From positions 1 through 64,000 of the forward strand of contig QEVG01000020.1 in the NCBI GenBank assembly GCA_003576905.1: DNA of 64,000 nt, in the 5' to 3' direction. Below the pieces are notes generated by a model. It was not told the DNA's origin and did no database searches. It was given only the letters and a program-made list of their open reading frames with translations. Positions within the stretch are counted from its first letter, which is position 1. Each line of letters starts with the position of its first letter. The translations under genes were made by a program, and so were the position numbers. The DNA comes from Planctomycetota bacterium (GTDB taxonomy: Bacteria > Planctomycetota > Phycisphaerae > UBA1845 > UTPLA1). Positions 1-64,000 of this stretch are shown piece by piece.

Positions 1-851
1 GCGAAGGATCCGAAGAGGGCCTGGCCGTGGCGCGACCGGCGCGAAAGCGCTTCGTAGGCCGCGGTGAGCGACGTGTCCAGCTTCTGATCCAGGTAGCGCA
101 CTTCAAGCAGCTCGACGTTTGCGAATTCCAGGATGGTCCGCACGTCCTCGGCGTCCGGATCGAAGACCATCGCCGCGTTCCAGTCAATCAGCGTCAGGTC
201 CGATCGTCCATACGAGGTTCGGCACGACAGCGCGTCGGAGACTTCCTGTTCCGAGAGCGGCTGCGTCTCGGAGCGCAGGATCTGGGCGACGAGCTCACGG
301 TTCGCGTCCAGCCAGGCATCGGGCGGGATCGGGTCGGAAAGCGATTCGATCTGAAAGATCACGTAGTCTTCGACGAAGGGAGAGAGGAACGTTCGGGCGA
401 CAGCGGGCTGAATCGTGTCCACAAGCTCGCGAACCCAGCGCTGCGAGTCGTCCAGAAGTACCTGGTTGTCGTAAAGCTCGTTTGAGAGGGCCAGGAGGCC
501 CGGCAGGTCTCCCTGGACGGGCACGGCGTAAATGATGCACACGGCGCCGAAATCATAAAGAACCGCATCGACCGTGGCCGACGTTTCAAAACCCGCGAGC
601 TTTATCTGAGGAGATACCTGCGTGACGCGAAGCGGCGCGGGCGAATAATGAAGGCTCTGCGGCGCGCGGCGCTTGTACTTTATCTTCGCCCGCTGCTTGT
701 GGGCCGTGATCAACTCCTCGGATCGGTCGAGGTCGATGGCGAACCCGACGTCGTAGGCGAAGAGAACATGGCACGTGCCCTTCTCAATCGTCGCGCGGCG
801 CAACGGCATCAGGCCCGGAACGGCGATGGCTTCGGCTCTCGGCTCGTTCAT
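1..851 (-). CDS. Hypothetical protein, C-terminus cut off by the window edge
   Basis: An open frame starts at the ATG at 851 and runs off the left edge after 283 codons without a stop. The protein begins MNEPRAEAIAVPGL. It has no signal peptide and no membrane helix in the visible part, and third codon positions are strongly GC-rich as in the neighbours. The stretches around AVLYDFGAVCIIY and LEVRYLDQKLD vaguely resemble the RMD1/DUF155 family, which has a similar tyrosine-glycine strand followed by a helical region. That match is by eye and weak. A GGAG lies just upstream of the ATG. It is divergent from the MATE exporter at 1044, so the two probably share the 190-bp intergenic region for promoters. 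I do not know its function. Confidence 0.7.
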   Translation of the reverse strand, partial: MNEPRAEAIAVPGLMPLRRATIEKGTCHVLFAYDVGFAIDLDRSEELITAHKQRAKIKYKRRAPQSLHYSPAPLRVTQVSPQIKLAGFETSATVDAVLYDFGAVCIIYAVPVQGDLPGLLALSNELYDNQVLLDDSQRWVRELVDTIQPAVARTFLSPFVEDYVIFQIESLSDPIPPDAWLDANRELVAQILRSETQPLSEQEVSDALSCRTSYGRSDLTLIDWNAAMVFDPDAEDVRTILEFANVELLEVRYLDQKLDTSLTAAYEALSRRSRHGQALFGSF

Positions 852-1043
852 GACTCCACATCCACTGGCTGGGATTCTAGCACGCGCCGGTGTCGGCGCG
901 ACGGCAAAAGTCCGGACAACTCGCGCCGGCTTGCTGGCCGGCGGCGAAAGCGCTATAAAGTCGAATCTCCGAAACGCGGGGGGCGGCGCGGCTCCGCGCG
1001 GCAGGCTCGCTCATGCCGGCCCTGAAGACCTAGGAACATTGAA

Positions 1044-2516
1044 GTGCCGTCCGCCAAGGAAAAGTCCGCCGAACTCGCCGCCGCGACGGTCGAACCCGAG
1101 GCGGCAACCCCGGCGATTGTCTGCGACGAGCCGGCCAGTGCCCCACTCTCTGACACCCTGTCCCGGCCGCTGCTCGAGGGGCCGATCCGTCCGGCCGTAT
1201 TCTGGCTTTCGCTTCCGATTCTGGGTGAGCAGGTTCTCAACGCGGCGATCGCGTGGAACGACACGTTCCTTGCCGGGCGGATTTCCGCCTCTGCGACCGG
1301 GGCCGTCGGGTTTGCCAGCTACGTGAGCTGGCTCATGACCATGCTTTTTGCCATGGTGAGCATCGGCGCGACGGCGATCGTCTCCCGGGCGATCGGCGCG
1401 AAAAGCGACCGCGAGGCTTCGCACGCCACCAACCAGGCGTTTGTCCTGGCGCTTTTTGTCGGCGCGGCCGGAACCGTTGTGATTTCGCTGATCGCCCCCG
1501 GCTTCGCGCACCTGCTGAACCTCCACGGCGAGACGGCGGCCATCGCCGTCCAGTACCTTCGCATCGACGCCATCGGGTACGCCGGCGCGTCGATGTCGTT
1601 TGCCCTCGCCGCCTGCCTGCGCGGGGCGGGCGACACGCGCACGCCGCTGAAGATTCTCGGCGCGGTCAACGTGATGAACTTCGCGTTCAGCTGGATGCTG
1701 ACGTTCGGGATCGGCTCGTGGCCCGGCATCGGTGTATCCGGCATCGCCTGGGGCACGACGGCCGCCCGCTGGGCGGGGGCCCTCGGCTTCGTCTATCTTC
1801 TGCAACGGCAAGGCAAGGCGGTTCGGCTGGCTGCCGCCCACATGCAGCCTGACAGGAGCATGATCTGGCGCATGGTGCGCGTCGGCGCGCCGGCCTCGCT
1901 CGACGGGCTGCTCAGTTTTTCCGGGCATTTCGTGTTCATGTCCATCGTGAACCGCGTGCCGAGCGAGTTTCCCACGGAAGTAATCTACGCAGCCCACATT
2001 GTCGGCATTCGCATTGAATCGCTCTCTTATTTGCCGGCCAATGCCTACATGCACGCCGCCTCGACGATGGTGGGGCAGAATCTCGGAGCGGGTCAGCCCG
2101 ATCGGGCGCGGCTTGCGACTCACGAATGCGTCCGGCAGACGCTGGTGCTGATGCTGGCCTCGGCCGCGGTGCTGTATTTCGGCGCGGCCTGGATGTACCG
2201 ATTCCTCTCGAGCGATCCCGACGTCGTGCGCTGCGGCGTGCCCGCCCTTCAGGCGCTTGCGTTTTTTCAGTTCGTGCTGGGACCGCTCATCGTGTTCATC
2301 GGCGCGCTGCGCGGGGCGGGCGACACGCGCGTGCCGATTCTGATTACCTTCGCGGGCATGGCATTCCTTCGCATTCCGGGCGCGCTCTTCGGCGGCTTCG
2401 TGCTGAAGTGGGGCCTGCTGGGGGCGTGGCTGGGCATGTTCGCCGACCTGACCGTACGCTCGGTGCTGATGTGGCTGCGTTTCCGCAGCGGTCGGTGGCA
2501 GCGCATCCGGGTGTGA
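1044..2516 (+). CDS. MATE family multidrug/Na+ antiporter
   Basis: A 490-residue inner-membrane exporter of the MATE fold, expected to extrude cationic compounds in exchange for Na+ or H+. After a soluble N-terminus of about 45 residues there are about 12 hydrophobic helices in two homologous halves. The duplicated signature LRGAGDTR occurs near residues 190 and 422, at the equivalent place in each half, and early helices carry the PILGEQVLN and IVSRAIGAK motifs typical of the family. The start is a GTG with AGGA about 8 nt upstream. Length is slightly above the usual 450 because of the N-terminal extension. It stands alone: purE begins about 80 bp downstream with its own ribosome site. Substrate cannot be told from sequence. 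Confidence 0.92.
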
Positions 2517-2598
2517 ATTGTCGCGGCCGGGGCGTTTTTCCGCCTCCGCGCGGATCGGCTATCATCTCGGTCGCCGTTCGCAAAGGAGCATGCCGCTG

Positions 2599-3093
2599 AT
2601 GTCGCCAATCGTCGGAATCGTCATGGGCTCGAAGTCGGACTGGCCGACCCTGGAGCACGCGGCCGCCACGCTCGATGCCCTGGGCGTGGCACAGGAGGTC
2701 CGCGTCGTCTCCGCCCATCGCACCCCGGATCAGCTTTTTGATTATGCAGAGTCCGCCGCCTCGCGGGGCCTCGTGGCCATCATTGCCGGAGCCGGGGGGG
2801 CGGCGCATCTGCCGGGCATGCTGGCGGCCAAGACGGCCGTTCCGATTCTCGGCGTGCCGGTCGAATCTTCCATCCTCAAGGGCGTCGATTCGCTGCTTTC
2901 CATCGTGCAGATGCCCGCGGGCATTCCCGTTGCCACATTTGCAATCGGAAAGGCCGGCGCGGTCAATGCAGCCCTGCACGCCGCCGCGATCGTCGCGACG
3001 ACCCGGCCGGAGATCGGCGACGCTCTGTGGGAGTACCGCCGCCGCCAGACGCAGGAAGTCCTCGATAACCCCGATCCCCGTCGTGCAACATGA
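2599..3093 (+). CDS. purE: N5-carboxyaminoimidazole ribonucleotide mutase PurE
   Basis: Class I PurE, 164 residues, which converts N5-CAIR to CAIR in de novo purine synthesis. The N-terminus [17 protein letters not shown] contains the GSxSD phosphate-binding signature, followed by VVSAHRTPD (catalytic His region), the Gly/Ala-rich [11 protein letters not shown] loop and [19 protein letters not shown]. Two in-frame ATGs lie at 2590 and 2599. The GGAG at 2585-2588 is only 1 nt from the first and 10 nt from the second, so I chose 2599. The stop overlaps the purK start in an ATGA, which indicates translational coupling. PurE and PurK work in sequence, so this is a standard two-gene operon. Confidence 0.96.
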
Positions 3094-4202
3094 TCATCGG
3101 CGTGCTGGGCGGCGGACAACTGGGCAGGATGCTCGCTTTGGCCGGGTATCCGATGGGTTTTCGCTTTCGGTTTTATGACGAGTCGCCCGACGCGCCCGCC
3201 GGGCACCTGGGCGACATGATCGCGGCGGCGTGGAGCGACCATCGGGAGTTGGATCTCTTCGCGCGCGGCCTCGGCGTCGCGACCTATGAATTCGAAAATG
3301 TCCCCGCCGAAACTGTCGCGCATCTTGCTTCCACCGTTCGAGTGCATCCTCCCGTCGCTGCCCTGGAAACAGCACAGGACCGCGCTTCGGAGAAGCGGTT
3401 GTTCGAGCGGCTCGGTATCCCCGTGCCGCCGTGGGCCGCGGTGTCGAGCGAGGAGGAGCTTCGGATCGCGATCCAGGGCCTCGGATTGCCCGCTGTGCTC
3501 AAGACGCGCCGACTCGGTTACGACGGGAAAGGCCAGTGCCTGATCCGGCATGCGCGCGAAGTGTCGTCTGCCTGGCAGCACATCGCCGGCGCCTCCGCTG
3601 TGGTCGAGGCGTTCGTGCCCTTCGATCGCGAACTGTCGATCATCGGCGTTCGCTCGCGCGACGGAAACACGGCGTTTTATCCGCTGGTTGAGAATGTTCA
3701 CCGTGAGGGCATCCTGCGGCGGTCGCGGGCGCCTGCGCCGAATGTTTCACCGGAGCTTCAACGCACGGCGGAGACGTATTCTGCCGCGGCGCTCGCGGCG
3801 CTCGACTACGTCGGCGTGCTTGCCATCGAGCTGTTTGAACAGGGCGGCCGCCTGCTTGCGAATGAAATGGCCCCGCGTGTGCACAACTCCGGGCATTGGA
3901 CCATCGAGGGGGCCGAGACCAGCCAATTCGAGAACCATCTCCGGGCCATCGTCGGGCTCCCGCTCGGCAGCACGGCCGCCGTGGGGCAGTCGGTCATGGT
4001 CAATCTGATCGGCGAGCTGCCGCGGCTGGAGGAAATCGTCGCCGTCCCCGGCGCGCATCCGCACCTTTACGGCAAGGAGCCCCGCCCGCGCCGCAAGGTC
4101 GGGCATGTGACGCTTCACGCCGCCGATGCAAAGGCTCTGGCAAGCAACCTACAGAAGCTTCTGGATGTGATGCCGGGTGCAATCGAGTATGCGTTCGAAT
4201 AG
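3090..4202 (+). CDS. purK: 5-(carboxyamino)imidazole ribonucleotide synthase PurK
   Basis: A 370-residue ATP-grasp ligase that carboxylates aminoimidazole ribonucleotide with bicarbonate and ATP to give N5-CAIR, the substrate of PurE. The N-terminus [17 protein letters not shown] is the PurK nucleotide-fold signature. ATP-grasp elements follow: [13 protein letters not shown] near residue 140, [14 protein letters not shown], and the metal-binding [17 protein letters not shown] near residue 255. Length is normal (about 355-380). It begins inside the stop codon of purE (4-nt overlap). No terminator is visible in the 42 bp before the convergent rimO stop. Confidence 0.96.
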
Positions 4203-4244
4203 CCGCGCGGCGTCATAAATGCGGCATTCCCGGAATTGTGCCCG

Positions 4245-5666
4245 TCAGTGAAGAACGGGCAACCCCTGTGTCACCGGCCGGGCCCTCAGGTCGTAGCCGG
4301 TGCTTCCGGTTACGCGCACCGTGACAAACGCGCCGGGATCGTACTCGCCGCCTTCGACCTGAACTGTGCTGTCGACCTCCGGCGCCTGGCCCTGGTGCCG
4401 CGCCGGGTACACTCCGTTTCGGCCGAAACCGTCGATCATGACTTCGATTCGGCGGCCCTTCATGGCCGCCGCCCGGGCGAAGGCCGCTTCCTGCTGGATC
4501 GCCATCAACTCATCGACGCGGGCAGTGATCGTCGCGGCGGGTACGGGGTTTTTCATTTGATGGGCCGGCGTGCCGGGTTCACTGGAATAGGGAAACACGC
4601 CCATTGCGTCGAACCCGAAATCGCGCACGAAGGCGCACAGTTCGGCGTGATCGGCGTCGGTCTCGCCGGGGAAGCCGGATATGAACGTCGTGCGGATTGC
4701 GACGCCGGGAATTCGCCTGCGCAGCTTGGAGAGGAGGGTCTCGGTCTGTTTCCGCGTGACGCGGCGGTACATCGCCTTCAGAACCCGGTCGCTGATGTGC
4801 TGAAGCGGGATGTCGATGTATTTCGCGATTCGGTGATTTTCGGCAATCGCGTCGATCATCTCGTCGGTAAAGTCCGACGGGTATGCGTACATGAGGCGAA
4901 TCCACTTCGCGCCGTCGAGCGTGTTCAGCTCGCGCAGCAGCCCGGACAGGCCTGGCTCGTATCCGATGTCCTGACCGTAGCTGGTCGTGTCCTGCCCGAT
5001 GAGGTTGATCTCGACGGCGCCATCAGCGATGAGCTCCCTCGCCTCGGCCATGATCTCGTCGACCGGTTTGCAGTGCATCGGCCCGCGGATGGATGGGATG
5101 GTGCAAAAGGTGCATTTCTGGTTGCACCCCTCGCTCATGCGCAGATAAGCATAGTGGGAGGGCGTCAGCCGCAGCCGCGCCCGATCCGACTTGTTGTCCC
5201 CCGCCCAGGAAGCCGCATGGTACTCCCCCAGAAAGACAGTCCGGGGCGCATCCGCACTCTTCTTCTGGGTGCCCCCATGCCTCCGTGTCTTCGTGCCTCT
5301 TGTTTTCCGCTTCTCTCCCACGACGGCGCGAACGATGTCCGCCCTGTTGTTCACGCCGACGAGCGCGTCGATTTCCGGAACCGCCTCGATCAGTCCCTGT
5401 CCGTCGCGCTGCACCAGGCAGCCCGCGACGACAAGCCGCTTGATTTCGCCGCTGCGCTTCTGGGCCGCGGCATCCTGGAGGACTTCGATCGCCTCGTCGC
5501 GCGAGGCCGACAGAAATCCGCAGGTGTTCACCACGACGACGTCCGCCGCGCCGCCGTCGCCGACGACCGCGCAGCCGCTCTCGGCAAGGAGCCCGAGCAT
5601 TTTCTCGGAGTCCACGAGATTCTTAGGGCAGCCCAGCGATACGAACGACACGGTTGGCTTCGGCAC
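4245..5666 (-). CDS. rimO: Ribosomal protein S12 methylthiotransferase RimO
   Basis: Radical SAM methylthiotransferase that adds a methylthio group to an aspartate of ribosomal protein S12. The N-terminal UPF0004 domain shows the three cluster-ligating Cys in SLGCPKN, VNTCGF and VAGCLVQ. The radical SAM cluster motif is CNQKCTFC, and a C-terminal TRAM-like domain follows. I take the GTG at 5666 as start because GGGAG lies 8 nt upstream and the product then begins MPKPTVSFVSLGCPKN like other RimO proteins. An upstream TTG would only add a non-conserved tail. The oddity is an insert of about 40 residues between the UPF0004 and radical SAM domains, very rich in Lys, Arg, Thr and Gly (TKTRRHGGTQKK), encoded by a repeat-like stretch (separate entry). 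Total length is 473 residues against the usual 430-450. Confidence 0.94.
   Translation of the reverse strand: MPKPTVSFVSLGCPKNLVDSEKMLGLLAESGCAVVGDGGAADVVVVNTCGFLSASRDEAIEVLQDAAAQKRSGEIKRLVVAGCLVQRDGQGLIEAVPEIDALVGVNNRADIVRAVVGEKRKTRGTKTRRHGGTQKKSADAPRTVFLGEYHAASWAGDNKSDRARLRLTPSHYAYLRMSEGCNQKCTFCTIPSIRGPMHCKPVDEIMAEARELIADGAVEINLIGQDTTSYGQDIGYEPGLSGLLRELNTLDGAKWIRLMYAYPSDFTDEMIDAIAENHRIAKYIDIPLQHISDRVLKAMYRRVTRKQTETLLSKLRRRIPGVAIRTTFISGFPGETDADHAELCAFVRDFGFDAMGVFPYSSEPGTPAHQMKNPVPAATITARVDELMAIQQEAAFARAAAMKGRRIEVMIDGFGRNGVYPARHQGQAPEVDSTVQVEGGEYDPGAFVTVRVTGSTGYDLRARPVTQGLPVLH
5259..5304. repeat. G/A-rich interspersed-repeat-like insert inside rimO
   Basis: On the minus strand this stretch reads as imperfect iterations of GAGGCACGAAGACACGGAGG, a purine-rich motif. 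Near-identical motifs are known to me as small dispersed repeats in planctomycete and some other bacterial genomes. It is in frame within rimO and encodes TKTRRHGGTQKK, between the two catalytic domains where a linker can tolerate insertion. Only one copy occurs in this window, so its repeated nature is inferred from the internal periodicity and from memory. Confidence 0.5.
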
Positions 5667-5757
5667 GCGTTGTACTCCCGGGGGCGATTCGCAAGAGGCC
5701 AATTATAGCCGATCATTCCGAGACCGGCGTGCGAACGCTCCGGGACGCGATCGAGGT

Positions 5758-5798
5758 AAAAAAGGACGCGGCCGGATGGCATGAAGCCTCCGGCCGCG
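5758..5798 (-). terminator. Rho-independent terminator of the PEP-CTERM gene
   Basis: A 10-bp GC-rich stem (5767-5776 with 5789-5798) with a 12-nt loop is followed on the minus strand by six U residues (5763-5758). It lies 30 nt past the stop of the PEP-CTERM gene at 5829, so it terminates that transcript before rimO. Confidence 0.85.
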
Positions 5799-5828
5799 AG
5801 AAAGATCGCATTGTGTACGACGAACGCC

Positions 5829-6464
5829 TCAGGCCCGGCGTCGGGAGCGGGCGGCGATGACAATCATGCCGGCCGCGAGAAGGAAGCTGGTGGACGGTTC
5901 GGGCGTTGTGATCCAGCCGCTGCCGCCATCTCCGATGCCCTGGACGTGCGCGGCGCTGACGTAGGGGCCGTGCCCGCCGGCTGGAGCGCTAAGGTGATTG
6001 AACGAGGCGGCGCTGATGATCTGCGTCGAGGTGATCAGGTAGGTGACGACGTCGGCATTGTTGAACCGTCCGCCGCCGCCGTTGGGCCAGTCGAACTCGA
6101 TGTCGTAAAGGCCGTCGCCATCCGCCTGGAAGGCGTTGACGCCGGTGCTGATCGACGCGGAATTCGGGCTGCCGGAGACATAGGAAAACGAAAGCTGATT
6201 CGGGTCCAGCACGGGATCGAGATTGAAGTACCAGACGTTGACGAACTCGGAGCTGCTGTTGAGCAGGCTTTCGAGTTTGATCTCGACGCCGCCGAAGACA
6301 TCCGTGAAGGTCGCCCGGAGATACGGGGGCGAGCCCGAAGGGGTCGTCGCGCCGCTGAACTCAGTGGTCAGACCGAACGAAATACTGCCGGCATTTGCCG
6401 CGCCGCAGCCCAAGGCCACGACGAGGCTTCCGGCGGCCAGAATTTTTGCAAGATTCAATCGCAT
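5829..6464 (-). CDS. Secreted PEP-CTERM sorting-signal protein
   Basis: A 211-residue exported protein. An N-terminal signal peptide (MRLNLAKILAAGSLVVALGC then AANAG) is followed by a Ser/Gly/Asn-rich beta-type domain and a C-terminal PEP-CTERM tail: TPEPSTSFLLAAG, a short hydrophobic helix and the basic cluster RSRRRA. PEP-CTERM proteins are processed by an exosortase and retained at the cell surface or in exopolysaccharide. The start at 6464 is set by GGGAGAG upstream and by the signal peptide. The gene is monocistronic with its own terminator. The domain between the signals is not one I recognise. No exosortase is in the window. Confidence 0.9.
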   Translation of the reverse strand: MRLNLAKILAAGSLVVALGCGAANAGSISFGLTTEFSGATTPSGSPPYLRATFTDVFGGVEIKLESLLNSSSEFVNVWYFNLDPVLDPNQLSFSYVSGSPNSASISTGVNAFQADGDGLYDIEFDWPNGGGGRFNNADVVTYLITSTQIISAASFNHLSAPAGGHGPYVSAAHVQGIGDGGSGWITTPEPSTSFLLAAGMIVIAARSRRRA

Positions 6465-6683
6465 ACCGCTCTCTCCCTGAGCTACCGCTTGGATAGCATG
6501 AATAGTGGGGTCGAGATGGAAACATGGGCGACACCCACGTTTCCCGCCATCGCTCCCCCCGAACACGTTAATGGAGCGAATCCGGCCCTTCCCCTGCTGT
6601 TACGAAGGCGAGGATAGCAAATTCGAAGGTCCCAATCAAGAGCAGGTGAGTCAAAATCTCCCGTAATTGCGCAGGTGGACGGC
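6465..6683. other. Intergenic leader with lower GC, no gene seen
   Basis: No plausible coding frame is present here. The region must hold the promoter of the minus-strand PEP-CTERM gene. Base composition is visibly more AT-rich than the surrounding genes, continuing to about 6900. Confidence 0.6.
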
Positions 6684-6775
6684 ACCCCTGTCGCTAGCGC
6701 TAGGCCGCTGGCACTGGCACCGTACATGCATTAGTGTCGTCAGGAGGCAGACAGGGGTTCTTATCTTTTGATTAT
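6684..6775 (+). ncRNA. Candidate structured RNA or long terminator
   Basis: ACCCCTGTC (6684-6692) pairs perfectly with GACAGGGGT (6750-6758). Inside, GGCACT pairs with AGTGTC (one G-U) to form a second helix, and there is a small palindrome CTAGCGCTAG at 6694-6703. The outer helix is followed at once by a U-rich run (TTCTTATCTTTT), as at an intrinsic terminator. The region lies in a non-coding, lower-GC island between the divergent PEP-CTERM gene and a small membrane-protein gene. It could be a small RNA with its own terminator, or chance pairing. Confidence 0.35.
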
Positions 6776-6913
6776 CGGTGCAACTAAGAGGAATCGCCGA
6801 GAATCAAGAGATTGTCGTACACGTTTACAAGTGCCAGCCTAACTGACATAACGAGGGACGCTTGTAGAGAAAGTGTGGCGGTCCGATTCCAAGTGTAGGG
6901 GAGCGATGTTAGC

Positions 6914-7087
6914 GTGAAACCTCGCGTGTCGTGGCGGCAATTGTATCTCTTCCTGTGTGCGGCAATCCTTGCGGCCGTCGCTTTTGCGGCCTATCGGTAC
7001 ATGCCTCCGGAGGCTTGGGACGCCCTCCGGTCAACGTATATGGAGCCCGGCCAGGAAGAGCCGGGCGGGCCGCCCACGCCCCCGTGA
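6914..7087 (+). CDS. Small single-helix membrane protein (57 residues)
   Basis: A short frame starts with GTG at 6914, preceded by AGGGGAG 10 nt upstream. It encodes a basic N-terminus (VKPRVSWRQ), one hydrophobic helix of about 20 residues (LYLFLCAAILAAVAFAA), then a short acidic, Pro/Gly-rich tail ending GGPPTPP. This is a convincing small bitopic inner-membrane protein. It sits 101 bp upstream of cardiolipin synthase on the same strand and may be co-transcribed with it. No family is recognised. Confidence 0.6.
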   Translation: MKPRVSWRQLYLFLCAAILAAVAFAAYRYMPPEAWDALRSTYMEPGQEEPGGPPTPP

Positions 7088-7188
7088 CCCGCAGGAACAC
7101 CCGATTTCGCGAGGAAACTCTTCTTCTGGCATCCGGCAGGGCCGATAACAGTTGAACGGAGCACCCCCCTCGGTTAGCACTACGACCC

Positions 7189-8637
7189 ATGTCGGTATCC
7201 GCCTGGACGATTCTTGGCCTGTTCCATTACATCCCCACGGCGCTGGTCATTGAGCATATTCTCCGAAAGCCGCGCGAGCCCCGGGGGATGCTCGCGTGGA
7301 TCCTCGCTCTGCTGCTGGTGCCGTATGTCAGCCTGGTCCTGTACCTGCTCGTGGGGTACGTTCCGATCGAGCGGAAGGTGATGCGACGCCGGAAGCGGCG
7401 GAGCCAGATCGCGTCCACCCTCAAGCGTCAGACCGAAGTCGCGGTGGCGTCTTTTGACGTTCGTGACGTGCCCGACCTCGATCCGGCCCAGCGCGCGGTT
7501 GTGCGCCTTGCCACGCGGCTGAGCGATTCGGCCGTGACGCGCGGGAACGACGTGACGATTTACAACGACGCGGAGGCGACCTTTCTGGCCATGAGCCTGG
7601 CCATCGAGGCGGCCCAGTCGCACATCCACATGCAATATTACATATTCGCCGCCGACGAGACCGGCCGCGCGGTTCGCGATCTGCTTGCACGAAAGGCGCG
7701 CGAGGGCGTCGAAGTCCGGCTCCTGCTGGACGCGGTGGGCTGCTGGAAGCTGCCCGGCTCGTTCGTGCGCGAGATGAAGCGGCAGGGGATTCGGGTGGCG
7801 TTCTTTCTGCCCTGGGGGATCACCAACCGCCGCCTGCACGTCAATTGCCGAAACCATCGCAAGTCGGTGGTAATCGACGGGCGCATTGGGTTTTGCGGCA
7901 GCCAGAACATCGGAGACGAGTATCTCGGCCGCCGGAGACGGTTTGGCCCCTGGCGCGACACGCACCTGCGCATCAAGGGACCGGCCGTTACGCAGCTTCA
8001 GGAGATATTTGTCGAGGACTGGCATTTCGCCGCCGGCGAAGACCTGACGGCGGACGACCGCTTCTTTCCAGATCCCGCACCCGCGGGTTCGCAGATGGTG
8101 CAGATAATCGCCAGCGGCCCCGACCAGCGGGCGGGGGTGCTCCACCAGTTGCTCTACGGCGCTTTGTCCGACGCGCGTCAGTCCGTCTCGCTGATCACGC
8201 CGTATTTCGTACCGGATCGTGCCATGCTTCTGGCCCTGGAGTCCGCGGCCTATCGCGGCGTCAAGGTGCGGCTCCTGATTCCCTCGCGCTCCGATCATCG
8301 GATCGTACTCTGGGCCGCGCGAAGCTATTACTCCGAGCTGCTCGACTCCGGCATCGAGATTTACGAATACGACGAGGGAATGCTGCATTCCAAGGTCGCG
8401 GTTATAGATCGCCGCTGGGCGATGGTGGGTTCGGCGAACATGGACGAGCGGAGCTTTCGCATCAATTTCGAACTGACCAGCCTGCTCTATGATCCCGGAC
8501 TGGCCCAGGAACTTGTCGCCGACTTCGACAGCTTGCGCGATCGCGCACGGCGCGTTACACGGGAGAGCATCGGCGGATGGACGTATCCGCAGCAACTCCT
8601 CGCCGGCGCCTCGCGGCTGGCCACGCCGCTTCTGTAA
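7189..8637 (+). CDS. cls: Cardiolipin synthase (phospholipase D family)
   Basis: A 482-residue membrane enzyme that condenses two phosphatidylglycerols into cardiolipin. Two N-terminal membrane helices (about 5-22 and 35-58, the PLDc_N region) precede two PLD domains. Each has its HKD motif: HRKSVVID near residue 222 and HSKVAVID near residue 401, with the following GSQNIGDEY and GSANMDERS turns. Length and order match bacterial ClsA. A T-rich terminator of the convergent gene overlaps its stop codon, so both genes end within a few bases. The small membrane protein upstream may belong to the same transcript. Confidence 0.95.
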   Translation: MSVSAWTILGLFHYIPTALVIEHILRKPREPRGMLAWILALLLVPYVSLVLYLLVGYVPIERKVMRRRKRRSQIASTLKRQTEVAVASFDVRDVPDLDPAQRAVVRLATRLSDSAVTRGNDVTIYNDAEATFLAMSLAIEAAQSHIHMQYYIFAADETGRAVRDLLARKAREGVEVRLLLDAVGCWKLPGSFVREMKRQGIRVAFFLPWGITNRRLHVNCRNHRKSVVIDGRIGFCGSQNIGDEYLGRRRRFGPWRDTHLRIKGPAVTQLQEIFVEDWHFAAGEDLTADDRFFPDPAPAGSQMVQIIASGPDQRAGVLHQLLYGALSDARQSVSLITPYFVPDRAMLLALESAAYRGVKVRLLIPSRSDHRIVLWAARSYYSELLDSGIEIYEYDEGMLHSKVAVIDRRWAMVGSANMDERSFRINFELTSLLYDPGLAQELVADFDSLRDRARRVTRESIGGWTYPQQLLAGASRLATPLL

Positions 8638-8675
8638 AAAAAGTACACCGGAACGGGCTACGCACCACGTTCCGG
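8636..8675 (-). terminator. Rho-independent terminator of the 8716 gene
   Basis: CCGGAACG (8648-8655) pairs perfectly with CGTTCCGG (8668-8675) around a 12-nt loop. On the minus strand it is followed by a U-rich tail that includes seven consecutive U residues at 8642-8636, which overlap the stop codon of cls on the other strand. Confidence 0.8.
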
Positions 8676-8715
8676 CGTCCGCTTGCGCGGGTGGATTCTG
8701 CTTTTCTTCAGCGGA

Positions 8716-9270
8716 TCAGCGCTGTGTGATCAACCGAGGCGGGCGCGACGACTGCGACCATGTCCGCCCGACCACAGTACCGAACGGTTCGCTCCGCCCG
8801 CTTGCCGTCGCCGCCGAGATGCTTCCACCTCGCTGCGACCGGGCAAACCCGCCGGCCTGAACCGACGTGATCAGCGAAGGACTTGCATCGACCACGCCAC
8901 TCGATCGGGAGACGCTGCCATCGCGGCCGATCGACATGTTGAACGTCCTTGCCCGCACGGGCAGAAGACCGCCGCCGACCGCGTAACTGACGGAGAAGTC
9001 CAGTCCGTTCTGATCCACGCCGTAGGCAACGCCCCTTGCGAAGTTCACCGGGCCGCTTCGCGTGATCGTGTCGGCATGTCCGCGTCCGTCACCGTTGTAG
9101 GCGGCGGTGGCCGTTGCGGTGCCGGGATGGGTGCCGACCTGGCTGACACCGGCCGAAGTCGTCGCCTCGCCCGCGAGGGTCGTCTGGGCGGCTGCCAGGC
9201 CGATCACGGCTGTCAGGGTGGCCAGACGTATTCTTGTATGGAACACGCTGCGATGTATTCGAGCCGTCAT
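8716..9270 (-). CDS. Secreted low-complexity protein (Ser/Ala/Gly/Thr-rich)
   Basis: A 184-residue exported protein of unknown function. A signal peptide (basic MTARIHRSVFHTRIRL, hydrophobic ATLTAVIGLAAAQ, cleavage near TTLAG-EA) leads into a mature part dominated by small residues and Arg with almost no Lys or Cys, for example TATATAAYNGDG and SISAATASGRS. The pattern suggests short beta strands of an extracellular or outer-membrane structure. GAGGAGAG lies upstream of the ATG. It follows a similar gene on the same strand after 136 bp and has a strong terminator, so the pair is probably one transcript. No catalytic motif is seen. Confidence 0.75.
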   Translation of the reverse strand: MTARIHRSVFHTRIRLATLTAVIGLAAAQTTLAGEATTSAGVSQVGTHPGTATATAAYNGDGRGHADTITRSGPVNFARGVAYGVDQNGLDFSVSYAVGGGLLPVRARTFNMSIGRDGSVSRSSGVVDASPSLITSVQAGGFARSQRGGSISAATASGRSEPFGTVVGRTWSQSSRPPRLITQR

Positions 9271-9406
9271 GTTTCTATCTCTCCTCTGTCTTTCAGGACC
9301 GTTGTGCGGGCCTGGTGTTGGCGTTTCGTATCAGAGGCCCGGCCGCCCGGCGTGAGGGGGCGGGCGGCGGGGCGTTTCAAGGAGTCCTCAGTTCAACGTT
9401 CTGGCG

Positions 9407-10126
9407 TCACCGGCGAATCTTTACCTGCACGGCGTTCGATTTGCTGTGGCCGAACCGATCCGCGCGGCTGATCGCAGTAACCCGCGCATTCATCGTCTGT
9501 CGCGAACGGCTGGCACTTACGCCGAGGCCGTTCGATTGTGCCGAGCCGTAGAGTCGGGCACCGGCGTGTGCCCGGACGCGGCTGTCCGCCCGGCCGCCCA
9601 TGGCGTCGGCGACCGAATCGCTGACCGCGACGGCCCGGCCGCCCAAGGCGCCGTCGGACCGGGCGACGCTGTCGCTGTTTGCGATGCCGAACTCACTCAG
9701 CGAAAGCGAGGTCGCCGCGCTGTCGGCGAGGGCGTTGAACCGGGCATCCGCCTCGGCCACGCTGTTCGAGGTCGAGATGCCTCCGACGGTCGCGGCGTTG
9801 CTCGTGCTGTTTGCGAGAGCGGCGCTGCCGAAGAAGCCGCGGGCGTCGGCCCGCGAGTTGCTTATCGCAAGGCCCCGATCGGCCATTGCCGTCGAGATGC
9901 TGTTTGCACGGCCGGTACCAAGCCCGACGGCGCTGGAGTTTGAAATGGCCGTGCCGCCGTTGGTCGCCGCGGAGTGTGCCACGGAGGAGGCGTTGCCCTG
10001 CGCCGTGGCCGTCGAGCTCGCGCGTCCGCCGTTGCTGGCGATCGAATAAGCGACGACTTCTCCGCCGCGGGCGGCAATCGTTGTGGATGCGAAGAGGGCA
10101 AGCGCGATCATGAACGAACGGGACAT
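9407..10126 (-). CDS. Secreted Ser/Ala/Asn repeat protein
   Basis: A 239-residue exported protein. Signal peptide MSRSFMIALALFASTTIAARG is followed by roughly ten imperfect units of about 18-20 residues built on the theme A-x-SNS-x-A-x-A-x-GG (examples TAISNSSAVGLG, LAISNSRADARG, GISTSNSVAEAD, VAVSDSVADAMG). The regular spacing of small polar residues looks like a beta-solenoid or fibrous surface protein. The last 40 residues are Arg-rich. AGGAG 8 nt upstream fixes the start at 10126. With the neighbour at 8716 it forms a two-gene unit. I recognise no family, and function is unknown. Confidence 0.75.
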   Translation of the reverse strand: MSRSFMIALALFASTTIAARGGEVVAYSIASNGGRASSTATAQGNASSVAHSAATNGGTAISNSSAVGLGTGRANSISTAMADRGLAISNSRADARGFFGSAALANSTSNAATVGGISTSNSVAEADARFNALADSAATSLSLSEFGIANSDSVARSDGALGGRAVAVSDSVADAMGGRADSRVRAHAGARLYGSAQSNGLGVSASRSRQTMNARVTAISRADRFGHSKSNAVQVKIRR

Positions 10127-10447
10127 GGTCGACACTCCTTTCTGCACGAGGCGTTGTTATGGGTGCCATGTCGTTAACCGCCGGCCCGAACCGTGCGGTC
10201 GCGTAGTTAGACACCCCTTGCCGGGTGCGGTTAGGCGTCGAGAAACCCTGTAAACAGGGGCTATTCTGAAGACGATCGGCGAATCCGGACTCGCGCGTGA
10301 GGTTGCGCCGCCGGCGACGTTTCAGCGATTCGCCTCGGCCCGCTCAACCCCTCGGCAACGGTTGCCACATCCGCGTTCCTCTGTTTGAATGATGCCCGAA
10401 GTACGCCGCACGCGCAGCGTGAAAAGTGCTTCATCGGAGGTGCAGGC

Positions 10448-12205
10448 ATGTCTTCCCAGCCGATCAAGTTTGACCCAAAGTCGATGGACGAAGCGACGCA
10501 CAAGCTGATTATTGCCGGGCACCGCTGCGAACCGCTGCCCGATGTTTCCGATCTGATCCCGTACGCGAACTTCGTCGAGATGTGGACGGAGCTGGCGACG
10601 AATCATGCGAACCGGCCGTGGATGACCTACTACCCGTGCGTCGCCGATGACGAGAGCCCCGCGGCCGAGTTCACCTTCGGCGGGTTCGCCGATCTCATCG
10701 ACCGCGTGGCCGGCCTGCTTCAGTCGCGCTACGGCATTCGCCCGGGCGGGAGCGTCGCCACCCTCACGATCAACCAGCCGCTGACCGTCGCGATCTACTT
10801 CGCCGCGTGGCGGCTCGGGGCGCGCGTCGTGCCGGTGAACCCAAGCGAGTCCGACGACCGGGTCGGGTACATCGTCGGAAACTCCGAGGCGACCGTGCTC
10901 ATTGCCCATGCATCTGTGCGCGAGAACTTTTCCGCCGTCGAGAAGGCCATCGGCCCGGGCGTCAGGCGGGCGATCATTCTGGACGGGGCCACGCGCCCGG
11001 ACGCCGCCGATGCCGGCTGGGAGGATTTTTCGGCCGCGCTCGATGCATACGACGGCGGGGCAAACCTGCCGCGGCCGGCCGATGTCGATCCGCATGGCGA
11101 CGCCCTCGTGGTGTATACCTCCGGGACGACGGGCAATCCCAAGGGCGTCGTTCTGACGCAGCACCAGATGCTCTGTGACGCCTATGCCATCAGCAGGTGG
11201 CACGACATTGACGACCGCACCGTCTTGATGAACGTGCTGCCGATTCATCACGTCAACGGCACGGTCGTGACATTGCTCACGCCCGCGTTTGTCGGGGCGC
11301 ATGTCATTGTGAACAAGCGCTTCAAGAGCGGCGGCTTCTGGAAGAAGCTGGCCCGGCATAACGTGGCGATCGTCAGCGTCGTGCCGACGCTGCTCCAGTT
11401 CCTGATCGAAGCCGACGAGGAATTTATCGCCGAGGACCTGCCCGGCTTTCGCCACTTCATCTGCGGGGCGGGCCCGCTCTCGGTTGAGCTTGCCCGCGAT
11501 TTTCAGGACAAGTTCGGCCTGCGCATCGTGCACGGCTACGGCCTCTCCGAGACGGTCTGCTACTCGTGCTTTCTTCCGATCGATCTCGAATGGGAGGACC
11601 ACACGCACTGGATGTACGACCACGGTTTTCCCTCGATCGGCTGCCCGATCGATACGAACGAGATGGCCATTCACGACGAAAACGGCCAGTCCGTCGCCGA
11701 AGGGCAGAAAGGGGAGATCGTCATCCGCGGGCACAACGTGATGTCGTGCTATTTTCACAATCCCGAGGCGAACGCCTCCGCCTTCAAGTACGGATGGTTC
11801 CGAAGCGGCGACGAGGGCTTCCTGCTTCACGGCCCCGGCGACCGGCAGTACTTTTTCATTACCGGGCGCATCAAGGAGTTGATCATCCGCGGCGGCATCA
11901 ACCTCTCGCCATTTGAGATCGACGAAGTGCTGATGAGCATGCCGGGCATACGGGTCGGGCTGGCGGTCGGTTTCGACAATCGCTACTGGGGTGAGGAGGT
12001 GGGGGCGTACGTCCAGGTGGAGAAGGGGGCGAAGCTGACCGAGGCCGAGGTGATTGCCTACTGCCGCCAGCAGTTGCCGTGGCCCAAGGTGCCGAAGGTG
12101 GTCATCTTCGGAGATGACATTCCGGTGACATCTACGGGCAAGTACCAGCGCGGCCGTCTGAAGCCGCTGTATGAGGCGTATAAGGACAGGCAGTTCAAGG
12201 AGTGA
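10448..12205 (+). CDS. AMP-forming acyl-CoA synthetase / ligase
   Basis: A 585-residue ANL-superfamily adenylating enzyme that activates a carboxylic acid with ATP, normally for transfer to CoA. The P-loop VVYTSGTTGNPKGVVLT is near residue 222. VLPIHHVNG, the A5 motif YGLSETV near 366, the hinge GWFRSGDEGF near 448 and the C-terminal Lys region TSTGKYQRGRL near 566 are all present, so it should be active. The start at 10448 has GGAGG upstream. Nearest relatives by eye are the fatty-acid and carnitine/crotonobetaine-CoA ligases. Substrate is not predictable. No acyl-carrier or thioesterase gene is adjacent. Confidence 0.9.
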   Translation: MSSQPIKFDPKSMDEATHKLIIAGHRCEPLPDVSDLIPYANFVEMWTELATNHANRPWMTYYPCVADDESPAAEFTFGGFADLIDRVAGLLQSRYGIRPGGSVATLTINQPLTVAIYFAAWRLGARVVPVNPSESDDRVGYIVGNSEATVLIAHASVRENFSAVEKAIGPGVRRAIILDGATRPDAADAGWEDFSAALDAYDGGANLPRPADVDPHGDALVVYTSGTTGNPKGVVLTQHQMLCDAYAISRWHDIDDRTVLMNVLPIHHVNGTVVTLLTPAFVGAHVIVNKRFKSGGFWKKLARHNVAIVSVVPTLLQFLIEADEEFIAEDLPGFRHFICGAGPLSVELARDFQDKFGLRIVHGYGLSETVCYSCFLPIDLEWEDHTHWMYDHGFPSIGCPIDTNEMAIHDENGQSVAEGQKGEIVIRGHNVMSCYFHNPEANASAFKYGWFRSGDEGFLLHGPGDRQYFFITGRIKELIIRGGINLSPFEIDEVLMSMPGIRVGLAVGFDNRYWGEEVGAYVQVEKGAKLTEAEVIAYCRQQLPWPKVPKVVIFGDDIPVTSTGKYQRGRLKPLYEAYKDRQFKE

Positions 12206-12306
12206 TGGCCCGTCATCGACTCAAGGCTGGAGACACTTCGGCGCAGGCTGAAGGGGAGACGGCGTGAGCCGCTCCCCATCAGCCACTGATTTGTGCCATC
12301 CGGCCA

Positions 12307-12480
12307 TCACTGGCAGACCGTCTGCCAGGAATCCGGATTGTTGAGGCCGCAATTGAAGTCGGTCCAGAACTCCTCATCCTCATTGCATCCGACATTGCCG
12401 GTTGCCAGGATGGCTGTGATCGCCAGCATCAGGATGGCCTTGCCAAACCGACCTGCCGTGGTCTTCAATGCGCTATTCAT
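12307..12480 (-). CDS. Tiny putative lipoprotein (57 residues)
   Basis: A short frame on the minus strand opens with ATG at 12480, with GGGAG 6-7 nt upstream. The product has a basic N-terminus (MNSALKTTAGRFGK), a hydrophobic stretch (AILMLAITAILATG), then NVGC where lipidation may occur (the -3 residue is Asn, not ideal), and an acidic tail with two further Cys ending WQTVCQ. It is convergent with the acyl ligase and divergent from lpxA. The good ribosome site and signal-like N-terminus support a real gene. Function unknown. Confidence 0.6.
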   Translation of the reverse strand: MNSALKTTAGRFGKAILMLAITAILATGNVGCNEDEEFWTDFNCGLNNPDSWQTVCQ

Positions 12481-12702
12481 TGGTTACTCCCTGTGTTTCG
12501 GGGCTCAGTTGAGACATCACCATGATGTCCGGTCAGAAGGAGTACCCGTCCGTTCGCGTAAAATTCCAGAGAATGCTTGATGGGAAGGGGCACTCGGGGG
12601 CCGGCCCTCGGGTTTCGTGATCCGCGCGTCTTTCACGCCCACTTGGCCCCCTCGCGGATTCTTCCTTACAATTCCCGCCCGAAACAAGGAGCTTCCCTTT
12701 TC

Positions 12703-13524
12703 ATGCCCATTCATCCCACCGCCATTATCGACAAACAGGCTTACGTGCCCGCTTCCTGCGACATCGGCCCGCATTCCGTGATTGAGGGGCCGGTCAAGCT
12801 CGGCGAGCGCGTGAAGATTTACCCCAATGCCTACCTTAGCGGCTGGACCGAGATCGGCGACGACTGCCAGATTCACCCCGGCGCGGTGGTGGGGCACCTG
12901 CCGCAAGACTTTCACTTCACCGGCGAGCGATCCTACTGCCGCATCGGCAAGGGCACGATCGTCCGCGAGTTCGCATCGATTCATCGCGGAACCCAGCCCG
13001 AGAGCTGGACCATCCTCGGAGACAACTGCTTCATCCTGGCCTATGCCCACATCGGGCACAACTGCGAACTGGGGAGCGGGGTCAAGCTCTACAACTGCTC
13101 CGCCCTTTCCGGGCACGTCGTCGTCGGCGACAACGCGATCATCAGCGGCTACTCGCTGGTTCATCAGTTCGCGCGCATCGGGGAGTTCGTCATGGTCGGG
13201 GGCGGCGCCCGCGTCACGAAGGACATTCCTCCGTACATGAAGGCCCTGTATGAGTCTCAGTGTGTCGGGCACAACGTCATTGGAATGCGCCGATCGGGCC
13301 TCTTCACGCGGGAGGATATTCACGAAGTCCGCGAGTCGTACCGAACGCTCTATCGCTCCGGGCTGCCCTTTCGCAAGGCCGTGGAACAGTTGGCGTCCCA
13401 GGCTCGGTATCGAACCGGAAAGCGGCTCGTCGAGTTCTGCCAGGCGCCCACGAAGCTGGGCATCGCCGGTGGATGGAAAGTCGAAAACGAACTGTCAGAG
13501 GCCACGGGCGACGACATCGAGTGA
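12703..13524 (+). CDS. lpxA: UDP-N-acetylglucosamine acyltransferase LpxA
   Basis: A 273-residue left-handed beta-helix acyltransferase, the first enzyme of lipid A synthesis, which moves a 3-hydroxyacyl chain from ACP to UDP-GlcNAc. Hexapeptide repeats run from MPIHPTAIIDKQAYV through about residue 190. The catalytic-His region is AHIGHNCELG (about residue 123), followed by the HQFARIGEFVMVGGGARVTKD turn, and a C-terminal helical domain includes NVIGMRRSGL. AAGGAG upstream selects 12703. Its presence, with the Kdo-kinase-like protein at 30032, argues for an LPS-bearing outer membrane. No other lpx gene is nearby, so it looks like a single-gene locus. Confidence 0.9.
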   Translation: MPIHPTAIIDKQAYVPASCDIGPHSVIEGPVKLGERVKIYPNAYLSGWTEIGDDCQIHPGAVVGHLPQDFHFTGERSYCRIGKGTIVREFASIHRGTQPESWTILGDNCFILAYAHIGHNCELGSGVKLYNCSALSGHVVVGDNAIISGYSLVHQFARIGEFVMVGGGARVTKDIPPYMKALYESQCVGHNVIGMRRSGLFTREDIHEVRESYRTLYRSGLPFRKAVEQLASQARYRTGKRLVEFCQAPTKLGIAGGWKVENELSEATGDDIE

Positions 13525-13709
13525 GGCGTGCATCCGTGCGAAAATCGCGCGCTATTTGCCAAAGCCGGGTGCGCGGCTACCCTATTGGCACATTGGCGTT
13601 TCGGCTCCGCCGGTCGGTCTGACAATTCGTGCGATCGGGCCGACGAATCGATGAGATGCTATCGACGCGTCACCGGACGCGTCATCCCGTTTGCTGGAGC
13701 GAAGTCCTG

Positions 13710-14849
13710 ATGTCCAACGGAACGGATTCTGCCGCTGTCCTTGCCGCCACCCTCTCGGATCGCAGTCTGAACGCCCGCTTGGGAGTGACCCGCGCGAATT
13801 TTCTGCGGGCTGCATTCTGGACCGCGCTCATCGTGTTTGTCTTCTGGTGCGGGTACCAGATCGAGCGAAACGTCCTGCATCGCGGTCCGGCGAATATCCG
13901 GTACATTCGCGAGGCGTCCGAAGCGGCGATGCGCTATATCACAATCCCGCACATCGTGATCGGGTTTCTGTTTCTGGTTTCGTCGAAGAACAACCGAAGC
14001 ACACGCCAGCGGCTCTGGACTGTCGGCCTGCTCGCGGCCGGCGCCGGGCTTTGTGTCCTGTATCGCCTCGGCGGCGGTCCGACGGACGTCGTGCTCTCCG
14101 CCGGCGTCTATTTTTATTTCCTCGTTCACGAGCTTCGCGACGAGGCCATGTTTTACACCGTTCTCGGCGAGGCCGCGCCAATCCCTGACAAGGCGGCCTT
14201 TCGAAGATTCGTCCGCGCAATGATTGCCCTGATCATCGTCAGCCTCGCCGTGGTCGTCATCGCCCCGGCGTCGTTCGGTATTTATGCGGAAAAACTGCGG
14301 GCCAAGGCCACGGGCCTGGCCAGTCTTCAGCTTGCCGAGACCGCGTGGCTCCAGGGCTCGCTCCCGCTGCCGGTCAAGATCGCATGCTGCGTTCTGCCCA
14401 TCGCCGCCGTCGCCGCCGGTTATGCCGTCGTGCTGAGAAAATATGCCCGCGTGTTCGGATACGCGGATGTGAAGTCCTTCGCCGAGGCCCACGCGAAGCT
14501 CTTTTTCGTCATGTTCGGCGTCGCCGCCGTGCTTGGCATGGCGCTTCTGCTTACGCAGCGGGCGTATTCGCTGATCCTTTTCCACGTCGTGGCGTGGTAC
14601 ATCTTCGCGTCGTACCAGTTCACCCGATACGCGCCGAAGGAAAAACCGACCGGGCTCTGGACGTGGATGCGAACGACCACCGCGGGCTTCAGGACGCTGC
14701 ACATCGGGATGGCCGCCGCGCTCATGATACTCGGCCTCGTGTGGACCCTTGGCATGAACCAGCACGCGGCGCTGGCCTGGCTCCTCGCGCCGGAGTCGTT
14801 TCTCTACTGGACCCTGATGCACATCACCGTCAGTTTTGTCCCGCGGTAA
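13710..14849 (+). CDS. Polytopic membrane protein of unknown function, next to rnfCD
   Basis: A 379-residue protein with about ten predicted membrane helices (approximately 30-52, 82-100, 107-127, 131-150, 172-197, 225-248, 268-285, 288-310, 330-348, 352-377). Several histidines lie in or next to helices (ITIPHIVIG, FLVHELRDE, ILFHVVAWY, LMHITVSF), which could bind metal or haem, but no known motif is formed. GGAG lies 10 nt upstream of the ATG at 13710. It is too long and has too many helices to be RnfA or RnfE. It ends 98 bp before rnfC on the same strand, so it may be the first gene of the same transcript. I do not recognise the family. Confidence 0.8.
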   Translation: MSNGTDSAAVLAATLSDRSLNARLGVTRANFLRAAFWTALIVFVFWCGYQIERNVLHRGPANIRYIREASEAAMRYITIPHIVIGFLFLVSSKNNRSTRQRLWTVGLLAAGAGLCVLYRLGGGPTDVVLSAGVYFYFLVHELRDEAMFYTVLGEAAPIPDKAAFRRFVRAMIALIIVSLAVVVIAPASFGIYAEKLRAKATGLASLQLAETAWLQGSLPLPVKIACCVLPIAAVAAGYAVVLRKYARVFGYADVKSFAEAHAKLFFVMFGVAAVLGMALLLTQRAYSLILFHVVAWYIFASYQFTRYAPKEKPTGLWTWMRTTTAGFRTLHIGMAAALMILGLVWTLGMNQHAALAWLLAPESFLYWTLMHITVSFVPR

Positions 14850-14947
14850 GCGGAGAAGCCGGCGGCAGGTTTCCAACGAGACGCCGCCCGGTACAATCCC
14901 CACCCTGACTGGACGCGTATGACCAATGCCGGTCGGGGCGAGTGACA

Positions 14948-16273
14948 ATGTCCCTTTTATTGAACTTGCTGGGACCCAGGCGCGGCTTTGAGGGCGGGCT
15001 TTTCATGCCCGAGTTCAAGGCGGCGACGGCGCGCCGTCCGATCGAAAACATCACTGCGGACCGAGCACTCTTCGTGCCGCTCCGACTGGCCGAATCGTGG
15101 CAGACGGACATCGTGGTTTCGCAGGGCGAGCGCGTCGTTCGCGGCCAGCGGCTCGCGACCGCGTGTGACGGGCGATCCGCCCATGTGCACGCGCCGACGT
15201 CGGGCACCATCGCTCAATTCGGCCGCGTATGGACTCCGCGTGAAGGTTATCTTCCGTGTGCGATACTCGAGCCGGACGGCCGGAATGAGTCGGTTCCGCG
15301 CAGCCTCGCGTGGATGAGCGACTCGTTTGTGGGCCAGTTGACCGATCGCGGCGTGATTTCGCCCTCTCCGCTGGCTCCGGCTGCCGAAGTCCTGCGACGG
15401 GCATCGGCTGCCGGTGTGACCGAGCTGATCGTTAGCGCCATGGAGACAGAGCCGTACCTTACCGCCGATCTTCGGACATTGGTTGAGCAGCCGGGTCGGC
15501 TGATTGACATGACCTGCGAAATCGCGGACGCACTGGGTGTTGCGCGGGCCCTCTTCGCGATGCCGTACCGCCACCGGCGCGTGGTCAAGCGCGTCACCGC
15601 CGAGGCACAGGGACGCTACGTCGAGGTGGCGGCCCTCTCGAACCGTTATCCGCAATGCCATCCGGTCATGCTGGTAAAGACCCTGCTCGACCGCGAGGTA
15701 CCGCCGGGCGGCAGCCCGCTCGACGTCGGCGCGGTGGTCATCCCGCTGGCCATGGTCCGAATGGCAGCCGAGGCCATCATCGACGACATTCCGGTTACGC
15801 ATGCCACCATCACTGTCGCGGGTGACGCCGTCGAGCACGCCGGCACGTACCGCGTGCCCGTCGGTACGCCGCTGCGCGCTCTGTGCGATCGCGTGGGTTT
15901 GCTCGGTCCGGTGGGGCAGTGCGTGTGGGGCGGCCCGCTGACGGGCATATCGATCACGCGCGACGATGCCGTGATCACCGCCGACACATCGGCGATTTTG
16001 CTCTTTTCCGAGTTCGAGGCGCGCGAGCCCGTACCCTGCATCCACTGTGGCTGGTGCATCGAGGACTGCCCGGTCGGGGTCGATCCGGCGTTGCTCGCGC
16101 AGCTCGAGTCCGAGTCCTCGACGGATGCCCTGACAGTTGCGCATCTTCGCGCGTGCATTGACTGCGGCCTGTGCAGCCATGTGTGCCCTGCGTCCCTGCC
16201 CCTGTCGGCTACCATTCAGCGCAGCCGGCGAAGGCTCGTTCCCGGCGCATCCGCCGCGGAAGGGGGCGCATGA
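14948..16273 (+). CDS. rnfC: RnfC-like electron transport complex subunit
   Basis: A 441-residue peripheral subunit of an Rnf/Nqr-type complex, which passes electrons between NADH or ferredoxin and the membrane part. An N-terminal barrel-sandwich region (VVSQGERVVRGQRLA, APTSGTI) leads into a RnfC NADH/FMN-like core (residues about 110-320) and two [4Fe-4S] motifs: CIHCGWCIEDCP at about 364 and CIDCGLCSHVCP at about 402. ATG at 14948 is chosen over the GTG two codons before it because of spacing from a GGGG. The stop overlaps the next gene by ATGA. Only rnfC and rnfD are present. Confidence 0.88.
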   Translation: MSLLLNLLGPRRGFEGGLFMPEFKAATARRPIENITADRALFVPLRLAESWQTDIVVSQGERVVRGQRLATACDGRSAHVHAPTSGTIAQFGRVWTPREGYLPCAILEPDGRNESVPRSLAWMSDSFVGQLTDRGVISPSPLAPAAEVLRRASAAGVTELIVSAMETEPYLTADLRTLVEQPGRLIDMTCEIADALGVARALFAMPYRHRRVVKRVTAEAQGRYVEVAALSNRYPQCHPVMLVKTLLDREVPPGGSPLDVGAVVIPLAMVRMAAEAIIDDIPVTHATITVAGDAVEHAGTYRVPVGTPLRALCDRVGLLGPVGQCVWGGPLTGISITRDDAVITADTSAILLFSEFEAREPVPCIHCGWCIEDCPVGVDPALLAQLESESSTDALTVAHLRACIDCGLCSHVCPASLPLSATIQRSRRRLVPGASAAEGGA

Positions 16274-17448
16274 AGGCCGACCTCGCCATTCAGGAGGCTC
16301 AATGGGTTCCACGGGCGGCGCCGCACCGTCACGGCGGCAGCACGCATGTCGACGTGATGGGATCCTGGACGCTTGCTGCCGGAATCGTGGGCCTTTGCGG
16401 CGCGGTCCTTTTCGGCCCGGCGGCGGCGAAGGTGCTCCTGCTCGCCATGCTCGCCGGTATCGGCGCGGACTTTGTCGTCGGCTATGCACGGGGCAGGCCG
16501 GTGGTGGGGGGCCTGTCGCACGCCTCGTTGACGGGCCTACTGCTGGGCCTCACGCTTCCGGCGACTGTTCCCTGGTATGTGCCGGCGATCGGCGCGATGG
16601 TCGCCGTCGTGTTTGGCAAGGCGCTCTTCGGCGGGCTGGGGCATTTTGTCTGGCAGCCGGCCCTTGTCGGCCGCGTCATTATCCAAATCGTTTTCTGGCC
16701 TACTCTTTCCCTTGGGGGAGATAACGCGACGGCGCCCGTGCTCGCACCGGGGCACCTTCTGATCGGCCGCCTTGAACCCGCCGTCCAGGTTGATATGCCC
16801 GGCTACACCGGCTGGCAGCGGCTCCCGCGACCGGATGAGCCGGCCCTTCGCATGGAGCGTCCGGTTTCCGCGCTGCGGGCCTTCGCCGAGGGGCACATTC
16901 CGCCCGACGGCGACCTGCTTTACACGCCGCTTCTCCGCGACCGCCTCCCGCCGTGGGAGGATACGGTCTTCGGCACCGTGCCGGGGCCGATCGGTGCGAC
17001 GTGCGTTTTGGCGTTGATCGTGGCCGGTCTCTATCTGATCTATCGCGGGTTTCTTCGCTGGCAGTTGCCGACTGCCATGCTCGCGGCAGCCGGACTGGCC
17101 GCGGCGCTTCTGCCGATCGAGTCCGGCGGGGGGGACGGCTGGGACTGGTTCCCCGTGTTTGCCGTGGAACAGGGCCGGGCCGTCGGCGTGGCGTACGTGC
17201 TCTACCATGTCACGGCGGGCGAGCTCATGCTCGGTGCGTTTCTGCTGGCGGGTGACATGACGACGACACCCATGCGGGCCCGCGGACAGATCGTCTTCGC
17301 CGCCGGCGTCGGTGTGCTCACCGTCTTCATGAGGCTCTACGGTGTGCTCGAAGGGGAATGCTACTGGTCGATTCTCGTCATGAACACGCTTGTCGGCGTG
17401 ATTGACCGCCGCACGAAGCGCGACGTACTCGGCATGGAGCCCGCGTAG
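16270..17448 (+). CDS. rnfD: RnfD/NqrB-like membrane subunit
   Basis: A 392-residue inner-membrane subunit with about nine helices. In RnfD and NqrB a threonine in an (S)GAT motif carries covalent FMN. Here GPIGAT at residues 238-243 keeps the Gly-Ala-Thr but lacks the preceding Ser. The C-terminal signature region (GDMTTTPM, GQIVFAAGVGVLTVFMR, ECYWSILVMNTLVG) is conserved, including the glutamate and tyrosine before the last helix. The ATG overlaps the rnfC stop, so the two are translationally coupled. No RnfG, RnfE, RnfA or RnfB gene follows: the next gene is on the other strand 35 bp away. Confidence 0.88.
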   Translation: MKADLAIQEAQWVPRAAPHRHGGSTHVDVMGSWTLAAGIVGLCGAVLFGPAAAKVLLLAMLAGIGADFVVGYARGRPVVGGLSHASLTGLLLGLTLPATVPWYVPAIGAMVAVVFGKALFGGLGHFVWQPALVGRVIIQIVFWPTLSLGGDNATAPVLAPGHLLIGRLEPAVQVDMPGYTGWQRLPRPDEPALRMERPVSALRAFAEGHIPPDGDLLYTPLLRDRLPPWEDTVFGTVPGPIGATCVLALIVAGLYLIYRGFLRWQLPTAMLAAAGLAAALLPIESGGGDGWDWFPVFAVEQGRAVGVAYVLYHVTAGELMLGAFLLAGDMTTTPMRARGQIVFAAGVGVLTVFMRLYGVLEGECYWSILVMNTLVGVIDRRTKRDVLGMEPA

Positions 17449-17483
17449 GCCCGCCTGCCGCCTGCGTCCGAGGCCCAAACCCT

Positions 17484-20429
17484 CTACAGACCCAGCAGTA
17501 CGTCCACCATCGGCTGGATGTCGAGCCCGTTGACCGCCTCGTCGCAGTTCAGGTCGCTCCGCACCAGGTGCGCCGGGCTCATCGGCATTCCCACCAGCGC
17601 CGCGGTAAATGCGCTGACGTCGTCAAGGTCCTCGTCGAAGTCCTGATCGATGTCGACGCCGATGTTGCCGGGCGTGCTGGCGGCGTTGGCCGGGTCGCCG
17701 CACTGATCGAGTTCATCGCGATCGAAGTGGCCGTCGAGGTCGCGGTCGATCCCGATGCGCGTCTCCGAGCCCTTCGGGACGACGGTATAGGTAAGCTCGC
17801 TCCCCGGCGCGGCGCTCGCCTGAAGCGCGGCTGCGCTCATGGTTTCTGCCGCGCGATCGGACTGAAAGATATTTCCGCCGCTGTAGCGCCAGCCCCGCGC
17901 AACGCCCCCCTGCACGCCCTTGACGACGAGTCCGACCTTGTTGGTATTGGCGACCGCGATCATGTTCGAGATCAGCGTAAGCTGGCCCGGCTCCGGATTG
18001 CCCGCGTCGCGGAGCGTCGTCTGCCACCCGACCGCCGCGTGCGTGTCTTTTCCTGCGACGCCGGGCGGCTCCAGGGCCGTGCGCGGCGGAAAGTCGGACC
18101 CGCTGAAGGCCACCATGAGCGCGACGAGGTCCGCGGTCATCTGGTCCGACGTGACGTTGAACACCGGCTCGTTCAGGAACCGGGCGATCGAGTCCACGCT
18201 GCCGTCGTGCAGGTAGCCGAACCCCGCCGTGTTCATCAGCTGGGTCGTTTCGAAGCCGACCTTGTCATACTGGTTGCGAAGCTGGGGGACCTTCATGCTG
18301 ATGTTGGTCGAGCCGTCGACCGAAACCAGCGCCAGGTGCAGTTCGCCATTGGGTCCCGCAGGGATGTTCTGAAACGTAATGCCAACCAGGGCGGTGTTGG
18401 TGCCCGCGCCGGTCGGGAGGGTATGGCATGTCACGCAGTTGACACCATCCAGGCCGCCCGTGCGATACGCCGTCAGGCCGTTGACCGCGTTGCCGTTCGG
18501 GAGCGGCTGGCCGGCCGGCCCAAACCGCCCGGTCGTGTAGTGGCCCGGCAGCGCGAGACTGGTCGGAAGGGTGTTGTCGAAGTTCCGGTAGGGGTTGGGC
18601 GGGAAGTGAATCGTGGATAGAAAGCTCTCGAATTGCTGCATGTCGGCGGGCGGCAGCGGGCCGTCGGCGCCCTGAAGCACAAGGAACGCCTCGGCGAATT
18701 CCTCCAGGCCGTCGCGGTCGCCGCGCCAGTGATGCGGCTCTTTGCCGATGATGTCCTGAAGCGTTTGCGTGGTCATCGGCCCCTTCATGGGGTGCCAGTC
18801 CTGGCAGCCGCCGTCCGGGCAGTTCTGACAATCCGCGGAAGGGCAGCTTGTGCCCGAGTAATTGGTGAATTCCTTCATCTCGCCCGCCGGGTCGCCAAGG
18901 TCCCACGCCAGCCGGTCCATTCGCGCGTCAACGTGGCAGGATGCGCAGGCGATATGCCCCAGCCCGCTGTTGCGATGGGTGTCGTAGAGGTGCTTTCGGC
19001 CGCTCTTGACGGGAAGCGTCGTCGGATCGTGCAGCGGCACGCGCGGCAGAATCTCTGTTTCTGCTGTTGTGTCGATCGTCGATACCGTCGCGGCGAACTT
19101 GTTCAGGACATAGAGCCGGTCGCGTGCATCATCGAAGACAACCCCCGTCGGGCCCTCGCCGACCTCGATCGAATATGACAGGCCGGCGCGTCCGCCGGTC
19201 GAGTCGATCACGATGACGTTGTTTGACCCCATGCCGGTGACGTAGCCGCGCGAACCGTCGGCGTTCCAGGCGATGCCGCGCGGGTCGCCGATCGACAGGT
19301 CGCGGTCTTCCTGTGGGATCGGCACGAACGGAATGTCCGTGCCGTAGGTCAGGTGCGGATTCAGATCGGCGATATCGACGAGGGACGGCCCCGCGGGATC
19401 GACGCGAGCGAAGTTCACGCGGAGAAAGCGGCCGCGCAGGACCGGTTCGTAGCGGATCTCGTTGGTCGCGTCCGTCCCTACCATGGTCACTTCGCCGCTG
19501 GGATGAACGGCAAGCGCCATGCAGATGTTCATCGCGCCGGTGGCGTAGGATACGTCCAGCGTGGCCGCGTCAATGATCGCCACATCGTGATCGTAGAGGT
19601 CCCAGCCGACCGGTCTTCCCGAAAGCGCCGCCTGCGGGCCGCTGACCAGGTCGGTCCAGTCGCCGTTGTTGTCGTCGCGCCATTCGCCAAGGGCGTTTTT
19701 TCGGACGATCAACCCGACGGGCGGGGGCGGGGGATTCAGCAGATTTTGAGGCGGTTTGAAGTTCGCACCGTCGTTGGGCGGCGGGTTGACGCCGCCGTAC
19801 GGACCGGCCGGATCGCTGACCACGTTCGGCGGAAAACCGCCGCCGATGGTGCTGCCGCCACCGAGGATCGTTGAGCGATTGCCAGACTCAAAAACGGCTA
19901 CGTACACCTCGTTCCGCGCCGCGCTGTATGCCATCGCCCGCGGGTCTTCGCCGAGGATCGCGAGCCGGGTCGGTGCGGCGTCGAGATTCGCCGGATCGAA
20001 GACAAGCACGCTGTTTGCCGCGGAGCAGGAGACGAATGCCCGGACCGGCGCACCGCCGAAGACCACGTCGCACGGCTCGTCCTCGGTGCGCAGTGTTCGA
20101 ACAACGTTCATGGTGGAAAGACTGACGATGCTGACGTCGTCGGAGATATGGTTGATGACCCACGCTTCGTCGCTGGTTCGGGCGCGGACCGAAACGGGGT
20201 CCAGACCGACGGGTACGGCCCCCAGCTTGGCCGGGGCGCCGCCGGTAATGTCAAAGATTTCAAGCCGGTTGTCCGCCGTGTTCACCGCGAGCAGTTTCGT
20301 GCCGTCCGGCGTCATGTCCATCGGTCGGACGTGCGGCGTCTCCCAGTTCACGAAGGAAGACTGGGCGAACGCAGGAGCCCAGAGGGCAAGAATGGCCGCG
20401 GAAACGGGTCCGAGAAAATGTCGGGGCAT
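17484..20429 (-). CDS. Secreted beta-propeller di-haem cytochrome with dockerin-like C-terminus
   Basis: A 981-residue exported protein. After the signal peptide (MPRHFLGPVSAAILALWAPAFAQ) there is a YVTN/Lvp-type beta-propeller (about 30-470, motifs such as GLDPVSVRARTSDEAWV and VGEGPTGVVFDDARDRLYV). A cytochrome-c-peroxidase/MauG-like part follows with two CxxCH haem sites: CASCH at about 495 and CVTCH at about 664. The last 75 residues have an acidic dockerin-like repeat (DIDQDFDEDLDD, DLNCDEAVNGLDIQ). A Cys-rich stretch (CPSADCQNCPDGGC) lies between the haem sites. GGAGAGGA sets the start at 20429. It should act outside the cytoplasmic membrane in redox chemistry or peroxide handling. It stands alone between rnfD and a LOG-like gene. 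Confidence 0.88.
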   Translation of the reverse strand: MPRHFLGPVSAAILALWAPAFAQSSFVNWETPHVRPMDMTPDGTKLLAVNTADNRLEIFDITGGAPAKLGAVPVGLDPVSVRARTSDEAWVINHISDDVSIVSLSTMNVVRTLRTEDEPCDVVFGGAPVRAFVSCSAANSVLVFDPANLDAAPTRLAILGEDPRAMAYSAARNEVYVAVFESGNRSTILGGGSTIGGGFPPNVVSDPAGPYGGVNPPPNDGANFKPPQNLLNPPPPPVGLIVRKNALGEWRDDNNGDWTDLVSGPQAALSGRPVGWDLYDHDVAIIDAATLDVSYATGAMNICMALAVHPSGEVTMVGTDATNEIRYEPVLRGRFLRVNFARVDPAGPSLVDIADLNPHLTYGTDIPFVPIPQEDRDLSIGDPRGIAWNADGSRGYVTGMGSNNVIVIDSTGGRAGLSYSIEVGEGPTGVVFDDARDRLYVLNKFAATVSTIDTTAETEILPRVPLHDPTTLPVKSGRKHLYDTHRNSGLGHIACASCHVDARMDRLAWDLGDPAGEMKEFTNYSGTSCPSADCQNCPDGGCQDWHPMKGPMTTQTLQDIIGKEPHHWRGDRDGLEEFAEAFLVLQGADGPLPPADMQQFESFLSTIHFPPNPYRNFDNTLPTSLALPGHYTTGRFGPAGQPLPNGNAVNGLTAYRTGGLDGVNCVTCHTLPTGAGTNTALVGITFQNIPAGPNGELHLALVSVDGSTNISMKVPQLRNQYDKVGFETTQLMNTAGFGYLHDGSVDSIARFLNEPVFNVTSDQMTADLVALMVAFSGSDFPPRTALEPPGVAGKDTHAAVGWQTTLRDAGNPEPGQLTLISNMIAVANTNKVGLVVKGVQGGVARGWRYSGGNIFQSDRAAETMSAAALQASAAPGSELTYTVVPKGSETRIGIDRDLDGHFDRDELDQCGDPANAASTPGNIGVDIDQDFDEDLDDVSAFTAALVGMPMSPAHLVRSDLNCDEAVNGLDIQPMVDVLLGL

Positions 20430-20757
20430 GGCAGAGTCCTCTCCAGGCGTCCATCCTACCACACGCGGGGCGCCGACTGCCACGCGGAAGTAGAGCATTC
20501 AGTGCGTTTATTTTTTTGAGGGCGGAATCGACCGGAATTGCCCGGAACCTCCCGGAACCATTGGTTCTCCTGTGCACCACGGGAGTACAGATCGGCGAGT
20601 CCGCCGGTCAATCGCGCGGCTCGATAAGAGGAGCTTGCTCGGCGTTCGCGATGGGGCACCGCAATCCGTGGAGGGAGACATCAAACGTTTCTGGGCGGGC
20701 GGAGTCGGCCAGGGAGCGGAGGATCACAACACCAACTTCAAGGGGGTTTCATCTGAT

Positions 20758-21324
20758 TCAATGTCGTGCGTGGTCATGGAGAAGCCGCCGGAGCGCTGCT
20801 TCAAGCTCCTCGATCGTCCGGCAGTCGACGATCGTGTCCTTCCGTCGGTGGTCGATGCTGTGGCCCGCAAGTCGTTCTGCCCAGCCGCCGCTCTCCGACA
20901 GGGCGATGATCGGCCGGTCGTACATCCACGCATACGCGATTTCACTGAGCGTGCCCGCCGCGCCGCCGATGACGATGATCACGTCGCCGGCGATGGCGGT
21001 GATGACGTTTCGCGCCCAGCCGAGCCCGGTGGGGATGACGTAATGGCAGTGGCTGTTGGCTTCGTCCATGCCCGTGCCCGGCAGGACGCCGATGACGATG
21101 CCGCCCGCCTCGGCGCAGGCCCGGGAGGCTGCAGCCATAATGCCGTCGCGCCCGCCCGTGACGAGGGCCGCGCCGAGCTTCGCGACAACCGCGCCGGCCC
21201 CAAAGGCCAGGCGCATCATGGCGTCGTCGGCCTCGCTGGAGCCGATGATGCCGACCTGCGGCCGGCGGATGGAGGGGCCGGTCTTTGTGGCCGGGAATTT
21301 CATGTCAGACGGACGATCGGGCAT
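20758..21324 (-). CDS. LOG-like Rossmann protein (TIGR00725 type)
   Basis: A 188-residue protein of the lysine-decarboxylase-like/LOG superfamily. The signature GGAAGTLSEIAYAWMYDRPIIAL matches the family PGGxGTxxE nucleotide-binding motif, preceded by VGIIGSSEADD and ALVTGGRDGIMAAASRACAEAGG. Classical LOG enzymes are cytokinin riboside phosphoribohydrolases. The TIGR00725 branch has no firmly known substrate. GGAGG 5 nt before the ATG supports the start at 21324. It lies 86 bp downstream of gatB on the same strand. Confidence 0.88.
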   Translation of the reverse strand: MPDRPSDMKFPATKTGPSIRRPQVGIIGSSEADDAMMRLAFGAGAVVAKLGAALVTGGRDGIMAAASRACAEAGGIVIGVLPGTGMDEANSHCHYVIPTGLGWARNVITAIAGDVIIVIGGAAGTLSEIAYAWMYDRPIIALSESGGWAERLAGHSIDHRRKDTIVDCRTIEELEAALRRLLHDHARH

Positions 21325-21410
21325 TAGGGCCTCCGGCGAGTGAATATTGGCGGATTGCGAATGGCGAAGCAGGAAAACAAGACTTCGCCGTCGCTTCCTG
21401 ATTTTTTCTG

Positions 21411-22916
21411 TTATTCGCTGTTCGCTGCCCGCAGTTCTCCCAGCTTTCTCTCAATCAAATCTCCCACCAGCTTCGCATCCGCCTTGCCCTGCGAAATCTT
21501 CATCACCTGCCCGCGAAGGAAGCCGGGAGCGGCCTTGGCCTTTCGTTCGTTCGTGCCCAGCGCATCGGCCACGGCCTGCGGGTTCGCAGCGAAGGCCTCA
21601 TCCACCCACTTCTGCGTGGCGCCCTCGTCGCGTTCCTGGAGAACGCCAAGGCGCCGGGCGATGTCCATGACGTTCTCGGATGCCGAAGGAGCGCCGGTGC
21701 CGTTTCTCACGACCTCCTCCGCGATCTGCGTCGCCGCCGTGGCACTCACCGCGCCGCCGGAAACGGCCATTGCCAGTTCGGCTGCCCGCGCTGCCGTAAC
21801 GCCCAGACGCCCGATCGAGACGCCTTTTGCCGAGGCCAGGTGGTTCCACACGCCGACAAACTGCTTGGTGAGCATCTTCGCTTCGGCCCCGGCAGCGACG
21901 GCCGCGTCGTACAGGTCGCCGGTCGCCCGGTCGGCAAGGATGACTTCGCAGTCTTTCGCGCTCATGCCGAAGTCCCGCATGAACCGTTGTTGCCGTGCCA
22001 ACGGAAGCTCGCCGAGTTCGGTGCGGACCTGCTCGATCCACGAATCCTTCACGGTCACCGGCACGAGGTCCGGATCAGGGAAGTAGCGGTAGTCGTGGCT
22101 TTCCTCCTTGCCGCGCTGGAACTCGGTCACGCCGCGATCCATGTCCCAGCCGAAGTTCAGCTTGCCGACCTTCTCAAGTGTGTAGTCGTGGTTGGTCCGC
22201 CACTCGCGGACCTGCCGGTCGATCTCGTACTTGATCGCGTCGCGGACGCTGCGGAAGCTGTTGAGGTTCTTGATCTCGCTGATCGGCGTGCGGTACTCGA
22301 TGCCGCCCTCGGTGATGGCCACGTTGACGTTCGGCTCGAAACGCATCTGCCCCTTCTGCATGTTCGCCTCGCTGATGCCGAGGTACTGCACCAGGCGCTG
22401 AAGCTCAACGCAGAACGCGTACGCCTCTTCGGCGTCGGCAAGGTCCGGCTCGGTGACGATTTCCAGGAGCGGCGTGCCAGCCCGGTTGAGGTCGACACGG
22501 GTGTAGGGCAGCCCCTCGTGAATGTTCTTGCCGGCATCCTCTTCGAGGTGTGCCCGGCGGATGCGCACGCGCCGCGTAGCGCCGTCTTCTTTCGGTACGT
22601 CGAAATGCCCCTCCGACGAAAGCGGAAGATCGTACTGGCTGATCTGGTAGTTCTTGGGCATGTCGGGGTAGTAATAGCTCTTGCGATCCCACTTGGTGAA
22701 GCGCGCGATCGTGCAGTTGAGCGCCAATGCCGCGCGGACGGAAAGCTCGAAGGCCGCGCGGTTCATCACCGGAAGCGTCCCCGGCATTCCCAGACAAACC
22801 GGGCAGACGCGGCTGTTCGGCTCGGCGGCGAACTCCACTGCGCAGGGGCAGAACATTTTCGTCCGCGTGGCGAGCTGGACGTGAATCTCAAGGCCAATGA
22901 TGGGGCGGATGTTCAC
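21411..22916 (-). CDS. gatB: Asp-tRNA(Asn)/Glu-tRNA(Gln) amidotransferase subunit B
   Basis: GatB, 501 residues, the kinase and tRNA-binding subunit of GatCAB, which amidates mischarged Glu-tRNA(Gln) or Asp-tRNA(Asn). Start at GTG 22916 gives the family N-terminus NIRPIIGLEIHVQL. An upstream in-frame start would overlap cinA. Zinc ligands are MFCPC and VCPVCLG. KSYYYPDMPKNYQISQYD, RVDLNRAGTPLLEIV and DYRYFPDPDLVP are classical GatB blocks. The YqeY-type helical tail (residues about 350-500) is complete. gatA and gatC are not in the window. Gene order on this strand is lipoprotein, membrane protein, cinA, gatB, probably one transcript. Confidence 0.96.
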   Translation of the reverse strand: MNIRPIIGLEIHVQLATRTKMFCPCAVEFAAEPNSRVCPVCLGMPGTLPVMNRAAFELSVRAALALNCTIARFTKWDRKSYYYPDMPKNYQISQYDLPLSSEGHFDVPKEDGATRRVRIRRAHLEEDAGKNIHEGLPYTRVDLNRAGTPLLEIVTEPDLADAEEAYAFCVELQRLVQYLGISEANMQKGQMRFEPNVNVAITEGGIEYRTPISEIKNLNSFRSVRDAIKYEIDRQVREWRTNHDYTLEKVGKLNFGWDMDRGVTEFQRGKEESHDYRYFPDPDLVPVTVKDSWIEQVRTELGELPLARQQRFMRDFGMSAKDCEVILADRATGDLYDAAVAAGAEAKMLTKQFVGVWNHLASAKGVSIGRLGVTAARAAELAMAVSGGAVSATAATQIAEEVVRNGTGAPSASENVMDIARRLGVLQERDEGATQKWVDEAFAANPQAVADALGTNERKAKAAPGFLRGQVMKISQGKADAKLVGDLIERKLGELRAANSE

Positions 22917-22957
22917 GATTTTCGTTCCCGAAGAATGTCCATCGCGGAACGCGCTTT

Positions 22958-24211
22958 TTATCGCGCGGCGCGCAGCAATTCCAGTCTGAGCAAGTTGAGG
23001 AGGCCCTTTGCCGCGCGGTCGCGAATCTCCCAACGCGACAGGTTGTCGCCCATCCGCAACTCGCGAACGATCGTCCGCTCCGATCCGGCGAGGGCCACAA
23101 AGACAAGCCCGACCGGCTTCTCCGGGGTTCCCCCGGTCGGACCGGCGATGCCGGTGACGGCAAGTGCGTAGTCGGACTGGCTGGTGCGTCGGCAGCCCTC
23201 GGCCATGGCCCCGGCCACTTCACGGCTGACGGCACCGTGGGCGGCAATAAGGTTCCCGGGGACGCCGATCAGCCGGATCTTGGCTTCGTTCGCGTAGGTC
23301 ACAAAGCCCTGAATGAAATAGGCGCTGCTGCCGGGAATGTCGGTGAGGCGCTTGGCGATCATCCCGCCGGTACACGATTCGGCGCTGGAGACTGTCTTGC
23401 GCTGCTCGATGAGCAGGCGGGCGACGGCGGTTTCAAGGCGGTCTTCGCCTTCCCCTAAAATGAAGGTTCCAAGCCGTTCTCGGATGACGGCGGCGTCGCG
23501 CTCGGCCAAGGCGTTCGCCGCTTCGGCTGCGGGGCCGTGGGCGTTGATGCGAATCGTAATCACCAGATCGGCGGCGCTGGTACCGACGGCGGGGTTGCGC
23601 CCGCGCTGCATCAGGTCGGCGATCTTCTCGCCGATCTCCGATTCGGCCATCCCGAAAGTGCGCAGCGTCCGCTGGGCGATGACTTCCGCCGAACCCCCCC
23701 GCGCGCGGAGATGCGGCAGGACGTCGCGCTCGAACATCACCTTCATCTCCGCCGGCACGCCGGGCATAACGAATATGTCCGCTCGTTCGAGCCGCGCCCG
23801 CAAACCGGGAGCGGTGCCGCGCGTGTTTTCGATCGGCGTCGCGCCATGGGGGATCATGGCCTGCACGCGGTTGCGCTCGTGCATCTGGCGATTGCGGCTG
23901 CGGAAGTAGGCGGCAATCTGCTCGAACGAGTCGGCATGGAAGGCGAGTTCGACGCCCATGGCCGCGGCGAGGGCGTCGCGTGTCAGGTCGTCCGGCGTCG
24001 GCCCCAGGCCGCCGGAGATGAGCACGAGCTCGGTTGCCTGCGCGCTTCCCCGAATAGCTGCCGTGATGTCAGCAAGGTCGTCACTGACGGTGACGTGCCG
24101 CGTTACATGGATGCCGACGCCGGCAAGCTGCTGCGCCAGCCAGGCTGAATTCGTGTCGACCGCCTGGCCGATCGTGAGTTCTGTTCCGATAGCAAGGATG
24201 TGGGCGTTCAT
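22958..24211 (-). CDS. cinA: CinA: nicotinamide-nucleotide amidohydrolase / competence-damage protein
   Basis: A 417-residue two-domain protein. The N-terminal MoCF-like (COG1058) domain has AIGTELTIGQ, ISGGLGPTPDDLTRDA and MPGVPAEMKVM. The C-terminal PncC domain (about 255-417) has ESCTGGMIAKRLTDIPGSS, the Ser-Lys dyad region and GIAGPTGGTPEKPVGLV, so it should deamidate NMN in pyridine nucleotide salvage. It starts 4 nt inside the preceding gene (ATGA overlap). Link to the window: the kynurenine cluster at 34-39 kb also feeds NAD metabolism, although the two loci are not adjacent. Confidence 0.94.
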   Translation of the reverse strand: MNAHILAIGTELTIGQAVDTNSAWLAQQLAGVGIHVTRHVTVSDDLADITAAIRGSAQATELVLISGGLGPTPDDLTRDALAAAMGVELAFHADSFEQIAAYFRSRNRQMHERNRVQAMIPHGATPIENTRGTAPGLRARLERADIFVMPGVPAEMKVMFERDVLPHLRARGGSAEVIAQRTLRTFGMAESEIGEKIADLMQRGRNPAVGTSAADLVITIRINAHGPAAEAANALAERDAAVIRERLGTFILGEGEDRLETAVARLLIEQRKTVSSAESCTGGMIAKRLTDIPGSSAYFIQGFVTYANEAKIRLIGVPGNLIAAHGAVSREVAGAMAEGCRRTSQSDYALAVTGIAGPTGGTPEKPVGLVFVALAGSERTIVRELRMGDNLSRWEIRDRAAKGLLNLLRLELLRAAR

Positions 24212-25983
24212 TGGGCGCCCCTATCATAGGCGAAACGGATGGGGGCGAGATACGTATCCTGCCAGTCGGCTCCGAGGCGCGTATCGAGTTCCTTGGTTGG
24301 ATCGTCGATCCGCGCGGGTCGGCGGTCCGCATCGCGGGACATCATCCAGCCCAGCGCACCCAAGGCGAGGAAGATGTTGAGCGCCCACGTGACGGAGGCC
24401 AGCAGCGCGAGCATTCGCAGCCGGGTTCGCAATCGCCATACGCAGTAGATCGCCCACGTGATAAAAACGATGGGCAGAACGATCAGCAGCGGGGCGACGA
24501 GGTCCAACTGTCGGGCGGTCCGTGCGACGATCGCGGGCGGCGCAAGGATGGCGATAAGCGAAACGGCGAGGGCGAGAATGACCGCGGCCCGATCGCCTTT
24601 CGCGGCTTGGCGCGCTGCGCCTGCGGCATCGGGCGATAGCGCCACGCGCGCGGCGTCGAGGCAGTTCAGCGCCGTGAACATGGCACCGGAAAAGCACGTG
24701 CATAGAAAGGCGACGTAGAGCCAGTATTCCGAAAAGACGCCCTCCGCGGAGATACGCGCGGAAAGCACGACGGCGAGGATCACCGGCCCGGTGATGCACA
24801 TCAGCAGGCGTGCTACGGCCCCGCGCCGATGGGGCAGGGCGAACGCCGCCGTCAAATCGCGGGTTCCTGACCGGGCCGCCCGCCACGCCGCTTGAACCGG
24901 CAGCATGAGAATCGCGGCCACGAACAGAAGGCCGGCGCCGATCGCGCATGCCGCAAAGACTGCGCTCGCCGAAAGCGCGCTCGTCCTTGCGCGATACGAA
25001 TCGGGTTCGATTGCCGGCGCGCGGGAGGGGTCAATCATGTTACTGGGTGCTTCGGAGGTGTTCGCGTGGTATTCGTCACGCAGAGCACGCATCGACCGGG
25101 CCAGGTCCGGCCGACTGGTATCGAGCGTTTGTGCCAGAAGGTCGGCACACAGGAGCAAGGTCCCGGCGTCCCTTTCGGTGTCCATGATCCCGACAAGCAT
25201 CCGCACCAGCCATGCGCGGCACTGTGCCGCCTCCTCGCCGCGGCCGCTTTCAGCCAGCTCGTCGGCCAGCGCACTCATGCGCCGTGTGACGATCGGCAGC
25301 CCGGCGTAATGCTGCGTGGTCTCGTAGTGCTCGGCGAACTTCGCCAGGGCAAGGGCCGTGTCGCTCCGACGCAGGTTCGACGAGACGATTGCAAACCACG
25401 CCCGGTCAATCGGAACGTTGTATAGCGTGGATGTGACCGCGGGAGCCGAACCCTCGACGATGCCGCGAATCGCCTCAAAGCGCGTTTCGGGCGACGGGGC
25501 CGGCTGTGTGGTTGTACCCGGCCGGTCCAGCACGACCGCATAGGCCAGGCGCGTGGCGAGATTGGCGGGATCGGTGTTAAGGGCTTCCCTGGCGATTTCG
25601 GCGGCGTAGGCGGGATCGCGGCGACCCTGCTCGACGGCCTCGAGGACGATGAACATCTCGCGCAGCGCCAGGTGCGGCTTCCAGGTCGGCAGCCCGGAGG
25701 TCTCGGCCCGCAACTGGGCGTAAAGGGTGTTCCACCCCGGCCCGCGCGCCGCCGGCCCGAGCTTGTCGTTTGCGTTGAGCCGGCTTGCTTCAAGGCCGGC
25801 GAGGGCCATTGGGAAACCGCCGGGCGCGGCGAGGGCCGCAAAATAAACGGCACTGGCGAAGAGCGCCAGTGCCGCTGGAATGACAATCGCTATAAGGGAA
25901 GGCCCGCTCGCCTTCGCGTCTTTATCGCGCCGGGACCATTCGGTTCGTCTGGTATCCGCTGCTGGCCGGTCTCTTCGCGACAT
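24208..25983 (-). CDS. Multi-helix membrane protein with large soluble domain, coupled to cinA
   Basis: A 591-residue protein of unknown function. One membrane helix near residues 30-55 (IAIVIPAALALFASAVYFA) is followed by an alpha-helical, probably extracytoplasmic domain to about residue 325 (repeat-like helices such as AALADELAESGRGEEAAQ), and then about six helices to residue 560. Start choice is uncertain: ATG at 25983 overlaps the upstream gene by 62 nt, and no ATG, GTG or TTG exists between that gene's stop and the first helix. Its stop overlaps the cinA start by 4 nt, so translation is coupled. No catalytic motif is visible. Confidence 0.75.
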   Translation of the reverse strand: MSRRDRPAADTRRTEWSRRDKDAKASGPSLIAIVIPAALALFASAVYFAALAAPGGFPMALAGLEASRLNANDKLGPAARGPGWNTLYAQLRAETSGLPTWKPHLALREMFIVLEAVEQGRRDPAYAAEIAREALNTDPANLATRLAYAVVLDRPGTTTQPAPSPETRFEAIRGIVEGSAPAVTSTLYNVPIDRAWFAIVSSNLRRSDTALALAKFAEHYETTQHYAGLPIVTRRMSALADELAESGRGEEAAQCRAWLVRMLVGIMDTERDAGTLLLCADLLAQTLDTSRPDLARSMRALRDEYHANTSEAPSNMIDPSRAPAIEPDSYRARTSALSASAVFAACAIGAGLLFVAAILMLPVQAAWRAARSGTRDLTAAFALPHRRGAVARLLMCITGPVILAVVLSARISAEGVFSEYWLYVAFLCTCFSGAMFTALNCLDAARVALSPDAAGAARQAAKGDRAAVILALAVSLIAILAPPAIVARTARQLDLVAPLLIVLPIVFITWAIYCVWRLRTRLRMLALLASVTWALNIFLALGALGWMMSRDADRRPARIDDPTKELDTRLGADWQDTYLAPIRFAYDRGAQ

Positions 25984-26740
25984 CCACGTGGTGCTCGGGC
26001 GGCGTGTAATGATACGGCGACAGTGCCGCCTTTCGGCACAGATGAGTGATACGCTGCACCATTCGATCCGGGTTGTCAATCGTCTCGTGCCGAACGCCCA
26101 TCGGTGTCACGTCCGTCTTGAGTTTCTGGCCCATGACCGGACGCCGATCCCAGTAATCGTCGTACCAGTAGTACGGGTGTTCTTCCCTGATGTTGGACGC
26201 CCGCGTGCTGGCCATCTCGCTGCCCCATTTGGCGCTGTCCGGGTTTCGCTGGACGTAATTGCGAACCTTCAGGGCGTTGTGCCCGACCGGCGTGTCCATC
26301 GGCGGCTCGTGGGGGTCTTCTTCGCCGCGCTCTCTGGCGTTGTGCGGCCAGTCCTTGTTGTACGCGTCGAGCGTGAAAACCGCGTCGATATGCTTCATCT
26401 TGTGCTGCTGCGCGTAATGGCGGACGACCTGCGTGGCCAGAAACGCGCCGTGGCCGTGTCCGACGAGGATCACTTCCTCATCCGGCTTCGAGTCGATGTC
26501 GACGACGATTTTCAGCCAGTTGTCGGGGCTGTAAATCTCGGCGTTGATCTCCTGGGCCCGCAGCCGGTCGCGGACCTCGAAGAGTCCCGTCGAAGGCTCG
26601 CCGTCGGCGCCGCGAATGAGATAAACGCGCGGTCCGGTGTAGCTCCACTTTTCCGGCTCGTGGCAGCCGGCCGCGCCGCAGAGACCCGTCGCGCCGACAA
26701 GCCCGGCGAGCGCAAGAAGGTGAATGGATCGTCGTGCCAT
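25922..26740 (-). CDS. Lipoprotein with degenerate alpha/beta-hydrolase fold
   Basis: A 272-residue putative lipoprotein. The signal MARRSIHLLALAGLVGATG precedes a lipobox-like AAGC. The core looks like an alpha/beta hydrolase (strand VYLIRGADGE, nucleophile elbow ILVGHGHGAFLATQVV, then FTLDAYNKDW), but the elbow GxSxG is GHGHG, so the catalytic serine is replaced by Gly. The C-terminal part is rich in His, Tyr and Trp (EEHPYYWYDDYWDRRP). It may be a non-hydrolytic binding protein or use another residue. GGGGGAA upstream of the ATG at 26740 supports the start. It is probably the first gene of the minus-strand unit ending with gatB. Confidence 0.75.
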   Translation of the reverse strand: MARRSIHLLALAGLVGATGLCGAAGCHEPEKWSYTGPRVYLIRGADGEPSTGLFEVRDRLRAQEINAEIYSPDNWLKIVVDIDSKPDEEVILVGHGHGAFLATQVVRHYAQQHKMKHIDAVFTLDAYNKDWPHNARERGEEDPHEPPMDTPVGHNALKVRNYVQRNPDSAKWGSEMASTRASNIREEHPYYWYDDYWDRRPVMGQKLKTDVTPMGVRHETIDNPDRMVQRITHLCRKAALSPYHYTPPEHHVDVAKRPASSGYQTNRMVPAR

Positions 26741-27115
26741 GTGATTTCCCCCGAAAGCCCCCGCGCCGGCGCTGGCCTCCCCTGGCCGGCGCAGGTCCGC
26801 GATTCGCACGCCGCGGCGCAGACGCCGCCGCGACAGCAATTGTATGTTGCGGCGCTGACTTGATTCAAATCCTGGCGGGATTTCCGGCGATACTCGGACG
26901 CGGTCGCAGGCGCCGCGCGGCGGCGCCGGACATTAGCGGATCGCATATCCGGTCTTCGACGCGGCCGGGATTATCAGTCCAAGTCGGATTGCGCGGCACG
27001 CGTCCGCGGCGGTTGCGTCCGCGCGCCGGTTCCTTCCGGCTTTCGATCCACGCGGCTCAATGTGGACTGTCTCGAAGTGTCTATCTGGCGGCACCCTTCT
27101 GGAGGGCGGCGCGGC

Positions 27116-28426
27116 TCAGCGAAGGGTCGTGATCGGCCGCATTGGCGGCGGCTGCATGGCTCCTCCGGCGGGCTTGGTCAGCGTGTAGCTGTCAATTGTC
27201 TTGCCGGTCTCGTCGATCTGGCGAAGTTCCAGCCGCTCCGCGCTGATGTCCACCTGCGTAAAGCTGAACACGCTGTCGTTGTAGTACCGGATATACGGCG
27301 GGTTCGGCATCTGCTCGGGATATCGGCTCACGCCCCCCGCGCCGGTCACGATGTAGACGATTCCCTTGCCGTCCTCGACGATCGCGTCGTTTCGCATCGG
27401 CGCGGTTCGTTCGTACAGGTGATTGTGCCCGCAGAAGACCATGTCCACGCCGCACGCCTCGAAGACTTCGAGGAATGCCTCCTTCATGAACGCCCCGCCC
27501 TCCGCCGGGTGCGTGCTGCCCGTGTAGTACGGATGATGGAAAAAGACGAACTTCCAGCGGGCGTCGCAATCGGCGAGAACCTTCCGCACCCAGGGCGCGA
27601 CGATCGACTTCAGTTGCTCCGTGGTAAGCGCGCCGGATGCCTGAACGATGTTGGAGTCGAGCGCCACGAACCGCGCGTCGCCGTAGTCGAACCAGTAGCA
27701 GCGCTCCGGCTCGATGCCCGGCGGGCCGTTCTCGGGGCATACGAAATGTCTGAGCAGGGGCCGTCCTTGGTCGGTGGCGACGTCGTGATTTCCAAGGCTC
27801 GGCATGAACGGGGCATGGCGAATGATCGCCGCATTGGGTTCGTAGAAGTGCGTCGGGTAGGTCTCGCCGTCTCCGGCGGGATAGACAAGGTCGCCGACGT
27901 GGATGATCAGGTCCGCACCGGCGGTGGCCATACGCGCCGCGAAGTCCGCCTGTGTATTGCTGCCGTTGCCGCTGTCGCCGAACGCGAGAAATCGAAACGG
28001 CGTACCGCGCGGCGGGGGGATTTTCGTTTCATAGGGACCGGCGAGTTTCGCGCTGCCGAAAAGCCCGCGGTCGCAAACGATTGTGTACGTGAGTGACTTG
28101 CCCGCGGGAAGTCCGCGAAACGTCGCCTCGTATCGGCGGCCGGATTGCACCGCCTTGGCGATGCGCGGCGTATCCGGCGTTTCTTCGATCCATGCCGCGC
28201 CGCCGCCCAGGGGGGCGTTCATTTCCCATACGATGGTCACGCAGTCCGGCGCGGGTATCTGTACCATGGGGCCAACGAGGAGTTCCGGCCGCGTCCGCCG
28301 CTCGAGGACGATTGCTCCGGCGACCAGTGCGAGGACGAGGATCAGGAGGTATCGAACCCCGAAGCTCCGGCGAGACGGGGGAGCACTCTGCGAAGTCGGC
28401 GGCTGCGGCGCATCCTGGAAGTTCAT
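27116..28426 (-). CDS. Membrane-anchored metallophosphoesterase (purple acid phosphatase-like)
   Basis: A 436-residue protein with an N-terminal anchor helix (YLLILVLALVAGAIV, about 25-42), a fibronectin-like purple-acid-phosphatase N-domain (about 50-135) and a calcineurin-type catalytic domain. The metal-binding blocks are complete: FGDSGNG, HVGDLVYPAG, LGNHDVA, FHHPYYT and FCGHNHLYER. It should hydrolyse phosphate esters outside the cytoplasmic membrane. GGAGG fits ATG 28426 better than the ATG six codons upstream, where it lies inside the coding sequence. It is divergent from prfB (140 bp), and its promoter must lie there. A pho-type regulator is not seen. Confidence 0.9.
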   Translation of the reverse strand: MNFQDAPQPPTSQSAPPSRRSFGVRYLLILVLALVAGAIVLERRTRPELLVGPMVQIPAPDCVTIVWEMNAPLGGGAAWIEETPDTPRIAKAVQSGRRYEATFRGLPAGKSLTYTIVCDRGLFGSAKLAGPYETKIPPPRGTPFRFLAFGDSGNGSNTQADFAARMATAGADLIIHVGDLVYPAGDGETYPTHFYEPNAAIIRHAPFMPSLGNHDVATDQGRPLLRHFVCPENGPPGIEPERCYWFDYGDARFVALDSNIVQASGALTTEQLKSIVAPWVRKVLADCDARWKFVFFHHPYYTGSTHPAEGGAFMKEAFLEVFEACGVDMVFCGHNHLYERTAPMRNDAIVEDGKGIVYIVTGAGGVSRYPEQMPNPPYIRYYNDSVFSFTQVDISAERLELRQIDETGKTIDSYTLTKPAGGAMQPPPMRPITTLR

Positions 28427-28566
28427 CACGGAGTAAGCCTCCATCGTTTGTCATGATCGCGGCATGCGGCTATATTCCCGGTGAGTATAAGTCGCATTGT
28501 CGTGAATTGCTCGATCCGTGGACACGTCGATCGCGCGACAAACCCGAGTATCCAGAGGACTCCCAC

Positions 28567-29683
28567 ATGCCCCTGCCCGACGGTACGGCCTCCACTGAAG
28601 AACTGACCAGCCGCATCAATTCGATTCGGGACAGTCTTTGACTTGCCGAAGAAAAAACAGCGCCTCGCAGAAATCGAGGCCATGATGGGCCGAAATGGCT
28701 TCTGGGAGTCGCCCGGCGCCCAGGATGCCATCGCCGAACTCAAGTCGCTCAAGTCGATGATCGAGCCCGTGGAGTCGGTGACCCGGCGGCTCGAAGATCT
28801 CTCCGTCCTGTATGAGCTCGCCGAATCTGAAAAGGACGCCGCCGCACTCAAGGAGGCCGACGACGAACGCATCGCCGTCTCCGAAGAGGTCGAACGCGTC
28901 AGCATGATGGCGCTCCTGTCTGGTCCTAACGACGACAAGGACTGCTATTTCAGTATCCAGGCCGGCGCCGGCGGGACGGAAGCCTGCGACTGGGCCTCGA
29001 TGCTGTTCCGAATGTACCTTCGGTTCTTCGAGCGACGCGGGTACAAGGTCGAGGAGATCGCCAGCCGCGAAGGAGACGGCGCGGGCATTCAATCCGTCGA
29101 TCTTCTTGTAAAGGGACCGTATGCCTACGGCTGGATGAGCTGCGAGGCCGGCGTGCACCGCCTCGTTCGGATCAGCCCCTTTAATGCCCAAGGCAAGCGG
29201 CAGACGAGCTTCGCCGCCGTGGACGTTCTGCCGGTCTTTCCCGAAAGCAACGTCGAGCTTCCTGAAAAAGACCTCGACGTCACGTTTTTCTGCCGGAGCA
29301 GCGGGGCGGGCGGACAGAATGTCAACAAGGTCGCGACGGCCGTGCGCATCCGACACATTCCCTCTGGGCTCGTGGTCGAGTGCGTCAACGAGCGAAGCCA
29401 GGGCCAGAATAAGCGACAGGCGATCTCCATCCTCAAGTCAAAGCTCGAGCAGATTGAGCAGGCCAAGCGCGACAGCGAGATGGCCAAGATCTACGGCGAG
29501 AAGGGCGAGATTGCCTGGGGGAACCAGATTCGCAACTATGTTCTCGACGACCCCCGAGTGAAGGACCTGCGCACGGGCGTCGAGGTTGGCAACCCTCAGA
29601 AAGTCCTCGACGGCCATATTGACGTGTTCATGGAGGCCCTGCTCCGCCAGCGTGCGGAAAAGCGTGCCCGGCAGGGCAAATAA
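28567..29683 (+). CDS. prfB: Peptide chain release factor 2, made by +1 frameshift
   Basis: RF2, which terminates translation at UGA and UAA. The product is 371 residues, encoded by 28567-28638 joined to 28640-29683 after skipping one T. The N-terminal exon-like part is 24 codons ending AGT CTT, then an in-frame TGA, exactly as at the autoregulatory site of many prfB genes. The anticodon-like SPF is at residues 203-205 (RISPFNAQG) and the GGQ at 248-250 (SGAGGQNVNK), positions within two residues of E. coli RF2. Low RF2 lets the ribosome slip, so the gene controls its own level. It is followed by a 348-bp gap before the kinase-like gene. Confidence 0.97.
28634..28642 (+). promoter_or_regulatory. 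Programmed +1 frameshift site of prfB (CTT TGA C)
   Basis: The slippery CTT (28636-28638) is followed by stop TGA (28639-28641) and C. Reading resumes at GAC 28640. This is the canonical RF2 autoregulation site. The upstream internal Shine-Dalgarno-like element is weak here: only CGGGA at 28627-28631, where E. coli has AGGGGG. Confidence 0.93.
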
Positions 29684-30031
29684 GGCGGATCGGTTAGGAA
29701 GCGCCATTCAGTTACGTTTGCTGAGGATTTCCCGCCGCCGGCCGGTCCGAGGTTCCTTGGTTGCCGGTTCCAGGGGACGTTTTTCGGTGTCTAGGCGCAA
29801 GCGAGGACCCGTTTGTGGCCGGGTGGCAACGCCTCTTACTTCGGATACACTACGCGGCGAATGGACTCACTGAAGCATGGGCCATACTTGAAATCGGGGG
29901 GCCCGGCGCGTACCATCGATGGTCGTACCAGACCCCCATCGGTTGCTGCAAACGCTTTGGATGGCAGCGCCTCCACACCCCGGGAGTCGACAACCTCGCA
30001 CGACCAGATCGGGCTCGCCACGGAAAGGACC
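29684..30031. other. Intergenic region without a convincing gene
   Basis: The 348 bp between prfB and the kinase-like gene contain an in-frame upstream extension of the latter (possible ATG at 29861), but its composition is not clearly coding and its residues look random. No tRNA, terminator with a U-run or palindrome was found. Confidence 0.5.
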
Positions 30032-31846
30032 ATGCTCCCACAGAGTCTTTCCACGCGCCCTGAGATCGACGGGGGGATTCCCACGCCATTCGTGGAATTC
30101 GCAGCCGGTCGTTATGTCTGGCGGGTCGCCCGGTCCCATGCCCAGGTCCTAAAATCCGCGGAGATCGACTGGTTCAACCTCGCCGGCCATCCCGACGCGG
30201 CGTTGGTCAAGCGAAACAGCCAGCGTGACGTCTGGCGGCTTGCGTCCTGCGGAGGCCGCTATTTCGCCAAGATTTATCATCCGGTCGGGGCGCTGGCGCG
30301 GCTGAAGCTGCTGCTCAGGGGTCCGATTGCCGCCCAGGAATGGGAGGTGGGTCTCTACGGCGCGGCCCACTCGGTCAGTACAGTCGTCCCCGTGGCCATG
30401 GCATGGGAGGACGGCAGACGCATCACCGGCCGGTCGCTCCTGATAACCGAGGAAGTTTCCGATTCCCTTCCGCTCAACGACTTCTGGCTGACTGTCCGGC
30501 AAAACCGCGTGGAAGCCGACATGCTTGCGGATGCCCTGGCCCGTCTTATCGCCCGGGCGCATCAGTGCGGCTTTCAGCACGGCGACATGCATCCCGGCAA
30601 TATTCTCGTTCGGCGTTCGGCATCACGGTGCGAGGTGTTCTTCGTCGATCTCCACCGGGTTAAGACCGGGCGATGCGTCATGCCGCGCCATGCCGTCGCC
30701 AACCTGGCCCAGCTCAATCAGTGGTTTCGGCGCAACGCCGGCCGCTCCCAGCGTCTGCGGTTCTTGCAGGCCTACATTCGCTACCGCGATCAGTTCGCCC
30801 AGGCCAGCAGCCTGGCGCGAAACTGGCGGATCGACATCGGCAAGCTCGTCGCCGATCTCGCGGTGCAGGCCGAGCGCCATGCCAATCGGCTCTGGGCCAA
30901 GCGCGACCGGCGCGCGATGCGAGACAATCGATACTTTGCCAAACTCTCGCCGGCCCGCGGCTGGCGCGGCCATGCGCTGCTTGAGACCAAGCACCCCGCC
31001 GGCGGCGCGAAGACGAACCTGTGCTTCAGTAAGTCCGACTGGCGGCAGTGGCTCCGCGACCCACCTTCATGGGTCGATCCGGCACGGCAGAAGCTCCTTA
31101 AGGATTCACACACCGCGACCATTTTCCGCGCGCGGCTCGAGGCCGACGGCCGCGGCATCGACGTCGTGGTCAAGCGGACGCTTGCCCGGAACGGCTGGAA
31201 AAAGTTTGTCCAGATGTTCGGGCCGTCGCGAAACATTCGAAGCTGGCGGCTCGCCAATATGCTGCGCAACCGCGATCTGCCGGTGGCGACGCCGCTGGCC
31301 GTCATCGAGCGCTTTGCGGCAGGGGTCGTGCGGACTGATTCAATCAGTTTTACCGAGTTCATCAGCGACGCGGTTGACCTTGAGACGTTCCTGACCCGGG
31401 AGGTCGCCGCGCTGCCGGGCACCATGCAGCGGTCGGTCAAGAACCGGCTCATCGAATCCGTCGTGCAGTTGCTCCGGGCCTTTCACGAGCGCGGATTCGT
31501 CCATCGGGACATGAAAGCGCCGAACCTCATGGTGCGGTGGCCCGCGCCCCATGTCGGCACGCCGGTGCTGACCTTCATCGACATGGACGGCATCTCACAC
31601 CGCCGCCGTTCCTCCGAGGCCCAGCGCACGCGGGCCGTTGTACGCCTGTGCGCGAGCCTGCTCGGCAGCCCCGGTTGCACCGCGTCCGACCGCCTGCGCT
31701 TCCTGAAGACCTACCTCACTGCGCCGGGCCGCCCGCCGACCGAGTGGAAAGCCTACTGGCGACGCATCCACACCGAAGTGTGCAGCAAGCTGCACGACAA
31801 GGAACTGCGACGAAGCTGGAAGCTTGCCCACTACGGACGCGAATGA
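30032..31846 (+). CDS. Tandem Kdo/WaaP-type lipopolysaccharide kinase-like protein
   Basis: A 604-residue cytoplasmic protein with two protein-kinase-fold domains of the LPS Kdo/heptose kinase family. Domain 1 (about 40-330) has an ATP-site Lys in GRYFAKIY, a catalytic loop HGDMHPGN at about 182 and VFFVDLHRVK. Domain 2 (about 355-600) has VVVKRTLARNGWKKF, the catalytic loop HRDMKAPN at about 491 and LTFIDMDGI. Both retain the catalytic Asp and metal-binding Asn/Asp, so both could be active on lipid A core sugars. Start ATG 30032 has GGA about 7 nt upstream, and longer versions exist. It is followed within 5 bp by a HEAT-like membrane protein. Confidence 0.87.
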   Translation: MLPQSLSTRPEIDGGIPTPFVEFAAGRYVWRVARSHAQVLKSAEIDWFNLAGHPDAALVKRNSQRDVWRLASCGGRYFAKIYHPVGALARLKLLLRGPIAAQEWEVGLYGAAHSVSTVVPVAMAWEDGRRITGRSLLITEEVSDSLPLNDFWLTVRQNRVEADMLADALARLIARAHQCGFQHGDMHPGNILVRRSASRCEVFFVDLHRVKTGRCVMPRHAVANLAQLNQWFRRNAGRSQRLRFLQAYIRYRDQFAQASSLARNWRIDIGKLVADLAVQAERHANRLWAKRDRRAMRDNRYFAKLSPARGWRGHALLETKHPAGGAKTNLCFSKSDWRQWLRDPPSWVDPARQKLLKDSHTATIFRARLEADGRGIDVVVKRTLARNGWKKFVQMFGPSRNIRSWRLANMLRNRDLPVATPLAVIERFAAGVVRTDSISFTEFISDAVDLETFLTREVAALPGTMQRSVKNRLIESVVQLLRAFHERGFVHRDMKAPNLMVRWPAPHVGTPVLTFIDMDGISHRRRSSEAQRTRAVVRLCASLLGSPGCTASDRLRFLKTYLTAPGRPPTEWKAYWRRIHTEVCSKLHDKELRRSWKLAHYGRE

Positions 31847-31850
31847 CGCC

Positions 31851-32813
31851 ATGTCATCGTCTTCGCCAGAGCCTGCCCCACAATGTTCTTCGACCCTCCA
31901 CGGCCGGCGGTTGTGGATCGTCATTGCCATGATGGTAATCGCCTTCGCCGCGGTTATCTGGCAGCGGGAGCGCATCCGTGCGTACGGGTGGGTCATCGCG
32001 CTTGAGCGAGCCGACACGATCGAGGATCGGGCCTATTACGTCGCCTGCATTGCGTCCGTCGGCGAGGCCGGCAACGGGGCGGTCCAGCAACTCGCGCGGC
32101 ATTCTGACCCCTCGCTCGCCGCGCTGGTGATTCCAGCGTCGCAGGGACTGACTACGGACGAGCGCATGCGATTGTTTGAGCGTTTGCTCCACCATGAAAG
32201 CGCCGAAGTCGCCCTGGAAGTGGCGACGGCCATGGTTTTTTGCGATGAGCTCCTCGCATGCGTCCGGCTGATTCCATTGTCCCGCGCCGACGATGTATCG
32301 GTTGCTCTTGCCGCCACCGCGGGGCTCGCCAGGGTATCGACGGCCGAGGCGACGGAAGCCCTGCGCGGCGTGCTTCAGGACCATGACGCCCCGCTCGTTC
32401 GAGCGCAGGCCGTTGAGTCGCTGGCGCAGCAGATTCGCGCGCGGCTGGGCACCGCCGATGCGGTCGTCGAAACCGCGGGACAACCCGCGGACACCTGCGA
32501 CCTGGTCACCGCCCTGGTTTCGGCGCTGTCGGACTCGGGCGTGTTCTCGGAAAAGCTCGCCCTTGAGCGCGAGATCGAGGCCGTCTCCGCGGCGGTAACG
32601 GCTCGGGAAGGCGCCCGTGTTGCCTCCTCGAATCCCGCCGGGGCGCCGCGAACGGTGGCGTCGGTCGCGGCCGCGAACTTGTCCGATCTGACCGGGCATT
32701 CGATTTCCCCCCTGGCGCCGAACGACGCGCGCGGACTGACCGAGCAATGCTGCCGGTGGATCGCGGCGCGAGCCGCGCCTCCGCATGTTGAACACGAGTT
32801 GGCGGAGGATTAG
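31851..32813 (+). CDS. Membrane-anchored HEAT-repeat-like protein
   Basis: A 320-residue protein with an N-terminal anchor (RRLWIVIAMMVIAFAAVIW, about 20-38) and an alpha-helical, Ala-rich domain resembling HEAT repeats (for example DVSVALAATAGLARVSTAEATEALRGVLQDHD), expected to be a protein-binding scaffold. It begins 4 bp after the kinase-like gene, so the two are likely one operon. Its stop overlaps the convergent phosphatase gene by 4 nt. Function unknown. Confidence 0.8.
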   Translation: MSSSSPEPAPQCSSTLHGRRLWIVIAMMVIAFAAVIWQRERIRAYGWVIALERADTIEDRAYYVACIASVGEAGNGAVQQLARHSDPSLAALVIPASQGLTTDERMRLFERLLHHESAEVALEVATAMVFCDELLACVRLIPLSRADDVSVALAATAGLARVSTAEATEALRGVLQDHDAPLVRAQAVESLAQQIRARLGTADAVVETAGQPADTCDLVTALVSALSDSGVFSEKLALEREIEAVSAAVTAREGARVASSNPAGAPRTVASVAAANLSDLTGHSISPLAPNDARGLTEQCCRWIAARAAPPHVEHELAED

Positions 32814-33820
32814 CCGCGAGCCGGTCCGTCGATTGTTTCCGGCGTGTTTCGTCGGGTCCACGTCCGGTTCAGTGAATTGAGGATGGGGCCGCCGATGTTC
32901 GGAAGGCTCGGCTCCGGCCACGGCATTGGCTGATCGCCGTGGACCAGGGACCGCGCCCACGCCCGAAACAGCCGCACAGGCGTCGCGAGTTTGTCGCGAA
33001 GCGACATCTTCTGCACGAGCCCGTTCGCGCGAAACAAAAGGACAGTTACGTCGTCGTCTGTCATATTGCCCGGCGCGGCGGCGGCGATTCGCTCGAGCAG
33101 CCGGGCGACAAGCGCGCTCGGATCGGCCGGGTCGCACTGCCGCAACAAATCCAACAGCCCCTCGACGCCGAGGGTCCGGCCGTCCGCTTCCCTCGCCTCG
33201 ATGAGCGAGTCGGTGTAGCAAAGCACGAGGTCGCCCACGTCGAGCCGGAGTCCGAACTGCTCGTAGTGCGTTTCATCGACGATTCCGAGCGGGATATTGG
33301 CCAGCCCCGGCGCATCGCTTCGCCTCTGTTCCAGAGGAATCCATTCGCCCGCGCGGGCGCGGTACAGCAAGGGGGGAGGGTGTCCCGCGTTTGACACCGT
33401 GAGGTCGCGCGTCGGGGCGAAGAAGGTCGTCACAACGGCCGTCGCAAAGGTGCCGTCGGCGGCCATGTTTCCGAAACGCCGGTTCACCTTGCGTACGAAG
33501 CTGGACTGGTCGAGGTAGTTCACGTAGCGCCGCATCAAAGAGCGCAGGCTGCCCGCAAGGTCCGAAACCGCCGTCCCGTGTCCGCTCACATCGGCCAGCA
33601 GCATCCGCGTGATGCGCCCCGTCGCGCAGGAGGATACATAGTGGACGTCGCCGCCGCCCGCCGCCCCCTGATAGGGTCGACTGAACACCCATGCGTCCAG
33701 CCCCACCATGCTCACGCCCAGGTCCGCCGGCTGATTGCCGCCCCAGACTTCCATGCATTGCATGCGCACCGGCGGCGCGGCCTGCGTGGGCGGGTGCGAG
33801 TGTGCCTCGGGCGTGCGCAT
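32810..33820 (-). CDS. PP2C/SpoIIE-type serine phosphatase (RsbU-like)
   Basis: A 336-residue single-domain phosphatase of the SpoIIE/RsbU class, which in other bacteria dephosphorylates anti-sigma-factor antagonists. Metal ligands appear in GGDVHYVSS, LLADVSGHGTAVSDLAGSLR, CYTDSLIEARE and NMTDDDVTVLLFR. There is no N-terminal sensor domain, only a short Pro-rich leader, and the C-terminal 60 residues are Pro/Trp-rich and extra to the fold. No anti-sigma factor or STAS protein is adjacent, so its partner is not identified. Confidence 0.9.
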   Translation of the reverse strand: MRTPEAHSHPPTQAAPPVRMQCMEVWGGNQPADLGVSMVGLDAWVFSRPYQGAAGGGDVHYVSSCATGRITRMLLADVSGHGTAVSDLAGSLRSLMRRYVNYLDQSSFVRKVNRRFGNMAADGTFATAVVTTFFAPTRDLTVSNAGHPPPLLYRARAGEWIPLEQRRSDAPGLANIPLGIVDETHYEQFGLRLDVGDLVLCYTDSLIEAREADGRTLGVEGLLDLLRQCDPADPSALVARLLERIAAAAPGNMTDDDVTVLLFRANGLVQKMSLRDKLATPVRLFRAWARSLVHGDQPMPWPEPSLPNIGGPILNSLNRTWTRRNTPETIDGPARG

Positions 33821-33875
33821 GGAATGGGCCTGGTTTGCGATCCGTCCGCGGCCGCCGACACCGGCGGCGTGTCGC

Positions 33876-34658
33876 TTACATTCTATGCCGGATCGCCCAC
33901 AAGTCCGCGAAGACCGGCTTGAAAAGCGAGGCCTTAAGGAACGGCACGCCGGGCGACCCGCCCGTTCCCTGCTTGCTGCCGATGGTGCGCTCGACGAGCT
34001 TCACGTGCCGATAGCGCCACTCCTGGACTCCTTCGTCAAAATCGGTCATCAACTCGAAAAGGATGGCGAGTTCGGGGTGCGAGCGGTAGAGCCGCAATAT
34101 CTCCTCTTGTACCTGCTCGTTCGGGGCATTGGCCTGGGACATATCGCGCGCTCGGATGGGCTCGGGGATTGCCGCGCCGCGCTGCTCGAGAAAATCGTAG
34201 AAATGATCGACAACGCTGCGCTGCCTCAGGCGCCGTTCGATCGCCGCGTGGCCCGGCGTGCCCGCCGGAAGGTACTTCAGCGTTTCGGGCCGCTTGTAGC
34301 CGAGGACGAACTCAAACTCGCGAAACTGCGTGGACTGAAAGCCGGACGCCGTCTCCAGCCGCTGGCGGAAGCTGCTGAAGGACATGGGGGTCATCGTTTC
34401 GAGGATATCGAGCTGTCCGACGAGCGTCTTCATGACCGTGCGGCATCGCTTGAAGGTGTGGATCGCCCCGTACAGGTCGTCGTTCGAAAAGTCGTGCTTG
34501 ATCTTATCGAGTTCGTGCAATAGCAGCTTGAACCAGAGTTCATACACCTGGTGGATGACGATGAACAGCATTTCGTCGTGCTCCGGCGGCGTGGAACGCG
34601 GCTGCTGAAGCTTGAGCATTTCCTCAAGACGCAGGTAGTCGGTATAGGTGAGCGACAT
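33876..34658 (-). CDS. kynA: Tryptophan 2,3-dioxygenase
   Basis: Haem-dependent TDO, 260 residues, which opens the indole ring of L-Trp to N-formylkynurenine, the first step of the kynurenine pathway. Family blocks: LTYTDYLRLEEML, IHQVYELWFKLLLHELD (haem and substrate pocket) and SGFQSTQFREFEFVLGY (substrate-binding Arg). GGAG precedes the ATG. It lies 48 bp after kmo on the same strand. The arylformamidase that should act next is not in the window. Confidence 0.95.
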   Translation of the reverse strand: MSLTYTDYLRLEEMLKLQQPRSTPPEHDEMLFIVIHQVYELWFKLLLHELDKIKHDFSNDDLYGAIHTFKRCRTVMKTLVGQLDILETMTPMSFSSFRQRLETASGFQSTQFREFEFVLGYKRPETLKYLPAGTPGHAAIERRLRQRSVVDHFYDFLEQRGAAIPEPIRARDMSQANAPNEQVQEEILRLYRSHPELAILFELMTDFDEGVQEWRYRHVKLVERTIGSKQGTGGSPGVPFLKASLFKPVFADLWAIRHRM

Positions 34659-34706
34659 GTTGACTCCATTCCCCGTCGGGGTAGCTTTTCGCGCGGAACG
34701 GTCGGG

Positions 34707-36143
34707 CTACTTCTCCCTCAATCGTCTCTTCCTCGCGGCGCGGACGACCAGGATCGCCGCACCGGTATACATGATTGTCGCGCCGGCCAGCACGGCGGGG
34801 ACCACTTCCGTTTGTCCCGCGATGAACAGCGTGGCCGCCATGATCGCCGTCGCGAGCAGCGCAGCCACGACGCATACCCAGACGTCCTGCTTCCGCGCCC
34901 GCTTCACGGCCTCCGCGTAGGGAGTACGCGTGAAGGCGACCATGGTGTACAGCGGCGTGTAAACGCCCGGCAGGCAGGCGTGCAGCGTCCGCTCGAGTCT
35001 CTTGCGCCAGCGAAACGTCTTCGAGGCCGTCTTGTCGCGCATCTCGTAGAAGTTCTCGACGGCGAGCGTGGCAAGCGCGTCGCAATTCGGCTTGCGCCGC
35101 CTCTCATATTCGACAAGCGCCCGTTCCCAGTTCGGCGCATGCTCCCTCAGGCATTCATCGAGCACGATGCAATCCTCGAACGCCGCGTTCGCTCCCTGCC
35201 CGTAGAACGGAACGACCGCATGGGCCGCGTCGCCGAGCAGCGCCACCTTGCCGCCAAGATGCCACGGCCCGCAGCGAACGGTCATCATCGATCCGACCGG
35301 ATTGGCGTGGTAGTCCTCCAGGAGCGTAGGCATCATGGACACTGCGTCGGGAAACGAACGGTCGAAGAACCGGCGGATTTCGTCATCGGACCCAAGTGCC
35401 GCGAAGCTCTCGGGACCTTCAAACGGGTAGAAGAGCGTGCATGTAAAAGAGCCGTCCGGGTTGGGCAGTGCGATCATCATGTACCGCCGCCGGGGCCAGA
35501 TATGCAGCGCGTTTCTCTCCATGCGGAACCCCCCGCCCGCGTCCGGTGGGATCGTCAGCTCCTTGTACCCGTGGCGCAGATAGTCCTGCGAGTAGTTGAA
35601 ACGGTCGAGCCGCTGCATGCTGCGCCGGACGGCCGAGAAGGCGCCGTCCACGCCAATGAGAATATCGCCGGCCGCGTCGACGGGCTGCTGTGTCTCTGTG
35701 TGGACCAGCTTCGCCGACGGACGATCGAGGTCCGCCTCAACGCAGCGATGGTTGAAGTGGACGCGCACATTCGGATACACCTGTGCCGCGCGCAGCGTTG
35801 TGCTGTTCAGCGCCGCCCGGCCGATGGAATTGATGCAGCAGCCAGGATCCTTGTCGTAGGGCTGAAAGTGGAGTTCGCCACGCGGACCGTGGATCATCCG
35901 GCCGCGCATGGGTATCGCATGTTTCAGCACTTCCTCCGCAAGCCCGACGCGCTCCAGCGCCGCGATTCCGCGCGTCGACAATGCGAGATTGATCGACCGT
36001 CCCCCGACGAAGTTTCCTGCGTTCGGGTCGGCCCGGCGCTCGTACAGGTCCACCTCGTAGCCCGCCTTGCCAAGGTACGCGGCCAATAGACCGCCGGCCA
36101 GCCCGGAGCCGATCAGAGTGAACCTGGGTTGCGCGTGTGACAT
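34707..36143 (-). CDS. kmo: Kynurenine 3-monooxygenase
   Basis: FAD-dependent hydroxylase, 478 residues, which turns kynurenine into 3-hydroxykynurenine using NADPH and oxygen. N-terminal Rossmann FAD motif GSGLAGGLLAAYLGKAG, the central GGRSINLALS, and the second FAD motif GDAAHAVVPFYGQGANAAFED near residue 310 are intact. Like mitochondrial KMO it has C-terminal hydrophobic helices (about 415-465, VWVCVVAALLATAIMAATLF and a second), so it is probably membrane-anchored. It is the first gene of the kmo-kynA unit, and its leader contains a stable hairpin at 36208. Confidence 0.95.
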   Translation of the reverse strand: MSHAQPRFTLIGSGLAGGLLAAYLGKAGYEVDLYERRADPNAGNFVGGRSINLALSTRGIAALERVGLAEEVLKHAIPMRGRMIHGPRGELHFQPYDKDPGCCINSIGRAALNSTTLRAAQVYPNVRVHFNHRCVEADLDRPSAKLVHTETQQPVDAAGDILIGVDGAFSAVRRSMQRLDRFNYSQDYLRHGYKELTIPPDAGGGFRMERNALHIWPRRRYMMIALPNPDGSFTCTLFYPFEGPESFAALGSDDEIRRFFDRSFPDAVSMMPTLLEDYHANPVGSMMTVRCGPWHLGGKVALLGDAAHAVVPFYGQGANAAFEDCIVLDECLREHAPNWERALVEYERRRKPNCDALATLAVENFYEMRDKTASKTFRWRKRLERTLHACLPGVYTPLYTMVAFTRTPYAEAVKRARKQDVWVCVVAALLATAIMAATLFIAGQTEVVPAVLAGATIMYTGAAILVVRAARKRRLREK

Positions 36144-36207
36144 GATTGGGGGCCGCCGGTCCTGTTCGTGTGCCGGGCGTCCCGGCGGGTCGCTGTTAGG
36201 TTGTGCC

Positions 36208-36229
36208 TCCCGCTCCCGTGGGGGCGGGA
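36208..36229. promoter_or_regulatory. GC-rich hairpin between marR and kmo
   Basis: A 9-bp stem (36208-36216 with 36221-36229, one G-U) with a 4-nt loop lies between the marR stop and the kmo start. It lacks a U-run on either strand. It could reduce read-through from marR into kmo or act as a leader structure. Confidence 0.45.
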
Positions 36230-36235
36230 CCCTAT

Positions 36236-36709
36236 TTAACGCGACCCGTCTTCGGCCGCCAAGCCGGGCCGGATTGACGCGTCGATGATGTCGAGCGCCC
36301 GCGAAAGAGCGGCCAGTTCGCCCGGCTTTAACCGGCGTATCACACCTGCGAGCCGCGACACGCGCCGGGCCCGGCCGGCCATGAGAATGCGCCTGCCCTT
36401 CGCCGTGGCCGAGAGCCGGATAACCCGGCGGTCGGCACGGTCGCGCGTCCGGCGCGCAAGGCCGGCCGCCACCAGCCGGCCGACGACCCGTGTCACGGTC
36501 GGGGGGCGGACCTGCTCCGCGCGGGCCAGTTCACCAAGGGTAAGCGGTCCGCCGAAGACGAGCACCGAAAGCGCCGACAGCAGCGGGGCGGGCAGGGCGG
36601 TCGCGTCGTCCTCGCGGCGCAGGCGGCGCAGGATGTGAATCGTTGCCGTGTGCAGCCGGTCGGCGACGCAAACGGGATCGGTCGGGTTTCTGCTTGCACG
36701 CGGCGGCAT
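36236..36709 (-). CDS. MarR family transcriptional regulator
   Basis: A 157-residue winged-helix regulator. After a short N-terminal helix (VADRLHTATIHILRRLRRED) come the DNA-binding segment LTLGELARAEQVRPPTVTRVVGRLVAAGLARRT (recognition helix around PPTVTRVVGRLV), the wing RDRADRRVIRLSATAKGRRIL and a C-terminal dimerisation helix. The start at 36709 fits the family length. An in-frame extension would read through the divergent promoter. It sits between the kmo-kynA and ank-kynU units and a palindrome lies 18 nt upstream of its start, so it probably represses the kynurenine genes and itself. The inducer is likely a pathway intermediate, which is inference. Confidence 0.9.
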   Translation of the reverse strand: MPPRASRNPTDPVCVADRLHTATIHILRRLRREDDATALPAPLLSALSVLVFGGPLTLGELARAEQVRPPTVTRVVGRLVAAGLARRTRDRADRRVIRLSATAKGRRILMAGRARRVSRLAGVIRRLKPGELAALSRALDIIDASIRPGLAAEDGSR

Positions 36710-36739
36710 GGGGTCTCTATAATTGGTTAGCGCAGCTAA
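36694..36739 (+). promoter_or_regulatory. Promoter and MarR-type operator of ank-kynU
   Basis: TTGCAC (36694-36699), 18 nt, then a perfect TATAAT (36718-36723) make a sigma-70-like promoter reading towards the ankyrin gene. At 36727-36739 lies the inverted repeat TTAGC-GCA-GCTAA (5-bp arms), which would cover the transcription start. Bound MarR protein would block this promoter, and it also lies just before the divergent marR start. Confidence 0.65.
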
Positions 36740-36776
36740 GTAATCGGGCATCCCCATTATAGACGGAGATAACAGG

Positions 36777-37436
36777 ATGACTACCTCTTCCTCCGCGTTT
36801 GACGCCGTAAAGTCCGGAGACCTCGACGGGCTCAAGTCCATTCTCGCCTCCGACCCCGGTGTGGCGCGCGAGCGCAACGAGCAGGGCCAGTCGCTCGTGA
36901 CATGGGCGGCGTACTTCCGCCGGCGCGACATGCTGGACGCGGTGCTTGCTGCCGATCCGCCGCTTGATATCTTTGAGGCCGCGCTGGCCGGCTGCGTCGC
37001 CCGCGTGGCGGAACTTCTCGCCGCAGAAGAATCGCTCGCCCGGGCCTGTTCTTCCGACGGCTTTAGCGCCCTTCATCTTGCGGCCTTTTTCGGCCACGAC
37101 GGCGTGGCCGAACTTCTTCTGGAGCACGGCGCCGATCCCGACGCGATCTCCCGGAACGCGATGGGTCTTTGCCCCCTTCACACGGCCGCGAATTTCGGCA
37201 GCCGCGGAGTCGCGCGGCTCCTTCTCGAGAACGGCGCCGAGGTCAACGCCCGGCAGCAAGGCGGATTCGCACCGATCCACGCCGCCGCGAATAACGGTGA
37301 CCTTGAAATGCTTCGCCTGCTCATCGCGCACGGCGCCGATGTCGACGCCCGGACCAACGACGGCAAGACGCCCGCGGACATGGCGGCACAAAAGGGTCAT
37401 AATGAAGCGGCGACCCTTCTGCGAAACGCAGTCTGA
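36777..37436 (+). CDS. Ankyrin-repeat protein in the kynurenine cluster
   Basis: A 219-residue soluble protein made of about five or six ankyrin repeats, for example DGFSALHLAAFFGHDGVAELLLEHGADPD and GGFAPIHAAANNGDLEMLRLLIAHGADVD. No signal peptide or enzymatic motif is present, so it should act by protein binding in the cytoplasm. GGAG lies 11 nt before the ATG. It is the first gene after the shared promoter, 46 bp ahead of kynU, and so is co-expressed with the pathway. Its role there is unknown. Confidence 0.92.
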   Translation: MTTSSSAFDAVKSGDLDGLKSILASDPGVARERNEQGQSLVTWAAYFRRRDMLDAVLAADPPLDIFEAALAGCVARVAELLAAEESLARACSSDGFSALHLAAFFGHDGVAELLLEHGADPDAISRNAMGLCPLHTAANFGSRGVARLLLENGAEVNARQQGGFAPIHAAANNGDLEMLRLLIAHGADVDARTNDGKTPADMAAQKGHNEAATLLRNAV

Positions 37437-37482
37437 CTCCGTTGTTTGGCGTCCCATTGGCCTGCGGATATGCTGATACGCC

Positions 37483-38778
37483 ATGTCCACCGCGTTCGGC
37501 CCGCAATCCATGACGTACTCCACCGACGAATCCTTCGCGCATGATCTGGACGCGAAGGACCCGCTGCGCGGTTACCGCGATCGTTTCCACGTCCCGCTCG
37601 ACAGGACGGGCAAGCCGGTCATCTATTTCTGCGGCAATTCGCTCGGGCTCATGCCCAGGGCCGCGCGCGAGGCCGTCACCCAGGAACTCGACGACTGGGC
37701 CGGCCTCGGCGTCGACGCCCATTTCGAAGGCCGCTCCCCCTGGTACAGCTACCACGAGCAGTTTCGCGAAGTCGGCGCCCGCCTGGTCGGAGCGCGACCG
37801 GGCGAAGTGGTCATGATGAACAGCCTCACGGTGAATCTGCACCTGATGATGGCCACTTTCTACCGGCCCACGCGGCGGCGATACAAGATCCTGATGGACT
37901 GGCCCGCATTCCCGTCCGACATCTACGCGGCGCGAAGCCAGACCGGCATGCACCGATTCGACCCGAACGACGCCATCATCTATGTCAAACCCCGTGACGG
38001 GGAACACAGCATCCGTCCGCGCGACATAGAGTCCATCCTTGAGGATCACGGTGACATGATCGCCCTTGTCCTCCTGTCCGGCGTGAATTTCTTCACCGGC
38101 CAGTTCTACGACGTTGGCCGCCTTGCCGAGACGGCGCGGCGCGAGGGCTGCGTGGTCGGGCTCGATCTGGCCCACGCCGCGGGCAACGTATCCCTTTCCC
38201 TGCACGACTGGGGCGTCGATTTTGCCGTGTGGTGCAGCTACAAGTACCTGAACAGCGGGCCGGGGGCCGTGGCCGGCTGTTTCGTGCATGAGCGGCACGC
38301 CGGCAATCCCGACCTTCCGCGTCTCGCCGGCTGGTGGGGAAATGACCCGAAGACGCGCTTCCTCATGCATCTTCAGCCGGAGTTCGTTCCAGTAGCCAGT
38401 GCTGAAGCCTGGCAGATCAGCAATCCGCCCATCCTCTCGATGGCGCCGCTGCGAACGTCACTTCAGATTTTTGATGAGGCCGGTATGCCCGCGCTGCGGG
38501 CCAAGTCCGAGCTGCTCACCGGCTACCTGCGCTTCCTGATCGGCCAGATGCCGTCGGACCGGTACGAGATCATCACGCCGAAGGACCCCCGTCAGCACGG
38601 CTGCCAGCTCTCCATCCTCGCGGGGGCGCATCCGAAGGAACTGTTTAAGAGGCTCGACGCAGCCGGAGTAAAGGGGGATTTTCGGGAACCGAATGTGATC
38701 CGCGTTGCGCCGGTGCCGTTGTATAACACGTTTCACGAGGTCTGGCGCTTCGCGCAGATTTTGCGCCTTCACGCCTGA
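37483..38778 (+). CDS. kynU: Kynureninase
   Basis: PLP-dependent hydrolase, 431 residues, which cleaves 3-hydroxykynurenine (or kynurenine) to 3-hydroxyanthranilate (or anthranilate) and alanine. N-terminal FCGNSLGLMPRAAR, the PLP region GLDLAHAAGNVSLSLHDW, and the Schiff-base Lys in WCSYKYLNSGPG are present, and the C-terminal HGCQLSI domain is complete. With kynA and kmo it forms most of the eukaryotic-type route from Trp to 3-hydroxyanthranilate. Enzymes for the later steps to quinolinate are not in the window. Confidence 0.95.
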   Translation: MSTAFGPQSMTYSTDESFAHDLDAKDPLRGYRDRFHVPLDRTGKPVIYFCGNSLGLMPRAAREAVTQELDDWAGLGVDAHFEGRSPWYSYHEQFREVGARLVGARPGEVVMMNSLTVNLHLMMATFYRPTRRRYKILMDWPAFPSDIYAARSQTGMHRFDPNDAIIYVKPRDGEHSIRPRDIESILEDHGDMIALVLLSGVNFFTGQFYDVGRLAETARREGCVVGLDLAHAAGNVSLSLHDWGVDFAVWCSYKYLNSGPGAVAGCFVHERHAGNPDLPRLAGWWGNDPKTRFLMHLQPEFVPVASAEAWQISNPPILSMAPLRTSLQIFDEAGMPALRAKSELLTGYLRFLIGQMPSDRYEIITPKDPRQHGCQLSILAGAHPKELFKRLDAAGVKGDFREPNVIRVAPVPLYNTFHEVWRFAQILRLHA

Positions 38779-38852
38779 TTTATTGATCGATAGCCGGTTC
38801 GCGGGTATTCTGGCCATCCGGTTCGGGTCGGGGCCACATGGCCCGCTAATAA

Positions 38853-38866
38853 GTTCATGCATGAAC
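38853..38866. repeat. Perfect 14-bp palindrome downstream of kynU
   Basis: GTTCATGCATGAAC is its own reverse complement. It lies 75 bp after the kynU stop. Just before it is a 6-bp inverted repeat (GGGCCA-CA-TGGCCC). Neither is followed by a U-run. It could be a regulator site for the lipoprotein gene at 39010. Confidence 0.4.
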
Positions 38867-39009
38867 CTGCCGCCTCATTCCTCCGTAATCATTGACGTGT
38901 CGCGCCGAATACGCCGATGCAGTTGGGGGAATCGTTCCTCCGAGAGTCGCTACCAGTGAAACTGCCCGTTGAGGCCGCACGCGTTCGGGCCTCGATACGA
39001 ATCCGGTGA

Positions 39010-39753
39010 ATGATGCGGCATCGAATTCTCTTCAGCCTGATCCTGCTTGGTATTGCCGGCGTGGCGGGGTGCGCGTCTCCCAAGCGGTGAGCCGGCGGCT
39101 CCTGCGAACCCCAGTTTGGGGATCTCAACTTCTTCCAGAACTGGTTCCGCAGCGCTGAACCCATCCAGATGACCGAGGTCAGTGGTTCGGCGTTTTCCAA
39201 ACCCGTCCAGCGATCGACCGTTCGCCGGCCCATCAGCCAGGCTCCGGCCCGGCCGCGCAGCGCCGGCTCCTACGCCGCGCCGCCGCAGCGCCGGCCGTCG
39301 GCGTCCTATTGGGAAAAACTGCGACAGACCAACTCGGCCCCCAAGCGCGCTGCCGTATCAACGGCCGGGCGAACGGCGGCCGTCGCGCCGCCTGCCTCGC
39401 GACGCCCGGCCAATCCGCCGCCACCGCGCCGCACGACGACGGCCGCGATCAGCGCGAAAAAGCGGTGACACGGCAAATCATGCGAGCCTCAGTTTGAGGT
39501 TCCCGGCAATCTGTTACGCGGCGACGGTTCCTTTGAGATGACGGCAACACGAAAAACGGGCGGCGGCGATTGGTTCGCCTCACAGCCCGCCGCCACGCGT
39601 TTGCGCCTTTCGCAGCCGGTCCCGTCGTCCAGTCGCCCGGTGCCTTCGTTTTACTCGTCCGCGCGGCCGGTCTCACATGTTTCGCCCTCCGCGACGCCGG
39701 TCTCTTCGCAATCGATGTGCCCCGCGCCGATGCCGATGTCCCCCGTGCGCTAA
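39010..39753 (+). CDS. Candidate selenoprotein: lipoprotein with two in-frame UGA codons
   Basis: One continuous frame of 247 codons from ATG 39010 to TAA 39751 is interrupted only by TGA at 39088 and TGA at 39466. It starts with a lipoprotein signal (MMRHRILFSLILLGIAG, lipobox VAGC). Both UGAs are preceded by AAG CGG and followed by x-G-x-S-C-E-P-Q-F, so the protein would be two related segments, each opening KR-U-xGxSCEPQF. Third codon positions are GC-rich across both UGAs, which supports translation through them. Each UGA is followed after exactly 23 nt by a hairpin (separate entries). The rest is basic and Pro/Ser-rich (for example RRPANPPPPRR). The ribosome site is weak. No selenoprotein family is recognised. 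The alternative is a decayed gene. Confidence 0.5.
39106..39124 (+). promoter_or_regulatory. SECIS-like hairpin 1
   Basis: Stem CCCCA (39109-39113) with TGGGG (39117-39121), loop GTT, extended by G-C and A-T pairs beyond an A-A mismatch. The loop starts 23 nt after TGA 39088. Spacing, stem length and a G at the start of the loop fit the loose bacterial SECIS rules as I recall them. A bulged U in the stem, as in E. coli fdhF, is not seen. Confidence 0.5.
39484..39502 (+). promoter_or_regulatory. SECIS-like hairpin 2
   Basis: Stem GAGCCTCA (39484-39491) with TGAGGTTC (39495-39502), one G-U pair, loop GTT, again starting 23 nt after its TGA (39466). Compared with hairpin 1, the third pair of the inner stem changes from C-G to U-A on both sides, so pairing is kept while the second change also alters the amino acid (Gly to Glu). 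Confidence 0.5.
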
Positions 39754-40074
39754 GCCCGACAGGTCGCGGGAATCGTTCGGCAAACCGTCTTTCCGGCAGG
39801 CCTGGATTCGACATGAACGCGCAATGCGCCGTCGATCAGCGACATCTCCTCTTATCCCCTCCGGCGGCCGGCGTGATGGTACCGCGCCACCGGTGCGGAG
39901 GGACAACTGCGGGACACAGGATGGGCGTAGCGATTCCGTCTGCGGCGGGATGACCAGGGCGAGTTCGGAGAGTTGGTAAGAATCGACGCACTGTCGTCGT
40001 CGAGCGGCGACTCCTCCCTCGTGGCCGGGGCCCTGATCGGCCGCGCGGAGAAGCTCTTTGGACGCCCCGATTGA
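39754..40074 (+). pseudogene. Coding-like continuation of the lipoprotein frame with further stops
   Basis: The frame used by the lipoprotein continues past TAA 39751 in coding style, broken by TGA 39814, TGA 39874 and TAG 39928, and ends at TGA 40072. The last part has a strong coding look: DDQGEFGELVRIDALSSSSG then LVAGALIGRAEKLFGRPD, with GC-rich third positions, but no start codon or ribosome site. It may be the remains of a longer gene, or an assembly or mutation effect. It is not part of the radical SAM gene on the other strand. Confidence 0.4.
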
Positions 40075-40109
40075 GGGAAGCCGGCGCGGAGGTTACTCGG
40101 CCCGTCGAA

Positions 40110-41654
40110 TCACCCCACGCCCGCGGCGCCCTGCACCGACAATCGGGTCGGCGCCCAGTTGCCCTGGAACATACGAAACGCCTTGCGAATCGCCGTCGTT
40201 CGCGGGCTTTCCTGAAGATTGAGCCCGAACCGCTCCTCGTCACGGGGAGACTGGACATTGGCCATGCGCTTCCAGCCGACGTTCATTCCATGAATGAATG
40301 CCGCCGTCGAAAGGCTCCGTGTCCGCCAGAGCGTGCGGAGGGTCCGCTTCCAGACCCAGTTTTCGCGGGCGGCAAGGTGTCGAAGTTCGTAGATCGCCTC
40401 GTCGAGTTTCGCGGCGGTCATGTTGCGCGGATTGTAGACCGTCTCGACGAATGTGTAGCGTTCCCAGTCGTCCGGGTAATTGGTGGCGAAGATGCGCCCC
40501 TCTTCGACATAGCGATCATACATCTTTGTGCCCGGAAGGGGCGTGAGATTGGTTATCTGGATGGTGTCGATCCCGACCTGCACCGCCTGAAGAGCCGTGG
40601 CCGCCACGGTGTTTTCGTCGTCGGCATCCGCACCGATGATGAAGCCGCCGAAAACGGAAATCCCCTCGCGCTGGAATCCCCGCACAAGAGTCTGATAACG
40701 CTCAAGGTTCTTTCGGTTGATGCCTTTGTGGAAGTCGCGCAGGTTCTCGCTGTTAAAGGTCTCGAAGCCCACGAGCATTCCGACGCAGCCGGCTTCATTG
40801 GCCAGCGCCAGCCCTTCCGCGTCGTCGCCCATGTTGATGGTCGTCTGGCTGAACCATAGTCTTGGGGCGTAGCCCAGGGTTCGGCGAACCGCTGGAAACC
40901 GGCTTAACGCGTTTGCGATGCGGCTGCGGCGGCGCCCCTCGGCGATGATGCCGCGAAGCAGCTCCTTGGCCCAGGCGGCGTGTTTGTCGCCGACGCCGAA
41001 GAAATTATCGTCCACGACGAACATGAACGGCTTGGTCGTCTGAAACCACTCGTCGATGACCTCCGCCATCGGCCGGCGGCGAATCGGCGCGCCGTTGAAC
41101 TTGGTTACGCTGCAATACTCGCACCCCACCGGGCAGCCGCGCGAGGTCTGAATCGCCGAAACGTCGTATTCGCCATTGAGCGGCTGCAAGTCCTGTCGAG
41201 CCTTGCCATAGCCACCTTTTTCCAGGTCGGCGAGGTTCCCGTGGTAGAACTTCTTCAGCCGGCCGGCGGCGGCGTCAGCGAGAATCGTGACGAAGATGTC
41301 GTCGCACTCGCCGATGGCGACCGAGTCAAAATACCGGATGGCTTCTTCAGGCATGGCCGAGGCGTGAGGGCCGCCGATGATGCACGGGATTCCCTCGCTC
41401 CGGCATTTTGCGGCGATTTCATAAGCTCGGGTCGCGCCACTCGTATACGACGTGACCCCCACAAGGTCGTAGTTACCTCGGCGGATGCGCTCGTCGGTGC
41501 ACTCCGTGCCAAAGAGCTCGTCGATAATGTCGACCGAATGTTCCGGCGGCGTCAACTGGGCCAGCACCTGGAGGGCGAGCTGCGGTATCTTGCTGCCGAT
41601 GGTGTGATATCCTTGTGTGCGACGGGCGATCGGGTTGATCAGGACGATTCGCAT
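40110..41654 (-). CDS. B12-binding domain radical SAM protein
   Basis: A 514-residue cytoplasmic enzyme of the class B radical SAM (B12-binding) type. A cobalamin-binding-like Rossmann domain (about 1-150, with DIIDELFGTE, LVGVTSYTSGATRAYEIA and IIGGPHASAMPEEAI) precedes the radical SAM core with CPVGCEYC at about 174-181 (CxxxCxxC, SRGCPVGCEYC) and the downstream GFETFNSENLRDFHKG and FGGFIIGADAD motifs. It has a C-terminal helical extension of about 100 residues seen in DUF4070-type members such as HpnP and BchE relatives. Substrate is unknown. It is convergent with the UGA-containing lipoprotein gene. Confidence 0.9.
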   Translation of the reverse strand: MRIVLINPIARRTQGYHTIGSKIPQLALQVLAQLTPPEHSVDIIDELFGTECTDERIRRGNYDLVGVTSYTSGATRAYEIAAKCRSEGIPCIIGGPHASAMPEEAIRYFDSVAIGECDDIFVTILADAAAGRLKKFYHGNLADLEKGGYGKARQDLQPLNGEYDVSAIQTSRGCPVGCEYCSVTKFNGAPIRRRPMAEVIDEWFQTTKPFMFVVDDNFFGVGDKHAAWAKELLRGIIAEGRRRSRIANALSRFPAVRRTLGYAPRLWFSQTTINMGDDAEGLALANEAGCVGMLVGFETFNSENLRDFHKGINRKNLERYQTLVRGFQREGISVFGGFIIGADADDENTVAATALQAVQVGIDTIQITNLTPLPGTKMYDRYVEEGRIFATNYPDDWERYTFVETVYNPRNMTAAKLDEAIYELRHLAARENWVWKRTLRTLWRTRSLSTAAFIHGMNVGWKRMANVQSPRDEERFGLNLQESPRTTAIRKAFRMFQGNWAPTRLSVQGAAGVG

Positions 41655-41900
41655 GGAGAGCGGCTTTCGATGGTGGGAGACGCGTTTCGACTACAGGGCG
41701 GACTTTAGTCGTATCGGCCGAATTTGGATAGGCGCGAAAGGAATCCTCCGGATTCGCTCCGCAGAGACGTCCCATCTACCGCATGCAAGGATCGCCTTTG
41801 CTTTTTCCCGACGCGAAATCACGTCGCGATCCTGGGCGACCCCGCCGGGCGTGGAAACCCGAAACACTGGCAGCGTGCGCCCAGAGCCCAGGTCGCGCGC
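41655..41900. other. Intergenic region, no gene seen
   Basis: Between the radical SAM start and the terminator at 41901 no frame has both a start with a ribosome site and coding-type composition. It should hold the radical SAM promoter. Confidence 0.5.
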
Positions 41901-41933
41901 AAAAAGAAGCCCGGGATCGCCGGACCCCGGGCT
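41901..41933 (-). terminator. Rho-independent terminator of the 41991 gene
   Basis: An 8-bp stem AGCCCGGG (41908-41915) with CCCGGGCT (41926-41933) and a 10-nt loop is followed on the minus strand by a U-rich tail (TTC then TTTTT at 41905-41901). It lies 58 nt past the stop of the secreted protein gene. Confidence 0.85.
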
Positions 41934-41990
41934 CTCTCCAAATGGATAAACTGTTAAGCACCTGGTGTGCCGATTTCGAACCGACTTCAC

Positions 41991-43892
41991 CTAGGGCCGC
42001 TCGCCGGGCGCAGCCTCGACCCCGGTAACCCGTGACTCCTTCGTAACGACCTTTTCGCTGTCGCCGCCGCTTGGGATGCGCGGAATAAACGCATTGATCA
42101 TGGGGCTGAAGTTCTTGAGCACGTCGTTCACGTCGGGCAGGCCGGTGATGTTCGCGCGGATCGTGAGCTGGCTGGGCGCCTGGCCCATCGCAAAGGTCGC
42201 GATCGTCTTCGAGCAGAGCTGCGCCGCCATCTGGGCCTGCATGCCTTCCTCCGATCGTCCCGCATGGCTTCCCGCCGCCGCGGCGCAGCGACCAAGGTGG
42301 GCCAGGGCCATGACGCTCGTATCCTTCGGGAGTTGTGCCAGCGCCTTGCCCATCATCGCGTCGTCGATGATCGATTCACCCCTGCCGGAAGCGCGGATGG
42401 CCGACTTCAGCGCCCCGCGGGTCATGCCGATCGCGATGCACCCGTCGATTTCGGCGAGATAGACCTTGCCGAAGTCCGGAATGGCGTACGCTGTCACGTC
42501 GGTGCTGCCGATCTTCATGCCGCGAGGCTCGATCGGCTCATCGCCGCCGACGATCCCCGGTATGGAAAGGAACTGGTCCCACAGGGCCCGCGAGCGGGCG
42601 ACGTCATTTACAGCCATGAGAATGCACCCATTCGGCACTTCGTTGGGCGCAGGCTCGCCGGGCACCACGAACCCGCAGATCTCGCGCACGTTTCCGAAGA
42701 ACTCGCGGAAGATGTCGAGCCCGGTCACAGCGGTTTGCGGCGCCTGTCCCTTTGCGGCGTCCGCGGCGGCCATGGTCAGGGCGGGATTGAGCCCGAGGCC
42801 GAAGACCGCTGCGGCATCCCCCGGCACCTTGGCGAGACACTGCCGCGTCATCGGGGGCAGCCGCGTCAGGTTGTAGGCGATGCACCGGTGGTCATCCGCT
42901 AGCCGCACGGCGAGTTGAAGCCCGAGGACGTTTTCGTGAATCCCAAAAGAGAACGCCGCCCAGCGCAGGCTATCGAGGTCGATCATGCCGTCCACAATCT
43001 TGAGTTCGTGTCGATCGTGCTCTGCCATGTCTTTCGTCAGGCGCTGCACGAGGCTTTGCAGGTTGCAGTAGGCAAAAAGGGTCGAGCCGGTTCGCTGGGT
43101 CGCGATCTCGGCAAGATCCTTCCGATCTGCCAGGCTGTCGTTTCGCTCGCCAAGGAGTCTCTCAACGACCCCGGTGACAAGCTCTCGGCCGGTCCCGACG
43201 ATGAAGAGCGATTCAGTGAGCACGCCCGTAAGCCGGCCGACATCCGGAAGCTGAGCGCCGAACGTGGGCAGGTCGCGAACCTTCTCAGCGGTTGGGGAAA
43301 ACTGGAAAGCTGTTTCGAGGAGGCCCTTGAGCAGCGTGGCGTCGCCATGATGCACGACGAGGACCCCGCTGGGCGGCCGGTCGCCTTCCGGATCAAACTC
43401 GGTGATCGCCGCCGCCGCGCCGCCAAACGCCGTCAGGTGTTGGAAGAGCGCCGGGCTGATGGCGATCCGATTGGGAACGTACGCCATTTGCTGCGAATCC
43501 CGGCTGGGGCGCTGGGACAGCAACAACTGCATGTCGGTCGTGGTCAGGCCGACCATCGCGGCGAGCTTCTCGAAGAACTGCCCGGGACGATTGAACTCAA
43601 CGTATGCGAGGCAATCGCCGGGCATGAGTTTCGAGAAGTCCTTCGCGGCGATGGCATCGCGGCAGCGTTCCGCCCCCGCGCGGGCGACGCGCTTAACCTC
43701 TGCGGCGGCACTGGCCCCGAGGACCTCGCGGTACAGCTCCAGCGCGGCGGCGTAGTCGTGGGCCTGGTTTTCCAGGAAATAGGCCTTGTACAAGTCGGGG
43801 TTATTGCTGGACTGTGCGGCCAGCGGGGCGGTGAGACCGGACAGAATGAGTCCGGCGGCGACGGCGATCGTACGTGTCTTGGACCTCTGCAT
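41991..43892 (-). CDS. Large secreted protein of unknown function
   Basis: A 633-residue exported protein. The signal peptide (MQRSKTRTIAVAAGLILSG, then LTAPLAAQ) is followed by one TPR-like helical pair (NPDLYKAYFLENQAHDYAAALELYREVLG) and a long domain typical of planctomycete and myxobacterial secreted proteins annotated only as hypothetical or DUF3352-like. Repeated themes are GDCLAYVEFNRPGQFFEKLA and MAVNDVARSRALWDQF. GGAGG sets the start at 43892. It has its own terminator and stands alone. No enzymatic motif is recognised. Confidence 0.85.
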   Translation of the reverse strand: MQRSKTRTIAVAAGLILSGLTAPLAAQSSNNPDLYKAYFLENQAHDYAAALELYREVLGASAAAEVKRVARAGAERCRDAIAAKDFSKLMPGDCLAYVEFNRPGQFFEKLAAMVGLTTTDMQLLLSQRPSRDSQQMAYVPNRIAISPALFQHLTAFGGAAAAITEFDPEGDRPPSGVLVVHHGDATLLKGLLETAFQFSPTAEKVRDLPTFGAQLPDVGRLTGVLTESLFIVGTGRELVTGVVERLLGERNDSLADRKDLAEIATQRTGSTLFAYCNLQSLVQRLTKDMAEHDRHELKIVDGMIDLDSLRWAAFSFGIHENVLGLQLAVRLADDHRCIAYNLTRLPPMTRQCLAKVPGDAAAVFGLGLNPALTMAAADAAKGQAPQTAVTGLDIFREFFGNVREICGFVVPGEPAPNEVPNGCILMAVNDVARSRALWDQFLSIPGIVGGDEPIEPRGMKIGSTDVTAYAIPDFGKVYLAEIDGCIAIGMTRGALKSAIRASGRGESIIDDAMMGKALAQLPKDTSVMALAHLGRCAAAAGSHAGRSEEGMQAQMAAQLCSKTIATFAMGQAPSQLTIRANITGLPDVNDVLKNFSPMINAFIPRIPSGGDSEKVVTKESRVTGVEAAPGERP

Positions 43893-44089
43893 GGGGAGAC
43901 CTCCGGGTTTCTGTGCGCACGGACCGCCGGTGATATGGCGGGGCAATCCCCGAGCCGGCGGGGAACCTTCTCAGAGGTATTACCGGGCGGGCACGAATTA
44001 TTTTTCGCGAATTCCTGCTTTGCGGGTCGATTGGCCTTGAGCGAGGGTGCGGGCCTAACCCCAGGCTCATCGGCAGATACAATGCGAAG

Positions 44090-45868
44090 ATGATGGACGG
44101 CGGCTCATCAAAAGGGCATCCAGTTCTCGACGACCCCCGGTACCGGTCCGCCCGGCGCGGCGAGACATGGGCGGTTTTTCTGGCGATCCTGCTGGCCTTC
44201 GCTTTGTTTCATCTGGTTATCAGCCGGCTGATCTGGAGCGAGATTCCGCTTCAGACAGACACCGGAATCTGGGCTTACTTCGCGGCGAGAATGCTGGAGG
44301 GTGCGACGCTTTACCTCGATTTATGGGAAAGCAAGCCGCCCGGGATCTTCTGGACCTTTTCTGCGGCAGAATGGCTTTTCGGCGTCGGATCTGACTGGGC
44401 TTTGGTCTGGCTGGACGCGCTCGTGACCGTCGCCGTGTGTGGCATGACGTACCTGGCGGCACGGCGGGTAGCCGGGGCCGGCATGGCGCTGTTCGCGGTA
44501 TGCCTGCTGAGCGTCGTGATGTCACATCGCGTGCTGGCGGACTGGGGCGACAACCTCGAAAAGTTCGTCGTGTTCTTCGAGATGACGGCGAGCTGGCTTG
44601 TCGTCGGGTCGGCCCGTGCGAGGTCCGCCTCTCTGCGATGGCTCTTTGCGGGCCTGTGTTGCGGTCTGGCCGCGGTCTTCAAGCAAACCGGAATACTGCT
44701 CCTTGTAATCCTTGTAGCGGGGCTGGCCTTCGACTGGCGGGCCCTTGGCGGGCCGAGGCGTGGCCGGGCGAGTGTCCTGCTCCTCGCGGGGGCGGCCGTG
44801 CCGTGGGTCGTCGTTTTGGGGTGGCTCGTCTCGAATGGGACGATGGGCGGTTTCTGGCGGCAGGTGATCGTGCACGACGTTCAGCGCGCCGCGTCGCCCG
44901 AGCTGGAGCGCGCGCGCCTCTTGGAACCGGAGCACTGGGCGGGCGTGGGACGGCACCTGCTCCTGGCGGGCGTGCTGCTTGGCCCGGCCCTCGCGGCCCT
45001 TATCCTCCGGGCCGGCGAGAAGGCCCGATCGGCGGCGGCCGCAAAGGCACCGCGGCAATCGGCACTTCCGGCCATCGACGTGTATTTCGTATATGCCATA
45101 CTTGCGACACTCGTCTTCGTGCTTGCGCCGCACGGCTACGGACATTACCTCCTGCATGCCGCGCCGCCCGCGGCCGTGCTGCTTGCGTGGCTCGCATCTT
45201 CTCGTCCGTCGTTCAGCGAGCGGCCGATCGTCTGTGCGATCTGTCTGGCCGGAATGCTCATCGGTCTCTGGCAGCTTGGAGATCATTTCGAGTTCCTGCT
45301 TCAGCCGCGGTGCGACGCCCGGCGGGCCTACAAAGCCATTCGCGAACGCAACGACCGGCTGGTCGATGTTGTGCGCGACGCATCCACCCGCGATCAGTCG
45401 GTCTTGCTGTGGCCGGCGGACCACGCAGTGAACTACTATGCCCGACGGCGAACGCCCCTGGAGATGTGCCAGGCGATTGACATTTTTCGCGGGCGCGTGC
45501 GGCTGCTCGATCCCCCGCTGGATGTCGTAGTGCAAAGGCTCATGGAGGATCCGCCCGATGTCATTGTGGACTGGTCGCCCGTCGCCGTTGAGCGGCGCGT
45601 GCCGGGAGACCCGGCGTCACCGCCGGAGCTCCTGACACCGGCGGGGGGATATTCCCTGGCGGAGGACCCGAATCCGAATCACGCACACGTCGAAGGCCGC
45701 CTGCTGGCCCCGCTCAAGTCATGGCTGCGGAAAAACTACGGCGCGCAGTCGCGTGTCGATGATTTGTGCACCGTGTATTATCGTGGAAAGCCGTGGCGGG
45801 ACTGGCGGGAATACCTGCTGCCGCCGGCGCGGGCGCGGACGCCCGGCCCCCGGCCGCGGAGTCCCTGA
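44090..45868 (+). CDS. Membrane glycosyltransferase (GT39/PMT-like)
   Basis: A 592-residue inner-membrane protein with about ten to twelve helices and the N-terminal loop signature of the ArnT/PMT clan: SEIPLQTDTGIWAYFAARML with the acidic residue and LDLWESKPPGIFW following. Such enzymes transfer a sugar from a polyprenyl phosphate carrier to protein or lipid on the outer face of the membrane. The C-terminal 170 residues are soluble. It is followed 25 bp later by an SGNH hydrolase, so the pair may decorate envelope glycans. Two adjacent ATGs (44090 and 44093) are possible. Confidence 0.87.
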   Translation: MMDGGSSKGHPVLDDPRYRSARRGETWAVFLAILLAFALFHLVISRLIWSEIPLQTDTGIWAYFAARMLEGATLYLDLWESKPPGIFWTFSAAEWLFGVGSDWALVWLDALVTVAVCGMTYLAARRVAGAGMALFAVCLLSVVMSHRVLADWGDNLEKFVVFFEMTASWLVVGSARARSASLRWLFAGLCCGLAAVFKQTGILLLVILVAGLAFDWRALGGPRRGRASVLLLAGAAVPWVVVLGWLVSNGTMGGFWRQVIVHDVQRAASPELERARLLEPEHWAGVGRHLLLAGVLLGPALAALILRAGEKARSAAAAKAPRQSALPAIDVYFVYAILATLVFVLAPHGYGHYLLHAAPPAAVLLAWLASSRPSFSERPIVCAICLAGMLIGLWQLGDHFEFLLQPRCDARRAYKAIRERNDRLVDVVRDASTRDQSVLLWPADHAVNYYARRRTPLEMCQAIDIFRGRVRLLDPPLDVVVQRLMEDPPDVIVDWSPVAVERRVPGDPASPPELLTPAGGYSLAEDPNPNHAHVEGRLLAPLKSWLRKNYGAQSRVDDLCTVYYRGKPWRDWREYLLPPARARTPGPRPRSP

Positions 45869-45893
45869 CTGAACGAGTAATCAGCGCGAGCGC

Positions 45894-47036
45894 ATGGACC
45901 AGCCCCCGACGAAATCTGCCGTCCCGGCCTATCTGAAGTTCGCCCTCATCCTCTTCGGATTATCCGTGTCATTAACCGGGTTCGCCGCGTGGGTGTGGCT
46001 GCGCTCCGGCGGGCAGGAGGCGTTTCGGCGGGGCTACGCGCCGTTGACGGCGGAATGGCAGAGCGAAGGGGCCTGGACGGCGGATTCCTATGTCGGAAAG
46101 ACACTTCGATGCGATGTCAACGTCGTTGACACCAACGAACTCGGCCGTCCCTACACGTACAAAGCCGCGCCGGTCGGTCGCAATGGAGTGTGCTTTCGAG
46201 ACCACCCAACAAGGATGCCCGTGTACGCCGTCGCGGTCGGCGACAGCTTTACCTTCGGGCACAAAGTTGACTTCGAGAAGGTCTGGACCGAGCGGCTGGA
46301 GAAGGCCGTCGGGGCCGACGTGGTGAACTTGGGCCTGTCGGGCGGGGCCCCGACGCAGTACCTCCGAAACTTTGAGGTGCACGGCGCCCTGTTGAAACCG
46401 CGGGTGGTCCTTATGACAACTTTCGTGAACGACTGGCTCGACGAGCCGTGCTTTCAGGCGTGGTGGATGCTGCGCCAGGCGCTGGGGGCTCAGGTCGATT
46501 TCCCTCGCTCCAATGCGATTTACGATGCCGTGCGAAAGAACGGCTACCGACTGCCGGACTACTGGCAACAGCCGGATTTGGGCGGGAGCGTCGACGTCGA
46601 GATCGATGGAGAACAGTACCAGTTTGACGCCAGTGCCTACGCCGCCCAGGACACGCGCAGTCCGACGATTGAGATGGGGCGGAGGGCCGAGGAACAGGCG
46701 ATTGTCGCTCTGAAGGAGAAGACCGCGGCGACCGGGGCGACGCTGGTGGTCGTGGTTATTCCCGCAAAGGAGTACGTCTATCACGATCGCGTGTCGGCGG
46801 CGATACCCTACGCGCGGAACATGCGGCCCGATGTCTTCTGCGAGGCGATTGCCGATTGGTGTCGAAAGAACGATATTGCGTGCCTGAACATGCTCCCGGT
46901 GCTGACCGCCCGCGTGGCGGCGGGGGACAAGCCCTATTTCCCCCGCGACGGCCATCTTCGCGAGGAGGGAAACGCACTACTGGCAGAGGAGATTGAGAAG
47001 TTCCTCAGGAAACTGGGGCTCTTCACCCTGAAATGA
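45894..47036 (+). CDS. Membrane-anchored SGNH hydrolase
   Basis: A 380-residue protein with an N-terminal anchor helix (FALILFGLSVSLTGFAAWVWL, about 17-37) and an extracytoplasmic GDSL/SGNH domain. Block I is AVGDSFTFGHKVD with nucleophile Ser near 113, the block with Gly is NLGLSGGAPTQ, block III Asn is TFVNDWLDE, and block V is FPRDGHLREEGN with Asp and His. It resembles acetyl-esterase/AlgX-like enzymes acting on polysaccharides. It is probably co-transcribed with the glycosyltransferase 25 bp upstream. A strong hairpin follows 1 bp after its stop. Confidence 0.88.
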   Translation: MDQPPTKSAVPAYLKFALILFGLSVSLTGFAAWVWLRSGGQEAFRRGYAPLTAEWQSEGAWTADSYVGKTLRCDVNVVDTNELGRPYTYKAAPVGRNGVCFRDHPTRMPVYAVAVGDSFTFGHKVDFEKVWTERLEKAVGADVVNLGLSGGAPTQYLRNFEVHGALLKPRVVLMTTFVNDWLDEPCFQAWWMLRQALGAQVDFPRSNAIYDAVRKNGYRLPDYWQQPDLGGSVDVEIDGEQYQFDASAYAAQDTRSPTIEMGRRAEEQAIVALKEKTAATGATLVVVVIPAKEYVYHDRVSAAIPYARNMRPDVFCEAIADWCRKNDIACLNMLPVLTARVAAGDKPYFPRDGHLREEGNALLAEEIEKFLRKLGLFTLK

Positions 47037-47067
47037 CGAAGCCCGCAGGGGCCTCCGGCGGGCTTCG
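47037..47067. terminator. Hairpin between convergent SGNH and aldolase genes
   Basis: A 10-bp perfect stem (47037-47046 with 47058-47067) with an 11-nt loop directly follows the SGNH stop and lies 39 nt beyond the aldolase stop on the other strand. Neither side has a long U-run, so it may work in both directions with help from Rho. Confidence 0.6.
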
Positions 47068-47105
47068 CAATCAGGGCAACTTGGCGGCGCGGCGCGTTAC
47101 CGATA

Positions 47106-48023
47106 CTACTTGGCGTAAATCTTGATGATCTCGTCGAGAAACTTCAGCGCGTCGTTGCGCTTGCGCTGGAATGTATTTCGCCCGATGATCGAGCCGAAGC
47201 CTCCGCCGTCGCGAATCGCCTTGCACTCCTCGAAGACTTCGGCATCGTTTTCTTTCTTCGCCCCGCCGCTGAAGATGACGATTCGCTTGCCGGCGAAAGC
47301 GCACTGCGTTACATGGCGGACGCGCTCGGCGAGCGTGCCGATCGGAATCTTCTCCTTTTCATAGACCTTCTTTGCCGCTTCCTGCTCAATGTGAGCGGTG
47401 GGCAATTTCACCTTGATAATGTGTCCGCCAAGCTGGCACGCAATCTGCGCCGCATAGCCTGCGACGTCGATGGCCGTTTCGCCGTCCTTGCTCAGGCTGC
47501 TGCCGCGCGGGTAGCTCCAGATGATGACTGCCAGCCCCATTGCTCTTGCCTCTTCGGCGTAGCGGCGAAGATTCTCGTACATTTCCTTGCGAAGGGCCGA
47601 GCCAGGATAGATCGTAAGCCCAACGCCGCAGCAACCGAGCCGGACCGCATCCTTGACCGACGCCGTCAGCGCCTGCCATGAGTCCTTTTCGTCGGCAAGC
47701 AGGTCGTGATTATTCGCCTTCAGGATGAGCGGCACTTCGCCGGCGAAGTCGGCCGCGCCCGCCTCGAGGAATCCCAGCGGCGCCGCGTAGGCGTTCAAGC
47801 CGGCCTCGACTGCGATCTTAAAGTGATAATGCGGATCGTAACCCTCCGGGTTTGGGGCGAAGCTGCGGGCCGGACCGTGTTCCCAACCCTGGTCGACCGG
47901 CAGAATGACCATCCGTCCGGTTCCGGCGAGGCGCCCATGGTTGAGCATTCGGGCGAGGTTCGTCAGGACGCCTGGATTGTCGCTTCGATACCAGCTCAGA
48001 ATCTCTCGTACGCGCTCAGTCAT
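47106..48023 (-). CDS. Class I fructose-bisphosphate aldolase (archaeal/DhnA type)
   Basis: A 305-residue aldolase of the FbaB/DhnA type, which cleaves fructose 1,6-bisphosphate through a Schiff base. VILPVDQGWEHGPARSF, NAYAAPLGFLE, GCCGVGLTIYPGS and the Schiff-base strand GGHIIKVKLPT are conserved, and the phosphate-binding end IVIFSGGAKK and GGGFGSIIGRN is present. GGGAG sets the start at 48023. It acts in the same pathway as pgk at 50110 but is in a different transcript. Confidence 0.92.
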   Translation of the reverse strand: MTERVREILSWYRSDNPGVLTNLARMLNHGRLAGTGRMVILPVDQGWEHGPARSFAPNPEGYDPHYHFKIAVEAGLNAYAAPLGFLEAGAADFAGEVPLILKANNHDLLADEKDSWQALTASVKDAVRLGCCGVGLTIYPGSALRKEMYENLRRYAEEARAMGLAVIIWSYPRGSSLSKDGETAIDVAGYAAQIACQLGGHIIKVKLPTAHIEQEAAKKVYEKEKIPIGTLAERVRHVTQCAFAGKRIVIFSGGAKKENDAEVFEECKAIRDGGGFGSIIGRNTFQRKRNDALKFLDEIIKIYAK

Positions 48024-48136
48024 GGCGATTGCTCCCTGGTGTGCGGGTCCGTACTTGCGAAAAATCCCCCAACAGGCTATCGGATTCACGGGCGCGGTCA
48101 AGTTTTCGATTCGAGAGCCGCGTGGGAGCGGTCCGC

Positions 48137-49309
48137 ATGTGGTGGGAAGCAATCGCCCTTGTCGTGGGACTCGCGGGTCTGGCGATCGGGCTGGCCCTCG
48201 GCGTGCCGGTGTGGGTCAGTCTGCGCTCCGCGCGTCATCTCGGCGATACGCGGACGGGAATTGACTTCCCCGCCGCCGATGCCCCCTGTATCAGTGTCAT
48301 TGTGCCCGCCTGCAACGAGGCCGCCATGATCCGCCCGTGCCTCGCTTCCCTTATTGCGCAGGACCATCCGAACCTCGAAATCATCGCGGTGAACGATCGC
48401 TCGACCGACGATACCGGGCCGATCATGGATGCGGTCGCCGCGGAGCACGCGCGGGTACGTGTGCTTCACGTCGCCGATTTGCCCGACGGCTGGATCGGAA
48501 AAAACCATGCGAATCAGGTCGGTGCGGCCGTCGCGCGGGGTGAGTGGCTGCTCTTTACCGACGGCGACATCGTCTTTGAGCCGGACGCCGTTCGCCTCGG
48601 GCTTGCCCACGTTTTGAATGAAAACCTCGATCACCTCGCGCTGTTTCCCGGCATGACCCGGGGCGGCTACTGGGAGGCGGCGGCGATCTGCTTTTTCGGC
48701 TGCCTTTTTGTCGCCAAGTGCAAGTCGTGGCTGATCCGCGATCCCAATCACCCGGACAGCTTCTGCGGCGTCGGGGCGTTCAACCTTGTCCGCGCCGCGG
48801 CCTATCAAGCCATCGGCGGCCACGGACGGCTGGCACTGGAAGTGTGCGACGACATGAAACTCGGCAAGCTGCTGAAGCGAGCCGGCTTCGTCAGCGACAT
48901 CATGTCCGGCGCGCCGAAGATCCGCGTCCGCTGGCACGTGGGTCTTCGCGGGGTGATCACCGGCCTGGAAAAGAACGGATTCGCGGGCACCGATTACAGT
49001 CTGCCGCGTGCTCTCTACGGCGTAGCAATGCTGACATTCCTCGGCGTCGTACCGGTCCTTGGCATCGTCCTCGTTCCGCCGTGGATCAAGCCGGTCTATG
49101 GCGCCTGGCTGGCCTCGGGCGTCGGAATGCTCGCCGCCGCCGCGCCGCCGGATCGTTCGCGGCTCGCCATCGGCCTGTCCTATCCCCTGATGTGCCTGGC
49201 CCTGGGCTATGCGGTTGCACGCTCAACATTCCTGACGCTCGCCCGGGGCGGGATCTACTGGCGGGGCACCTTCTACCCGCTCACCAGGCTCCGCGCCGGT
49301 GTCGTATAG
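48137..49309 (+). CDS. Family 2 glycosyltransferase, membrane-bound (HpnB-like)
   Basis: A 390-residue GT2 enzyme with an N-terminal helix (ALVVGLAGLAIGLALGVPVWV) and a GT-A domain. ISVIVPACNEAAMIRPCLASL and IIAVNDRSTDDTG bind the nucleotide sugar, FTDGDIVFEPDAV carries the DxD, and EVCDDMKLGKLLKRAG is the acceptor/catalytic region. C-terminal helices (about 300-345) follow. The arrangement resembles HpnB-type or carotenoid/hopanoid-associated transferases. Substrate unknown. GGGAG 8 nt upstream sets the start at 48137. Confidence 0.88.
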   Translation: MWWEAIALVVGLAGLAIGLALGVPVWVSLRSARHLGDTRTGIDFPAADAPCISVIVPACNEAAMIRPCLASLIAQDHPNLEIIAVNDRSTDDTGPIMDAVAAEHARVRVLHVADLPDGWIGKNHANQVGAAVARGEWLLFTDGDIVFEPDAVRLGLAHVLNENLDHLALFPGMTRGGYWEAAAICFFGCLFVAKCKSWLIRDPNHPDSFCGVGAFNLVRAAAYQAIGGHGRLALEVCDDMKLGKLLKRAGFVSDIMSGAPKIRVRWHVGLRGVITGLEKNGFAGTDYSLPRALYGVAMLTFLGVVPVLGIVLVPPWIKPVYGAWLASGVGMLAAAAPPDRSRLAIGLSYPLMCLALGYAVARSTFLTLARGGIYWRGTFYPLTRLRAGVV

Positions 49310-49371
49310 GTTGGCGTTCGATTTGGTTCTGTGTCCTCGTCGCGACCCCAAAGAGTGCATTGATACTGGAT

Positions 49372-50004
49372 TCAGGATCTCTCGCGCTCCCCGCCGGTTG
49401 GACGGGTTTTGTCTGCGAACCCCTTTTTTTTCGGCGAGGCAGGAGGCGGCGCGATGTCAATCGCATGCCAGCGCTCGTCGCCTTCCTCGTAGTCCCAGTA
49501 CTTCTCGAAACTCTTATCCTGTAGCTGACAGCGCAGGATGGCGTAGGCGATGTGGCCGAGAATCACGACGATCGTCTCCGACGGGTACTCCCGGACCAGC
49601 TTCTGAACCGCCTTTTCAAGCCGCTCGGTGACCGCCTGAACCGTCTCACCCTCGGGCGGTTCGATGGACATCGGGTCCGCGCGCCACTGCTTATGCACCT
49701 TCGGGAATCGCTCGCGGAAATCCTCGATGGCCAGGCCCTCCCAGTGGCCCAGGTCCATCTCGCGCAGGTCCTTGAGGGCTTTCAGCTTCAGGCCGAGGCG
49801 CTCGGCGATCACCGTGGCGGTCTGCTTGGTGGCCTCCTCCGTTCCGCACCGAACGAGACTGGGTTGCAGGCTGGCGATTGCCTCGGCGTCCGTTACGGCC
49901 TGGCGATGCCCCACCTTGTTCAGGGACAGGTCGGCATCACCGGTGAGCCGGCCCTGCGCTCGCCAATCTGTTTGACCACAGGGGACGAGAACAATCCGTG
50001 TCAT
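49372..50004 (-). CDS. Histidine-phosphatase family protein lacking the catalytic RHG
   Basis: A 210-residue phosphoglycerate-mutase-like fold. The usual N-terminal LVRHGET is [10 protein letters not shown], so the phospho-accepting His is Cys and the Arg is Pro. Other elements remain: [48 protein letters not shown] with its acid, and [14 protein letters not shown] with the second His. The C-terminal tail is basic. Upstream of the ATG at 50004 the ribosome site is weak. It is probably a regulatory or binding relative, or a phosphatase with altered chemistry. It lies about 100 bp downstream of pgk on the same strand. Confidence 0.82.
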
Positions 50005-50109
50005 GGCAGTGGGAAACCCCCGCGGCGCACTTCGAGCCACCGGTTGCCGCATCGCGACGTCGGTCGGCAATGCGCCTCAAGGTATCTGTTGTCCGCCGTG
50101 CCCGCTCCA

Positions 50110-51354
50110 TCAGGCATCGTCGAGGATCTCGATCGTCGCAAAGGGCTTTCCTTCGAGAAACTCGAGACTGGCGCCGCCGCCGGTCGAAATATGCGTCATC
50201 CTGTCGGCCAGGCCCGCCGCCTCGACGGCCGCGGAGGAGTCGCCGCCCCCGATTATCGTTATCGCGCCAGATTCCGTCGCGTCGGCCAGGGCTCGCGCGA
50301 TGGCCAGCGTGCCGGCGTCAAAGGGCGGCGTCTCGAAGACGCCCATGGGACCGTTCCAGATGATTGTCTTTGCGGTGGCAATGACGTCACGAAATGCCTG
50401 AACGGTACCGGGACCGATGTCGTAGCCGGCGAGCCCCTGGGGAATCTCACCGGAGATGTTTTTCGTTACCGCGCCCGGCTCAAGCTGTTCGGCGCAAATG
50501 CTGTCGATGGGCAGCCTGATCTTGCCCGCTCCCTTTTCGAGCAGGCTCCGTGCCACGTCGAGCTTGTCGCGCTCGCACAGGCTCCCGCCGACGCGCATGC
50601 CCTTCGATTCGAGAAACGTATAGGTCATCGCGCCGCCGATCAGGATGGCGTCAACCTTCGGAAGCAGGCTTTCAATGACGCCGATCTTGTCACTCACCTT
50701 CGCGCCGCCGAGGATCGCGACGAAAGGCCGTACGGGCCTGGCCAGGGCGTCGCCCAGAAAATTGAGTTCCTTCTGGACAAGTTTTCCGCAGACGCGGCGC
50801 CCCGCCCCCAGCATCATCGGGACGTGATACATGCTGACGTGTTTCCGATGGCAGGTGCCGAACGCATCGTTGCAGTAAAGGTCGCCGTGCCGCGCCAGCC
50901 CGCGGGCAAAGCCTTCGATCTCCGCTTTCTGCTCGGGAGTCGGCTGCTTGTCGGGGTTCCTCTTTGCCTTGTCGATGAGGGTCTCCGCTGAATGAAAGCG
51001 GAGGTTTTCCAGGAGGAGTGCCCCCCCGGGTTCTACCTTCGCGACGGCCTCATCGGCCCGCGGCCCGACGCACTCCTCGGCGAACGCCACGTCCCGCTCC
51101 AGCAGCTTTCCGAGGTGCCGCGCCACCGGCCTCAGGCTGAATTCGGCCTGGTAGCCGCCGCCCGAGGGCCGCCCGAGATGACTCATAAGGATCAGTCTTC
51201 CGCCGCGGTCGATTACGGAGCGGATCGAAGGCAGAGCCTGTACGAGGCGCCGGTCGTCCGCAATCTTGTCGCCGTCCAGCGGGACGTTGAAGTCCACGCG
51301 CATGAGCACGCGCTTTCCCGCAACGTCCGCCTGGTCAATTGTCTTCTTTGCCAT
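50110..51354 (-). CDS. pgk: Phosphoglycerate kinase
   Basis: A 414-residue glycolytic kinase converting 1,3-bisphosphoglycerate and ADP to 3-phosphoglycerate and [39 protein letters not shown] and the C-terminal [13 protein letters not shown] and [17 protein letters not shown] motifs are complete. The start at 51354 lies 20 nt inside the upstream pseudopilin gene, with GGAGGAGAG as the ribosome site, so the two are coupled. gapA and tpiA are not nearby. Confidence 0.97.
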
Positions 51355-51928
51355 TCGTTCCACTCTCCTCCGGCGGAGTATCACGCATGAGGTCGTATAG
51401 CCTGAACCCCTCCGGTCCGGGATCGTCGCTCCGAAGATTGTCTCCCAGCCGCGCCGGGTCATCGTCGCCGAAATCCCGATCCGGCCCGGCCGACTCAAAG
51501 ACCGGCCGCCCGCTGTTGGCGCGGACGAACGGCGACAGGGCCGGATCATAGTGGTAGCGCAGGGGCATGCCCCATGGGTCCACCAGGTTCTTTTTCCCCG
51601 GCCCCAGCCACAGGCTTGGCGGCAGGGCCTCTAGAATGGGGCGCGTCTTGTCGTGGTCGAGCAGGGCGGTCGTGGCCCAGGTGGCTGAATGAGGACCCGA
51701 CAACTGCGGATAACTGCCCGCCGTCCGGTGATACCGCGCGAGGCACTTGTCGAGATCGGTCAACAGGCGGACCGCAAGGTCCTTTCGGGCCGCCAGTCGT
51801 TGCGCGTTGGTCCAGCCCACGAGCAGGAAAAGCCCAAAGCCGATGATCGTGACAGTGACAGCCATTTCGACCAGTGTCATTGCGGCGCGGGGTTCTTGCG
51901 ATGGAGACATGGCCGGCACCCGGTACAT
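51335..51928 (-). CDS. Prepilin-type (type II secretion) pseudopilin-like protein
   Basis: A 197-residue protein with a class III signal: a short basic/polar leader, then MTLVEMAVTVTIIGFGLFLLVGW, the prepilin helix with Glu at position 5 after the cleavage site. The C-terminal half (GPGKKNLVDPWGMPLRYHYDP and SAGPDRDFGDDDPARLGD) is the GspG/GspH-like pseudopilin globular domain with the typical DPWG motif and Asp-rich calcium-like loop. It should be part of a pseudopilus. No gsp gene is adjacent. Alternative start: ATG 51910. Its end overlaps pgk by 20 nt, an unexpected partnership. Confidence 0.82.
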   Translation of the reverse strand: MYRVPAMSPSQEPRAAMTLVEMAVTVTIIGFGLFLLVGWTNAQRLAARKDLAVRLLTDLDKCLARYHRTAGSYPQLSGPHSATWATTALLDHDKTRPILEALPPSLWLGPGKKNLVDPWGMPLRYHYDPALSPFVRANSGRPVFESAGPDRDFGDDDPARLGDNLRSDDPGPEGFRLYDLMRDTPPEESGTNGKEDN

Positions 51929-52211
51929 GGCATCGATGGTAAGTCAACGCGCGAAGCGGTCAAGCAACGGTTCCCGCGCGTCCCGTTTTCTGGCCTTTTT
52001 GGCCTGAATCTTCAGTGGCAATTATGGATCGAAATCCGGAAAACGGCCCGCCTGCGGCCATTGCTGAGGGTCCGCCACCGCATGACGGATCGGGGCAGAC
52101 GCCTTCGGCTTGTCATAACCGGTTGAAAGGACAATAATTGGAGGTTCCTCGTGGGTTGTGTGCCTGCCGGGGGTGAACGCTCGCTAACAGGGCTCTACGG
52201 GAGCGTTGCCA

Positions 52212-52922
52212 ATGCCGATCGCCGTAGCCTGCAAGTGCGGCAAGAAGTTCAAGGTCAAGGACGAACTCGCCGGAAAGGCGGTTCGCTGCCCGGCCTGTAA
52301 GTCGCCGCTGAGGATTCCCGGCGGGGCGCCGGCGGCGGCCGGTGTACGAGGCGGCGGGAAGTCCGCGCCGTCCGTCGACGCCCAGGCGGCCATGCTCAAA
52401 TTCGAAGAGGCCCAGAAGAAAAAACAACTCTCCGCCGAAGAAGAGGCCAAGTACCGCGAGGAACAAAAGAAGCTCATCGAGAGTTACGACCAGCTTGCTG
52501 GCAAGAGCGCCACGACCACCAAGGACGGCAAAAAGATCGAGCGGCCGACCGAGGCGCTGCCCAAGAAGCCCACCATTTTCACGAAGATCGCCGATTTGTT
52601 CGGCGCGATCTTCGGTACCTTCATCGCGAAGTATGTCATCATCGCAGTGCTCGCGGCCGGCGGCGTCCTTGGCAGCATCTATCTCGTCCAGTACATCGGC
52701 ACGTATGTTCATTCCGAGGGCTCGGCGAAGATGCCCAACAAGGATCGCGCAAGGCTGCTGCTCAAGGAGGCCGAGGAGGACATCTCCGCGAAGCGCTGGA
52801 CTGAGGCCCGACAGAAGCTTCTCGAAGCCGGCAGACTCGATTCCGCCCTTAAGATTCGCCGCGAGTACCGGGACGCCCTTGACAAAGTGAACAAGGCGCT
52901 TCCGTCCGACGGCGGGAAATGA
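52212..52922 (+). CDS. Zinc-ribbon protein with C-terminal membrane helix
   Basis: A 236-residue protein. An N-terminal zinc ribbon (CKCGKKF at residues 7-13 and CPACKSPLRIP about 18 residues later) is followed by a charged coiled-coil-like stretch (about 60-110, rich in Lys, Glu and Gln), one membrane helix (FIAKYVIIAVLAAGGVLGSIYLV, about 137-160) and a helical tail with a TPR-like pair (ARLLLKEAEEDISAKRWTEARQKLLEAG). GGGAG before ATG 52212. Many planctomycete genomes carry such zinc-ribbon proteins with unknown targets. Confidence 0.85.
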   Translation: MPIAVACKCGKKFKVKDELAGKAVRCPACKSPLRIPGGAPAAAGVRGGGKSAPSVDAQAAMLKFEEAQKKKQLSAEEEAKYREEQKKLIESYDQLAGKSATTTKDGKKIERPTEALPKKPTIFTKIADLFGAIFGTFIAKYVIIAVLAAGGVLGSIYLVQYIGTYVHSEGSAKMPNKDRARLLLKEAEEDISAKRWTEARQKLLEAGRLDSALKIRREYRDALDKVNKALPSDGGK

Positions 52923-53067
52923 CCATACCCGCGAGCGGGCGGGTCGGAAACGGGGCCGTGCCTTTCAACGTGAAATAACGTACCATCCGCCGCGGCAGCG
53001 CTCCCATGCGACGATTGCCGCGGTACGGACGTTGCGTCCGCCGTGGGCGGAGCGCGGCGCGGGGTGT

Positions 53068-54105
53068 ATGACTCAGATTCAGGTCCGGAATCTCAGCAAG
53101 GTCTTTCGCGTGCCCGAGCGCGAGGGCGGCTTCGTCGCCAGCCTGCGCAGCGTCTTTCGCCGGAAGTATCGCCAGGTAAATGCCGTGGACGACGTCAGCT
53201 TCACGGTCGCCCAGGGCGAGATCGTCGGATTTCTGGGGCCCAACGGCGCGGGCAAGACCACAACCCTCAAGATGATGTCCGGCCTGCTGCACCCGACGTC
53301 CGGCGAGTGCCGGGTCATGGGGCACGTTCCGTGGCGGCGCGAGGCCGCCTACTTGCGGAAAATCAGCATGCTCATGGGCCAGCGGAGCCAGATGGCGTGG
53401 GATCTGCCCCCGATGGATTCGTTTCTGGTCCATGGCGCGGTCTACGACATCCCGCGCAAGCAGTACGAAAGCACGCTCGATGAGCTCGTCGAGTTGCTCG
53501 ACCTCAAGGATATTCTCAAGAAACAGGTACGGACGCTTTCGCTTGGCGAACGCATGAAGTGCGAAATCTGCATCTCCCTGCTGCACCGGCCGCAGGTGCT
53601 GTTTCTCGACGAGCCGACCATCGGCGTCGATATCACCATGCAGGCCCGCATTCGCGATTTCGTCGCCGGATACAACCGTCGCTACGGCGCGACGATCATC
53701 CTGACCAGCCACTATATGGCCGACGTCACCGCCCTTTGCAAGCGAATCATCGTCATCGATCACGGCCACATTCTGTTCGATGGGCAGCTCGGGGAACTGT
53801 CGGCGAAGCTCGCCCCCTTCAAGGTCATTAAGATCGACCTCGACCGCGAAATGGACGGCTACGACTTTGCCGCGCTTGGCGACATCATCCTTTGCGAGGG
53901 CCGCAAGGTTGCCATCCGCGTGCCCAAAAAGTCGGCCCCTTCCGTCACCGATCGGCTCCTCAGCGAAGTCCCGGTGCTCGACCTGACAATCGAAGACCCG
54001 CCGATCGAGGACGTGATCGCCCGCGCCTTTGGCCAGCGGCGGCTCGGCGACGTGACGGGCGATGCGTCTGAGGCGCGCGTGCCCGCGGCGGAGTCCGCTT
54101 CATGA
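53068..54105 (+). CDS. ABC transporter ATP-binding protein
   Basis: A 345-residue ATPase of an ABC-2 exporter (NatA type). Walker A is GPNGAGKTT, the Q-loop region contains GQRSQMAWDLPPMDSF, the signature is LSLGERMKC (variant of LSGGQ) and Walker B is VLFLDEPTIGVD, followed by the switch His in LTSHYMAD. The C-terminal 90 residues are an accessory domain. It overlaps the first permease by 4 nt and is followed by a second permease, so a heterodimeric exporter is formed. Likely cargo (lipid, glycan or antibiotic) cannot be told. Confidence 0.94.
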   Translation: MTQIQVRNLSKVFRVPEREGGFVASLRSVFRRKYRQVNAVDDVSFTVAQGEIVGFLGPNGAGKTTTLKMMSGLLHPTSGECRVMGHVPWRREAAYLRKISMLMGQRSQMAWDLPPMDSFLVHGAVYDIPRKQYESTLDELVELLDLKDILKKQVRTLSLGERMKCEICISLLHRPQVLFLDEPTIGVDITMQARIRDFVAGYNRRYGATIILTSHYMADVTALCKRIIVIDHGHILFDGQLGELSAKLAPFKVIKIDLDREMDGYDFAALGDIILCEGRKVAIRVPKKSAPSVTDRLLSEVPVLDLTIEDPPIEDVIARAFGQRRLGDVTGDASEARVPAAESAS

Positions 54106-54911
54106 GGGTGCTGTTCAATTCCTTTTCCGCTTTCCTGCGCGTGGCGATCGCCACGATGATGCAGTACCGCGGCGAGATCTTCCTCTGGGCCGTGTGGGGA
54201 CTGATAAACCCCGCCGTACTCTATGCCATGTGGAGCGCCGCCGCCGAGGGAAACGTCGATCAGACGCTGGCCGGATTCGATCGCGGTCAGTTCGGGGCCT
54301 ATTACTTCTGCATCATGATCATCGGACACGTCACGACGGCGTGGGACGCCTACGAGCTGGGCTATTTCATCCGTTCCGGCTCCCTGTCGCCGAAGCTCCT
54401 CCGCCCGATCCTGCCCGTTTGGGAGGCCCTTGCCGCGAACATCGCCTACAAGGTTGCCACGCTCGCGTTCGTCGTTCCATCATGGCTCATCTTCTATCTC
54501 ATTGTCCGGCCGACCTTTTCCGCCGGCCTGTGGCAGATTTCGCTCGGACTCCTGGCCGTCGTGCTCGCGGGCGTGCTCAACTTCGTCATCGGTTACGTCG
54601 TCGCTCTGGTCGCCTTCTGGTCGCCGAAGCTTGACGCCGTGGGCGAAGCCTACTTCGGCATGGCGATGATGTTCGGCGGCCGCTTCGCGCCACTCGAAGC
54701 CCTTCCATGGCTGTTGAAGGAAATTGCCCTGGTTCTGCCGTTCCGCTGGATGTACGCCTTCCCCGCGGAATTGCTCATGGGCAAGATCGCCACCGCTTCG
54801 GAGGCACTCGCCGGCATCGGTATGCAGCTCGTGTGGCTCGCCGCATTTGTGCTGGCGTTTCGCGTCGGATGGGCGGCGGCGGTAAAGCGCTATACGGCGG
54901 TAAGCGGATAG
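54102..54911 (+). CDS. ABC-2 type permease, first subunit
   Basis: A 269-residue permease with about six helices of the ABC2_membrane_6 type (conserved FLWAVWGLINPAVLYAMW, YYFCIMIIGHVTTAWDAYELGYFIRSGSLSPKLLRPI, where the family has GxLdxxLlrP). It pairs with the following permease and the ATPase at 53068. The start overlaps the ATPase stop in ATGA. Confidence 0.92.
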   Translation: MRVLFNSFSAFLRVAIATMMQYRGEIFLWAVWGLINPAVLYAMWSAAAEGNVDQTLAGFDRGQFGAYYFCIMIIGHVTTAWDAYELGYFIRSGSLSPKLLRPILPVWEALAANIAYKVATLAFVVPSWLIFYLIVRPTFSAGLWQISLGLLAVVLAGVLNFVIGYVVALVAFWSPKLDAVGEAYFGMAMMFGGRFAPLEALPWLLKEIALVLPFRWMYAFPAELLMGKIATASEALAGIGMQLVWLAAFVLAFRVGWAAAVKRYTAVSG

Positions 54912-54914
54912 GCA

Positions 54915-55715
54915 ATGATCACGCGCGCGGCAAAACTCATAAGCCTTTACGCACGGGTGAACATCCAGAACCTGGCGGCTTATCGATTCGACATGTACAT
55001 GCGCATCGTCGTGTCGATCCTCCACCTGATCAGCGAGCTGATGGGCGTCTGGATCATCTTTCACGGGACGCGGAGCGTCCGCGGCTGGCAGTGGCAGCAT
55101 ATGCTCGTTCTGGTCGGGGTGTACCGGCTCGTCGCCGGGGGGATCCGTATCGCCATCGTGCCCAACATGCGCCGCCTGCTCGAAGACATCCGGAACGGCA
55201 CGCTCGATTTCGTTCTGCTGCGCCCGGTGAATTCCCAGTTCCTCGTCAGCATTCGCGAGGTCGTCGTCTATCGCGTGGCGGATGTCCTCCTGGGGATCTT
55301 CGTTGCCGGATACGGCTGCTACGCCCTCCGTGGCGCGCTTCCGTTTCGCGAATCCGTCGAGTTTGCGCTCATGCTCGCCGCCGGGTTTGCCATCGTCTAT
55401 GCGGTCTGGCTTATGCTCGGCACGCTCTGCTTCTGGTTTGTGCGTGTTCAGAATATCGAAATGGTCTTCTGGAACGTCTTCGAGGCGGGGCGCTTCCCGA
55501 TCGACATTTACCGACCGCAGGTCCGGTGGCTTCTGACCTATGTCATACCGTTGGCATTCATCACCACGGTGCCGGCCGCGGCGCTGATCGGCGACGAGGC
55601 GAAGATTCCCCCCTCGGCTCCGCTCTGGGGCTTCGCTCTGGCCGGGATCATGCTTTTTGTATCAAACCGATTCTGGCACTTCGGGCTTCGCCACTACAGC
55701 GGCGCGTCGGCTTGA
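54915..55715 (+). CDS. ABC-2 type permease, second subunit
   Basis: A 266-residue paralogue of the preceding permease with about six helices and the same LxxIRNGTLDFVLLRPVNSQFLVS motif. It starts 3 bp after the previous stop. Together the three genes encode an ATPase and two permeases, the normal set for this exporter class. Confidence 0.92.
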   Translation: MITRAAKLISLYARVNIQNLAAYRFDMYMRIVVSILHLISELMGVWIIFHGTRSVRGWQWQHMLVLVGVYRLVAGGIRIAIVPNMRRLLEDIRNGTLDFVLLRPVNSQFLVSIREVVVYRVADVLLGIFVAGYGCYALRGALPFRESVEFALMLAAGFAIVYAVWLMLGTLCFWFVRVQNIEMVFWNVFEAGRFPIDIYRPQVRWLLTYVIPLAFITTVPAAALIGDEAKIPPSAPLWGFALAGIMLFVSNRFWHFGLRHYSGASA

Positions 55716-55732
55716 ACTGCTCGCGTGCGCGA

Positions 55733-56077
55733 TCAGAAGTCGCCGGAGCTTGACGACCCACCGCCGCCGGACGCGTTGTTGTTCGGGGGCGTGGGGGTTG
55801 TCGTCGAGCCGCTCGTGCCGCCGGAGTCGGTCCCGCTGCTTACGCCCGATGTCGTCCCGCCGCCGAAGAAACCGGGCAGAAAGATGAAGCCGGGCGGGCT
55901 CGCCGGGCCGGCCGGCAGCGCATAGCCCGGATACACGGTGCCGCCCGGAGGCAGCGGAAAGCCGGGGGGAAGGGCGTACGCCGAGCCTTCGGGCACCGAA
56001 AGCTGGAGGACTCCGCAGCCGACGAGACTGGTGACGGCGAGTACAACAAGGATGGTGCGAAAAGCGAGGCGCGTCAT
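55733..56077 (-). CDS. Small Gly/Ser/Pro-rich lipoprotein
   Basis: A 114-residue lipoprotein. Signal MTRLAFRTILVVLAVTS and lipobox LVGC are clear. The mature part is Pro/Gly/Tyr-rich (LPPGFPLPPGGTVYPGYALP) and ends in a Ser/Thr/Gly/Asn tail (TTTPTPPNNNASGGGGSSSSG). A short GGGG lies upstream of ATG 56077. Probably an exposed outer-membrane lipoprotein with a disordered tail. Function unknown. Confidence 0.8.
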   Translation of the reverse strand: MTRLAFRTILVVLAVTSLVGCGVLQLSVPEGSAYALPPGFPLPPGGTVYPGYALPAGPASPPGFIFLPGFFGGGTTSGVSSGTDSGGTSGSTTTPTPPNNNASGGGGSSSSGDF

Positions 56078-56273
56078 ATTTCTGCCCCTCAGTTCGGCCC
56101 GCGTCCGATGATCGCGCGCGGCCACCTACCATATCAGAGTATACCCGGACAGACATGAGCAAGCATTTTTTCAGTATTGCACAGCGGGATATTATCGGCG
56201 CGGAGCGACCAACAGGGGTATAGACGACCCCCTGCCGGTTGCACGCGATAACCGTCGTGCGTTCCACCCGTTG

Positions 56274-57629
56274 TTACGGAACTTCGCCGGTTTTCATGTT
56301 CTGCGGGTATCCGTCCCGGATTTCCCAGAAGTTCTCGAACATTTCAACCAGGGGCCGCCCGTTCTTCGCGCCGGGCTCGCGGCCGTCGCGCAGCATCAGG
56401 ATCAGGTCGGAGCTGACCGACGGGTTGGAGTGGAAATAGTCATGTCCAACGAGGTTGTCCGTCGTGCGGGCCTGGATGATGTCCAGATTGGCGGCGTTGG
56501 CCAGGCCCTGCCTCTGGTGGGGCGTCAGATCGGATGCGCGCAGTTCACCGAGCCGGCGGTCGCTCTTGAAGAGCCACTCAGCAAAACCAATCGCCCGGTC
56601 GGTGTCTGAAGAATACACGGTCATGTTGCCGGGCATCAGCGGGATGCGCTCGGCCGTGATGCGCTGGCTGACCACGCCCAAGTCCAGGTCGGCGGCGCAA
56701 AGCACGACGTGTGCGAGTTTCAGCTCCTTGCCGCCGGACAGCCCTTTCGAGCGATACTCAATGTTGAGTTCCCGAAGTGCCGTCAGCACGACATCGGTAC
56801 CGCGGCTGTGGGCGATGATGTGAATCTTTTCGAGGGTCGGGCACGATGCAAGCCCGCGAAGGAACTGCTTGAGGTGAAAGACGGTGAACTCGCCCGACTC
56901 GCGATCATAAGCGTAGCTCTCGCCCGCCGGCCACGTGTAGATAATCGGCACGCCCTTGCGCCCGAGAAAGTGCCACACACCCGCCATCACGTAGGCGGCG
57001 TCCTCGAACATGTTGGCAAAGCCATGAACAAGTATGTAGGCGTCCTTCTTTTCGGGGCAGAGCGCGACACGATCCGTGATGAGCGAGCAGAATGCGTCAC
57101 GAGCCGCCGCCGTCTCCTTCAGGGCTGTCGGGTCATCCTGCACAACGCCATCGATCTTCACGAGGGGGACGGGCGTGTTGGGCAGCCGTCCAACCTCCCG
57201 AATTTCGGTGCATTCAAGATCGAGATCGCGGCGTCGGGAGGCCATTCGGCTTTCGTTTACCAGTTCCGGCCACGGGAGATCCTTGCCGATTGACACCGTA
57301 CAGATTCCGTAGCCCAGGGAAAGCGAACGCTTTGTCCCATAGGAGAGTCTCCCGTCCGCGTCCTTGACCGGGTTTCGGTCCGTCACGTAGACGAGCTCCA
57401 CCTTGTTGGTACGGAACGGTTCGGGTACGTCGTCGAAACAGTCCTTCGTTGAGCCGGCGTAAATGTTCGGCGTCGGCATGAGCTTCGGCCCGCCACAGCC
57501 GGTCATGAGAACGACTGCGAGAATTCCGATGGTTCGCGGCAATCCCGCCGCGCGGCACGGCTTGGCCGGCCGCCACCGCGGAAATTCCCGCCTCGTGTTG
57601 TGTGTGCTTAGAGCTCCTGCGGTCAACAT
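56274..57629 (-). CDS. Lipoprotein with DUF900-type alpha/beta hydrolase domain
   Basis: A 451-residue lipoprotein. After a long basic leader and hydrophobic region comes lipobox LMTGC, then a DUF900-like domain that opens VELVYVTDRNPV and VSIGKDLPWPEL. The hydrolase core has AYILVHGFANMFEDAAY, nucleophile elbow HIIAHSRGTDVV, acid CAADLDL and His in GHDYFH, so the triad looks complete and it may be an esterase. AAAGGA fixes the start at 57629. It ends a minus-strand run of envelope genes, 24 bp after the DUF4105 gene. Confidence 0.9.
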   Translation of the reverse strand: MLTAGALSTHNTRREFPRWRPAKPCRAAGLPRTIGILAVVLMTGCGGPKLMPTPNIYAGSTKDCFDDVPEPFRTNKVELVYVTDRNPVKDADGRLSYGTKRSLSLGYGICTVSIGKDLPWPELVNESRMASRRRDLDLECTEIREVGRLPNTPVPLVKIDGVVQDDPTALKETAAARDAFCSLITDRVALCPEKKDAYILVHGFANMFEDAAYVMAGVWHFLGRKGVPIIYTWPAGESYAYDRESGEFTVFHLKQFLRGLASCPTLEKIHIIAHSRGTDVVLTALRELNIEYRSKGLSGGKELKLAHVVLCAADLDLGVVSQRITAERIPLMPGNMTVYSSDTDRAIGFAEWLFKSDRRLGELRASDLTPHQRQGLANAANLDIIQARTTDNLVGHDYFHSNPSVSSDLILMLRDGREPGAKNGRPLVEMFENFWEIRDGYPQNMKTGEVP

Positions 57630-57652
57630 GGACGGATCCTTTCGATTGGGCG

Positions 57653-58726
57653 CTACTCTTCCTGAAAATCCGTGCGCGGGGGCGGCATGGGCAGCCCCGC
57701 GCGGATGCGGCGGGAAAAATCAGCTCCGTCGCCGGCGGTCTTTGCGATCTCGGTGATCCGGCTTTTTTCCTTCAGCTCGGCGAATGCAAGTTCCGTGTCC
57801 AGCGCGCCCGAGCTATAAGCGTACTCCGCCGAGTATCCGCTGAGCAGCACGTCAATGTTGAGGCGCGGATAGGGCGGAGCACATCGAAAATGCGCGAGGA
57901 TGCTCGTCGTGCAGTTTTCGGTCAGGGCGTTGTAAAAGCGAGGCCGAGTCGTCAGTGAATCAATCGTCCGGATGTAATCAAGAAACACCGCACGAAGCTT
58001 TCTGGGCGGTGTACGCATGCGGAACAAATAGACGTCCTCCCCGCGGAAATTGGTCCGCACGCGAATCAGGTCCCGCTCATCGGCGACGACGTAAATCAAC
58101 TCGTACTGGCGAAAGAAGCCCTGAACCGCCGAGTAGCTCTCAAACGCTTCCTTTCGCGTCTCGATGGAGACAGCCAGATACTGGTCGCCCTCGAAGCCGA
58201 AGCTGACGAAGGCATGGGCAATTGCCGGACCCGCCCAGTAGGACAGGATGTAGTCGACACTGCGAAGCTTGGAGAGATCGAAAGTCCGGTCATAGTAACG
58301 CGGCGTGAAGTCCGTCTCGGTGCGATAGTCGAAATACCGGATGTTGCCGACATGTACGAGGTCTCCCTCCAGGCGGATTGTCGGCATGACGGCCACGTCA
58401 GCTGCCCATTCGAGGTGGTTGGACGGCCGGAGGGAGAAGTACCACGCGAGCACGCCCGCAAAGAGGGCGGTAAACAGCGCGAGCCTTCGCCACCATCGTC
58501 GGATAAGCGTCAGGGACATTGCGGCCGCGGCCGCGACGAAGGCAGCCCAGATGGTGCGCGGGGGCGCACCGTGCAAATCGGCGTAGTAGACTGCCAGTCC
58601 CATCCAGCCAATCATGCCCGCCGCGAGCAGACACGCCGCCCCGCGCCCGACGTATCGAAATGCCTTACGGATCGGACCGCGCCGGGCCTCGATCTCGACG
58701 GGCGGCGCTGTGTGCGACTCGGACAT
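57653..58726 (-). CDS. DUF4105 family membrane protein
   Basis: A 357-residue protein with two or three N-terminal helices (about 30-50, 60-77, 83-97) and an extracytoplasmic DUF4105 domain: SNHLEWAADVAVMPTIRLEGDLVHVGNIRYFDYRTETDFT, then YWAGPAIAHAFVSFGF and YNALTENCTTSI with the family Cys. Many DUF4105 proteins occur in envelope gene clusters and may be transglutaminase/peptidase-like, but this is not established. It lies between two hydrolase lipoproteins. Confidence 0.88.
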   Translation of the reverse strand: MSESHTAPPVEIEARRGPIRKAFRYVGRGAACLLAAGMIGWMGLAVYYADLHGAPPRTIWAAFVAAAAAMSLTLIRRWWRRLALFTALFAGVLAWYFSLRPSNHLEWAADVAVMPTIRLEGDLVHVGNIRYFDYRTETDFTPRYYDRTFDLSKLRSVDYILSYWAGPAIAHAFVSFGFEGDQYLAVSIETRKEAFESYSAVQGFFRQYELIYVVADERDLIRVRTNFRGEDVYLFRMRTPPRKLRAVFLDYIRTIDSLTTRPRFYNALTENCTTSILAHFRCAPPYPRLNIDVLLSGYSAEYAYSSGALDTELAFAELKEKSRITEIAKTAGDGADFSRRIRAGLPMPPPRTDFQEE

Positions 58727-58844
58727 GTAATATTCCAGCCGTTGTCCCGATTCACCATCTCGCGGGTCGTGTGTCGGCGCGGCGATGCCAGATCACAGTT
58801 CGACGCACTGGGCCGTAACATGCAAGCACATTCGACACACCATG

Positions 58845-59681
58845 CTACCGCGGCGCACTCCAGTTGGGATGGACATTTTGCGGCCCTTCCTGAAGAACCA
58901 GGGGGGCAATGTAATCTTTCACAAAACGCGGGTGTGTGGTGTCGGTGTGTCCGCCCCAGTCGCCGTCTCTCTCAAACTGCGTCCGCCACGCGACATTTGA
59001 GACCCTTGCGTAAAGTCGACGCGTCTCGGCGGATGCGCCGGGCGGGAGCCTGAATCCGTCCAGGCCGGCTGACGCCACATCACCGGACTGGCGATCCGCC
59101 GTTCCGGCGATCGGGACGGCGAAATTCAACACAGCGTCGTTCTCGGAGGTGAAGACGTACATCCGTCCGCGAACACGCTTGAGGGCCGCGGTCAGGTCAT
59201 AGTCCGAGCCGATAGACGCGCCAAGCAGGACGACATTGTCCACCTGGCAGCCTTCCGGCAGTGCCTCGAGCGTGAAGACTGCAACTGCGGTGCCTGCCGA
59301 GAGCCCCATGAGCGTGATCGGCGCATCGGGATACGCGCTGCGGGCGGTCCGGATCATCGCCGCTACTTCGCCCGCCTTGCCTCGCTTGAAGGCGTCGCTT
59401 GCGACCTGGTCGGCAAAGACGCCCATGCCCGTTTCCCAGCGATACTCAACGAACTTGCCGTTGAATCCCGCCATGCTCAGACCGCTCTTTACTCCGCGGC
59501 CCCAGTTGCTCAGGAGGCCGCCGCCGCCGGCGCCGTCAAGATAATAGACGTCCCCGTGCGATGACGGAGCGGCTTCGGTCGGACCACCGAAGTTCTGGCT
59601 GCAACCACATAGCGCCGTGAGAGCCGAGATCACAACGGATAACGCACGAATGTGAATGTGTCCGTGATCTTTTGAATTCAT
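58845..59681 (-). CDS. Alpha/beta-hydrolase-like lipoprotein
   Basis: A 278-residue lipoprotein. Signal MNSKDHGHIHIRALSVVISALTA with lipobox LCGC. Core strands VYYLDGAGGGGLLSNWG and ITLMGLSAGTAVAVF contain the nucleophile elbow GLSAG, followed by an Asp in FTSENDAVLNF and His in GGHTDTTHPRF, a plausible catalytic triad. GGGG precedes the ATG. It differs from the DUF900 protein at 56274, so the cluster encodes two distinct hydrolases. Confidence 0.85.
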   Translation of the reverse strand: MNSKDHGHIHIRALSVVISALTALCGCSQNFGGPTEAAPSSHGDVYYLDGAGGGGLLSNWGRGVKSGLSMAGFNGKFVEYRWETGMGVFADQVASDAFKRGKAGEVAAMIRTARSAYPDAPITLMGLSAGTAVAVFTLEALPEGCQVDNVVLLGASIGSDYDLTAALKRVRGRMYVFTSENDAVLNFAVPIAGTADRQSGDVASAGLDGFRLPPGASAETRRLYARVSNVAWRTQFERDGDWGGHTDTTHPRFVKDYIAPLVLQEGPQNVHPNWSAPR

Positions 59682-59840
59682 TCTGTACCCCTTTCCAGGA
59701 AGTCCTCAAGAAAAGCAGTGGGGTCGTTAGACGCCCTCGGGAACTTCTCAACGCGTTATGCGCGTTCGTAGTGCGCGGTACTCGGCGACAGCGGCGCGGC
59801 GCTGATCAATCCAGATCGAGCGTGCCGGGAAGGCGCCGCC

Positions 59841-60497
59841 TCAACTACCCTTCGCCGCCACCTCGACGAACTTTACTTTCTCGCAGCGACCATCGGCGTC
59901 GAACCTCACCACCATGTAATGCGGCTTGGGAAGTTCCTTGATCAGCCGGGCGTCATAGAGATGATGAAGCTGCCCCGTGGACTTGCTGCGAAGCCGCATG
60001 ATTGGGCGACCCATGTCGGCCGCGGCGGTACATTCATCCGGCGTCTTGCCCTTGAGTTTTTCCTGGTAAACAAGCTGGAGGGGAATGTCCAGCTTCTCGC
60101 CGCCGATCGAGACCATCTCTACCATTGTGATGCGGTTGTTCTCCACGACGATGACATATCGCTTGGTGTTCAGGACGTCCATGGGCGTCGGATAGGCGCG
60201 CCACTCCCTTGGAGCATCGACATCGGAGAAAACGTCTACGACCTGTCCCAGCTTTTCGTCGGCCGCAGATGGGCTCTGTCCTACGAGCTGTTCGCTCAGC
60301 TTTTCGGTTTCCACGTCATCGACAACGATACCGACAACCTCTATGCCGGCATGGACAGCCGACGTTGCGGGATTGCCGCATCCGGCCAGAATAGCCGGTA
60401 GCATTGCCAGGCAGGCCGCCGCAACCGTGGCCGGAATCTTTCGATTGCGCCGCGGGACAGTAACCAAACGTTCCGCCGCATCTTTCCTACACGTCAT
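59841..60497 (-). CDS. Lipoprotein of unknown function
   Basis: A 218-residue lipoprotein. A basic leader (MTCRKDAAERLVTVPRRNRKI), a hydrophobic stretch and lipobox ILAGC. The mature part is a compact alpha/beta domain (ATSAVHAGIEVVGIVVDDVETEKLSEQLVGQ, RYVIVVENNRITMVEMVSIGGEKLDIPLQLVYQEKL). GAGGTGG lies upstream of ATG 60497. No family is recognised. Confidence 0.82.
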   Translation of the reverse strand: MTCRKDAAERLVTVPRRNRKIPATVAAACLAMLPAILAGCGNPATSAVHAGIEVVGIVVDDVETEKLSEQLVGQSPSAADEKLGQVVDVFSDVDAPREWRAYPTPMDVLNTKRYVIVVENNRITMVEMVSIGGEKLDIPLQLVYQEKLKGKTPDECTAAADMGRPIMRLRSKSTGQLHHLYDARLIKELPKPHYMVVRFDADGRCEKVKFVEVAAKGS

Positions 60498-60701
60498 TTT
60501 GCCACCTCGTACTTCCTTTAAGCATTGTTAGCGCGTTCATGGCGTCGCCCTTTGTGGGTGACGATTCGCGTAGCCGCGCGACCCATTGATACTCGTTTCG
60601 CTTTCCTTGAGGACAACCGGATCGGCGATTTCCTTTAATCGGACTCGCCTCAATCCCGCGCCCGCCGCAACGCTTGGACCGCCCTGACGCGATGAACGGG
60701 C

Positions 60702-62969
60702 CTATCGGCGGAAGCCGCCGCGCCCGCCGCGGAATCCTCCGAATCCACCCCGGCCTTGGAATCCGCCCATTTCGCCGCCGCGGAACCCACCCCAACGACT
60801 CGACAGATTGTCTCCGTGCATCCGGGACGACCAGTCGTTCTGAAGATTTTGCTGATATCCTCGGTTCTGCAAGCCCTGGTTGCGCTCCGCGTTTTCCCAG
60901 CCGTTACCGCCATAGTGCTGCCAGTCGCCGGCGCCTTCGCGCTTGTACACATTGCCGTCTTTTCCGGCGTAGATGTTGTCCTGCGGGCCCTTCACGACCG
61001 CGCCGCCGCCCGCTCCCTGCGCGCCCCACACGGACTTGCCGGAGGAAGTCTCCGCCCAGCCCGCGCGGCCGGCTTCGCCGGATACGTGTCCGCCCGCCGC
61101 CCATTGATCGCCGTGCGTGGCGACGGTCCGACCCCACGACTGGTACCCGTTGGTGGCGCTGGCGTGCGTCCGCGATACATCCGTGAACGGGTTGTACGCC
61201 TGATGAACTTCGGAAGCCCCGTAAGGCCCGTAGTGATACGCTCCGCGCGAAAAGGTCCCCGTCGCCGGGTTGTAGCCCGCGTAGTGTGCCGCGCCGCCGT
61301 AGGGTCCGTAGTAGCCGCAGGCGCGGTAATAGCCTCCATAGCCGTAGTGGTAGGCCGCGGCGCAACCGTAGGAATAAAACGCGGGAGTGCACGCATAGTA
61401 GTAGTTGTTTGCGCTTGCCAGCATGGCGCCGGTCATCATGCCCGCGCCGAACATCAACGTTCCCGTCGCTGCGACGTACTCACCCGAGTATCCGCTCGTG
61501 TAGCCGACCTCCACGGCGTCCGGTGTCGCGTCATACACCTTGACGTAGGTCACGTTGTAAACGGGGCTCGTCGGGGGGATCGTATAAATGTCCGGCGGCA
61601 CTGACGAACACACGGCCCACGGACCCGTGGGAGACGGCGCCGTGAACCAGACGCCTTTCTCGCAGCAGTAGTACGTGTCATCCACCTCGATCACCTCGGA
61701 CGGCGAATTCACGGCGTAGGTCATGCTCGTGCCGTCGATCGGCTTGAATTCAGGCTTGCCTTCGTACTCAACCTTCAGCTTCGCCTCGCTTCGCTTGACC
61801 TTTGCCGTGTGCGGGACCGAGGCAAGCAGCACCGCGTCCTTCGCCTCGCGCGTGCCCGGCACGCAGGCCAGCACGTCCCCGACCGGGCTGTCGGGCGGGA
61901 TGCGCCCAAAGTCCGCGGGCAGGCTTGTCGTCGCCGCAGCCCACGGACCGTCAAGCGTGGAAGCCTTGAACCAGCGGCCCGCCACGAGGAAATAGTTCAT
62001 GTCGTCGTCATTGCACATGAACAGCGGCATGACCGGGTTGCTGACGTACATCAGGGACGTGCCGGAAATCGGCGTATAGACCGGATCACCCTGGGTCACA
62101 ATGAGCTCCGCCGGCTCGGTCGTCGCGAAGACGCGGGGGGCCGGGGCGGACGAGTTCCCCGGTATGTTCTTGCGCACCGGCTCCCATACGGGATCGGACG
62201 GGAGCGATGAGAACTCCGAGGGCAGCGATCCCGCGGCGCTCCAAGGTCCCTTGACCGGGTCCGGCGCGGTGAGCCATGCGTCGTTGTTAAGCAGGTAGTA
62301 ACCGGAATCCGACTGGTTCAGGAAGACCGGCCAGTTGGTGTTTGTGGCCGCCATCAGCCGCGTCCCCTTGATCGGTCGGAACTGCGGCGGGCCGATGAAG
62401 ACCACGAGAATCGCCGGGCTGCTGCTGTGGTAGATCTTCGGCGGATCGAGATTCAACTGGACGCCGGGCTGGCTTGCGGCCTGTTTATCCATGTACGCCA
62501 GCATGCGATCCAGCGATACCTGGATAAAATCCTTTTTCGGCAGGAGCGAGCGGGCGATTTTTTCCAGGGTCCTGGCGTGCTCGCCCGAATCATTTGGAAA
62601 TCGTACCTGCGTGTCGAGATTCGTGATGAGCACCACGTGCCGATCGTGATCGACGAATGTGTCGCCCCCGACCTCGACCACTCCGTAGGAGGGGTTCTTT
62701 TGTGCCCGCGCCTGAACGGCCATCGCCATTCGAAAAGCGATCTTTTGATAGTTGTCCCACCGATCCACCTGGGGCTGATACAGCGTGACGCGCTCTTCAC
62801 CTTTCTCAAACACGCGCGGCCATCCGGTGTCGCCGGAGGGCGCGCCGGAGAGCGATGGCGCGGCGCTTCCCGATCCGCCGGCCTGCCCCCGGGCCGGATC
62901 AACGCCCGGTAGTGTCAATGCAAGTACACCAACGAGGACGAAAACTCTTGTCGCGTGAAGCGGGGTCAT
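60702..62969 (-). CDS. Large secreted repeat protein with RGG-like tail
   Basis: A 755-residue exported protein. Signal peptide (MTPLHATRVFVLVGVLALTLPG), then about three related modules of about 80-100 residues with the pattern Y-x-PI-x-GTSLMYVSNP, D-x-x-YYFL-x-x-GRWF and GPW (near 190-260, 280-350 and 390-460). Such proteins are often labelled carbohydrate-binding family V/XII-like. A Tyr/Gly/Ala-rich segment (about 500-590) and a Gly/Arg-rich end (RGGFGGFRGGRGGFRR) follow. It overlaps the LssY_C gene by 4 nt, so the two are coupled. Surface or polysaccharide binding is inferred. Confidence 0.85.
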   Translation of the reverse strand: MTPLHATRVFVLVGVLALTLPGVDPARGQAGGSGSAAPSLSGAPSGDTGWPRVFEKGEERVTLYQPQVDRWDNYQKIAFRMAMAVQARAQKNPSYGVVEVGGDTFVDHDRHVVLITNLDTQVRFPNDSGEHARTLEKIARSLLPKKDFIQVSLDRMLAYMDKQAASQPGVQLNLDPPKIYHSSSPAILVVFIGPPQFRPIKGTRLMAATNTNWPVFLNQSDSGYYLLNNDAWLTAPDPVKGPWSAAGSLPSEFSSLPSDPVWEPVRKNIPGNSSAPAPRVFATTEPAELIVTQGDPVYTPISGTSLMYVSNPVMPLFMCNDDDMNYFLVAGRWFKASTLDGPWAAATTSLPADFGRIPPDSPVGDVLACVPGTREAKDAVLLASVPHTAKVKRSEAKLKVEYEGKPEFKPIDGTSMTYAVNSPSEVIEVDDTYYCCEKGVWFTAPSPTGPWAVCSSVPPDIYTIPPTSPVYNVTYVKVYDATPDAVEVGYTSGYSGEYVAATGTLMFGAGMMTGAMLASANNYYYACTPAFYSYGCAAAYHYGYGGYYRACGYYGPYGGAAHYAGYNPATGTFSRGAYHYGPYGASEVHQAYNPFTDVSRTHASATNGYQSWGRTVATHGDQWAAGGHVSGEAGRAGWAETSSGKSVWGAQGAGGGAVVKGPQDNIYAGKDGNVYKREGAGDWQHYGGNGWENAERNQGLQNRGYQQNLQNDWSSRMHGDNLSSRWGGFRGGEMGGFQGRGGFGGFRGGRGGFRR

Positions 62970-63814
62970 GATTCATACTCCGAGGATTCGTTTGAACGCG
63001 GTCGCGAGGCAGCTTGTGACTCAGGATTCATCTTCAGGTCCGGCTGCGTCGTCGTCGAGCTTGGACCTGTCGTCGCGAGATACCCTATCGCAAGCCGGCA
63101 ATCCGTATGCCAGGGGTCGCCTTCGCCGTTCCGGCCCGTGGACACCTTGTGAAAGGAATCCAGCCATTCGACTGAGGTGATAGTCCCTGCGCTCTTCAGG
63201 TCCTGCATCAGCAGGTCTCGGTCGGCATCCACGTTGGGCGAGATATGATGCGTGATCTGCCCCGTATCGCGGGCGATTCCCACGCGCGTGTCGAAAGTGG
63301 CCGAGCCCACCCACACGGGCGCGCCGCCGGCATCGGTCTTTTCCGCTTTCCAGAATCGGACATGATGCCGCTCGCGCGGACTGCCGCCCACGGGCTTCTC
63401 AAACGCAAGGTCCTGCCGGCGTCCGAACAGATACAGCGGGCTCACCGGTGCCTCGTCAAACGAGCGTTTGAAGACGACTCCCTCGGCGATGCGCAGCGCG
63501 CTTTCAAGCGTGATCGGGTCCGCCGGGTACCAGCCCGCGGCCAACATCCCCCGATGAACTTGCTCCTCGGTGCCGATCAACACCACGTTCAGGGGGTCGC
63601 CCGGTATGCCGCTCCTGGTATGAGTGACACCCGGAACGTCGGACAGCGCCGGATGACGCGCTTCGTATCGATACCAAAACAGTGGCATGATGACGAACGC
63701 GGTCAGCAGGTACAGGCACAGAATCGCGAATGCAATGGACGCCAGGAGGCGCCGATTTCCGCCTCGCCGCGGACCTTTCAGCGATTCCGCCCCGTCTTCG
63801 ACCACGCTCTTCAC
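62966..63814 (-). CDS. LssY_C domain membrane protein
   Basis: A 282-residue protein with one N-terminal helix (LLASIAFAILCLYLLTAFVIMPLFWY) and an extracytoplasmic LssY C-terminal domain (GDPLNVVLIGTEEQV, AAGWYPADPITLESALRIA, SPLYLFGRRQDLAFEKPVGGSPRERHHVRFW, ITHHISPNVDADRDLL). LssY_C domains occur with PAP2 phosphatases and in envelope clusters. The activity is not known. The start is GTG at 63814. Its stop overlaps the next gene by 4 nt. Confidence 0.9.
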   Translation of the reverse strand: MKSVVEDGAESLKGPRRGGNRRLLASIAFAILCLYLLTAFVIMPLFWYRYEARHPALSDVPGVTHTRSGIPGDPLNVVLIGTEEQVHRGMLAAGWYPADPITLESALRIAEGVVFKRSFDEAPVSPLYLFGRRQDLAFEKPVGGSPRERHHVRFWKAEKTDAGGAPVWVGSATFDTRVGIARDTGQITHHISPNVDADRDLLMQDLKSAGTITSVEWLDSFHKVSTGRNGEGDPWHTDCRLAIGYLATTGPSSTTTQPDLKMNPESQAASRPRSNESSEYES

Positions 63815-64000
63815 CGTCCCGTCCTTTTGCGCTTTCGCGGCGTTTCGATCTTGCCGTGCACTCCCGGGATTAGAGGGTTCGCCCCCGCGCGCACCGCGCG
63901 CGGCCCGGCATTTATCTCATTCTGCGTGGCCGCGCGAGCCCATCCGGTCGGGCTAGGGCCGGCCTGCGCTGCGAAACCCTCGGTACGGGTGTCATCCGGC
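63815..64000. other. Window end, no gene seen
   Basis: The last 186 bp have no convincing coding frame. They should include the promoter of the minus-strand envelope run. Confidence 0.5.

Follow-up and report, generated by a model that had tools for sequence, protein, structure and literature searches.

A candidate selenoprotein gene of an undescribed family: a predicted lipoprotein with two in-frame UGA codons, each followed by a SECIS-like hairpin, in a planctomycete

A 2026 catalogue lists about 119 families or subfamilies of prokaryotic selenoproteins, most of them with one selenocysteine (Sec), and many of these families belong to conserved, often thioredoxin-like, redox folds (PMC13188914). 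Proteins with two Sec are found in MbdU (NF045648), MduS and TsoB (PMC13188914 Table 1). The hairpins that accompany the UGA in bacteria (bSECIS) have a loop of 3-9 nt with a G in the first two positions and a stem of 4-16 bp, lie 16-37 nt after the UGA and have a minimum free energy of at most -7.5 kcal/mol (PMC13188914). Here we describe a frame on the plus strand, at 39010..39753 of the window (the whole stretch of 64,000 nt that was analysed), which is very probably a selenoprotein gene of an undescribed family, with a lipid-anchored product that would contain two Sec.

The frame runs from an ATG to a TAA, starts with MMRHRILFSLILLGIAGVAGC and would encode 247 residues. When it was re-read, the TGAs at 39088 and 39466 were the only internal stops, as the preliminary description of this DNA had it. 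The signal peptide MMRHRILFSLILLGIAGVAGC (39010..39072) ends in the lipobox V-A-G-C; this was read by eye as MMRHRILFSLILLGIAGVAG-C with the Cys at +1, and by the established lipobox rule Cys21 is predicted to be lipidated. The surface location of the protein is likewise predicted, from the signal sequence. A lipoprotein with a similar start, GCATEKRHCGEKC, was seen at a match in another genome of the order (L019, G056:C45, position 1501), and reads as a chance likeness of lipoprotein N-termini. A simple scan detected no promoter-like or terminator-like site.

The two TGAs lie in two copies of one module. Copy 1 (39082..39124) consists of KR-U27-AGGSCEPQF plus a hairpin, with the UGA at 39088..39090 read as Sec27, and copy 2 (39460..39502) consists of KR-U153-HGKSCEPQF plus a hairpin, with the UGA at 39466..39468 read as Sec153. 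Thus, the residues K-R-U-x-G-x-S-C-E-P-Q-F are common to both. At the DNA level the copies form a direct repeat of 43 nt (77% identical), which begins two codons before the TGA and extends no further than the foot of the hairpin. Three base changes fall inside SCEPQF and all are synonymous, while the residue changes occur outside it. When all 1,247,410 pairings of TGA contexts from the window were compared, the pair 39088/39466 ranked first with 27/36 identical positions (the next has 24/36). The recurrence of x-G-x-S-C-E-P-Q-F at both TGAs, noted previously, is confirmed. A degenerate pattern of the repeat with up to three mismatches matched these two sites only in the window, where 0 matches were expected. 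Between the modules lies a Pro/Arg/Ala/Ser-rich linker of low predicted order (39151..39459, pLDDT mostly 42-61), and a Ser/Pro-rich C-terminal tail (39526..39750), also of low predicted order and with a weak coding signal, follows the second module.

Folding showed a GUU triloop 23 nt past each TGA, with closing stems CCCCA/UGGGG in the first and CCUCA/UGAGG in the second hairpin. In the case of hairpin 1, the core CCCCA-GUU-UGGGG (39109..39121) has 5 pairs and 2 more past an A/A mismatch (-8.7 kcal/mol); in the case of hairpin 2, GAGCCUCA-GUU-UGAGGUUC (39484..39502), the stem has 8 pairs (-10.6 kcal/mol). One base pair of the stem covaries between the two, from C-G to U-A: the change on one side is synonymous (CCC/CCT) and the change on the other is non-synonymous (GGG/GAG). 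Both hairpins lie within the bSECIS limits with their GUU loop, stems of 5 and 8 bp and spacing of 23 nt. The preliminary description had proposed exactly this spacing, a compensatory change with one non-synonymous half and a SECIS-like character; folding reproduced the first, the second is real and the third agrees with the published bacterial SECIS constraints (PMC13188914). The folding energy alone is not unusual against shuffled sequences for either hairpin (z about -1 to -2.6).

To describe the coding signal, a codon model was built on 991 long ORFs from this genome. The resulting score shows clear coding past the first UGA, a moderate signal from there to the second UGA and a weak one in the tail, with values of about zero over the second half of the frame. 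Thus, of the earlier claim that coding extends across both UGAs, the part concerning 39088 stands clearly, whereas continuation past 39466 is weaker. When only synonymous codon choice is scored, the ORF frame outranks the other two plus frames in each of the three segments delimited by the TGAs (3.1, 24.2 and 7.6 bits). The Ser/Pro-rich tail is the least certain part of the gene, because one antisense frame reaches 8.9 bits in the last segment, slightly above the 7.6 bits of the ORF frame. Absence of TAA and TAG over 248 codons is uninformative in this GC-rich DNA, since 39% of plus-strand segments drawn at random from the window share this property. Coding score by itself was useless for ranking TGAs, as shadow frames dominate in this GC-rich genome.

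A reading of UGA as Sec depends on the corresponding machinery, whose absence would have counted against the preliminary description. The source assembly (4.71 Mb in 65 contigs, 97% complete) contains SelA (454 bits), the C-terminal part of SelB (its last 415 residues only) immediately upstream of selA, a tRNA-Sec with a UCA anticodon (66 bits) and SelD (TIGR00476, 360 bits) with an in-frame TGA near the N-terminus, which is where Sec is located in Sec-type SelD proteins. Therefore, the organism is equipped for decoding UGA as Sec. SelA was found in 16 of the 17 genomes of the family, and by our own count SelD with an in-frame TGA was also found in 16 of 17. Formate dehydrogenase matches were checked as a possible further selenoprotein and carried no in-frame TGA.

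The same type of hairpin was then sought elsewhere in the genome. The scan covered 2.39 Mb of the 4.71 Mb (about 2.3 Mb in pieces, plus the window and other loci) and considered TGAs with no TAA or TAG within 40 codons on either side, followed 16-37 nt downstream by a GUU-triloop hairpin of at least 5 pairs. Such a hairpin followed 36 of 40,389 TGAs; after TGC, TGG, CGA, TCA, GGA and TAC it occurred in 0.05-0.09% of cases, which gives the chance background. Four of the 36 sites look coding on both sides: one in a peroxiredoxin-like gene, the two of the window and a doubtful site in L172. The peroxiredoxin-like gene (L149, G000:C9, 1252-2028) has its TGA at 1681 with the hairpin 21 nt after it, and its protein matches PF00578 (AhpC-TSA, E 1.2e-25) and reads ...VLLVFYRGHWUAACVTEL..., with the active-site stretch YRGHWUAAC. 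It is likely a further selenoprotein of this genome; a hydrophobic segment was read at its N-terminus. The TGA of SelD (L261, G000:C48, position 1531) likewise has a GUU-triloop hairpin, 33 nt downstream, which is the best fold with 48 nt and not with 54 nt; the N-terminal side of this site falls just under the coding score cut. Taken together, the hairpins of SelD, of the peroxiredoxin and of the two window sites all have a G-first triloop, a spacing of 21-33 nt and energies of -8.7 to -11.1 kcal/mol, and all four are within the bSECIS limits for loop, stem, spacing and energy (PMC13188914). The two modules of the window are not independent hits, because one is a duplicate of the other; they amount to a single hit with one covarying copy. 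The L172 site (minus strand, position 18985 on that strand) is a TGA after a membrane-protein-like frame, and the GUU-triloop hairpin 23 nt behind it is long, with 11 pairs; this TGA may be an ordinary stop or may mark another selenoprotein. The bases directly after the four other UGAs are alike (TGAGCCGGC in SelD and at 39088, TGAGCGGC in the peroxiredoxin and TGACACGGC at 39466), by chance or through a context preference. A GUU-triloop hairpin common to three genes thus offers a genome-specific rule for finding more.

Searches for relatives of the protein gave no homologue. A peptide-pattern scan of 84,980 species genomes was negative, as was tblastn against 101 relatives and 392 genomes of the phylum, where weak matches fell mostly in Pro/Arg/Ser-rich low-complexity parts. 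Neither did we find a homologue in the two genomes of the same genus, in the order with a degenerate DNA motif carrying UGA or Cys, or in viral contigs, phages and plasmids. The degenerate motif produced three matches over all species genomes, which lie in other proteins or frames and were judged to be chance; a looser motif gave about five matches per genome in the family, and those examined were in shadow frames. Profiles of Pfam, NCBIfam and PHROG gave no match above cut-off, so that no NCBIfam or Pfam profile places the protein in a known selenoprotein family, and the PDB gave no match of note. On present evidence the gene is an orphan known from a single species. The main weakness of the analysis follows from this: as the collections searched contain no homologue, there is no UGA or Cys to align, and the usual aligned Sec/Cys test is removed.

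The surroundings of the gene contain kynurenine-pathway-like genes at 33876-38778 (tryptophan dioxygenase-like, kynurenine monooxygenase-like and kynureninase-like, named from sequence). In the relatives displayed, the genes that follow kynU are arranged differently. Directly after kynU, genome G002 of the same genus has the monooxygenase-like gene, a place that is taken here by the orphan lipoprotein.

Several other explanations of the frame have to be weighed. Only the first UGA and the first half might form a functional selenoprotein, in which case the second module and the tail would be a duplicate in decay or an extension that is seldom made. The near-zero coding score of the second half and the low complexity of the tail are what one would expect in such a case; however, hairpin 2 is the better of the two (8 bp, -10.6 kcal/mol), its covariation implies maintenance, the changes in SCEPQF are synonymous and, by synonymous codons, the ORF frame is still the best-scoring plus frame in the last segment. 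We regard this explanation as improbable.

It is more doubtful still that the locus is a pseudogene or that its TGAs are ordinary stops, so that a lipopeptide of 26 residues would end at 39088 and the remainder would stay untranslated in frame. The coding signal carries on past the first UGA, the identical UGA-centred motif occurs twice with synonymous differences, and both UGAs are followed by the type of hairpin found in selenoprotein genes of this genome, which weighs more than the orphan status of the gene, the use of TGA as the normal stop in most genes here and the frequency of TAA/TAG-free frames in GC-rich DNA (the 39% of random segments given above). Finally, as the likeness is at the DNA level and ends with the hairpin, the repeat could be conceived as a non-coding RNA or DNA element, such as a small hairpin repeat, that lies in an open frame by chance. 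This seems hardly credible, as the window contains two copies only, the whole genome yielded no third match of the related motif at a coding site, no Rfam family reached threshold, and the changes preserve both codons and reading frame.

A two-Sec lipoprotein is thus very probably the correct reading, and the preliminary proposal of two selenocysteines in KR-U-xGxSC repeats of a lipoprotein gains support from the Sec machinery and from the hairpin type of the genome. In this mechanism, SelB with Sec-tRNA(Sec) would decode both UGAs, each under the direction of a separate GUU-triloop SECIS some 23 nt further on, and the product would be exported and lipid-anchored at Cys21. This would place one KR-U-x-G-x-S-C site beside the membrane, with Sec27 six residues from the lipid, and the other about 126 residues further out, with Sec153 past the flexible Pro/Arg/Ala/Ser-rich linker. 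Since the DNA similarity covers exactly the stretch of codon context, redox motif and SECIS, the second site is probably a duplicate of this entire module.

The Sec of each module and the Cys that follows it five residues later would probably form a selenenylsulfide/dithiol-like pair, which may react with peroxides or thiols in redox chemistry or may bind soft metal ions in the envelope. A single-sequence structure model of low confidence (mean pLDDT 53.5) places each U-x-G-x-S-C on a short beta hairpin in which U faces C (U27/C32 and U153/C158), with low-confidence strands at 26-28/31-33 and 148-154/157-163. The facing U and C in both copies suggest a selenenylsulfide pair, and for this reason the role is probably that of a lipid-anchored selenol/thiol for redox or ligand (soft-metal) binding in the envelope. 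Regarding its origin, we give about even chances to the view that a compact 43-nt module of UGA, redox motif and SECIS was duplicated within a young, species-specific and largely disordered lipoprotein. If true, selenoproteins could arise de novo outside known folds, here with two independent Sec sites at the cell surface. An orphan and apparently disordered lipoprotein with two Sec would also imply that selenoproteins can be young and species-specific, and that searches based on conservation miss them by design.

To the extent that sequence allows a test, the gene behaves like one for a selenoprotein, and it can be compared with several known systems. The Sec-containing SelD of the same genome shares with it an in-frame UGA and a GUU-triloop hairpin, and has a similar context, TGAGCCGGC, and similar residues, U-A-G-K; however, SelD, a conserved enzyme, has a single Sec, in UxxK, and its loop lies 33 nt after the UGA versus 23 nt in the window gene. 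The Sec peroxiredoxin-like protein (PF00578) resembles the window protein in its GUU-triloop hairpin (21 nt) and in the N-terminal hydrophobic segment of both, but has a recognisable AhpC/TSA fold and UxxC, whereas Pfam, NCBIfam and PHROG gave no family above cut-off for the window protein. A short Sec...SC motif also occurs in the UGSC-containing protein NF041046 (PMC13188914 Table 1); its spacing is UGSC and not U-x-G-x-S-C, and NCBIfam gave no match for the window protein. MbdU, MduS and TsoB are similar in having two Sec per protein, and the UxxxxU of TsoB has the same spacing as the U-x4-C described here, but these proteins have family models of their own, none of them is listed with UxGxSC (PMC13188914 Table 1), and the window protein matched none of the catalogued families. 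Overall, the window protein most likely represents a two-Sec family with a UxGxSC motif that stands outside the known selenoprotein families.
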